From: Lactobacillus sp. MRS-253-APC-2B
GTDB taxonomy: Bacteria; Bacillota; Bacilli; Lactobacillales; Lactobacillaceae
Direction: 5' to 3'
NCBI RefSeq assembly: GCF_012843675.1
Contig: NZ_JABAFO010000017.1
Location: 1-35,124 of the forward strand
DNA length: 35,124 nt
Shown here piece after piece: positions 1 to 35,124 of this stretch. The position numbers and the translations under genes are program-made. Position 1 is the first letter of the stretch. Each line of letters begins with the position of its first letter. The notes beneath the pieces were generated by a model that ran no database searches, was not told the DNA's origin, and worked only from the letters and a program-made list of their open reading frames with translations.

Positions 1-29
1 ATCTTAGTCTCTATGCTGATTTTGGTCAT
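1..29 (-). CDS. Transposase OrfA N-terminus (partial)
   Basis: An ATG on the minus strand at 29 opens nine codons, MTKISIETK, before the window ends. The same nine codons occur at the other end of the window. The start resembles IS3-family OrfA proteins, which begin with a short basic segment ahead of a helix-turn-helix. The only purine-rich stretch upstream, GGGGG, lies in the 3' arm of the terminal hairpin, so translation is probably poor on transcripts entering from outside. The family call rests on nine residues plus IS architecture. Confidence 0.5.
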
Positions 30-34
30 AAAAA

Positions 35-68
35 TACCCCCAAAGTTGTATTTCCAACTTTGGGGGTA
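35..68 (-). terminator. IS-terminal hairpin with T-run, acting as terminator for amtB read-through
   Basis: TACCCCCAAAGTTG (35-48) and its perfect complement (55-68) form a 14-bp stem with a 6-nt loop. On the minus strand the stem is followed by TTTTT. Transcripts leaving amtB enter the IS here, so the hairpin is positioned both to end amtB mRNA and to insulate the transposase gene. Confidence 0.7.
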
Positions 69-140
69 CGGGTCAGTCCCGTTTACCGGAGCTGTCCTTT
101 TTTCATGACTGCGAGTGCAGCAACTTATTCAGATAAGTGG

Positions 141-1370
141 TTAGAGTTGAGGATTCGCCAATGAACCAATCAATTCATGGTGCTCACTGATATCCAGGCC
201 ACGACCTTCATCACGAGCCGAAACCCGAATCGTCATAAAGTGACCCAGAACCTTGACGATTGCCCAGACCATAACGGCCGTTGCAATAATCGTAACCAGG
301 GTTGCCAGCGTTTGAATGCCAAACTGCGTAAAGCCACCGCCCATCAGCAGGCCATCATGAGTAACGACAGGGTTGACCGTGTGAGTGGCAAAAAGGCCAG
401 TCGCGATGCTTCCCCAGATACCGCTGATTCCATGACAGCCAAAGGCATCCAGTGTGTCATCGATTTTTAGACGTGGCTTGATCTTGGTGATAAACCAGCC
501 ACTGATCATGCTCGAGCCGATTCCGATAATCAAGGCTCCGGTCAAGGTAACGTAGCCACAGGCTGGCGTGATGCCAACGAGCCCACACAATACGCCGGTA
601 CAGGTGCCAACTAAAGTCGTGTGTCCTTCAGTATAAATTTCCAGTAATTGCCAAGTAACCATGGCCGCTGCCGCAGCAACTGTCGTCGTTAAGAAAGCCT
701 GCATGGCAATGCTGTTGACGGCCAGCGCGGAACCCGCGTTAAAGCCATCCCAGCCAATCCAAAGCAGGGTCGTTCCCAACAGAACCCAGGACCGATCGGC
801 AGGACCATCAGACGCTTTGGTGTGCAGACGTGGTCCAATCATAGCCGACAGTACCAAGGCTGTGACCCCAGCGTTGATATGAACGACAGTCCCGCCAGCA
901 AAGTCCAGCGTGCCCAGCTTGGACAGCAGACCGCCACCCCAGACCAGGTGTACTAATGGATAGTAGATCAGAATCGACCAACAGATGATAAAGAAGGTTA
1001 AAAACTTAAAACGAACCCGGCCAACGATTGCGCCCACAAACAATGCTGGAGTGATCAGTGCAAACATCATTTCAAAGATTGAGAAGATGCCAACCGGAAT
1101 TTTGCCAGTGGTCAGCTGCTTTAAGTTGGTGCCATGCATCATCAATTGGTGTAGGTTGCCAACAATGGCGCCATCACCGCTGAATGAAAGGGACCAGCCA
1201 ACTGCGACCCAAAGCAGGACAGATAGACCACAGACGAAAAAAACCGACATAAATGTGTTGACGATGTTGCGACTGCTTACCAAGCCACCATAGAAAAACG
1301 CCAGCCCTGGTGTCATTAAGAACACTAAAATGCTGGCAATCATTACGAATAACGTGTTTGCTGTACTCAT
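141..1370 (-). CDS. amtB: Ammonium transporter, Amt family
   Basis: Predicted ammonium/ammonia channel of the Amt/MEP/Rh family, about 409 residues and 11 membrane spans, acting as a trimer in the membrane. The N-terminal MTPGLAFFYGG segment is the usual Amt start. The two pore histidines are present, in GGTVVHINAG (about residue 164) and in CHGISGIWG (about 313). I chose the ATG at 1370, giving MSTANTLFVM, because GGAG lies nine bases upstream; a TTG at 1385 in the same frame has no ribosome binding site. No PII gene (glnK) is adjacent, which is common in lactobacilli. The gene diverges from the MATE gene, and its downstream terminator appears interrupted by the IS. Confidence 0.95.
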   Translation of the reverse strand: MSTANTLFVMIASILVFLMTPGLAFFYGGLVSSRNIVNTFMSVFFVCGLSVLLWVAVGWSLSFSGDGAIVGNLHQLMMHGTNLKQLTTGKIPVGIFSIFEMMFALITPALFVGAIVGRVRFKFLTFFIICWSILIYYPLVHLVWGGGLLSKLGTLDFAGGTVVHINAGVTALVLSAMIGPRLHTKASDGPADRSWVLLGTTLLWIGWDGFNAGSALAVNSIAMQAFLTTTVAAAAAMVTWQLLEIYTEGHTTLVGTCTGVLCGLVGITPACGYVTLTGALIIGIGSSMISGWFITKIKPRLKIDDTLDAFGCHGISGIWGSIATGLFATHTVNPVVTHDGLLMGGGFTQFGIQTLATLVTIIATAVMVWAIVKVLGHFMTIRVSARDEGRGLDISEHHELIGSLANPQL

Positions 1371-1577
1371 TATTGCCATCTCCAATTCTCAAAGCCCTAA
1401 TCATTTTCTTAATGGCAATTAATTTAGACCAATTCTTTTTCAAAAACAATAGCTTAAGTTTGATTCCGAAAAATGAAATAAATTTATTAGACCACGCAAA
1501 CTTAAAAAACGATGAAAACGCTTCACTGTTAACATTTTTCAACCGAAATATGGAATAGACCAATTATAAAAAGATTG

Positions 1578-1606
1578 TTGATCAATCAATGATCATCTAA
1601 AATAAT
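1578..1606 (+). promoter_or_regulatory. Promoter of the MATE gene
   Basis: TTGATC (1578-1583), a 17-base spacer and AATAAT (1601-1606) lie just upstream of the MATE ribosome binding site. The 267-base region between amtB and this gene is A/T rich and must also carry the amtB promoter, which I could not assign. Confidence 0.45.
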
Positions 1607-1637
1607 CAAGATTGTTTTTAAAGAAGGGAGTAAAAAA

Positions 1638-2972
1638 ATGGATCAGCTTTTTGAACGTTCTTCCATTAAGAGAGCTTATTTTACACTGGCAATGCCGGTG
1701 GTTTTAAGTTCAGCCGTTATTATTATCTATAATCTGGTAGACACGTTCTTTGTTTCCCAAACCCAAAATCCTGATCTGGTAGCGGGTGTATCGCAAGGCG
1801 CGCCAGTTTTCAGTCTGTTGGTTGCAATTGGCGACATCTTTGGCTTAGGAGGCAGTTCACTGATTTCGCGGCTGTTTGGCGAAAAGCGTGATCATGAGGC
1901 TCGGCTGGCTTCAGGCTATTGTTTTTACGTTTCGATTATCGTAGGGGTCTTGATGACGATCATCATGGTTGTCTTCCAGACGCCGATTCTGCATCTATTG
2001 GGAGCGACCACGGCTACTTGGCAGTACGCGCGGGAATACTATCTTGTAATTGCGTTTGGCGCGCCATTTATCGTTTTCGGCCTGACGCCAACCAATATTT
2101 TAAGAACTGAAGGGTTGGCCGTGCAGTCAATGACGGCCAGTATGGTCGGAACGATTTTTAATATTATTTTGAATCCAATCTTTATTTTTCCTTGCGGTTT
2201 AGGAGCTGCGGGTTCGGCATTAGCCACGGTCGTCAGCAATGTTATTGGCGATGCTTTGATGATTTATTATTTAAATACGAAAAGTCAAAAACTAACGACC
2301 TCAATTCATGAAGTTAAGTTGAGTCCGGCACTGCAAAAAGAGATCTATACGATCGGGATTCCGGCCTCGATTACCAATATTATGGTTATGTTTTCAATGG
2401 CCTTGACGAATCGCTATTTGATTGGCTATGGTTCGACCAGCGTAGCGGCGATGGGGATTGCTACCAAGATTAATACTATTATCTTTATGGTGATGGTTGG
2501 CTTTGCTTTTGGTGCCCAGCCACTGATTGGTTATACGTATGGTGCCAAAAATCAGAAACGGTTTAATGAAGCCGTGCGTTTTGATATATTGGTCGTCGTT
2601 GTTTTTGGTGTCGTGGCAACGCTTTTGATGATGCTGGCGGCTCCTTTGATCATTCGTTTATTTATGAAGGACCAGACCGTGATCAGTGAAGGCACGACCA
2701 TGATTCGCTGGTTGGCCAGTTCGACAACGTTGGGTGGCTGTATTTTGGTATTTACGACGATGTTTCAGTCAATGGGCAAAGCAGTCCCTGCGTTTTGGCT
2801 GTCAGTATCACGGCAAGGATTGATCTTCTTGGTCTGCATCATAGTTCTGCATCAGTTGTTTGGCTATTGGGGAATCGTTTCAGCTCAAGCGGCATCTGAC
2901 GTTTTGACGTTGCTGCTGGCTGTTTTGATGTGGCAAAAGAATCGACCGCATTTTAGTAAAGAAAATCATTAA
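1638..2972 (+). CDS. MATE family efflux transporter
   Basis: Multidrug and toxic compound extrusion protein of 444 residues, a typical length, with about 12 hydrophobic spans arranged as two MatE halves. The start MDQLFERSSIKRAYFTLAMPVVLSSAVIIIYNLVDTFFV is characteristic of bacterial MATE proteins, as is the internal repeat of the P-x-x-x-x-x-x-x-x-x-N-x-x-D-x-F pattern. MATE proteins exchange cationic or organic substrates for Na+ or H+; the substrate cannot be read here. AAGGGAG lies seven bases before the ATG. It stands alone, with an amtB gene diverging on the left and an independently promoted reductase gene on the right. Confidence 0.92.
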   Translation: MDQLFERSSIKRAYFTLAMPVVLSSAVIIIYNLVDTFFVSQTQNPDLVAGVSQGAPVFSLLVAIGDIFGLGGSSLISRLFGEKRDHEARLASGYCFYVSIIVGVLMTIIMVVFQTPILHLLGATTATWQYAREYYLVIAFGAPFIVFGLTPTNILRTEGLAVQSMTASMVGTIFNIILNPIFIFPCGLGAAGSALATVVSNVIGDALMIYYLNTKSQKLTTSIHEVKLSPALQKEIYTIGIPASITNIMVMFSMALTNRYLIGYGSTSVAAMGIATKINTIIFMVMVGFAFGAQPLIGYTYGAKNQKRFNEAVRFDILVVVVFGVVATLLMMLAAPLIIRLFMKDQTVISEGTTMIRWLASSTTLGGCILVFTTMFQSMGKAVPAFWLSVSRQGLIFLVCIIVLHQLFGYWGIVSAQAASDVLTLLLAVLMWQKNRPHFSKENH

Positions 2973-2992
2973 AAATTTTACCAAGACGGCTT

Positions 2993-3022
2993 TTGATTCC
3001 GGCATGATTTTAACCTTATAAT
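2993..3022 (+). promoter_or_regulatory. Sigma-A type promoter of the aldo/keto reductase
   Basis: TTGATT (2993-2998), an 18-base spacer and a perfect TATAAT (3017-3022). Immediately downstream, around the likely start of transcription, lies a small palindrome GTACT-TAT-AGTAC (3023-3035) that could be an operator. Confidence 0.6.
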
Positions 3023-3064
3023 GTACTTATAGTACCGAAACGCAGCTAAGAAAGAAGGGTTATG

Positions 3065-3934
3065 ATGAAAAATCAGTTAACGAGCGTAACTTCAATGCGT
3101 CGCTTAAACAATGGTGTTGAAATTCCATGCGTCGGTTATGGTACGTTTAGAACACCGGAATCAGTGGCTAAACAGTCAGTTATGGATGCGATTGATTTGG
3201 GCTATCGGCATATTGATACGGCTGCAGTTTATGAAAATGAAGTCGGTGTGGGTCAAGGAATCGCGGCTTCAGGCGTTGCGCGTGAAGAACTCTTTGTTAC
3301 CAGCAAGCTTTGGAATACCGAGCGTGGCTATGAAAAAACAAAAGCTGCCTTTCAAGCAACCTTAGATCGTTTAAAACTTGATTATCTGGACCTTTATTTG
3401 ATTCATTGGCCAGCCAACGAAAAACAGTTTGGTCAGGATGCCAAAAAGCTGAATGCTGAAACCTGGCGGGCAATGGAAGATCTTTACAATGAAGGCAAGA
3501 TTCGAGCAATTGGCGTTTCGAACTTTTTGCCGCATCACGTTAAAACGTTGATGAAAACAGCCAGGATCAAGCCAATGGTCGACCAGATCGAAGTTCATCC
3601 AGGATGGCCACAGACAGAAACGGTTCAATGGCTGCAAGCACAGGATATTCTGGTTGAAGGCTGGGGTCCATTAGGTGGTCAGGGAGCTAAAGTCTTAGTT
3701 AACGATACGATGAAAGAAATTGCCAAAGCTCATGGCAAGTCAACGGCTCAGATTGCGTTGCGTTGGGAATTGCAGCAAGGCGTTTTGCCACTGCCAAAGT
3801 CGGTTCATCGCGAACGCTCAGCCCAAAATATGGAAATCTTTGACTTTGAGCTTTCAGAGTCTGAAATGCAGATGATTCAAGCGTTGCCAAATCTTGGTGG
3901 GCAATGTGCTAAACCTGATGAGGTAGATTTTTAA
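3065..3934 (+). CDS. Aldo/keto reductase
   Basis: NAD(P)H-dependent cytosolic oxidoreductase of about 289 residues, the usual length for the family. The catalytic tetrad is visible: Asp and Tyr in RHIDTAAVYENE (about 51 and 56), Lys in VTSKLWN (81) and His in LIHWP (114). The C-terminal part carries the nucleotide-binding LPKS motif. It most resembles the 2,5-diketo-gluconate/glyoxal reductase type in Firmicutes; the physiological carbonyl substrate is unknown. Two ATGs are adjacent (3062 and 3065); the second has better spacing from AAGAAGGG. It has its own promoter and terminator, so it is monocistronic. Confidence 0.93.
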   Translation: MKNQLTSVTSMRRLNNGVEIPCVGYGTFRTPESVAKQSVMDAIDLGYRHIDTAAVYENEVGVGQGIAASGVAREELFVTSKLWNTERGYEKTKAAFQATLDRLKLDYLDLYLIHWPANEKQFGQDAKKLNAETWRAMEDLYNEGKIRAIGVSNFLPHHVKTLMKTARIKPMVDQIEVHPGWPQTETVQWLQAQDILVEGWGPLGGQGAKVLVNDTMKEIAKAHGKSTAQIALRWELQQGVLPLPKSVHRERSAQNMEIFDFELSESEMQMIQALPNLGGQCAKPDEVDF

Positions 3935-3943
3935 TTGTTGACT

Positions 3944-3979
3944 AAAAAGACATTCCGTAATGGTGCGGAATGTCTTTTT
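3944..3979. terminator. Bidirectional intrinsic terminator
   Basis: AAAAAGACATTCCG (3944-3957) pairs perfectly with 3966-3979 around an 8-base loop, with A5 before and T5 after. It serves the aldo/keto reductase on the plus strand and the ABC importer operon on the minus strand. Confidence 0.88.
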
Positions 3980-3992
3980 GACTGTCATTATT

Positions 3993-4757
3993 TTACATTT
4001 CAAAGTAGGCATACAGATCGTCAATCGTTAACTTAGCTTTTGCGGCTGCATTGTAATCGGCTTTGATCTGACCATCTTTTAAAACGATCAGCCGGTTGCC
4101 GTATTTGAGAGCATCTTCCATATGGTGGGTAATCATTAAGGCTGTCAGATGATCTTCGGTGATGCGTTGATTGGTAGCGTGCAGCAGATTGCGTGCCGTA
4201 TGTGGATCTAAGGCGGCGGTGTGCTCATCAAGCAACAGAATATCTGGTCGTTTAAGCGTAGCCATCAAAAAGCTCAGTGCCTGCCTTTGCCCGCCAGAAA
4301 GTGCTCCGGTTGGTGTAGTCATACGATTTTCCAAGCCATTGTTCATTTGAGCGGCCAGCTTGGTAAATTCTGGCATTTGCTGTTTTAAACGACGTGGAAT
4401 CAAGTGCCGACGTTCACCACGTTTGGAAGCCAGCAGCATATTTTCAGCAACCGTCATGCGGGGTGCCGTGCCCAGCTTAGGGTCTTGAAAAACGCGGGCT
4501 AAAAAAGCAGTACGCTGTTCTTCAGTTGTTTTGGTAATGTCAGCGCCGGCATGAAAAATCTGGCCCGCATCGGCTTTAAGGTTGCCGCCAATAACATTGA
4601 AAAGAGTCGACTTACCAGCACCGTTCGTCCCGACGATGGTAATGAAGTCGCCGGCATTGATGGTCAGATTGATACCCTTTAAAATCGTAGTTTCATTGGT
4701 AGTACCTGGATTAACGATGGTTTTGACGTTTTTTAGCTCAAGCATTGGTTCAGTCAT
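3993..4757 (-). CDS. ABC importer ATPase, TrpXYZ-like system
   Basis: ATP-binding subunit of 254 residues. Walker A is GTNGAGKST (43-51), the ABC signature is LSGGQ (153-157), Walker B is ILLLDE (173-178), and a switch His occurs in MITHHMEDA. It is the last gene of a three-gene operon with permease and binding protein, and its start overlaps the permease stop by 8 bases. The binding-protein family (ABC_sub_bind, PF04392) and permease type match systems proposed to import tryptophan or other amino acids in lactic acid bacteria. The Walker B Glu is followed by His-Thr (DEHTAALDP), a normal variation. Confidence 0.9.
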   Translation of the reverse strand: MTEPMLELKNVKTIVNPGTTNETTILKGINLTINAGDFITIVGTNGAGKSTLFNVIGGNLKADAGQIFHAGADITKTTEEQRTAFLARVFQDPKLGTAPRMTVAENMLLASKRGERRHLIPRRLKQQMPEFTKLAAQMNNGLENRMTTPTGALSGGQRQALSFLMATLKRPDILLLDEHTAALDPHTARNLLHATNQRITEDHLTALMITHHMEDALKYGNRLIVLKDGQIKADYNAAAKAKLTIDDLYAYFEM

Positions 4758-5649
4758 TGGTTGCGACCCCCTTAAAGAATGGCTTGCGAATGTGGAACAG
4801 CTTGTCCAATTGTGGCAGCATCATGCAGAGCGCCAGGACGATTGAAGAAATCAAGTTGAGGTCGTTAGCGCTAAAGCCTAGTTGCAGTACGGCCAACAGG
4901 ATCAGTCGGTAGATGATGCTCCCTAAGGTTACGGCAACCAGCCGCTGTGACAGCGTCAGCTCGCCAAAGGCCACTTCGCCGATGATAATTGAGGCCAGGG
5001 CAATGACGATCGTCCCAATCCCCATGTTGACATCAGCATAGCCATTGCTTTGAGCAACCAGTGCCCCACAAAGGCCAACCAGACCATTTGAAATCATCAA
5101 GCCAACATTGATCGTGGCATCGGTGTGGATTCCCAGCGATTTGGCCATCACGGGATTGTCGCCGGTTGCGATAAATGACTGGCCGTAGTCGGTATCCAAG
5201 AAAAAGATCAGCAGGAGCGTGATAATGAAAATTACGATCATGCCTAAAACGACACTGTCAAAATATTGGGGCAGCGAGGTCATAAACGATCCAGAAAAAA
5301 GCGTCTTCTTTCCCAGCAGCGAGATGTTTGATTTGCCCATGATACGCAGGTTGACTGAGTAGGCAGCCGTCATGGTTAAGATACCAGCCAACAGGAACGG
5401 AATCTTGCCTTTGGTGTACAGTAGCCCAGTCACCAGGCCTGCCAGCATGCCGGCACCAAAGGCCAGTAGAGTGGATACAATCGGTGAAAAGCCATTGCTG
5501 ATGGCAGTTACGGCTACGGCAGCTCCAAGTGGGAAGGTGCCTTCAACCGTCATGTCAGCCAGATTTAGAATACGGAAGGTCAGGTACAGTCCCAACCCCA
5601 GCAGAGCCCATAACAGACCCTGTCCAATTGCAGATACGATCAGATTCAT
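4750..5649 (-). CDS. ABC importer permease, TrpXYZ-like system
   Basis: Membrane subunit of 299 residues with about eight to nine hydrophobic spans, of the branched-chain amino acid/ribose permease superfamily (PF02653 type). The start MNLIVSAIGQGLLWALLGLGLYLTFRILNLADMTVEGTF resembles permeases paired with ABC_sub_bind proteins. Its ATG overlaps the stop of the binding-protein gene in an ATGA motif, indicating translational coupling. It is expected to form a homodimer with the ATPase encoded next. Confidence 0.9.
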   Translation of the reverse strand: MNLIVSAIGQGLLWALLGLGLYLTFRILNLADMTVEGTFPLGAAVAVTAISNGFSPIVSTLLAFGAGMLAGLVTGLLYTKGKIPFLLAGILTMTAAYSVNLRIMGKSNISLLGKKTLFSGSFMTSLPQYFDSVVLGMIVIFIITLLLIFFLDTDYGQSFIATGDNPVMAKSLGIHTDATINVGLMISNGLVGLCGALVAQSNGYADVNMGIGTIVIALASIIIGEVAFGELTLSQRLVAVTLGSIIYRLILLAVLQLGFSANDLNLISSIVLALCMMLPQLDKLFHIRKPFFKGVATND

Positions 5650-6638
5650 TTGATTACCTCCCCATATTTTTCGGCTTCACGCTGGAAACTGGCTGGTACG
5701 TGCAGACCAAGTTTGCGTGCTTGTTTCAGATTTAGTACGGGTTCGCCGTGACGGATATATTTGATGGCGGTCGTTGATGGCTTTTTCTTGCCTTTCAAAA
5801 TGTCGGCCGTCAATTTACCGCCTTCAACGCCCAGTTTGTATTGATTGATGCTGTAAGTGGCGACCCCGCCTTGCTTAACCATCGTATCAACGGCTGGGAA
5901 AACCGGTTTATTAACGGCATTGGCATTTTTGACCAGTGTCTGCATCGCGCCGGCAATCGTGTTGTCAGTTGGTACGATTACAGCATCAACCTCGCTCAGC
6001 ATCTGCTGCGAGACCTGATTTAAGTCATTGCTGTTGGAAATGGAGTAAGCCTTCAGATTTAAGTGCATCTGCTTGGCGTACTTCATAAATTCTTTATATT
6101 CAGTAACCGCGGAACTGTCGCTGGAAGTGTAGATGATCCCTAACGTCTTGGCGTGCGGCATGAACTTGTGAACCAGTTGCAGCTGTTCTTTAACTGGCGC
6201 TTGGTCCGAGATCCCAGTGATGTTGCCGCCTGGACGCTTGTTGTTCTTAACCAGGCCGGCACTTTGTGGATTGGTTACGGCACCTAAGACGATTGGAATC
6301 TTTTTGGTTGAGTTGGCCAGTGCCTGTGAGGCTGGCGTCGTAATCCCAAACAGAACCGTTGAGTTTTCATTAACCAGCTTGTTGGCCATGGTTTTTAGAT
6401 TGCTTTGATCACCGTTGGCATTTTGATAGTCGATCGTAATGTTTTTGCCGTTGTGATAGCCCTCTTCGGCCAATCCATGGACAAATCCTTTATAGATCTG
6501 ATCCAAAGCTGGGTGATGCATCAAGGTCAAGACCCCGACCTTAGGCTTTGATTGCTTGATGATGCCGCCATTTTCCTTGAAGTAGGCGACTCCAAGAAAC
6601 GTAAGTAAAATGGCGATTACGGTATACATTCTTTTCAT
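5646..6638 (-). CDS. ABC importer substrate-binding protein, TrpX-like
   Basis: Extracytoplasmic binding protein of 330 residues in the ABC_sub_bind family (PF04392). It starts with a membrane anchor, MKRMYTVIAILLTFLGVAYF, without a lipobox cysteine. Two Rossmann-like lobes follow: KPKVGVLTLMHHPALDQIYKG opens the first, and the mid-protein motif IPIVLGAVTNPQSAGLV is highly characteristic of TrpX-type proteins. I chose the ATG at 6638, with AAGGTGG about nine bases upstream. The open frame extends to 6782, but that part runs through two terminators and is not translated. Substrate tryptophan is inferred from the family and from the leader-peptide Trp codon, not proven. Confidence 0.9.
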   Translation of the reverse strand: MKRMYTVIAILLTFLGVAYFKENGGIIKQSKPKVGVLTLMHHPALDQIYKGFVHGLAEEGYHNGKNITIDYQNANGDQSNLKTMANKLVNENSTVLFGITTPASQALANSTKKIPIVLGAVTNPQSAGLVKNNKRPGGNITGISDQAPVKEQLQLVHKFMPHAKTLGIIYTSSDSSAVTEYKEFMKYAKQMHLNLKAYSISNSNDLNQVSQQMLSEVDAVIVPTDNTIAGAMQTLVKNANAVNKPVFPAVDTMVKQGGVATYSINQYKLGVEGGKLTADILKGKKKPSTTAIKYIRHGEPVLNLKQARKLGLHVPASFQREAEKYGEVIK

Positions 6639-6691
6639 GGTGATTTGCCACCTTTCCGAAACCTTTGAATGATTGCTAAACGATAAAATAA

Positions 6692-6721
6692 AAGAGGAAG
6701 CCAGTCTGCAGGCTTCCTCTT
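6692..6721 (-). terminator. Leader terminator 2 of the TrpX-like operon
   Basis: On the minus strand, AAGAGGAAGCC (6721-6711) pairs perfectly with GGCTTCCTCTT (6702-6692) around an 8-base loop and is followed by TTATTTTA. It lies about 54 bases upstream of the binding-protein ATG, so transcription must pass it for the operon to be expressed. The segment AAGCCTGCA spanning its 5' arm and loop repeats the 5' arm of terminator 1 and can pair instead with the 3' arm of terminator 1. Confidence 0.8.
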
Positions 6722-6732
6722 GGGAAAATAAA

Positions 6733-6760
6733 AAGCCTGCATGTGGTTCCATGCAGGCTT
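6733..6760 (-). terminator. Leader terminator 1 of the TrpX-like operon
   Basis: On the minus strand, AAGCCTGCATG (6760-6750) pairs perfectly with CATGCAGGCTT (6743-6733), with a 6-base loop, and is followed by TTTTATTTT. It is a strong intrinsic terminator between the leader peptide and the structural genes. Its 3' arm TGCAGGCTT is complementary over nine bases to 6715-6707 inside terminator 2, giving an alternative fold that would disable both. Confidence 0.82.
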
Positions 6761-6772
6761 GTATTATGAAAT

Positions 6773-6835
6773 AAGCCGGCACAGAATGGATCTGACTTCC
6801 CAGACCGCATTCTGTGCGATCTGAGTTACCGGCTT
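6773..6835 (-). promoter_or_regulatory. Long leader hairpin overlapping the leader-peptide 3' end
   Basis: On the minus strand, an outer stem pairs AAGCCG (6835-6830, codons 13-15 of the leader peptide) with CGGCTT (6778-6773). A perfect 10-bp inner stem pairs GCACAGAATG (6817-6808) with CATTCTGTGC (6788-6779). An apical stem pairs GGTCTG with CAGATC (6794-6789). A second CAGATC at 6823-6818 can compete for GGTCTG. A ribosome held at the Trp codon would cover the AAGCCG arm and release CGGCTT, which has limited complementarity (GGCTT with AAGCC) to the 5' arm of terminator 1. Confidence 0.55.
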
Positions 6836-6873
6836 TGCCAACGAATATTCAGTTGGATGCGGTTGTAACTCAT
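6826..6873 (-). CDS. Leader peptide MSYNRIQLNIRWQSR with a single Trp codon
   Basis: This 15-codon ORF has an excellent ribosome binding site, AAAGGAG, eight bases before its ATG, about 29 bases downstream of the predicted transcription start. It ends in TAA at 6826. Residue 12 is the only tryptophan (TGG at 6840-6838), and codons 13-15 form one arm of the following hairpin. The position, size, strong start signal and two terminators downstream are those of a translated attenuator leader. No T-box core is visible in this leader, although T-boxes are the usual control for tryptophan transporters in Firmicutes. A role in sensing Trp is an inference; sensing of another residue or of a ribosome-stalling ligand is possible. 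Confidence 0.6.
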   Translation of the reverse strand: MSYNRIQLNIRWQSR

Positions 6874-6908
6874 GTGCTTATCTCCTTTCGCGTGTTTGAT
6901 TGTTTTAA

Positions 6909-6938
6909 AGTATAATCAGTATCACGATCGTTTGTCAA
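6909..6938 (-). promoter_or_regulatory. Promoter of the TrpX-like leader/operon
   Basis: On the minus strand, a perfect TTGACA (6938-6933), an 18-base spacer and TATACT (6914-6909). Transcription should start near 6902, giving a leader of about 264 nt before the binding-protein ATG. The plus strand of this region also holds TTGTCA (6932-6937) with TTATGA 17 bases later, a weak candidate for sufS. Confidence 0.75.
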
Positions 6939-6996
6939 CACAAAAATTAAATTTTTATGAGTTTTTCCTAGTGTTTTTTTAAAGAAGGCGAATCAA

Positions 6997-8226
6997 TTGG
7001 ATATTAAACGCATCAAGCAGGATTTTCCCATTTTTAATCAGCAAGTCAACGATGAGCCATTGACTTATCTAGACAGTGCGGCAACGGCCCAGATGCCAAA
7101 TTCGGTTCTAAATGCTATTGAGTATTACTACCGGCATGATCACGCCAACGTTCATCGTGGTACGCACACGCTGGCACAGCGAGCAACCGCAGCCTATGAG
7201 CAGGCGCGCCAAAAAGTGGGTGACTTTATCAATGCCAATCAGACTGAAGAGATTGTCTTTACCCGCTCGACAACGGAAAGTCTGAACTGGGTTGCTCAAG
7301 GCCTTACCAAAATGATCAATCCGGGTGATGTAATCGTAGCAACGGTAATGGAGCATCACAGCAACCTGGTTCCTTGGCAGCAGCTGGCCAAAAGAACTGG
7401 TGCCAAATTAAGGTTGATTGGTTTAAATGATCAACAAGAACTGGATTTAGACGATGCCAAACGAAAAATCGATGCTAAAGTTAAAATCGTGACGATTGCG
7501 CATGCCTCAAACGTTTTGGGCGTGATTAATCCAATTAAAGAACTCAGTAGCATGGCCCATCGAGTCGGTGCCTGCATGATCGTTGACGGTGCCCAAGCCG
7601 TGCCGCATTTGCCTGTGGATGTGCAGGATCTGGACGCGGACTTTTATGCTTTTTCAGGCCACAAGATGCTGGCACCGACCGGCATCGGTGTTTTATATGG
7701 CAAAATGGAATGGCTAAAACGCTTAGAACCAAGTCAGTTTGGTGGCGAGATGATCGATCAGGTTACCCAGCAGGCGGCAACCTTTAAGCCGGTACCATGG
7801 TGTTTTGAAGCCGGAACGCCTAACATCAGTGGGGCAATTGCATTGGGAGCAGCAATTGACTACTTGAACCAGTTTGGGATGGATCAAATCGCTGATTATG
7901 AACGACAGCTGGCAGTCAAGGCCATCCCCAGACTATTGGCAATTGACGGTCTGACGCTATACGGGCCGCATGATCATCATACCGGAGTTCTGGCCTTTAA
8001 TCTGGCAGGCATTCATCCTCATGATGCAGCTACGGCGCTTGATCTTGAAGGAGTCGCGGTCAGAGCCGGTCATCACTGTGCTCAACCCTTAATGAAAGAA
8101 TTGGGTGTTGATGCAACGCTGCGGGCCAGTCTATATCTGTATAATGATCAAAAAGATCTTGACTGCTTGATTTTGGCCATTAAAGCAACAAAGGAGTTTT
8201 TTGAAAATGGGTTTGAGAAGGCTTAA
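6997..8226 (+). CDS. sufS: Cysteine desulfurase SufS
   Basis: Pyridoxal-phosphate enzyme that takes sulfur from cysteine as a persulfide, 409 residues. The PLP lysine is in AFSGHKMLAPTG (K223), and the catalytic cysteine is in RAGHHCAQP (C361), the type II (SufS) motif. The start is a TTG with AAAGAAGG eight bases upstream; no in-frame ATG fits better. It overlaps sufU by 20 bases, so the two are co-translated, as expected of the SufS-SufU partner pair. SufB, SufC and SufD are not in the window, so the pair may supply sulfur for tRNA thiolation or for an assembly system elsewhere. Confidence 0.95.
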   Translation: MDIKRIKQDFPIFNQQVNDEPLTYLDSAATAQMPNSVLNAIEYYYRHDHANVHRGTHTLAQRATAAYEQARQKVGDFINANQTEEIVFTRSTTESLNWVAQGLTKMINPGDVIVATVMEHHSNLVPWQQLAKRTGAKLRLIGLNDQQELDLDDAKRKIDAKVKIVTIAHASNVLGVINPIKELSSMAHRVGACMIVDGAQAVPHLPVDVQDLDADFYAFSGHKMLAPTGIGVLYGKMEWLKRLEPSQFGGEMIDQVTQQAATFKPVPWCFEAGTPNISGAIALGAAIDYLNQFGMDQIADYERQLAVKAIPRLLAIDGLTLYGPHDHHTGVLAFNLAGIHPHDAATALDLEGVAVRAGHHCAQPLMKELGVDATLRASLYLYNDQKDLDCLILAIKATKEFFENGFEKA

Positions 8227-8638
8227 CTATTTGTATCGTGCCGTAGTTTTGGAACATGCCAGCCATCCACATCATCAAGGAGCAATGCTGGATGCTGATG
8301 CACAGACAACGCTGCATAATCCAACTTGTGGCGATACCATCAATTTGGCCGTCAAAGTAGATCATGACCATATCAGCGACCTTATGTTTACAGGCAGTGG
8401 CTGTACGATCTCACAAGCTTCAGCCAGTATGATGGGGGATGTCTTGATTGGTCAGTCGGTTGATGATGCCAAAAAGCTGATTCATGATTTTTCGGAACTG
8501 ATTATGGGAAAAGAAATCAGCTCTCAGGCCCAAGATCAACTTAAGGATGCGGCCATTCTTGGCAGCGTGGCACAGTTTCCAACCCGGATCAAATGTGCAG
8601 CACTGGCCTGGCATGCGGCTCAAGAATTACTGGAATGA
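8207..8638 (+). CDS. sufU: SufU-type sulfur transfer/scaffold protein
   Basis: Zinc-dependent sulfurtransferase of about 143 residues that accepts the persulfide from SufS. The three conserved cysteines and the aspartate are present: PTCGDT (C41, D43), GSGCTIS (C66) and RIKCAAL (C130). The ATG at 8207 has AAGGAG ten bases upstream; a TTG at 8201 in the same frame is too close to it. A strong terminator follows directly. Confidence 0.95.
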   Translation: MGLRRLNYLYRAVVLEHASHPHHQGAMLDADAQTTLHNPTCGDTINLAVKVDHDHISDLMFTGSGCTISQASASMMGDVLIGQSVDDAKKLIHDFSELIMGKEISSQAQDQLKDAAILGSVAQFPTRIKCAALAWHAAQELLE

Positions 8639-8641
8639 TAA

Positions 8642-8681
8642 AAAAGACGCCTTATTCGCGGATTGCGAACAGGCGTCTTTT
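8642..8681. terminator. Intrinsic terminator after sufU
   Basis: AAAAGACGCCT (8642-8652) pairs with AGGCGTCTTTT (8671-8681), with an inner TTCGC/GCGAA stem. It can act in both directions, for sufSU and for the hydrolase gene on the other strand. A separate perfect repeat, GCTTAAG-N7-CTTAAGC (8682-8702), lies next to it with no assigned role. Confidence 0.85.
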
Positions 8682-8735
8682 GCTTAAGCTGCTATCTTAA
8701 GCGTTAATTGAAAAGGATGTTGATAGGTTTTGATT

Positions 8736-9821
8736 CTACTGCATGATGATGTAGTAGTTGGGACGGTAGTATTGAATACTGCCTTCTTGAACGTTTTGAC
8801 CTGGCGTTGGGGCTTGGATGTAGTTGCCATTCCCTTCTGCAATCGCCACGTGGTATGGTGCCGAATCGGTTCCCCAGAAGTACAATGCACCAGTGGGGGC
8901 GTTTTCGACGTCATAGTAGTGAGTTCCCAGCGTAGCCTGCTGAGTCGTCGTACGATAGCTGCTGGATAGACCATAGGAGTACTGTACCAAACCGGAGCAG
9001 TCAAAGCCGCTTGGCGTATTGCCACCCCAGACATAAGGCACGCCGATCATTGACTTGGCAGTTGCCAGTCCCTGGCCGGCAGCAACGTGGCTGGTTGAAG
9101 CCGTAGAACTTGCACTGGCACTAGCGGCATCGGTCAGGCCGTACGTAATCGTGTAGTTAGCCATTGCAGCATTGGCAGCTGCCGAGTTGGACTCGTAGGT
9201 TGCCGAAGAAGCCGTGCTGGCTGCCGTAGTGGTTGTGGCAGCTGCTGTAGTCGATTCAGTTGTAGCTGCCGATGTTGATTCGGTTGAACTGGTCGTTGCA
9301 TCAGTAGAAGCAGCGACTTGATCACTGGTCGTTGCTTCCGATTGAACGGATTCAGCAGACGATGACTGTGATGCATTATCGCTGGCTGCCGTTTGTGATG
9401 AGGCAGTGCTTTGAGCAGCTGCATCAGTTGCCTGGCTGGTACTAGTTAAAGCACTGGCGACAATCGATGTCGAGCTTGAGCTGGAATCAGCAAAAACGCT
9501 GGTACTTGCAGCACTGATTGATGAGTTGGCCACAGTAAATTTAGTGGTCTGCTTTTGGCTGCTCTTTTGTCGATTGATGGTCGTTTCTGGAATCATGATT
9601 CGCTGACCTGGGAAAATCAGATCCGGATTGGACAGTGAATTGGCAGAAACGATTGAAGAAACCGTAGTCTTGTATTGTTGTGCATAGGCCCAGATCGTAT
9701 CGCCCGAAGCTACGGTAACCGTAGTATCGGCGTGGGCGGTCGTCTGCGCGGCGGTCATGGCTCCGGCAGCACCCACGGCAGCAATTAAGGCCTTAGCTGC
9801 TTTTTTCTTGATAGTAATCAC
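8736..9821 (-). CDS. Secreted LysM - NlpC/P60 peptidoglycan hydrolase
   Basis: Extracellular cell-wall endopeptidase of about 361 residues. A signal peptide ends near AHA-DTT (31/32). A LysM domain (about 33-77, VASGDTIWAYAQQYKTTVSSIV...IFPGQRIMIPE) binds peptidoglycan. A linker of about 150 residues is almost only Ser, Thr, Ala and Gln. A C-terminal NlpC/P60 domain has Cys275 (GFDCSG) and His324 (PYHVAI); the usual third polar position is Gln336 (IQAP). The start is uncertain: the GTG at 9821 directly abuts the only ribosome-binding-like sequence (GATGGA). The upstream region contains the repeat TTGTGCG-N5-CGCACAA (9849 area) within the likely 5' UTR. Confidence 0.92.
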   Translation of the reverse strand: MITIKKKAAKALIAAVGAAGAMTAAQTTAHADTTVTVASGDTIWAYAQQYKTTVSSIVSANSLSNPDLIFPGQRIMIPETTINRQKSSQKQTTKFTVANSSISAASTSVFADSSSSSTSIVASALTSTSQATDAAAQSTASSQTAASDNASQSSSAESVQSEATTSDQVAASTDATTSSTESTSAATTESTTAAATTTTAASTASSATYESNSAAANAAMANYTITYGLTDAASASASSTASTSHVAAGQGLATAKSMIGVPYVWGGNTPSGFDCSGLVQYSYGLSSSYRTTTQQATLGTHYYDVENAPTGALYFWGTDSAPYHVAIAEGNGNYIQAPTPGQNVQEGSIQYYRPNYYIIMQ

Positions 9822-10014
9822 TCCATCTGTTTTGTTTTTTGCTCAGTTGTGCGAAACTCCGCACAAGTTTTAATTTAACAAGACAAAGTGATGGGGTGAT
9901 GAAAACTATTTGAAAAAATTATGAAGTCATTTTTGGAGTAATCGCTAAAAATCGCTGGATTGCTTAAAAGGATAGTTTAAGATAATTAAAGGTCAAGCGA
10001 ATGCAGCTTGCGAT

Positions 10015-10524
10015 TTATTTAAGACTTTGCCCCAGTTCATAGGCCAGGTCAGGATAGAATTTAAGGTGTTTGGGCGTGGTACCCTTGCCAGCTAAGACCT
10101 GACCAGCAAATTTCCAGCCAAGATGATCAAAAATCGCCTTAAATTCTGATTTTAACGGGTCAAAATCATTATGTGGCGCACTGGCAACCAGAATTGCCTG
10201 TTTTTCGCCATGCAGCTGTGGATCACGCTCGCCCATATGATCAATGACGGCCTTCATTTGCGATGACATGCCATAATAAAACATCGGTGTGGCAAAAACA
10301 ATCAAGTCAGCAGCTACCATTTGATCAAGCAGTTTTTCAGTTGCTGCGTCGCCGGGCAGAAGATGATTGTCGGCATCCATCATAACGGGGGCCAAAGGAT
10401 GATGGCCAGCATCAAAAATCGTAACGCGGTTGGCAGCTGCCCGCGCTCCTTTAACCAGTTGATGAGCCAGAATCGTTGAAACGGCTGGATCATGCGGACT
10501 GCCTAAAATTGTCAGAATTTCCAT
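10015..10524 (-). CDS. NAD(P)H-dependent FMN reductase-like flavoprotein
   Basis: Flavodoxin-fold protein of 169 residues. The N-terminal MEILTILGSPHDPAVSTILAHQLVKGA is the phosphate-binding loop of the FMN_red/flavodoxin-like family, and TPMFYYGMSSQMKAVIDHMGER is the typical second flavin-contact region of NAD(P)H-dependent oxidoreductases of the iron-sulfur-flavoprotein-related group. The electron acceptor is unknown. AAGAAGG lies seven bases upstream of the ATG. It is a single gene divergent from the ABC-F gene. Confidence 0.82.
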   Translation of the reverse strand: MEILTILGSPHDPAVSTILAHQLVKGARAAANRVTIFDAGHHPLAPVMMDADNHLLPGDAATEKLLDQMVAADLIVFATPMFYYGMSSQMKAVIDHMGERDPQLHGEKQAILVASAPHNDFDPLKSEFKAIFDHLGWKFAGQVLAGKGTTPKHLKFYPDLAYELGQSLK

Positions 10525-10691
10525 GCAATGCCTTCTTTATTTAGATTATGTAATAATACAACGACTCTATTTTAACACTGATAAATATTTTGCAGTTTAA
10601 AGAAGCCCTGCTGTCAATTGGTGGTTGGGTTGAGTCTATGCTAATATTGATATCACGTTGTTTATTTTTGGTACAAGATGAGGAGAAGAAA

Positions 10692-12236
10692 ATGGCGGTT
10701 TTGGACGTTAAAAATCTGACGATGAGCTTTGCCGACAAGAAGCTTTATGAAGATGCCAGCTTTCAGTTGGAAAAACATGAGCATATGGGAATCGTTGGTC
10801 AAAATGGGGCGGGTAAGTCAACTTTGATCAAGATTCTGATTGGGAAGGAATTACCGGTTGAAGGCGAAATTAAATGGCAGAAAAACACCAAAATCGGCTA
10901 TCTGGATCAATACGTTGATATTCCCCAGGGGATGACGTTGATTCAGTTTTTGCATACGGCCTTTCAAGAACTTTATGATATCAATGACCGAATGAACGAG
11001 CTGTATGCAAGATATACAACCGAAATGGACGATGGCCTTTTGGAACGGGCAGGACGACTGCAGGAACGCTTGGATGCGGCTGATTTTTATGGAGTTGAGA
11101 CCAGGATCGAGCGGGTTATGAATGGGCTGGGACTCAATGATATCGGCAAAGATCACGTCGTTTCCGAAATGAGTGGCGGACAACGCTCCAAGATTATTCT
11201 GGCAAAGATGCTATTGGAAAATCCGGACGTTATTTTGCTGGATGAACCGACCAACTATCTGGACACGGCCCATATCGAATGGCTGATTGAGTATCTAAAC
11301 GACTTTGACGGGGCTGCGATGATCATCTCGCACGACTATGACTTTTTGGAACGGGTCACCAATACGATCTGTGACGTGGCATTTGGCAAGATTACCAAGT
11401 ATCGCGGCAGTTTTAAGCAGGCCATGCGACAAAAAGCTGAGCGTAAAGAGACGCAAGAGCGCGAGTATGAAAAACAGCAAGAGGTCATTGAAAAGGCTGA
11501 GCGCTTTATTCGCAAAAACAAGGCAGGTTCTAAGTCAACCATGGCCAAGTCGCGGGAAAAGATGCTGGCTCGCATGAAACGGATTGATCCGCCAACCGAC
11601 AATTTAAAGGCCACGTTTCATTTTCCTTATGAAAATACCGGCTCAGCTAATGCCTTAAAGGTCAACCAGCTGTCAGTTGGCTATGGTCGGCCATTGCTCG
11701 CACCGGTGACCTTTTCTATGACGATGGGCGAAAAGCTGCTGTTTACCGGATTTAATGGTGTCGGCAAGTCGACTTTGATCAAATCGATCTTGGGAAAGAT
11801 TCCAGCCATCAGCGGCAGTGCATCATTTTCACCATCTGCGCGCATTAATTATTTTGACCAGGACCTGGTTTGGGATGAGCCTGAGCTGACGCCACTGGAG
11901 ACGATTCAAAATTTATTTCCAACGATGCAGCCAAAGACGATTCGACAAAAACTGGCTAAGGCTGGTATCAATGCGGCCAACACCCAAAAACCACTGCATT
12001 TACTTTCGGGTGGAGAACAGACCAAAGTCAAATTGGCGATTCTGGAACTGACGCCATCTAATTTCTTGATTATGGATGAGCCAACCAATCATCTGGATGA
12101 CGAGACCAAAGAAGGACTTAAAAAAGCACTGCAGGAATTCCCTGGCAATCTAATTCTGGTCAGTCACGAGCAAAGCTTTTACCAAGGCTGGTTGGATAAG
12201 GTACTCAATGTCGAAAAACTGAGTCTAAAAAAATAA
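10692..12236 (+). CDS. ABC-F family ATPase (ribosome-associated, YfmM-like)
   Basis: Cytosolic protein of 514 residues with two ABC domains and no membrane part. Walker A motifs are GQNGAGKST and GFNGVGKST; signatures are MSGGQRSK and LSGGEQTK; Walker B motifs are [12 protein letters not shown] and [12 protein letters not shown]. The two are joined by a basic, charged linker around [33 protein letters not shown], as expected for ABC-F factors that act on ribosomes. It resembles Bacillus YfmM more than the antibiotic-protection branches. I use the ATG at 10692, with AGGAG six bases upstream; the frame is open back to 10590 but without a start signal. Confidence 0.9.
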
Positions 12237-12241
12237 AAATC

Positions 12242-12279
12242 ATAAGCAGGCATCTAAGTCAGATGACTGCTTATTTTTA
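12242..12279 (+). terminator. Intrinsic terminator after the ABC-F gene
   Basis: ATAAGCAGGCATCT (12242-12255) pairs with AGATGACTGCTTAT (12261-12274) with one internal mismatch, a 5-base loop and a T-rich tail. Confidence 0.75.
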
Positions 12280-12351
12280 TTAATAAAAAATAGTTTTTAA
12301 AGTTTATATAATGGCTAAATTCTTATTTTACTTTAGTTTTTTTGAAATGAG

Positions 12352-12379
12352 TTGACTTTGAATCTAAAAATGTTAAATT
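12352..12379 (+). promoter_or_regulatory. Promoter of the L-2-hydroxyisocaproate dehydrogenase gene
   Basis: TTGACT (12352-12357), a 16-base spacer and TAAATT (12374-12379) in an A/T-rich stretch, followed by a short untranslated leader. Confidence 0.5.
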
Positions 12380-12430
12380 CTTAGTCATAAATTAAAAGAT
12401 TAAAAAAAAGTGAGAAAGGTCGTGCGTATT

Positions 12431-13375
12431 ATGACACGAAAAGTTGGTGTTATTGGTTCAGGAAATGTTGGCTCTACACTGGCCAACAATATGCTGGTGG
12501 CGGGAACGGCGGATACGCTGGTATTGATTGATACCAACGAATTGAAGCTGAATTCTGATGCGACTGATTTTGAGGATGCGGCAGCTAACCTGCCAACCCA
12601 TACTACGGTGGTACGCAACGACTATGCAGCGCTGGCTGATGCCGATGTCGTCGTAATCGCGGTCGGTAGCATTGGCGTTCAAAATGATGATGCCAAGCAT
12701 GATCGTTTCGTTGAATTAAAGGTTACCAGCAAGGCGGCCAAAGAAGTCGGCACCAAATTAAAAGAAGTCGGCTTCCATGGCGTGCTGGTTTCGATCAGTA
12801 ATCCTTGTGACGTGATTGCGGCACTGTTCCAAAAATACACTGGGCTGCCAAAGACGCAGGTTATCGGTACCGGAACGCTGCTTGATACCTCTCGGATGAA
12901 GAAAGTCGTTGGTCAGAAGTTTGATGTCGATCCCCGCTCGGTATCCGGCTACAACCTTGGTGAACACGGTAATTCCCAATTCTCCGCATGGTCACAGGTT
13001 CGCGTAATGGGTCATCCTGTCGTCGAATTGGCCAAGGACCGTGATGACGTTGATCTGGACCAACTGGCAGAAGACGTTCGGGCAGGCGGCTACGTTGTCT
13101 TCCATGGCAAGAAGCATACCAACTTTGGGATTGCTGCTGCGGCTTTGCGTCTGGTTACGGCCGTATTGAACGATGCACATGCCGAACTGCCGGTTTCCAA
13201 TTTCCGTGAAGAATACGGTACTTACGTTGGCTACCCAGCTATCATTGGTCGTCAAGGTTTGGTTCGCCAGCTGCAGCTTGATCTGACCGATGAAGAAAAA
13301 GAAAAGCTGGCAGCTTCTGCCAAATACATTAAGGACCGTTTTGACGATGTATCAGTTAAGCTAGACAACGAATAA
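12431..13375 (+). CDS. L-2-hydroxyisocaproate dehydrogenase (LDH/MDH family)
   Basis: NAD-dependent 2-hydroxyacid dehydrogenase of about 314 residues that reduces branched 2-keto acids, such as those from leucine transamination, to hydroxy acids. VGVIGSGNVGS is the dinucleotide-binding loop, ISNPCDVI and GTGTLLDTSRM are LDH-family landmarks, and the catalytic His is in YNLGEHGNSQF. The stretch DPRSVSGYNLGEHGNSQF and the C-terminal YPAIIGRQG closely resemble L-HicDH of Weissella rather than ordinary lactate dehydrogenase. The ATG at 12431 is about 12 bases from GAGAAAGG; a GTG at 12422 in frame is the alternative. Terminators on both sides make it monocistronic. Confidence 0.88.
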   Translation: MTRKVGVIGSGNVGSTLANNMLVAGTADTLVLIDTNELKLNSDATDFEDAAANLPTHTTVVRNDYAALADADVVVIAVGSIGVQNDDAKHDRFVELKVTSKAAKEVGTKLKEVGFHGVLVSISNPCDVIAALFQKYTGLPKTQVIGTGTLLDTSRMKKVVGQKFDVDPRSVSGYNLGEHGNSQFSAWSQVRVMGHPVVELAKDRDDVDLDQLAEDVRAGGYVVFHGKKHTNFGIAAAALRLVTAVLNDAHAELPVSNFREEYGTYVGYPAIIGRQGLVRQLQLDLTDEEKEKLAASAKYIKDRFDDVSVKLDNE

Positions 13376-13384
13376 AAACCAACC

Positions 13385-13419
13385 AAAAAAGGATGTGTCA
13401 GATAGGCACATCCTTTTTT
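13385..13419. terminator. Bidirectional intrinsic terminator
   Basis: A6-GGATGTG (13385-13397) pairs with CACATCC-T6 (13407-13419). It ends the dehydrogenase transcript on the plus strand and the DUF2325 gene on the minus strand. Confidence 0.88.
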
Positions 13420-13451
13420 GCGTCCAACAGACTGAGCAATTGTTTTCACAA

Positions 13452-14792
13452 CTAGTCGGCGCTAACGTATTTAGACATTTCCTGACTGCTGCTTTCAAAC
13501 GCACTTTGGCCATTCAAAGCTCTAAAGATGGCTCGTTCGACTGCCGTATTGCTGGTGGTATTTGCAATAGCAAATGGTCGTTCATAGCGCTTGGCATGAT
13601 GAGTCGTCAGCTGACTGATGCGATGGTGGATCTTATCGATGCAGACAACTACCAGATCAGCATCCTTAACAGCCTTTTTCAGCTTGCTGCTGGAGACTTT
13701 TTCTTCCATTGAGGCATCCAAACCATAAAAGACGCCATGGTGCTTGGCAATAACCGGCTTAAGGTCTTGAACCTTGCTGCGCATACCGGTAACGACCAGG
13801 ACGTGCTTTTGCTTGAGGTCATAGTCGAGCTTGTCGGTGTAATCATGACGCTGGTTGGTGACTTTTTTAGGCTTTTGCAGCTTGCGTGGCGTCTTGGTGG
13901 TGTCAAACTCATGCTCACTATGAATCCAGCGAATCTCGCCAGCTTTGGCATCACGCATCCCGTTGCCATGGTCATAATAGGCAAAGTCGATAATCATGCC
14001 TGGTTTGAGGTTGCGGCTAGCATATTTATAAGGATCGATCACGATGGTATTGGCATGCGACTCATCCAGAATCGAATTACCCTTGAGCGTTTTTTTGATC
14101 TGGAGCACGTCTGATCCAGCAACGGGTTCCAAGGTGGCATATTCGATGACCTTGGTTGGCGTGGTGCTGATTGCCAGATGATCATTGGTAACACGATTGA
14201 TAGCTGGCAATTTGCCATGGATCAAGCGTTGGCGATCCAGCTGCACGACGTCGCCATCATTGATTGGAAATGGCAGCTTGTGCAAAATACTTTCAGAATA
14301 GAAGCGATGATTGATTTCGGCCCCACTTAATAGACGATGAACCGGGTAGCAGTTGTCACGGGCCAAAAGTTCGACTTCAGAAAGTTCAGGTGGCACATTG
14401 TCAGCTGCTGTGTTATTTTCAGCTTCTTGATTGGCCAGAGCTTTTCTTAAGTAGGCCTGATTATCGCTAACTTTAGGCGCTTGAGGATCCTGGGCCTTGC
14501 TGATTGTCGCATTGGCGGCCTGATCACGTTGTGGACGTTCGCTTGCGTCGGCTTTCGGCGTTTGGGAAAGATGATTGAGCGTGATTTTGGGGGTGTTGAC
14601 GCCACGGCGAATCTTATAGCCAGGCTTGGCAGATTGACTGGCAGGGCGCGACGATTTTTGATCTGCGGGCTGCAATTGATTGAGCAGATCAACGATGATC
14701 GTTAGACTGCGCTGAGTCTGCAGCAGGCTCTCCGGATCACCGGTGGTATGGTTTAAAAGTTCGATTAATTCATGACGATAATCATAGACCAT
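13452..14792 (-). CDS. DUF2325-domain protein of unknown function
   Basis: Soluble protein of 446 residues. The N-terminal 50 residues are helical (MVYDYRHELIELLNHTTGDPESLL), followed by a polar linker rich in Ala, Gln and Lys (about 50-140), a mostly beta middle part, and a C-terminal domain (about 325-430). That domain reads HVLVVTGMRSKVQDLKPVIAKHHGVFYGLDA, then DADLVVVCIDKIHHRISQLTTHHAKRYERPFAIANT; alternating strand and helix with a conserved His is the DUF2325 pattern. Its function is not established. AGAGGA lies nine bases before the ATG. Confidence 0.75.
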   Translation of the reverse strand: MVYDYRHELIELLNHTTGDPESLLQTQRSLTIIVDLLNQLQPADQKSSRPASQSAKPGYKIRRGVNTPKITLNHLSQTPKADASERPQRDQAANATISKAQDPQAPKVSDNQAYLRKALANQEAENNTAADNVPPELSEVELLARDNCYPVHRLLSGAEINHRFYSESILHKLPFPINDGDVVQLDRQRLIHGKLPAINRVTNDHLAISTTPTKVIEYATLEPVAGSDVLQIKKTLKGNSILDESHANTIVIDPYKYASRNLKPGMIIDFAYYDHGNGMRDAKAGEIRWIHSEHEFDTTKTPRKLQKPKKVTNQRHDYTDKLDYDLKQKHVLVVTGMRSKVQDLKPVIAKHHGVFYGLDASMEEKVSSSKLKKAVKDADLVVVCIDKIHHRISQLTTHHAKRYERPFAIANTTSNTAVERAIFRALNGQSAFESSSQEMSKYVSAD

Positions 14793-15016
14793 AACAAAAT
14801 TCCTCTTTTCTAAAGATTGACTGCTTCCATCTTAGCAAAGCCAAGCGGACATGTCAGTTGTCAAGCCTGAACTTATTTGGATTTATGGCTAAGCGATGGT
14901 TGTCAAATCAGTTAAAGGGATGCTGAAATCAAAAAGCGGTTCGGTTTTGTTGGCGAAGCGCTTATTTGACTGCTGAATCGGTTATAATAAAGACAAAATC
15001 ATAAAGGAAGTTAGTT

Positions 15017-16102
15017 ATGGCTAAGCGCAATATTAAAATTTTTTCGCATAACGATCTGGACGGCTTTGGGGCGCCAGTATTGGTCAAGACGGTCCAAGAC
15101 GTTATGTTTCCCGATGCCGAGTTTGATCTGACCAGTATCGGCGCCGGCAGAATCGACAGTGAGCTGGACTACTGGTTCAAAAGTCCCGCAACTGCCACGA
15201 CAACGGATGTCTGGATTATGGATATGACGCCAGACAGTGAGCATACGATGCAGGAGCTCAATCAGCAGTTTGCCAATCACTGGTTGGTTTTTGACCACCA
15301 TGAAACTGAAGAGGCATTGCGGCAAAAGTTTGCGGCCAATACGATCAAGCCAGCTGATGCCAAAATCAATCCCAGCGCAACCAGTTTGGTATGGGACTGG
15401 CTTAAAACGCTGCCAAACTTTGAACGGTTAAGCCAAGAGCGACAGCAGCAGTTAGCGGAACTGGTGGAACTGATTCGTGCCTATGATACGTGGGATTGGC
15501 AAAATGATCCTGATATGAGCGAAAAAGAGCGCCAAGCAGCCGATGATTTCAATCAGTTGTTCTGGTTTTATCCACTTGAGTATTCCGAAAAATTTGTTCA
15601 AAGTGTTTTTGACAAGGGCTGGACAACGTATCGTCAAGACAACGACCTGTTGATTCAAACCTTAAATGATCGACGTGCTAAGTACTTGAAGTCGCACTTA
15701 AAAGACGTGGTTGAGGTAACGGCAGATGGTCATCAATTTGGAATCGTCTATGCCAGCGACTATAAATCGGAAATCGCGCATGAATTACTGACACAGCAGC
15801 CAGCTTTAGATGCCGCGCTGGTAATTAGTCCTAAGAGTGTTTCTTTACGCAGCAATGGCAAAATTGACGTGGCAAAATTTGCGGAAACCTATTATCAAGG
15901 CGGTGGCCATGCTGATGCAGCTGGTGGACGATTGGACATCAATCCGATTCGCTTGGGTGAACAGGCGGTTGCTGATGAACTTGAGCAGATGACAAGCGTC
16001 AAAAAAGAAGAAAAAGCAGAAACCGAAAGCACACTGGCAGATAATCTCGATCCAGACATGGCAGCAAAGCTAGCAGCCTTATTCGGCAAAAAGGAAGACT
16101 AA
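15017..16102 (+). CDS. DHH-family phosphoesterase (DHH-DHHA1)
   Basis: Predicted metal-dependent phosphoesterase or oligonucleotide exonuclease of 361 residues. The DHH domain shows HNDLDGFGAPVL near the start, WIMDMTP and the name-giving DHHETE; the C-terminal DHHA1 domain has QGGGHADAAGG. These metal- and nucleic-acid-binding motifs are known from NrnA and RecJ relatives, but the HNDLDG variant differs from standard NrnA (HxxPDxDA), so I do not assign a substrate. A charged, low-complexity tail follows the DHHA1 domain. AAAGGAAG lies upstream of the ATG and a TATAAT-like -10 at 14983-14988. Confidence 0.85.
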   Translation: MAKRNIKIFSHNDLDGFGAPVLVKTVQDVMFPDAEFDLTSIGAGRIDSELDYWFKSPATATTTDVWIMDMTPDSEHTMQELNQQFANHWLVFDHHETEEALRQKFAANTIKPADAKINPSATSLVWDWLKTLPNFERLSQERQQQLAELVELIRAYDTWDWQNDPDMSEKERQAADDFNQLFWFYPLEYSEKFVQSVFDKGWTTYRQDNDLLIQTLNDRRAKYLKSHLKDVVEVTADGHQFGIVYASDYKSEIAHELLTQQPALDAALVISPKSVSLRSNGKIDVAKFAETYYQGGGHADAAGGRLDINPIRLGEQAVADELEQMTSVKKEEKAETESTLADNLDPDMAAKLAALFGKKED

Positions 16103-16136
16103 AAAATCGGGTTCGTCAATTGGCGAATCCGATTTT
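16103..16136. terminator. Bidirectional intrinsic terminator
   Basis: AAAATCGGGTTCG (16103-16115) pairs with CGAATCCGATTTT (16124-16136) with one G-T pair. It lies between the convergent DHH and lacI-type genes. Confidence 0.85.
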
Positions 16137-17127
16137 ATTTTGGCAATTCTGCTACGCTGCCGCGCTCAATCAGCTTGAATGGCACCAGTTCAGAAGGAGC
16201 GTTACCAAGCAGGTCTAAGACGCTGTTAATGCCGATTTGATAAAAGTCCTGGGTAACACTGGTCAGCTGCGGATCTGTAATCTCGCAAAGAAAAGTACCA
16301 TCAATGCTGACGATGGAAAGATCTTGCGGAATCTTGATCCCCATTTGCGTGGCTTGACGCATGATTCCCATTGCGACCAGGTCACTGGCAGCCACTACCG
16401 CGCTCAGTTTAAGGTCTGGCCATTGCTGCATGATGGTTTGGCCAGCCTCGTAGCTGTAGTCGCCATATCGAATCCAATCCTGTTCAATTGGCAGATGGTG
16501 TTCATACATGGCTTTTTGATAGCCGGCGCGACGTTGGAGACCAGTATGTGAATGATTAATGCCAAAAAGACCAATGCGGCGGTGGCCCTTTTGGATTAAG
16601 TATTCGACACTTTGAGCCGCCAGCTCGGTATTGTCTGAGCTGATAAACTGTAATGGCAATTCATATGAATAATTGGAAACCAGGCGGACTGGAATCTGTG
16701 AATCCTGCAGCATTTTAAGGCTTTTGAGATCAATCTCGCTGCCAACCAGCAAAATGCCGGCACGAGGGCCTGCAGTAGCGTCCTTGATGGCTTGATGGAG
16801 CAGTTGGGGACTATGGTTGCCGGCATAAAAGATAATAATATGACGATCATGGGCCAAGGCAGCCTGCTGCATGCCATCCAGGATTCCAGTTGAAAAATTG
16901 GTTGGCGGATTGCTGACAATTACGGCAATCTTGTCACTGGAGCGCGTCGCTAATTCAGCCGCCGCACTGTTTTTTTGATAGCCTAATTTGGCAGCAGCAT
17001 CCCAGACTCGTTGGGCAGTTTGGGGAGTATAGGTGTTGGCTTTTTTGGCCATTACTCGCGAAACCGTAGCAATTGAAACACCGGCTTGACGGGCAACGTC
17101 TTTGATGGTGGGCTTATTGGCGACCAT
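16135..17127 (-). CDS. LacI-family transcriptional regulator
   Basis: Repressor of 330 residues. The N-terminal helix-turn-helix TIKDVARQAGVSIATVSRVMAKK is followed by the hinge helix (about 45-60), then a periplasmic-binding-protein-like sensor domain with the usual IAVIVSNPPTNFSTGILDGM start. It is divergent from a GH31 glucosidase gene, and the intergenic region has two 12-bp operators overlapping the -35 boxes of both genes, so it probably controls the glucosidase and itself. The likely inducer is an alpha-glucoside or its product; this is inferred from the neighbour. Confidence 0.92.
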   Translation of the reverse strand: MVANKPTIKDVARQAGVSIATVSRVMAKKANTYTPQTAQRVWDAAAKLGYQKNSAAAELATRSSDKIAVIVSNPPTNFSTGILDGMQQAALAHDRHIIIFYAGNHSPQLLHQAIKDATAGPRAGILLVGSEIDLKSLKMLQDSQIPVRLVSNYSYELPLQFISSDNTELAAQSVEYLIQKGHRRIGLFGINHSHTGLQRRAGYQKAMYEHHLPIEQDWIRYGDYSYEAGQTIMQQWPDLKLSAVVAASDLVAMGIMRQATQMGIKIPQDLSIVSIDGTFLCEITDPQLTSVTQDFYQIGINSVLDLLGNAPSELVPFKLIERGSVAELPK

Positions 17128-17165
17128 GGCAACCAGCCTTCTTTCGTAATTTAATTTATATATTC

Positions 17166-17193
17166 ATTATAGCATGCAGATGTTTTCTGTAAA
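17166..17193 (-). promoter_or_regulatory. Promoter of the lacI-type gene
   Basis: On the minus strand, TTTACA (17193-17188), a 16-base spacer and a perfect TATAAT (17171-17166). The -35 overlaps the first operator, indicating autoregulation. Confidence 0.7.
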
Positions 17194-17200
17194 CGCTTAC
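17189..17200. promoter_or_regulatory. LacI-type operator O1
   Basis: GTAAACGCTTAC is a 12-bp palindrome with one mismatch and the central CG typical of LacI-family operators. It overlaps the -35 of the regulator gene and lies 33 bp, about three helical turns, from O2. CcpA could also recognise such sequences. Confidence 0.7.
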
Positions 17201-17219
17201 CGAAACTTCTAAATCCTTG

Positions 17220-17248
17220 TTGTAAACGTTTACGCTGAGTGGTAGGAT
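17220..17248 (+). promoter_or_regulatory. Promoter of the GH31 glucosidase gene
   Basis: TTGTAA (17220-17225), a 17-base spacer and TAGGAT (17243-17248). Operator O2 covers the -35 and part of the spacer. Confidence 0.6.
17222..17233. promoter_or_regulatory. LacI-type operator O2
   Basis: GTAAACGTTTAC is a perfect 12-bp palindrome that overlaps the -35 box of the glucosidase promoter, so occupation would block polymerase. Its spacing from O1 on the same helix face would allow cooperative binding. Confidence 0.75.
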
Positions 17249-17281
17249 AGCCGTAGATTATCAGGCAAAGGAAGTCGAACC

Positions 17282-19591
17282 ATGAGCAGTAAACTAAAAG
17301 ATTTTCAATTTAACCAACAATCGCTGCAGCTGAACTATGAGCAAGGCAAGCTTGAGTTGACCGTACTGACGCCAGGCATTGTGCATGTCTTCCAGGATCA
17401 CGGTCGCGCCAGAAATTCATATGCAATCGAAGGCAATAAGCAACAAAAAACCAAGGTAAACGTATTCGATAAGGGTGATCATGTAGAACTGGAAACGGCA
17501 CAGCTTTTGATCAAGGCCTATGATGATGAGAAGCTGGACGTTTATGACTCACTAGGCAATCCGCTGATTATCGACTATCGCGGATCACGTCAGCCACTTG
17601 CAAGCGATTTGGATGCTGAGCACCGGAAGACGGTTTTGGCGGAGGGACACTCGGTCGCTGATGAGCTTCACCATGAGTCACATTATTATGAAGTCGTTAA
17701 AACGCTGGCCGCTGATGAGCAGTTTTATGGTTTGGGTGATAAGACAGGCTTTTTGAACAAGCGCGGCTATGATTATGACAATTGGAACAGCGACGTCCCT
17801 CAAGTGCATACTGAAGCGACGACTAAGCTCTATAAGTCGATTCCAGTAGTTTATGGATTAAAGAATGGGCATCCATATGGCATGTTTTTTGATAATACCT
17901 ATCAAAGTCATTTTGACCTGGGCAAGGAAAGTGAGCATTATTACTTCTATTCGGCAATTGATGGCAATCTTGACTATTACATTCTCGGCGGGCACAGTCT
18001 AAAAGAAGTCGTAGCCAACTATACCTATTTGACCGGTCGCGTTCCAATGCCGCAAAAATGGATGCTGGGATACCAACAGTCACGTTGGGGATACAGTATC
18101 AGCCAAGAGCGAGTTGAGGAATTAGCCGAAAAGTTTGAAGGGTACGAGCTGCCAATCGATGTGATTCATCTGGATATCGACTATATGCACGGCTATCGCG
18201 ACTTTACTTGGGATACCAAAAAATATCAGCATCCTAAAGAATTTGTCGAACAGATGCGCAAGCGTGGAATTCGCTTGATGCCGATTCTTGATGCTGGGGT
18301 CAAAGAGGATCCAGACTATGATCTTTATCAAGAAGGTCTTGAACAAGGATATTTTGTTAAGAATCCGGATGGTACGGTTTATGTCAATGCAGTCTGGCCA
18401 GGCAAATCGGTCTTTCCTGACTTTGGTCGGCCTGAGGTTAGAGCATGGTGGGCCAAACACGTTAAGTTCTTTACCGATCTAGGTACCTGCGGAATCTGGA
18501 ACGATATGAACGAGCCTGCATCATTTAACGGACCACTGCCGGAAAATCTAGAGTTTCATGATGAAGAGCAGATTAGCGACCATCGCCGAATGCATAATGT
18601 TTATGGTCATAATATGTCTAAGGCAGCTTATGAGGGGTTAAAAGCTGAAACCGGACGGCGACCATATGTCATTACGCGTGCTTGTTACGCAGGAACGCAA
18701 AAATACTCTACTGTTTGGACGGGTGACAATCAGAGTCTTTGGAGCCATCTACAGCTGTCAATTCCTCAGCTGACCAATTTAGGATTGAGTGGTTTTGCGT
18801 TTGCGGGAACTGATATTGGTGGTTTTCAAGCAGATGCGACCGGTGAGCTGTTGATACGGTGGCTGGAGTCAGCGCTATTCGTACCACTGTTCCGTAATCA
18901 TGCCGCATTGGGGACACGCTATCAAGAACCGTGGGCATTTGATAAACAGACGCTTAACATCTACCGTAAGTACTTGAATCTAAGATACCGCTTGATTCCG
19001 TTTTTGTATGATCAATTCCGCCATGAGACTCAAGCCGGGCTGCCGGTTATGCGACCTTTGGTATTGAATTATGATCATGATCCACAGGCTCGCAGTATCA
19101 ACGATGAATATATGGTTGGCACCAGTATTTTGGTTGCACCGGTCGTTACGCCACAGACGACAAAACGCCTGGTCTACTTGCCAGCGGGTGAATGGATTGA
19201 TTTTTGGAATCATGCATCTTATGCCGGTCGGCAGACTATCGTTGTCGATGCACCAATCGATAAATTGCCATTGTTTATCAAAGCCAATACGATCTTGCCA
19301 TGGGGATGCAAAACCATGCATGTCAGTGATAAACCTGATCAGATTATGACGTTTAGAGTCTACGGTGAATGTGGCTCATATATGCACTATCAAGACAATG
19401 GGCTAGACTTTGCCTATCAGGATGGTGAATATAACGAATACTACGTCGAGGTTGATGAAAATGGTCAGGCATTAGTTGAGCTGACCAAACATGGCTATGG
19501 TCCCAACTATCAAAAGATTTACGTTGAAACGGCTGATCAGCGCCTTGAATTTAACTATGATGAAAAATCTGGCAGCTATCGGCAAAGGTAA
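17282..19591 (+). CDS. GH31 alpha-glucosidase
   Basis: Glycoside hydrolase family 31 enzyme of 769 residues that releases glucose (or another alpha-linked sugar) from non-reducing ends. The catalytic nucleophile is Asp408 in GIWNDMNEPA; the probable acid/base is Asp482 in WTGDNQS. The N-terminal beta-sandwich domain, the VIHLDIDYMHGYRDFTWD block and the RYQEPWAF region are typical of the family. There is no signal peptide, so it acts on imported oligosaccharides such as maltose or isomaltose; alpha-xylosidase activity is the alternative. No sugar transporter is next to it. AAGGAAG lies eight bases before the ATG. Confidence 0.92.
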   Translation: MSSKLKDFQFNQQSLQLNYEQGKLELTVLTPGIVHVFQDHGRARNSYAIEGNKQQKTKVNVFDKGDHVELETAQLLIKAYDDEKLDVYDSLGNPLIIDYRGSRQPLASDLDAEHRKTVLAEGHSVADELHHESHYYEVVKTLAADEQFYGLGDKTGFLNKRGYDYDNWNSDVPQVHTEATTKLYKSIPVVYGLKNGHPYGMFFDNTYQSHFDLGKESEHYYFYSAIDGNLDYYILGGHSLKEVVANYTYLTGRVPMPQKWMLGYQQSRWGYSISQERVEELAEKFEGYELPIDVIHLDIDYMHGYRDFTWDTKKYQHPKEFVEQMRKRGIRLMPILDAGVKEDPDYDLYQEGLEQGYFVKNPDGTVYVNAVWPGKSVFPDFGRPEVRAWWAKHVKFFTDLGTCGIWNDMNEPASFNGPLPENLEFHDEEQISDHRRMHNVYGHNMSKAAYEGLKAETGRRPYVITRACYAGTQKYSTVWTGDNQSLWSHLQLSIPQLTNLGLSGFAFAGTDIGGFQADATGELLIRWLESALFVPLFRNHAALGTRYQEPWAFDKQTLNIYRKYLNLRYRLIPFLYDQFRHETQAGLPVMRPLVLNYDHDPQARSINDEYMVGTSILVAPVVTPQTTKRLVYLPAGEWIDFWNHASYAGRQTIVVDAPIDKLPLFIKANTILPWGCKTMHVSDKPDQIMTFRVYGECGSYMHYQDNGLDFAYQDGEYNEYYVEVDENGQALVELTKHGYGPNYQKIYVETADQRLEFNYDEKSGSYRQR

Positions 19592-19594
19592 AAT

Positions 19595-19729
19595 AAAGAG
19601 GTTGGGAAAAAACTAATTTTTCTGATAAAATAAAACAACTTTAATAATAGAAATGGCTGAAGATCAACGTTTTAAGTCACGCAATCTTCAGCCATTTTTC
19701 TGTTTTGAGACTTTATTCCCAGCCTCTTT
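19595..19729. repeat. Nested-hairpin intergenic element
   Basis: An outer stem pairs AAGAGGTTGGGAA (19596-19608) with TTCCCAGCCTCTT (19716-19728; one G-T pair). Within it, AAATGGCTGAAGAT (19651-19664) pairs perfectly with 19684-19697, followed by TTTTT. The inner hairpin is a terminator for the glucosidase gene. The outer GAGG-TTGGGA / TCCCAGCCTC signature resembles intergenic elements that recur in Lactobacillales and other Firmicutes; I recall the pattern from general knowledge, and only one copy is in this window. Confidence 0.65.
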
Positions 19730-19758
19730 CTACCCTAAGTCAAGTGTTATCAGCGATT

Positions 19759-20400
19759 TTAGATCTTTAATAGATCAGCTGGTTGATGAAGCAAAAACTC
19801 ACTATCCATGATTTTTTCTGGATTGGCAGCACCGTATAAGGCAGCCGCAAATTTAACACCGGCTGCATGCGCGGCTTTTTCGTCATTGATTGTGTCACCA
19901 ACGTAGACGGCGGTTTCTGGAGTAGCATGCATTTGATCTAATGCTGCCAAAACCGGTTCTGGGTCAGGTTTATGGCGATCGGTATCATTTGAGGTGATAA
20001 CAATGTCAAACAAGTTGGCAAAAGTAAATAGATTGGCAAAATGATTGTCATACTCGTCACGCAGCTTGGAAGTGGCAATTGCTATCTGAGTGTCGGGACG
20101 TTGGGATAGTTTTAAAAGCGTTTCTGGAATTCCTTCAAACACTTTAACGCGATCTTCTCTTTGATAAGCCAGTTTGAACCATTCCTGCTGCATTTGGCGA
20201 CGCAATTTTTCATTGGCGACGCCAGCAATCTTTAAAGCGTCCAAACCGGTAATGCCAAATAAATCATGCTTTTTCTGTTCTACTTCGGCAGGATCTGTAT
20301 GAAAGCCGTACTTCTCTAAAATTTCAATCATTGCCGGCATGTACATGTCAATTGTATTGATCAGGGTACCATCAATGTCGAAAATGTAGTTTTTAATCAT
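19759..20400 (-). CDS. HAD-superfamily phosphatase (phosphoglycolate phosphatase-like)
   Basis: Cytosolic phosphatase of 213 residues. HAD motif I is FDIDGTLI, the cap domain spans about 15-85, motif II is IATSK, motif III Lys is in RHKPDPEP and motif IV is VGDTINDEKAA. It resembles phosphoglycolate phosphatase/beta-phosphoglucomutase-type HADs; the lack of the mutase second-shell signature and the location apart from sugar genes leave the substrate open. The ATG at 20400 follows AGGAGG by about 15 bases, with a TTG one codon upstream as the alternative. Confidence 0.88.
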   Translation of the reverse strand: MIKNYIFDIDGTLINTIDMYMPAMIEILEKYGFHTDPAEVEQKKHDLFGITGLDALKIAGVANEKLRRQMQQEWFKLAYQREDRVKVFEGIPETLLKLSQRPDTQIAIATSKLRDEYDNHFANLFTFANLFDIVITSNDTDRHKPDPEPVLAALDQMHATPETAVYVGDTINDEKAAHAAGVKFAAALYGAANPEKIMDSEFLLHQPADLLKI

Positions 20401-20483
20401 CAAAAATAAAATCCTCCTGTATGTGGACCATACCTCAACGCCTTAATTGTACCGCAAATCTCTTTATGAAAATATTGAAAAAT

Positions 20484-20511
20484 GCGCTACCTGGCTTTGC
20501 CAAGGTAACGC
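20484..20511 (-). terminator. Intrinsic terminator of the oxidoreductase pseudogene
   Basis: On the minus strand, GCGTTACCTTGG pairs with CCAGGTAGCGC (one bulge), followed by ATTTTTC. Confidence 0.65.
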
Positions 20512-20535
20512 GAGAGAAGCTCTATTATAAAAGTT

Positions 20536-21104
20536 CTATTGGTTAACGCCAACGATGCCGAAGCCACCGTCCCAGCCGATTTTTTCACTGGCTGCCAGGG
20601 TCAGCTGCAAAAAGCCAAGTGATTCCAGCTCACGAGCCCGCTTGAGCTTACCAGCATCCAATACCCGCAAAGCACTGTCTGCTAAGGCTGCCTTAAAAGT
20701 TTCCTTGGCATCTTCATCGTTACCAGCAACCAGAACCGTTGTTGGCAGATCACCAATTTTGCCACTTTGAAGCGTAGCCGCGAAAGTAGTGTTGAAAGCC
20801 TTCAGTACCGTGCTTGCCGGCAGCAGCTTCTGCAGTTGTTGCGCTGCTGAGCTGTCAGCTGGCACTACCAGTTCGTCAAAAGTTTCAAAATTCAATGTGT
20901 TAGTGATATCAACGACAATTTTACCAGCCAGCTTGGTTTGGTACTGCTTGGCAAGTGCTACCAATGCTCGGCCATAATTACGATGTTGCCGAGGCGTTCA
21001 GCAGTGTCTTTTGAGCCGTAGTATTGAACGTCATTGCCAGCATCGGCAAAGTTTTTACCGATTGCTTGTCCCATATTGCCTTTACCGAAAATTGTGATTT
21101 CCAT
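20536..21104 (-). pseudogene. Frameshifted NADP-dependent oxidoreductase (F420-dependent NADP reductase family)
   Basis: The first part (21104 to about 20970) encodes MEITIFGKGNMGQAIGKNFADAGNDVQYYG, a Rossmann loop GxGxxG, through LGNIVIMA, then runs into TAG at 20958. The rest of the protein continues in another frame from 20964 (LVALAKQYQTKLAGKIVVDITN) to the normal stop at 20536. Relatives read about ILAVPYPALVALA across this point, so roughly 10 bases (VPYP) appear deleted. AGAGGA lies seven bases before the ATG, and the gene is divergent from an HxlR regulator with a shared operator. It is probably inactive in this strain; a sequencing deletion of this size is unlikely but not excluded. 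Confidence 0.8.
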
Positions 21105-21150
21105 TTTTTGTCCTCTTGGTTTTAAAAGCTGTTTTCTTATATCATTGTAG

Positions 21151-21183
21151 ATTATAATAAGACCAAATCTTACTTTTAGTAAG
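21151..21183. promoter_or_regulatory. Promoter and HxlR-type operator between pseudogene and regulator
   Basis: CTTACT-TTT-AGTAAG (21169-21183) is a perfect 15-bp inverted repeat, similar to the TACT...AGTA sites of YodB/HypR-type HxlR regulators. On the minus strand a perfect TATAAT (21156-21151) follows it, so the operator lies over the -35 region of the oxidoreductase promoter. Confidence 0.65.
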
Positions 21184-21256
21184 TACCAATTTTTAAGTTC
21201 GCTACGCACCGATTGGTAAGAATTGTGAAATCCTTTGAATAAAGGAGAAATTAAAT

Positions 21257-21670
21257 TTGACGAAAAAATTAGCTCAAGATGGCAGCTGTCCAGTCGCAAC
21301 CACTCTTTCACTGTTGAATAGTCAATGGAAGATTCTGATTATGCGAGAACTGCTGATGCATTCAAGCGAAAGATATAGTGAGCTGCAGCGCAACGTTGTT
21401 GGTATCAGCCAAAAGATGCTAACACAAAGCCTTCATGAGATGACGGCTGATGGAATCTTACAAAGGCAGGTCTTTCCCGAAGTACCGCCACACGTTGAAT
21501 ACAGCTTGACCAGTCTTGGACAAAGCATGGATCCGATCTTAAAAGCAATTCATAGTTGGGGAAATCAGTATCTGGCCAGTCATCCCGAAAAAACAAGACG
21601 AATGGACAGCCGGAAACTAATTTTGCGCAAAAACGACCATAGTCAAAAAACGCTCTGCTTAAATCTTTAG
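21257..21670 (+). CDS. HxlR-family transcriptional regulator
   Basis: Winged-helix regulator of 137 residues. CPVATTLSLLNSQWKILIMRELL is the HxlR start with a conserved N-terminal cysteine (C11), the residue that senses quinones, aldehydes or disulfide stress in YodB and HypR. RYSELQRNVVGISQKMLTQSLHEM is the recognition helix region. The start is a TTG with AAAGGAG nine bases upstream. The last eight codons (QKTLCLNL) run into the 5' arm of the terminator, and the tail after YLASHPEKT is longer than usual for the family. It probably controls the divergent, now broken oxidoreductase gene. Confidence 0.88.
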   Translation: MTKKLAQDGSCPVATTLSLLNSQWKILIMRELLMHSSERYSELQRNVVGISQKMLTQSLHEMTADGILQRQVFPEVPPHVEYSLTSLGQSMDPILKAIHSWGNQYLASHPEKTRRMDSRKLILRKNDHSQKTLCLNL

Positions 21671-21682
21671 GCAGAGCGTTTT
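21647..21682. terminator. Bidirectional terminator between hxlR-type gene and proline iminopeptidase
   Basis: AAAACGCTCTGC (21647-21658) pairs perfectly with GCAGAGCGTTTT (21671-21682). The 5' arm lies within the last codons of the HxlR gene. Confidence 0.85.
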
Positions 21683-21684
21683 GA

Positions 21685-22602
21685 TTATTTGTTAAAAGTG
21701 TCAGATTCGACTTCACGAATAAAATCAGCCAAATGCTTGTAGTAGACGTCAGGGTTGTCGATCATGTGGTGATGACCCCCATTTGGCGTGGTAACCAGTT
21801 TGGCGTTTGGAATTTCTTTTTCCATGGTCTTGGCAGTGTCCAAAGGCATGGTTTCGTGTTCCCCGAACGTCAGCAAGGTTGGTACCTTGATGTTCTTTAA
21901 TTGGTCGCGGAAGTGCCAGTCTTTGAGCTTGCCAGTAATCACAAACTCGTTATCGCCCTGGAAGACGTTGTAGACAGCTGTACCGCCAAGATCCTTGACG
22001 TGGTAAAGCTTGGAGGGTTGCTTGCGGTCGACAAAGTTTTCGTTAAGGACCTGCACGTCGGCTTGATAGCGATCGTTATCATAGTCGTTGTTCTTTTCGC
22101 ATTCCTTCATAAAGGCAACTTCTTCAGCGGGCAAGACGTCTTCTCTAACTTTGTTGACATGGGCAACGTATTCGTCGATTTCGTCAACCATCGAGGAGAT
22201 GATGGCGCCCTTCAAATGTTGACCGTATTTAACGGCGTATTCTTGAACCAGCAGTCCGCCCCAGCTTTGACCAATCAAGTAGAAATTATCAATCCCCAGC
22301 TTTTGCCGTACTTCTTCGACTTCATCCAAAAAGTATTCGTAAGTCAGGTATTTGTCGGCAATCCTAGGATCAGAATAGTCTGGTTGATCAGAATACAAAG
22401 AGCCTAATTGGTCATACATGTGAACTTGAACGTTAAGTCCCTGCTTCTTTAATTGATCGGCAGCATCTTCCCAATATTCATGATTGCCGCCAGGACCACC
22501 ATGCAACGCCAGCAGATGAAGGTCGCCTTCGCCTTGCGTGTTGGTCCATAAATGATAACCGTTATCAAGGGTTAAAATCGTTGTACCTTGTTTCAAAATC
22601 AT
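21685..22602 (-). CDS. pip: Proline iminopeptidase (S33 family)
   Basis: Alpha/beta-hydrolase of about 305 residues that removes N-terminal proline from peptides in the cytosol. HGGPGGNHEYW is the family oxyanion-hole motif, Ser113 in GQSWGG is the nucleophile, Asp lies before TAKTMEKEIP or in FGEHE-x-x, and the His is in NGGHHHMID. The exact start is unclear: the ATG at 22602 sits three bases from AGGAG, and a TTG two codons further (KQGTTILTL) has better spacing. It neighbours pepX, another proline-specific peptidase, on the same strand but with its own promoter. Confidence 0.93.
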   Translation of the reverse strand: MILKQGTTILTLDNGYHLWTNTQGEGDLHLLALHGGPGGNHEYWEDAADQLKKQGLNVQVHMYDQLGSLYSDQPDYSDPRIADKYLTYEYFLDEVEEVRQKLGIDNFYLIGQSWGGLLVQEYAVKYGQHLKGAIISSMVDEIDEYVAHVNKVREDVLPAEEVAFMKECEKNNDYDNDRYQADVQVLNENFVDRKQPSKLYHVKDLGGTAVYNVFQGDNEFVITGKLKDWHFRDQLKNIKVPTLLTFGEHETMPLDTAKTMEKEIPNAKLVTTPNGGHHHMIDNPDVYYKHLADFIREVESDTFNK

Positions 22603-22651
22603 CAACTCCTATTCTCTCAGATATAAACGCTAAATAAGTAGTTTAAAGACT

Positions 22652-22680
22652 ATTTTACGTTTTTTATTAGATAACGTAAA
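22652..22680 (-). promoter_or_regulatory. Promoter of pip with an overlapping inverted-repeat operator
   Basis: On the minus strand, TTTACG (22680-22675), a 17-base spacer and TAAAAT (22657-22652). The perfect repeat TTTACGTT-N11-AACGTAAA (22654-22661 and 22673-22680) covers both boxes, so a dimeric protein binding here would repress transcription. The regulator is unknown. Confidence 0.6.
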
Positions 22681-22719
22681 CCAAAAACACTGTAGCTTTT
22701 GTCAAATTTGCTAGAAAAA

Positions 22720-25131
22720 CTAAGATAATTTTTCAAAATCAGGCAAAATCAATAATGAATTTTCAGTCATAATTTGATAATTGATTTTTTCGTTGCCACG
22801 CAGCGTCATTTCATAGTCGGTACCACAGATCACCAGCCGCAATTGATGCCCCCTTAGCAGTCGATGGAAAACGGGCTGCAGCGGTAAGGTGAGATCCACG
22901 AACTCATTTGGATAGAGCGGCTCCGTGATGGCCGGATCATGGGGGTTCTGCAGATTGATATGACCATAGGAGATCACTTTGTAAGGCGTGGGCTCATTTT
23001 GCAGCTTGAACTCGCGCAGATCATCATATTTCCAATGATAGCCCAGCGAAAGACCGTTACGGCTCAATAAGACGGGATCCTCGGTTAGGCGCTTAGCCGA
23101 TCCCTGGTCGATCAGAAATACGGAAAGCAGGCCATGATCATTGTCACAAGCCGCTCTTAGTCTTACGGTTGGCGTGCCGCGCAACAGATAGTCATCAGTC
23201 AGCGGCGCGGTCAGATAGCTGAGACTGAAGCGATTCTTCTCACTTAGCAGAGCCTTTTTCCAATGAGCGGGATGAGCGCACCAATCCTGGTAGATCTCTG
23301 TCTGCCATTGATAATCGGTAAAGTCGCGAGTTGGCGTTACCAATGGCTCTTTTTCACTCAGCTTTTGGTGAGCATTGAGATAGAATTTGGCACTGTGATC
23401 TTCATCCCAATTTTGATAGGCCGTCCAGGTTTCTGGTGAGGCATTGTCTTGAACCAATACGGCCGGTAGCAGGTCGTCGGCATGATTGTCGATTTTCCAA
23501 AGCTTGTTGGAAAGCCAGAGATTCACCATGTCGGTAAAGTCCAGCGAGCGAAAGGCATTGATATAGATGTGCTGGCCTTGATGCAGGATCAGCTTGCTGT
23601 TGGCTGCATTTTTCTTCAGACTTTCATAAAGGGCTTTGACGTTGCTTGGCTTAACGTTGTCATCATTGAGCCCATGAACCATCATAACGCTGGCTTTGAT
23701 TTGATCGATCCGTTTGCGATAATTGCGGCGATCCCAAAAATCATTGTAGTTGCCGGTTTTTCGATCCATTGCCAGATTCATCTGGGCCAGATAGCGATTA
23801 TTGATTTTCTCAACCCGCCGATAGTCGCCAGGCCGCTTGGTACGGCTAAAGCATTCGGCTGCCAGCGTATCGGCATCTTCACCTTGAAAACCACCGGCTG
23901 CTCTGACCAGGCCATTTTCACGGTAATAGTCATACCAGCTTGAAATGGCGGCTTCACTAATGATGGCTTTAAGTCCCTTCACGCCAGTCGTGGCAACTGC
24001 TGTCGAAAGCGTTCCTAAGTAGGAGCGGCCGGTCATTGCTACATTGCCGTTACACCAATCTGCTTTGACGGCCAGACCGCTGGTGCGATCAGAAAAAGCC
24101 GTGCGATCGCCATGTAGCCATTCAACTACGGCCTGCATTGATTCAACCTGTTCAGGCGAGCCGCATGTCTGCAGACCATCAGAATCTCTAGTCCCAATTC
24201 CGGCACAATAGACGGAAGCAAAGCCGCGGGGCGCCAGATAGTCGTTTAACGTGTAGGCTGGCGTCTGACTAAAGGTTTCAGTAGCTTTTGTCGTGCCTTG
24301 GATTGCTTGATGACGCGGGTGAGAATTAAAACTAGGCTCTATAGGTGCTGCTTGACCGGGTTCTTTATGGCTCAAAGTTTGATTAACGTTATGGGTTGCT
24401 TTTACGCCCCATTCATCATTGGTTCCCTGATTATAGGGGCTGGCGGTAAAGACGGCAGGCACCTTCAAGCCTTGATTGGATTCAGCAGGCCGCATGATTT
24501 CAACTTTTACCAAATCGGCTTGATCATCGAAATCAGTATCAACATCGGTTTCAACATAGACAACCTCATATATAAACTCGTGCGGATCAAAAACGGCGAG
24601 TGACTTGCCGTTAAAAAAGAGCGGTTTTTGGTCAGCGGACAGCGCTTGAGCCCATTTCAGCAAGCCTTGAGCCGTGAGTGCATCCAAGAGTGTCTGGCCA
24701 TTTTTGGTATGCGTATTTAAAAGATCATAAAAAGCAGCAATCACGTCTTCGGTAGTCCATTGTTCAAAATGATGATGTAAAAGCTGCATTTGATCCATCC
24801 CAGCTAATGGATCAGTAATCGCAAAATCAATTGCTGGCTCAAATTCTAACAGCTGCAGGCCGACAAGATAGAAAACCTGGTCATTGAGCGACTGACCGCT
24901 TGCCAGCCAGTCATCCAAATTGAGCTCAGGCGTTGCCAAAATGTCTTGGCGCCAACGCTTTAATGCCGGTTCAGAAATACAGCTGCAGTTGATTCTGTCT
25001 AGCAGCGTCTGCCACATTTGGTTGGGCTTAAGCGTGCTGCTCTCGTTATCTTTTAGAAGCTGGATAGTCTGGAGCTCATGGCATTGCTGTTCAAAAGGCA
25101 GACTCATCATGGCAAATTGATTGTTTTTCAT
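22720..25131 (-). CDS. pepX: Xaa-Pro dipeptidyl-peptidase PepX
   Basis: Cytosolic serine peptidase of 803 residues that releases X-Pro dipeptides from casein-type and other proline-rich peptides, a typical length for lactic acid bacteria. The nucleophile is Ser370 in MTGRSYLGT; the other triad members fit Asp in GLNDDNVK and His in GQHIYIN. An N-terminal helical dimerisation domain precedes the S15 catalytic domain, and a C-terminal jelly-roll domain follows. GGGGAGG lies eight bases before the ATG. Together with pip it forms the proline-peptide branch of the proteolytic system. Confidence 0.96.
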   Translation of the reverse strand: MKNNQFAMMSLPFEQQCHELQTIQLLKDNESSTLKPNQMWQTLLDRINCSCISEPALKRWRQDILATPELNLDDWLASGQSLNDQVFYLVGLQLLEFEPAIDFAITDPLAGMDQMQLLHHHFEQWTTEDVIAAFYDLLNTHTKNGQTLLDALTAQGLLKWAQALSADQKPLFFNGKSLAVFDPHEFIYEVVYVETDVDTDFDDQADLVKVEIMRPAESNQGLKVPAVFTASPYNQGTNDEWGVKATHNVNQTLSHKEPGQAAPIEPSFNSHPRHQAIQGTTKATETFSQTPAYTLNDYLAPRGFASVYCAGIGTRDSDGLQTCGSPEQVESMQAVVEWLHGDRTAFSDRTSGLAVKADWCNGNVAMTGRSYLGTLSTAVATTGVKGLKAIISEAAISSWYDYYRENGLVRAAGGFQGEDADTLAAECFSRTKRPGDYRRVEKINNRYLAQMNLAMDRKTGNYNDFWDRRNYRKRIDQIKASVMMVHGLNDDNVKPSNVKALYESLKKNAANSKLILHQGQHIYINAFRSLDFTDMVNLWLSNKLWKIDNHADDLLPAVLVQDNASPETWTAYQNWDEDHSAKFYLNAHQKLSEKEPLVTPTRDFTDYQWQTEIYQDWCAHPAHWKKALLSEKNRFSLSYLTAPLTDDYLLRGTPTVRLRAACDNDHGLLSVFLIDQGSAKRLTEDPVLLSRNGLSLGYHWKYDDLREFKLQNEPTPYKVISYGHINLQNPHDPAITEPLYPNEFVDLTLPLQPVFHRLLRGHQLRLVICGTDYEMTLRGNEKINYQIMTENSLLILPDFEKLS

Positions 25132-25226
25132 TGGCAGAACCTCCCCAAATTACGCTAAGCGCTGATGCTTATTAATTAGTGAATATTTTATAACATTCTC
25201 ACGTTTTCTGGGATGCGGCTCAGCAA

Positions 25227-25358
25227 TTATTTAACATTAGCTGAATAATCAATAGCTTGGATGGCCAGGATTTTGCAAGCATGGCAGATCGAAATGGCAA
25301 TGATTAAGATGATGGCCAGAATTGCCGTGGCTTCCCAGCGCTGATGTAATTTTTTAAA
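25227..25358 (-). pseudogene. Possible remnant of a small membrane protein
   Basis: The minus-strand frame is open for 43 codons and reads HQRWEATAILAIILIIAISI, then CHACKILAIQAIDYSANVK and a stop. The strongly hydrophobic run looks like a membrane segment and the composition like coding DNA. There is no start codon (ATG, GTG or TTG) before the in-frame stop at 25359, so it is at best a remnant. I do not recognise the family. Confidence 0.3.
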
Positions 25359-25483
25359 TTATATTTGATTGGGATTAATTTAGTAATTTATGTGTAGAAG
25401 TTTAACGATAGCTGCAAACGCTTTGTTTTTATTTTTGCAAGTTAAAAAACAAGGAAATACATGACATCTACAAAGACAATTAT

Positions 25484-25501
25484 TTGTGATTTTTTACACA
25501 A
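25484..25501. promoter_or_regulatory. Rex-like operator
   Basis: TTGTGATTTTTTACACAA matches the redox repressor Rex consensus TTGTGAA-N4-TTCACAA at 12 of the 14 specified bases, with symmetric deviations at positions 7 and 13. It lies just upstream of the promoter of an NADH-linked reductase, a typical Rex target. Rex itself is not in the window. Confidence 0.5.
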
Positions 25502-25506
25502 ATTAA

Positions 25507-25536
25507 TTGATCAAGCGATTTCTTTGGTGATAAGAT
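25507..25536 (+). promoter_or_regulatory. Promoter of the acetoin/diacetyl reductase
   Basis: TTGATC (25507-25512), an 18-base spacer and TAAGAT (25531-25536). A perfect TATAAT at 25560-25565 is too near the ribosome binding site to serve as the -10. Confidence 0.45.
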
Positions 25537-25578
25537 GAACCTATCACATATTTGGTTTGTATAATTGGAGGTAATGAT

Positions 25579-26373
25579 ATGTCTGAAAAAAAGCGTGTTG
25601 CTGTCGTTACTGGTGGAGACCGTGGGATTGGCCGCGGCATTACAGACCAGCTGCTTAAGGATGGCTATTATGTCGTAATCGCCAACCGCAATGAAGAAGC
25701 CGGTAAGAAAGCTGTTGAAGAATTGAACGCTCAAGGGTACGAAGGCAAAGTCGTATCCGTAGCCGGTGACGCATCCAAGAAGGAAAGCCACGAACGTTTC
25801 GTTAAGGCTGCCGTCGATAACTTCGGCCGTTTAGACACGTACGTAAACAATGCCGGAATTGCTCAGATCAAGTTGCTCAAGGATGAAACCGAAGCTGACA
25901 TGGACGAGATTTTCCACGTCAACGTCTACTCAGTGCTGTTCGGAATGCAGGCCGCTGCTGCGCAATTCCGCAAGCAGGACGATGGCGATAAGATCCGCAA
26001 GATTATCAATGCCTCCAGTATCGCCGGCCACATTGCCTTTGACATGCTTGGCGCCTACTCCGCATCCAAGTTTGCCATTCGGGGCTTGACGCAGGCTGCT
26101 GCCAAGGAACTTGGTCGTGAGCACATTACGGTCAACGCCTACTGCCCAGGCATCGTTGGCACTGACATGTGGGACTACATCGATGAAAAGATGGTTGAAG
26201 CATGGGGCGGCAACAAAGGGGACTACCTTAAAAAGTACTCTGGCTCCATCACGCTGGGCCGGGTTGAAACGCCGGCTGACGTGGCCAACTATGTATCCTG
26301 GCTGGCATCGACCAAGTCTGACTACATGACTGGTCAAGCCGTTCAAATCGATGGCGGGATTCAATTTATCTAA
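25579..26373 (+). CDS. butA: Acetoin/diacetyl reductase (short-chain dehydrogenase)
   Basis: NADH-dependent enzyme of 264 residues that reduces diacetyl to acetoin and acetoin to 2,3-butanediol, regenerating NAD+. TGGDRGIG is the cofactor loop, NNAGIAQ is the family core motif, and the catalytic Ser147, Tyr160 and Lys164 are in INASSIAGH...AYSASKFA. RVETPADVANYVSWLAS and YMTGQAVQIDGG are typical of the ButA/BudC group. GGAGG lies seven bases before the ATG. Codons ending in C are favoured much more than in neighbours, indicating high expression. Confidence 0.9.
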   Translation: MSEKKRVAVVTGGDRGIGRGITDQLLKDGYYVVIANRNEEAGKKAVEELNAQGYEGKVVSVAGDASKKESHERFVKAAVDNFGRLDTYVNNAGIAQIKLLKDETEADMDEIFHVNVYSVLFGMQAAAAQFRKQDDGDKIRKIINASSIAGHIAFDMLGAYSASKFAIRGLTQAAAKELGREHITVNAYCPGIVGTDMWDYIDEKMVEAWGGNKGDYLKKYSGSITLGRVETPADVANYVSWLASTKSDYMTGQAVQIDGGIQFI

Positions 26374-26404
26374 TTCCAGCCTTTTCAAACTGAATATTTA
26401 AAGT

Positions 26405-26438
26405 AAAAGCCGCGCTCCTCACTAGGACACGGCTTTTT
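26405..26438 (+). terminator. Intrinsic terminator after the acetoin reductase
   Basis: AAAAGCCG (26405-26412) pairs with CGGCTTTT (26430-26437), with an inner TCCT/AGGA stem and a T run. Confidence 0.75.
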
Positions 26439-26743
26439 GCATGTTCAATTTTTTTCTCTCCCTAAAATAAAATTCTTACCGAAAAATTACTCATTTATAA
26501 TCAGCTTTTATAGGACAACTCGTCTTGAATGCAAAGTTATAAAAATAATAAAAATTTTTAAAAACATAAATCAATATTAAAATAATCAGTCAGTGGATGA
26601 TTTGCCGAACCAAGATGTTCCACGTGAAACCTAATCGAATTAATTTGCTCTGAAAGGCGACAGATAAGTATCTTTCGGCGTATAATTGAGTTTGCTGTAA
26701 TCGTGAAAAATTCGCGTAAATAAAAGATGAAAAGGAGAACATC
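26439..26743. other. A/T-rich intergenic region upstream of potA
   Basis: After the terminator the region is A/T rich. It contains GATTTGCCGAAC (26599-26610), identical to a 12-mer upstream of the Nudix gene, then a parS-like site (26616-26631), and a perfect TATAAT (26681-26686) with GCGACA 18 bases upstream as the likely potA promoter. No gene is visible. Confidence 0.5.
26616..26631. promoter_or_regulatory. parS-like ParB (Spo0J) binding site
   Basis: TGTTCCACGTGAAACC matches the Firmicutes parS consensus TGTTNCACGTGAAACA at 14 of 15 defined bases, differing only in the last base. It is intergenic, as an undisturbed chromosomal parS could be. ParB loads at such sites to organise and segregate origin-proximal DNA. 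Confidence 0.65.
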
Positions 26744-27850
26744 GTGACCAATCAAGTAATTGAATTTCGGCATGTCAGTAAGCAGTATGATGATAACCTT
26801 GTGCTGCGCGACATCAACTTTACGATTGAGGCCGGTAAGTTCTACACGCTGCTAGGCCCTTCAGGATCAGGAAAGACTACGATCCTGCGAATTATTGCTG
26901 GTTTTGACGATGCTACCAGTGGCGACGTTATTTTTGACGGCCAGCGAATCAATGATATTCCTGCTAATCAACGACAAGTAAACACGGTCTTTCAAGACTA
27001 TGCGCTTTTTCCACATATGAACGTTGCTGAAAACGTAGCGTTTGGCTTGAAAATCAAGCGGATCCCCAAAGAAGAGATTGCCAAGCGGGTACAGGATGCT
27101 TTGCATATGGTGCAGCTGGACGGCTATGGCGAACGTGAAATCACGGAAATGTCTGGTGGTCAGCGGCAACGGGTTGCAATTGCCCGTGCGATCGTTAATC
27201 GTCCGAAAGTGCTGCTTTTGGATGAGGCGCTCTCTGCCCTTGACCATAAGCTGCGAGTGGAGATGCAGGCTGAACTGCGGGCTTTGCAGCGCCGCTTGGG
27301 AATCACCTTTATCTTTGTCACGCATGACCAAGGTGAAGCACTGGCAATGAGCGACCAGATCTTTATTATCAATGATGGTATGATTCAGCAGAGCGGCACG
27401 CCGGTTGATATCTACGATGAGCCGTTGAATCATTTTGTGGCTGATTTTATTGGCGAGAGCAATATTGTCCCAGGTATCATGAAGAAAGACTTTTTGGTCA
27501 ATATCAATGGTCATGATTTCGAATGCGTTGATGCCGGTATGAAGCCGAATGAAAAGGTTGAAGCCGTCTTGCGCCCTGAAGATCTGGACATTACGACCGT
27601 TGATCAAGGAAAATTGGTTGCAACGGTTGATACGCAGCTGTTCCGGGGAGTTGACTATCAAATCATGGTTCATGATGAAGAAGGGCACGAATGGAAAATC
27701 AATTCGATTCATAAGACGAAAGTGGGTGAAAAAGTCGGCATCACGTTTGATCCCGAAGACATCCACATCATGCGCTATCATGAAACCGAAGCAGCCTTTG
27801 ATGCACGGTTGGACAGCTATGAAGGCGACGATGAGGAGGGTGAACGTTGA
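26744..27850 (+). CDS. potA: Spermidine/putrescine ABC transporter ATPase
   Basis: ATPase of the polyamine importer, 368 residues. Walker A is GPSGSGKTT, the signature is MSGGQRQR and Walker B is [12 protein letters not shown]; the Pro usually seen after DE is Ala here. The C-terminal part (about 250-350) is a TOBE-type regulatory domain. The start is GTG, with AAAGGAG six bases upstream. It is the first gene of a potABCD operon and overlaps potB by four bases. Confidence 0.95.
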
Positions 27851-28662
27851 AACAGCAAAAAATCTGGTTTGTCGTTCCCTATGCATTGTGGATCGTACTG
27901 TTTGTCGTGGCGCCATTGGTCTTGATCCTGTACCAATCCTTTTTTAACATCAACGGCCAATTTACGTTTGGCAACTATCAGAACTACCTAACCTCCAACG
28001 TTTATTTAAGGATGACGTTCAATTCGGTCTGGTATGCTTTTTTGATCACGCTGATCACGCTTTTAATCAGCTATCCGGCAGCGTATGTGATCAACCGGTT
28101 GCCGAATCGTCAGTTTTGGCTGCTGCTGGTCATTTTACCGACCTGGATCAACCTGCTGCTAAAGACCTATGCCTTTATCGGACTGTTTAGTCAAAACGGT
28201 TCGATCAATCAGTTTTTGCGGTTTGTCGGTCTGGGTAGCCACCAGATCCTGTTTACTGATGCCAGCTTTATTTTCGTCGCGGCCTACATTGAGATTCCGT
28301 TTATGATTCTACCGGTCTTTAACTCGCTGGCCGAGATTGATTCTTCATTAATCAATGCCAGTCGTGACTTAGGAGCCAGCTCCTGGCAGACTTTTTTGCA
28401 TGTTGAGCTGCCATTGACGATGCCAGGGGTCAAGGCTGGGGTGCAGGCTGTCTTTATTCCATCGCTTTCTCTGTTTATGATTACGCGCCTGATTGGCGGT
28501 AATCGTGTCATTACTTTGGGGACGGCAATTGAGGAACATTTCTTGACGACGCAGAACTGGGGCATGGGTTCAACGATCGGTGTCGTGCTGATTATTGCCA
28601 TGTTCATTGTAATGTTTGCGACTGGAGATCGGCAAAAGAAAAAAGGGGGTCGTGCTAAATGA
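27847..28662 (+). CDS. potB: Spermidine/putrescine ABC transporter permease
   Basis: Membrane subunit of 271 residues with six predicted spans. The EAA-type loop that contacts the ATPase is visible as [26 protein letters not shown]. The start is TTG within GTTGAAACAG, overlapping the potA stop in a TTGA-type coupling, with GAGGAGGGTGAA upstream. It pairs with PotC to form the channel. Confidence 0.95.
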
Positions 28663-29477
28663 AACATAAAATCAACTGGGGTGCGATCTATTTAGTAATC
28701 GTTTTTATTATTTTATATTTGCCGATTCTTTATCTGGTTGGCTTTTCATTTAGTTCCGGCAAAACGATGGAAAAGTATCAAGGATTTTCATGGACGCACT
28801 ATCAGACGCTGTTTGAAGATACGCGAATGATTACCATTGTGATCAATACGCTGATCGTTGCCTTGTTGTCTGCACTTTTAGCAACGATTATCGGAACAAT
28901 GGGGGCGCTGGCCATTAAACGAACCAAGAATGCCATGCGGAACACATTGCTTTCGTTTAATAATGTTTTGATGGTTTCGCCAGACGTTATTATCGGGGCC
29001 AGTTTCTTGATCCTATTCACGGTGATTGGCATGAAGCTCGGCTTTTGGTCGGTTTTGCTCAGTCATATCGCTTTTTCGATCCCAATCGTGGTCTTGATGG
29101 TACTGCCAAAAATTGATGAGCTGTCGCCAACACTGCTGGACGCGGCCGCGGATCTGGGCGCCAGTCCATGGCAGTCGCTGACCCGAGTAATGCTGCCCGC
29201 GATTGCTCCGGGGATCATGTCAGGCTACTTTATGGCTTTTACCTACTCACTGGATGATTTTGCGGTAACCTTTTTCGTAACTGGCAATGGCTTTTCAACA
29301 CTGTCAGTTGAAATCTATTCAAGAGCCCGGCAAGGCATTGATCTGGAAATCAACGCGCTTTCGACTTTGATGTTCTTGGTGTCGTTGGCATTGGTGATTG
29401 GTTATTACTTTATCAGCAAGCATGGCGGTAGCCGCAAAAATCAGATCGTAACGATTAAAGAAGGTGACGTCCAATGA
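28659..29477 (+). CDS. potC: Spermidine/putrescine ABC transporter permease
   Basis: Second membrane subunit, 272 residues, six predicted spans. The EAA loop reads DAAADLGASPWQSLTRVMLPAIAPGI, and the YSLDDFAVTFFVTGNGFSTLSVEIYS segment is typical of PotC. Its ATG overlaps the potB stop (ATGA), with AAAGGGGG upstream. Confidence 0.95.
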   Translation: MKHKINWGAIYLVIVFIILYLPILYLVGFSFSSGKTMEKYQGFSWTHYQTLFEDTRMITIVINTLIVALLSALLATIIGTMGALAIKRTKNAMRNTLLSFNNVLMVSPDVIIGASFLILFTVIGMKLGFWSVLLSHIAFSIPIVVLMVLPKIDELSPTLLDAAADLGASPWQSLTRVMLPAIAPGIMSGYFMAFTYSLDDFAVTFFVTGNGFSTLSVEIYSRARQGIDLEINALSTLMFLVSLALVIGYYFISKHGGSRKNQIVTIKEGDVQ

Positions 29478-30547
29478 AAAAACTGCTTAGCTTTACCATT
29501 GGCATCCTGCTTTTATGCGGTGCGCTGTTTGGCTGCAACAAGCTGCTGAATCAAAAATCAGGCAATAGTGGCAGCAAGACTTTGACGATCTATAATTGGG
29601 GAGATTATATCGATCCGGCACTGATTACCAAATTCGAGCATGAGACCGGCTATCATGTCGATTACGAAACGTTTGACAGCAATGAGGCAATGCTGACCAA
29701 GATTCGCCAAGGCGGCACTCACTATGATATTGCCGTACCTAGTGAGTACACCATTCAACGAATGAAAAAAGAGCATCTATTAGAACCGATTGATCACAGT
29801 AAGATTCCCAATCTTAAATATATCGATCCGCAATTTTTAGATTTGTCCTTTGATCGGCATAATCGCTATTCGATTCCATATTTTTGGGGAACTTTGGGAA
29901 TCGTTTATAACGATCAAAAGGTCAGCAAAAAAGACGTCTCACATTGGCGACAACTCTGGTCACCAAAACTCAAAGACAATATCATGATGATCGACAGTGC
30001 TCGTGACGCTATGGCCGTCGCACTGATTACGCAGCATCATTCGGTTAATACGACCAATACCAAGGAGCTGCGTCAAGCTGCCAATAAGCTTGATCAGTTG
30101 ACGCCCAATATCAAAGCCGTAATTGCCGATGAAATGAAAATGTATATGGAGCAAAACGAAGCGGCGGTTGGCATTACCTATTCCGGTGAAGCCAGTGAGA
30201 TGATGAGCGTCAACTCTCATCTGCATTACGTTGTGCCTAGCGAAGGCAGCAACATCTGGTTTGACAACATGGTAATTCCAAAGACAGCCAAGAACAAAAA
30301 AGCTGCCTATGCTTTCTTAAACTTTATGCTGGATCCTAAAAATGCCGCACAAAATGCAGAGTATATTGGCTATGCTACGCCAAACAAGGCCGCTAAGAAG
30401 TACTTGCCAAAGAGCGTTACCAGCAATCAGGCTTTCTATCCGCCGAAACAGACGATGAAGCATCTGCAGGTATATCATGATCTACCATTAAAAGACATTG
30501 GCATCTATAATGATCTGTTTTTGGAATTTAAGATGTTTAAGAAGTAA
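29474..30547 (+). CDS. potD: Spermidine/putrescine-binding lipoprotein
   Basis: Extracellular polyamine-binding lipoprotein of 357 residues. The signal peptide ends at the lipobox LFGC (Cys21), after which the protein is anchored to the membrane. TIYNWGDYIDP and IRQGGTHYDIAVPSEYTIQRM are PotD family motifs; the acidic and aromatic residues in these regions bind the polyamine amines. Its ATG overlaps the potC stop (ATGA), the last of three consecutive 4-base overlaps. A perfect palindromic terminator follows. Confidence 0.95.
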   Translation: MKKLLSFTIGILLLCGALFGCNKLLNQKSGNSGSKTLTIYNWGDYIDPALITKFEHETGYHVDYETFDSNEAMLTKIRQGGTHYDIAVPSEYTIQRMKKEHLLEPIDHSKIPNLKYIDPQFLDLSFDRHNRYSIPYFWGTLGIVYNDQKVSKKDVSHWRQLWSPKLKDNIMMIDSARDAMAVALITQHHSVNTTNTKELRQAANKLDQLTPNIKAVIADEMKMYMEQNEAAVGITYSGEASEMMSVNSHLHYVVPSEGSNIWFDNMVIPKTAKNKKAAYAFLNFMLDPKNAAQNAEYIGYATPNKAAKKYLPKSVTSNQAFYPPKQTMKHLQVYHDLPLKDIGIYNDLFLEFKMFKK

Positions 30548-30550
30548 CTA

Positions 30551-30584
30551 AAAAAGCTGATCGAAAATTTTCGATCAGCTTTTT
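30551..30584. terminator. Bidirectional terminator, perfect 34-bp palindrome
   Basis: A5-GCTGATCGAAAA and its exact complement form an uninterrupted palindrome with A5 and T5 ends. It separates potD from the convergent amino-acid permease. Confidence 0.9.
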
Positions 30585-30593
30585 GATTAATGA

Positions 30594-31985
30594 TTATTCT
30601 TCAGTAGCTAGCTTACTGTGACGATAGCCATAGCCAAAGTAAAGTACCAAACCAATCAAGAACCAGATGCCCGCTCCAATCCAGGTATCAAGAGAAAGGA
30701 ATGACATCATAAACAGGCAGGCACAGCCAGAAATGATTGGCAAGATAGGGAACCAAGGAACGCGGAAGCCGCCTTGATTACCGATGTCCTTACGCTTGCG
30801 CAGTGGGATGATTCCAAACGAAACCAGCGTAAATGCCAACAGCGTCCCGATATTAACCAGATCAGTCAGGCGATCCAGGGAAACCAGTCCCCCCATGACG
30901 GCAATAACCGCTGCTACAATCCAAAGCGAGATCTTTGGCGTGCTGGTCTTGTCATCCAGCTTGTTTAAAAATGATGGCAAGAGACCGTCACGACTGATGG
31001 AGTAGATTAGGCGTGAAGATGAGTAGATCATGGTAAACATCATCGTGGCCATCCCAATCAAGGCCCCGATTGAAAGCAGAGCAGCCAGCCAGTTTTGGTG
31101 AACGGCCTGCAGTGCAAAGGCAACTGGATTGGCAACGTCAAGTTTGGTGTATTTAACCATCCCCGTCAAGACGATTGAAACACCCATATAGAGTACCGCC
31201 GCAACTAACAGTGTGCCGATAATCCCAATTGGCATGTTCTTTTGGGGATTTTTAACTTCGGCAGCCGAACTTGAGATACAGTCAAAGCCCAAGAAGGCAA
31301 AGAAAACTGTCGTGGCCCCCTTGAAGACCCCATGCATGCCGTATGGAAGGAATGGCTGGTAGTTGGCTTTCTTGACGAAGAAGGCGCCAACCACGATAAA
31401 GGCAACGATAATTGCAATCTTGATCGCGATGGCAATGTTATTGACGCGTACTGATGAAGTCATCCCAAATGAAAGCATCCAAGTAATCAGCAAGACAATG
31501 ATGATCGCCACAATGTTGACGTAGGTACCATGCGTTGGGTCAAAAGGACCGGACAAAGCCTTGGGAATATTGATTCCGCAGCTGGCCAGCAGCGAATTGA
31601 AGTAGGCCGCCCAACCAGTTGAAACCGAGGCTACGGCCAGCATGTATTCCAATACCAGCGCCCAGCCCATAATCCAGCCGATAAATTCACCGTAGACCAC
31701 GTTACCGTAAGAGTAGGCACTCCCAGCAACCGGCATGGCTGAAGAAAACTCGGCATAGCACATTCCCGCTAATGCACAGACGACGGCTGCCGCCAGAAAC
31801 GACAGTGAAACGCCTGGACCTGCGTCATTAGCTGCTACGGTCCCAGGTAAAATAAAAATACCTGTCCCAATGACCGCACCAATCCCCATTGCCATCAAAT
31901 CGCCGGCTGACAGCGATTTGACGAATTTGTTGTCGGCTTTGAGGTAGCGAGAGAGGCTTTCTTTACGAAAAAGATTTAAACTCAT
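30594..31985 (-). CDS. APC-family amino acid permease
   Basis: Amino-acid/cation symporter or exchanger of 463 residues with about 12 membrane spans. GDLMAMGIGAVIGTGIFILPG in span 1 is the substrate-binding unwound helix motif of the amino acid-polyamine-organocation family, and FFAFLGFDCISSSAAEVKNPQKNMPIGI is its span 6 counterpart. It resembles the YfnA/CAT group, which takes cationic, branched or other amino acids; the specificity cannot be read. It is divergent from the Nudix gene across 197 bp containing repeat motifs. Confidence 0.9.
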   Translation of the reverse strand: MSLNLFRKESLSRYLKADNKFVKSLSAGDLMAMGIGAVIGTGIFILPGTVAANDAGPGVSLSFLAAAVVCALAGMCYAEFSSAMPVAGSAYSYGNVVYGEFIGWIMGWALVLEYMLAVASVSTGWAAYFNSLLASCGINIPKALSGPFDPTHGTYVNIVAIIIVLLITWMLSFGMTSSVRVNNIAIAIKIAIIVAFIVVGAFFVKKANYQPFLPYGMHGVFKGATTVFFAFLGFDCISSSAAEVKNPQKNMPIGIIGTLLVAAVLYMGVSIVLTGMVKYTKLDVANPVAFALQAVHQNWLAALLSIGALIGMATMMFTMIYSSSRLIYSISRDGLLPSFLNKLDDKTSTPKISLWIVAAVIAVMGGLVSLDRLTDLVNIGTLLAFTLVSFGIIPLRKRKDIGNQGGFRVPWFPILPIISGCACLFMMSFLSLDTWIGAGIWFLIGLVLYFGYGYRHSKLATEE

Positions 31986-32071
31986 CCGTCCTTAACCACC
32001 TTTGTTATAATATCAAATAGCTTAATAAATTTAAGTGACAGCTTATCATAGGCAAAAATAATGAGCAACAA

Positions 32072-32102
32072 TTGCAGAACAATAAATGGATTTGCCGAAC
32101 AA
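32072..32102 (+). repeat. Two direct repeats TTGCNGAACAA, 20 bp apart
   Basis: TTGCAGAACAA (32072-32082) and TTGCCGAACAA (32092-32102) lie about two helical turns apart between the permease and Nudix genes. The second contains the GATTTGCCGAAC 12-mer also found upstream of potA. The CCGAAC core resembles a PurR PurBox. The role is unproven. Confidence 0.45.
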
Positions 32103-32113
32103 AATAAGCCATA

Positions 32114-32138
32114 ATGACATTAATAATCATAATGTCAT
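32114..32138. promoter_or_regulatory. Inverted repeat upstream of the Nudix-Gmk-Fur cluster
   Basis: ATGACATTA (32114-32122) and TAATGTCAT (32130-32138) form perfect 9-bp arms around 7 bases, about 45 bp before the Nudix start. The A/T-rich dyad is of the size bound by Fur-family dimers, and such a regulator is encoded in the same cluster; I did not find a standard Fur, PerR or Zur box. Confidence 0.45.
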
Positions 32139-32182
32139 AATCATTAAAAGTCAATTAGAAAAATATTAAGGAGGAGCTTGAA

Positions 32183-32599
32183 ATGGCGATTGAAACGACT
32201 GCAGGTGCCTTAGTCTATCGGAAAAATGCACAAGGAATCGAATATTTACTGTTGCAAAGTACAAACGAAGGCAATTTTTGGGGATTTCCCAAGGGTCACG
32301 TTGAAGGCAATGAAACGCTTCTAGAAACGGCTCAGCGAGAAATCAGAGAAGAGACCAGTCTGGTACTGCCAATTGATACCAGCTTTTCCGTTTATACCGA
32401 ATACGACCTTCCCAATGGCAATCGCAAGCATATGACGCTGTACACTGCTGAATTACCTGAAGATGAGGATCTGCATCTGCAGGCAGAAGAGATCAAGAAC
32501 GCCGGTTGGTTTGACTACCAAGATGCCCGGCAGCGTCTGACGTACGATAATCTAAAAGAGCTGTTGGATCAGGTCAACGCTCATCTGACACAGGCATAA
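32183..32599 (+). CDS. Nudix hydrolase (Ap4A hydrolase-like)
   Basis: Pyrophosphohydrolase of 138 residues. The Nudix box is GHVEGNETLLETAQREIREETSL, matching GX5EX7REUXEEXGU except for Ser in place of the last Gly. The WGFPKGHVE segment is typical of diadenosine tetraphosphatase-like members, which clear Ap4A and related stress nucleotides. AAGGAGG lies seven bases before the ATG. The stop overlaps the next start by one base (TAATG), so both products are co-translated. Confidence 0.88.
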   Translation: MAIETTAGALVYRKNAQGIEYLLLQSTNEGNFWGFPKGHVEGNETLLETAQREIREETSLVLPIDTSFSVYTEYDLPNGNRKHMTLYTAELPEDEDLHLQAEEIKNAGWFDYQDARQRLTYDNLKELLDQVNAHLTQA

Positions 32600-33156
32600 T
32601 GGATCAGCACAAGGTTTTTGTAATCACCGGAGCGGCCGGTACCGGTAAAACAACGGTAGCCAACTATCTGAGAGAAAAGTATGATATGGCCAAAGTAGTT
32701 ACGCATACGACGCGATTGCCACGAGCCAATGAAAAAGATGGGATCGACTATTATTTTGAAACTCGTGACTCAATAAACAAGCGGCATTTATTGGAACAAG
32801 TTGAATATGATCATCATCTGTATGGATCATCAATTGAAGGATTGAAAAAGGGCTGGGAACGACACCGCTTCGACGTAATCGTTCTCGATACCCAAGGAGC
32901 ATTGACCTATCGTGATAAACTGGGTGATCAGGCGGTAGTGATCTTTTTGACGGTTAGCCGGCCACAGCAGCTTTTTGAACGGCTGCATAATCGCGGTGAT
33001 CATCCGGCTGCAATTGAATCACGGGTCAACAGCTGTGAGTATCTGCGTGATCTGTCATTGCCCAAGGAACTGGATGGACAGACGATTGAGATTGTCAATG
33101 ATGACTGGTCGCAAACACAGCAAAGGCTGGATCAGCTGCTTAAGCATTACATTTGA
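32599..33156 (+). CDS. Guanylate kinase-like P-loop protein
   Basis: Nucleotide kinase-like protein of 185 residues. The P-loop is ITGAAGTGKTTVA and the GMP-binding region VTHTTRLPRANEKDGIDYYF matches the TTRxPRxxExxGxDYxF motif of guanylate kinases. The lid is less conserved than in housekeeping Gmk (SRVNSCEYLRDL). It is probably a second, Gmk-like protein rather than the essential enzyme, but this is not certain. It forms an operon with the Nudix gene. Confidence 0.8.
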   Translation: MDQHKVFVITGAAGTGKTTVANYLREKYDMAKVVTHTTRLPRANEKDGIDYYFETRDSINKRHLLEQVEYDHHLYGSSIEGLKKGWERHRFDVIVLDTQGALTYRDKLGDQAVVIFLTVSRPQQLFERLHNRGDHPAAIESRVNSCEYLRDLSLPKELDGQTIEIVNDDWSQTQQRLDQLLKHYI

Positions 33157-33180
33157 TCGTGAGTATGTTAAAATTATAGT
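33153..33180 (+). promoter_or_regulatory. Internal promoter of the Fur-family gene
   Basis: TTGATC (33153-33158, overlapping the end of the upstream gene), a 16-base spacer and TATAGT (33175-33180). The regulator can therefore be transcribed alone. Confidence 0.5.
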
Positions 33181-33202
33181 TTCAAAAAGGACGGATGAAA
33201 AA

Positions 33203-33640
33203 ATGACGGATCCTAAAGCGCAGGCTATGGCAGTCTTGCAAAAAAATCATCTGCGCGTTACCAAGCAGCGAAAAACGCTGATTGATTTTTTGGTTGCCTA
33301 TCCGGATCGCTACGTCAGTGTTACCGAGATCGATAAGCATATGCGCCAGTTTTATCCAGGCGTCAGCCATAATACGGTTTATCGCAATCTGGAAGAGTTT
33401 CAAGAAATTGGACTGGTTGAGCTGAGCTCGCAGACAGGTGGCATGGTGGTTAAATACCGCTGCGATGAGTCGCATCATCATCACTTTATTTGCCAGCGTT
33501 GTGGACGCGTTCAAGAGATTCAGTTTCCGCCGATTGATTGGGATTTTTTGACTCAGCAATTGCCTGGTGCTAAGGTCACAGGACACAGTTTTGAACTGTA
33601 TGGCCTGTGTGCTCAGTGTCGTCAACTGTCTTCGCATTAA
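33203..33640 (+). CDS. Fur-family metal-responsive regulator
   Basis: Ferric-uptake-regulator family protein of 145 residues. The winged helix is HLRVTKQRKTLIDFL...VSHNTVYRNLEEFQEIGLV. A His-rich metal site YRCDESHHHHFICQRCG and a second pair CAQC give the two CxxC motifs of the structural zinc site. Whether it is Fur, Zur or PerR cannot be told; the cluster of four His is unusual for PerR. AAGGACGG lies about 11 bases upstream of the ATG at 33203. Its place behind Nudix and Gmk-like genes suggests a stress-linked regulon. Confidence 0.88.
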   Translation: MTDPKAQAMAVLQKNHLRVTKQRKTLIDFLVAYPDRYVSVTEIDKHMRQFYPGVSHNTVYRNLEEFQEIGLVELSSQTGGMVVKYRCDESHHHHFICQRCGRVQEIQFPPIDWDFLTQQLPGAKVTGHSFELYGLCAQCRQLSSH

Positions 33641-33727
33641 ATTCATCAATTCTTATTTTTTTCGCAAACTCTCACTGGCAATTTTTGCGCTAAGATAGAG
33701 AGCAGACGACAAAAGGAGAGAGAAGTA

Positions 33728-34186
33728 ATGAAAACACCACCGTTTGTGACGCCATTTGCACTGGTATCGCTGGTACTGGCGTTAGGTGCTACCAACGTGG
33801 TGGTCAACAAAACCACCAATACCAGTGAAGGGGCTAAGATTGTCAGCACCTCATCGACTAGTCAGAGTACCAGCCAAAAAGATGACCAAGACAGCAGTCA
33901 TAGCAGTGATCGCAAGAAGCCAAGCAGTGAAAGTGATTCTGACGTCCAAAGCAGCCGGACCAGCAGCGCTGATGAGGAATCAACGACCAAGACTTCATCA
34001 GCTAAGACGACTGGTAATGATACCGATACTGACACGACTGGTACCGGTACTGGTACGACCAGCTCATCGACAACCAGAACCAGTCAGACTGCAGGTACGA
34101 CAACCAACAGTACGACTGGTACCAATTCAACGGCTAATAATACGACAACCAACACGACGACAACCACGACTGACGCCAATCAATAA
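33728..34186 (+). CDS. Ser/Thr-rich anchored extracellular protein
   Basis: Small protein of 152 residues. An N-terminal hydrophobic segment (about 5-28, PFVTPFALVSLVLALGATNVVV) is a signal anchor. The rest is almost only Thr, Ser, Asp, Lys, Asn and Gly, ending in a Thr-rich run, and is probably disordered and exposed at the cell wall. No catalytic domain or LPXTG motif is present. AGGAGAG lies nine bases before the ATG, and the next gene starts 15 bases after its stop, so both form an operon. I do not recognise the family. Confidence 0.8.
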   Translation: MKTPPFVTPFALVSLVLALGATNVVVNKTTNTSEGAKIVSTSSTSQSTSQKDDQDSSHSSDRKKPSSESDSDVQSSRTSSADEESTTKTSSAKTTGNDTDTDTTGTGTGTTSSSTTRTSQTAGTTTNSTTGTNSTANNTTTNTTTTTTDANQ

Positions 34187-34200
34187 GGGGGATCGCGACA

Positions 34201-35022
34201 GTGCTTAGTTTTTTAGACATGATCAACCATTGGCTGGGATATTTTAATATCAATGCCAAGCTGAAGAATCGCATCTACATCGTTATTGCCTTTTTAGGTG
34301 ATCTGTATCTAATCTATGTCACCACGCGGCTGTTGATGAATCAAGCATGGGTACGAGGAATGCTTTATTGTCTGGCTGTAATCCTGATTACCTATTGCCT
34401 TTATATCAACGCAGTCTACTACTACCTTGACCGCAATTCCCGGTTTGACTTTTTGTCGCCATGGCTCTCAAAGATTACTGGGGTCGTTCCTACCGCCGAT
34501 GATGTCAAGCCCAAGCGTGACATGCGTGCAGTCAATAATGCATCAAACGGCTACTTTACCAATCAAGATATCATCCCGGCTCAAGTTGAGGTTGATGCTC
34601 ATGAGCAGCACAACTTACAGCGAGTCGTTGAGCAGCTGTTGGATGATGGTATCTTTACGGCTGACTATGATGGTCTTACTGATAGCCAGATCGTCAACGA
34701 AACGGCAGCGGGCGAGCCAGTCTATGCCTTGGATTCTCAACAGACGCCGCCTTACTTTGAACTGTATCATGATAAGCATCTGCGGCGGATTGAAATCTAT
34801 ATGGGGCTGAATCAGATGGAAAAACTGGCAGTTGGTCACATTGCCAAGGTCGGTTTGACAGATATTCATACTGCTCACGAGCAATATGAACTTTATTTAG
34901 CCAATCTGTTTGTGACGGGAGGACCGCATAAGATTGCCGGGCGCAATGGCTCAACGATCTTAATGGATGGTCAGTATGGCTTGGTTGCTAATGTTGCCTA
35001 TCGCGATCGAGAAAAACGCTAA
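34201..35022 (+). CDS. Membrane protein of unknown function (lactobacillus-type)
   Basis: Protein of 273 residues with two N-terminal membrane spans (about 24-41 and 55-75), then a soluble cytoplasmic part with an acidic region and the conserved-looking segment GLNQMEKLAVGHIAKVGLTDIHTAHEQYELYLANLFVTGGPHKIAGRNGSTILM. It resembles an uncharacterised lactobacillus family (DUF6681, from memory). The start is GTG with AAGGGGG nine bases upstream, directly behind the Ser/Thr-rich gene. The gene ends 26 bp before the right IS end. Confidence 0.8.
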   Translation: MLSFLDMINHWLGYFNINAKLKNRIYIVIAFLGDLYLIYVTTRLLMNQAWVRGMLYCLAVILITYCLYINAVYYYLDRNSRFDFLSPWLSKITGVVPTADDVKPKRDMRAVNNASNGYFTNQDIIPAQVEVDAHEQHNLQRVVEQLLDDGIFTADYDGLTDSQIVNETAAGEPVYALDSQQTPPYFELYHDKHLRRIEIYMGLNQMEKLAVGHIAKVGLTDIHTAHEQYELYLANLFVTGGPHKIAGRNGSTILMDGQYGLVANVAYRDREKR

Positions 35023-35056
35023 AAAAAGCTGTTGATTAGTCATGCTAACTGACCCG

Positions 35057-35090
35057 TACCCCCAAAGTTGGAAATACAACTTTGGGGGTA
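35057..35090 (+). terminator. IS-terminal hairpin
   Basis: A 14-bp perfect stem (35057-35070 with 35077-35090) with a 6-base loop and TTTTT. It lies downstream of the last gene and can end its transcript. Confidence 0.7.
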
Positions 35091-35095
35091 TTTTT

Positions 35096-35124
35096 ATGAC
35101 CAAAATCAGCATAGAGACTAAGAT
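35096..35124 (+). CDS. Transposase OrfA N-terminus (partial)
   Basis: ATG at 35096 opens nine codons, MTKISIETK, to the window edge, identical to the frame on the minus strand at 29-1. It resembles the start of IS3-family OrfA. The ATG is seven bases after the GGGGG of the hairpin. Confidence 0.5.

Follow-up and report, generated by a model that had tools for sequence, protein, structure and literature searches.

The present analysis indicates that the genes of a tryptophan ABC importer in Lactobacillus sp. MRS-253-APC-2B are very probably preceded by a transcription attenuator that, in the manner of E. coli trp and his, works through the ribosome and senses how far tRNA-Trp is charged. Its leader is found on the minus strand of the 35,124 nucleotides analysed (contig NZ_JABAFO010000017.1, positions 1 to 35,124; hereafter the window). 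It seems to belong to a numerous family of attenuators that are read by the ribosome and can exchange their sensing codons, a family so far known as an orphan riboswitch candidate. The computed basis of this reading consists of a short ORF, the conservation and the swaps of its codons, competing helices, their covariation and a bias in folding.

The importer genes after the leader, which an initial annotation had named from the sequence, were recovered by profile searches. The putative regulated gene is trpX (5646..6638, minus strand), coding for the substrate-binding protein of the importer. It matches the NCBIfam equivalog NF041285 with 469 bits against a cutoff of 390, and its product shares 98% identity with a protein of Limosilactobacillus mucosae, which makes it very likely that the genome belongs to Limosilactobacillus. 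Next on the same strand come a TrpY-like permease (4750..5649, PF02653) and a TrpZ-like ATPase (3993..4757, PF00005), both named from the operon context. A sigma-70-type promoter is found at 6938-6909 (minus strand), with the -35 box TTGACA (6938-6933), an 18-nt spacer and the -10 box TATACT (6914-6909), agreeing with the consensus at 11 of 12 positions. A Shine-Dalgarno sequence AAAGGAG (6882..6888) leads an ORF of 15 codons, MSYNRIQLNIRWQSR (6826..6873, stop included), which ends R-W-Q-S-R-stop. Its only Trp codon, TGG at codon 12 (6838..6840), is the proposed sensing codon and stands four codons before the stop. Two terminators follow in tandem, each a hairpin of 11 bp with a U-tract (6733..6760 and 6692..6721); shuffled sequences gave a mean of 0.7 terminator-like hairpins (sd 0.8). 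The leader stretch 6905-6690 as a whole folds with -89.9 kcal/mol (z = -9.2, 200 shuffles). Promoter, leader ORF and terminators had all been described in the initial annotation and they stand as described. A divergent sufS gene with a TTG start begins near the attenuator promoter, in the stretch 6997-8638 of the plus strand, where it is followed by an ORF that by its look is a candidate SufU; the intergenic region is thus common to two transcription units.

The arrangement of the helices differs from what had been proposed. A long hairpin does follow the ORF, as had been described, but codons 13-15 are not its 5' arm, and there are two elements instead of one. Codons 13-15 contain segment 1 (AGCCGG, 6829..6834), which forms a short helix with segment 2 (CCGGCT, 6779-6774). 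The central hairpin (6817-6779, minus strand) is separate and lies entirely 3' of the stop codon. Segment B (CTCAGATC, 6818..6825) adjoins the stop codon and its partner is the part 6806-6799 of segment C (6799..6817), the 5' arm of the central hairpin. Segment D, together with segment 2 (6773..6794), supplies the 3' arm, so that B and D compete for C. The part 6786-6773 of D is also the 5' strand of an antiterminator with segment E (6747..6760), which makes the 5' arm and loop of terminator 1 (E:F). This pairing of 6786-6773 with 6760-6747 covers 13 of 14 positions and covaries among relatives. An antiterminator of only 5 bp (GGCTT with AAGCC) had been held to be the weak point of the attenuator reading, and with the longer D:E pairing this weak point falls away. 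The 5' arm of terminator 2 is also able to pair with F.

When the window was scanned at the Rfam gathering cutoffs, no family reached its cutoff, T-box included. The leader matches RF04312, the trpB motif, over the full model length (6723..6818, minus strand) with 52.1 bits (E 9.6e-07), under the gathering cutoff of 59. Among eight relatives of the genus scanned, two pass the cutoff with 91.2 and 63.8 bits. The kinship of the window leader with RF04312 is clear despite its sub-cutoff score, and the element can therefore not be called uncatalogued. The trpB motif was described by Narunsky et al. 2024 as SRC-39-1, a strong riboswitch candidate of unknown ligand with more than 900 representatives in Firmicutes and Fusobacteria, its commonest site being before an uncharacterised ABC transporter homologous to amino-acid transporters (PMC11109978). 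It appears to be the same RNA: its two hairpins correspond to C:D, the central hairpin, and to E:F, and its gene associations, ABC transporter and trpB, are also the same (PMC11109978). The differences are that the model starts downstream of the leader ORF and omits the ORF together with segments 1 and B, and that a riboswitch candidate was published whereas a ribosome-mediated attenuator is read here (PMC11109978). Furthermore, most of the matches found here are under the curated cutoff. Of 251 genomes of the family searched with E up to 0.001, 97 had a match, which exceeded the cutoff in 9. For the order, with E up to 1e-4, the figures were 134 of 295 genomes and 52 over the cutoff, and among 398 genomes drawn from the phylum 3 were matched, two of them belonging to the same order. 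It had been stated that ribosome-mediated attenuation is rare in this phylum; with 134 of 295 genomes matching, this would not hold for the order if the attenuator reading is right. The only match outside the order (L174:465-556) is overlapped by a match to the pan motif (RF01749); it precedes an SNF-family symporter and its leader contains Phe.

Conservation of the leader ORF was followed within the genus and beyond it. TrpX was found in 44 of 50 genomes of the genus. The motif TGGCAAAGCC(A/G)G is present, within the stretch examined, at 49 of 54 trpX-related loci including that of the window, and each of these 49 loci has an SD-led ATG whose reading frame runs uninterrupted into the motif and in phase with it; the N-terminal part of the peptide is variable in length and sequence across the genus. 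The other five loci comprise two that carry the motif elsewhere (L052, L053), two without it (L045, L054) and one with it on the opposite strand. At this last locus (L024:2407-2568, minus strand) trpX and the leader are on different strands and the leader breaks off within the hairpin, which resembles the outcome of an inversion or rearrangement whose breakpoint fell in the attenuator. Apart from these genus loci (L001-L054), which were read separately, 180 of the RF04312 matches listed for the family, order and phylum were fetched. In 172 of them the caller assigned a short SD-led ORF whose end is close to the hairpin, and 156 of these ORFs have Trp within the last 10 codons. The 16 called ORFs that lack such a Trp consist of 11 codon-swapped leaders, two wrong ORF calls and three apparent false matches. 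For eight matches the rule yielded no ORF (L114, L123, L132, L136, L137, L141, L229, L234); most look false by their surroundings and L234 is cut by the contig end. The automatic caller erred at least for L066 and L121, where Trp was seen by eye, and for L299, L301 and L302, where Tyr was seen by eye.

In a dereplicated set preselected for possessing an ORF, Trp occurred in the last 10 codons of 115 of 130 leaders; when the set was dinucleotide-shuffled 20 times, 1-8 of the 130 had such a Trp. Among 116 leaders, an uninterrupted frame from an SD-led ATG to the first TGG was present 100 times in frame 0, against 8 times in frame 1 and 14 times in frame 2. In the 115 leaders the first Trp stands 4 codons ahead of the stop in 30, 5 codons in 9 and 6 codons in 55 (94/115 together). 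It is followed by CAA in 97 of 115 and then by AGC in 61, a degree of conservation beyond the needs of codon sensing alone. Across relatives the ORF and its Trp codon are conserved, and the competing stems covary, B:C weakly on the alignment. The leaders thus have the short ORF, predicted to be translated, with codons for the regulated amino acid that belongs to an attenuator of the trp/his type.

The helices were evaluated in two ways. For the alignment A1, 23 WQSR-like leaders of Lactobacillaceae were taken out of 125, the number left after removal of L066, L121, L129, L134 and L140 from the dereplicated 130, and each helix was compared with 500 shuffles. No shuffle reached the covariation score of C:D (92.3% of cells paired), E:F (95.2%), D:E (91.3%, with double changes at 6 of 13 pairs) or 1:2 (98.6%, with double changes at 3 of 6 pairs). 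B:C was weak on this alignment, in which several rows are out of register by one column: 83% of cells were paired (42 of 500 shuffles as high) and the score was reached by 34 of 500. An alignment-free control was made by replacing the native partner with the partners of other species (n=125). C:D changed from -19.6 kcal/mol native to -12.2 swapped and E:F from -18.9 to -11.2, an advantage that is partly by construction since C-F were taken from each leader's own fold. The native pairing was also better for B:C (-10.6 against -6.8 kcal/mol, 48 of 125 within the best 5%), for D:E (-15.1 against -12.7) and for 1:2 (-8.5 against -6.2, the linker control giving -2.8 against -3.0). A:B, the pairing of the ORF with the next segment, occurs in the window's own fold; across the set it gained 0.9 kcal/mol (-7.4 against -6.5, 18 of 125 in the best 5%), slightly above the non-model pairs C:F (0.7), A:D (0.5) and B:F (0.2). 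Of the other non-model pairs B:D, B:E, A:C and A:E were worse than swapped, and C:E, like B:F, was 0.1-0.2 kcal/mol better. A second terminator-like hairpin exists in 90 of 125 relatives. In these 90, F pairs with its own terminator-2 5' arm at -9.7 kcal/mol against -6.5 swapped, a comparison made without a negative-control pair, and since F prefers its own arm, a second tier of control is suggested, which is the least tested part of the model. An earlier parse from free folding had put part of B into the central hairpin and was replaced by one that begins at the start of the Rfam match; the main results of the two parses agree.

The effect of ribosome position was modelled by folding each transcript up to segment E with the ribosome-covered part removed, which describes the equilibrium of a truncated transcript and not the kinetics. 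The front edge of a ribosome was taken as 13 nt beyond the start of the A-site codon. Two more leaders that had no sensing codon by the rule were removed, leaving 123. When the ribosome was placed on the sensing codon, D:E exceeded C:D in 106 of 123 leaders, the stall effect being missing in 17; when it was placed on the stop codon, this was so in 8. Without a ribosome D:E prevailed in 44 of 123, so termination was not clearly favoured. When B was shuffled, a ribosome at the sensing codon left D:E ahead in 3 of 123. Moving the edge along all 125 leaders, the antiterminator won in 69-75 with the edge at stop-24 to stop-12, in 78-98 at stop-9 to stop+3 and in 8-13 at stop+9 to stop+15; past stop+18 it recovered, reaching 46 of 110 at stop+24. 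Since the first Trp stands 4-6 codons before the stop in most leaders, the front edge would fall at stop+1 to stop-5, within the favoured range. The window copy resembled the others in this, its expected pairs of D:E and C:D being 13.6 and 1.8 with a stalled ribosome, 9.1 and 14.3 with the ribosome at the stop and 6.8 and 16.7 ribosome-free. The model thus predicts a mutually exclusive antiterminator and terminator set by the position of the ribosome, and the earlier proposal that ribosome position on the leader peptide sets termination finds computational support here.

From these results we infer that the ribosome stalls, that charged tRNA is the effector, which way the system responds and what terminator 2 does. 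Under scarcity of Trp-tRNA the ribosome would stall at the Trp codon with its front edge at about the stop codon, masking segment 1 and leaving segment B free. Free B would pair with C, so that D is released to form the D:E antiterminator; this would block terminator 1 and trpXYZ would be transcribed. When Trp-tRNA is plentiful, the ribosome would move four codons on to the stop codon and mask B. C:D and E:F would then form and transcription would stop at terminator 1, with terminator 2 as a backup. The full six-segment scheme of the his type, which includes a protecting A:B helix, is kept as a possibility because A:B is weak and ribosome-free folds did not clearly favour termination.

The codons of the leaders vary with the genes that follow them. 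The first gene after the 180 RF04312 matches is TrpX-like in 141 and belongs to a TrpB cluster in 12 (two TrpB checked with NCBIfam). Leaders without Trp, such as FFFGFFR, FFAGFFFG, YYYGYFG and (F/Y)(F/Y/N)FSYFR, precede TrpX-like proteins which, in the five tested, score 307-350 bits, below the NCBIfam TrpX cutoff. The leader YYFSYFR precedes aroE, HHHLHR a basic amino-acid antiporter (TIGR00905 over cutoff) and YYWFS, having Tyr plus Trp, a transketolase. When one importer with a Phe/Tyr leader was used as query, 62 of 198 genomes were matched (E up to 1e-90) and gave 30 loci, including two genes seen before (L235, L264). The form LN..(F/Y)(F/Y/N)FSY(F/L)R was found at 22 of the 30 in a first scan and the corresponding Phe/Tyr codon pattern at 28. 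By this comparison, codon identity would set the specificity, as Trp, Phe, Tyr and His leaders each fit the downstream gene, and these swaps lend support to the proposed sensing of charged tRNA.

Several single loci widen the range of downstream genes. Trp leaders stand before OppA-type oligopeptide-binding proteins at L057 and L118 (by NCBIfam) and at L126 (by similarity to L118), which suggests tryptophan-controlled peptide uptake. At L100 and L106 the Trp leaders WQAWYTFDRI and WQVWYIS precede a hydrophobic protein that had no match in Pfam (E 1e-10) or NCBIfam (E 1e-20) and is a candidate tryptophan transporter. The Trp codon is replaced at L131 and L138 (RLRSQ, RLRSR), perhaps giving an Arg or Leu leader, and the genes that follow code for substrate-binding proteins of the polar-amino-acid and OppA types. 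A weak RF04312 match before serC (L116, 1.5e-4) has the leader end SFSWSTVTSV and is possibly of a serine type.

The leader code was also compared with the importers themselves. In a tree of 128 TrpX-like proteins a single branch (support 100, length 0.75) sets off 23 rows, which comprise all 21 proteins with Phe/Tyr leaders and two for which no leader was found; all 103 Trp-leader proteins fall outside it. By a strict rule three alignment columns split the two groups. Crystal structures have identified a specificity switch, which is Gln-284 in SP1069, a Trp binder, and Tyr both in CD0873, which binds Tyr, and in VC_1101, which binds Phe (PMC6816091). One of the three columns, placed by alignment, appears to be this residue (PMC6816091): it is Gln in 103 of 103 Trp-leader proteins and Tyr in 21 of 21 Phe/Tyr-leader proteins. 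A second pocket residue, Glu-263, contacts the tyrosine hydroxyl in CD0873 (PMC6816091). In the first set its site held Asp in the single protein with a nearly pure Tyr leader, Ala or Val in three with Phe leaders and mostly Ser in those with mixed leaders. Hence an expectation was fixed ahead of a further search, namely an acidic residue with Tyr leaders and Ala or Val with Phe leaders. Of 301 genomes of the family 26 were matched and yielded 44 genes. The leader could be read for 29 of these genes, three Tyr leaders being recognised by eye, and four of the 29 repeat the earlier set. Among these readable leaders, Tyr leaders went with Asp in 12 and Thr in 4, so that Asp or Thr was accompanied by Tyr in 16 of 16. 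Ala or Val proteins had Phe leaders in 11 of 13 (Ala 9, Val 2) and mixed leaders in two (Ala). Thr was not foreseen in the expectation; it is nonetheless polar. Of the 15 genes without a readable leader, ten had too little or no upstream sequence, and in five (from L316, L317 and L319, with Thr at the site) no such leader was found in the full upstream stretch. At L303, L307, L308 and L312 Phe-type and Tyr-type importer genes are neighbours, each with its own matching leader. The leader code thus tracks the specificity residues of the importer pocket, an agreement that rests on few independent events because the rows are related and the tree needs five label changes overall.

Other explanations were weighed against the attenuator. 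On the published view of RF04312 as a riboswitch, tryptophan or some other metabolite would be bound by the RNA itself and the short ORF would have no role. This view draws on the standing of the motif as the strong candidate SRC-39-1 (PMC11109978) and on a strongly conserved structure. Against it, a strongly conserved stretch sits in the ORF outside the Rfam model, the leader ORF keeps its frame, SD and codons, and the competing helices explain the first hairpin to a large extent. An aptamer would not be expected to show swaps to Phe, Tyr and His in step with the downstream gene and the binding pocket, and we hold direct binding to be very improbable. A classic attenuator was left possible by the authors themselves, who were unable to exclude it, and the term leader peptide is absent from the main text of their paper (PMC11109978). 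The peptide itself could be the sensor if free tryptophan and W-Q-S-R in the tunnel held the ribosome at the stop codon, masking B and causing termination. TnaC is a nascent-peptide sensor of this type. The strong conservation of the end W-Q-(S/N)-(W)-R beyond bare codon sensing would be explained in this way, and in the folding model a ribosome at the stop codon mostly favours C:D and hence termination. However, runs of Phe, Tyr or His codons swap the specificity, which is the hallmark of codon sensing, Trp codons vary in number and place, and the pairing of segment 1 explains part of the C-terminal conservation. A nascent-peptide sensor is therefore judged quite improbable.

A Trp T-box had to be considered since the homologous trpXYZ operon of Streptococcus suis, with the same presumed signal of tRNA-Trp charging, has an experimentally supported one (PMC9382623). 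That is a different RNA: the leader here had no T-box (RF00230) match even with E up to 10, and it measures about 200 nt between the -35 box and the end of terminator 1, whereas the S. suis T-box has 461 (PMC9382623). T-box detection works in this genome, as 29 matches were found outside the window's contig (8 over cutoff, all E <= 3.2e-8), and the T-box identity was rejected, its chance being negligible. The initial annotation had likewise called the leader not a T-box. Hardly any weight falls on terminators with a conserved non-regulatory short ORF, or on an RNA acting in trans. For the latter it could be argued that a related leader family was catalogued as sRNA_2410 of Enterococcus faecium, for which Northern blotting revealed two transcripts (PMC5593968). 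A terminating attenuator, however, itself yields a small RNA, and codon swaps fitting the downstream gene demand an explanation in cis. The Enterococcus family, RF02863, matches 3 of 20 scanned Phe/Tyr-leader loci, which lie before TrpX-like importers and aroE; it was catalogued as a small RNA (PMC5593968) and would here be the terminated leader transcript. Two transcripts would then be expected, as the leaders may end at two terminators. The attenuator of the trp/his type is the reading that we retain.

Enterobacterial his and trp attenuators are built from a short ORF with sensing codons, competing helices and an antiterminator/terminator pair. The leader described here shares these features and the presumed sensing of charged tRNA, and like the his attenuator it opposes B:C and D:E to C:D and E:F. 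The family differs in that A:B is weakly supported, that there is often a single Trp codon, that two terminators stand in series and that codons are swapped within one family; no sequence relation to the enterobacterial leaders was shown. In Firmicutes, His leader attenuators have been predicted for his-related genes in Bacillus, Peptostreptococcaceae and Erysipelotrichales (PMC2965389, PMC9413887), and the his genes of Lactobacillales were assigned to T-boxes (PMC9413887). In the portions of these reports considered here, the predicted His leaders have no link to RF04312 or to aromatic importers. In the open-access literature searched, no earlier account was recognised of a leader peptide of the trpXYZ/trpB motif or of a WQSR leader, nor of attenuation by such leaders in Lactobacillus, Lactobacillales, Streptococcus or Enterococcus. 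The class of mechanism is thus known; the identity of this family, its code swapping and its link with the ligand pocket are new as far as we have searched.

A wider proposal, to which we give a little less than an even chance, is that RF04312 and RF02863 are one evolvable ribosome-read switch of Lactobacillales, in which a small number of leader codons (Trp, Phe, Tyr, His and perhaps Arg or Leu) fixes the amino acid that is sensed. It would be re-coded as the importer changes its ligand, so that the leader spells the substrate even of uncharacterised importers. One stalled ribosome would disarm both terminators, because pairing of D with E frees F, which then binds the 5' arm of terminator 2. 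The attenuator reading offers a testable solution for an orphan strong riboswitch candidate of more than 900 reported representatives (PMC11109978), and the enterococcal small RNA family would become the terminated form of sister leaders. If true, attenuation of the trp/his type would be widespread in an order usually described through its T-boxes. It also offers a rule, that the ligand of an aromatic amino-acid importer can be told from the codons of its leader, and this rule agrees with the pocket residues of crystal structures (PMC6816091). Such a rule would allow uncharacterised TrpX-like proteins to be annotated as importers of Phe or Tyr.
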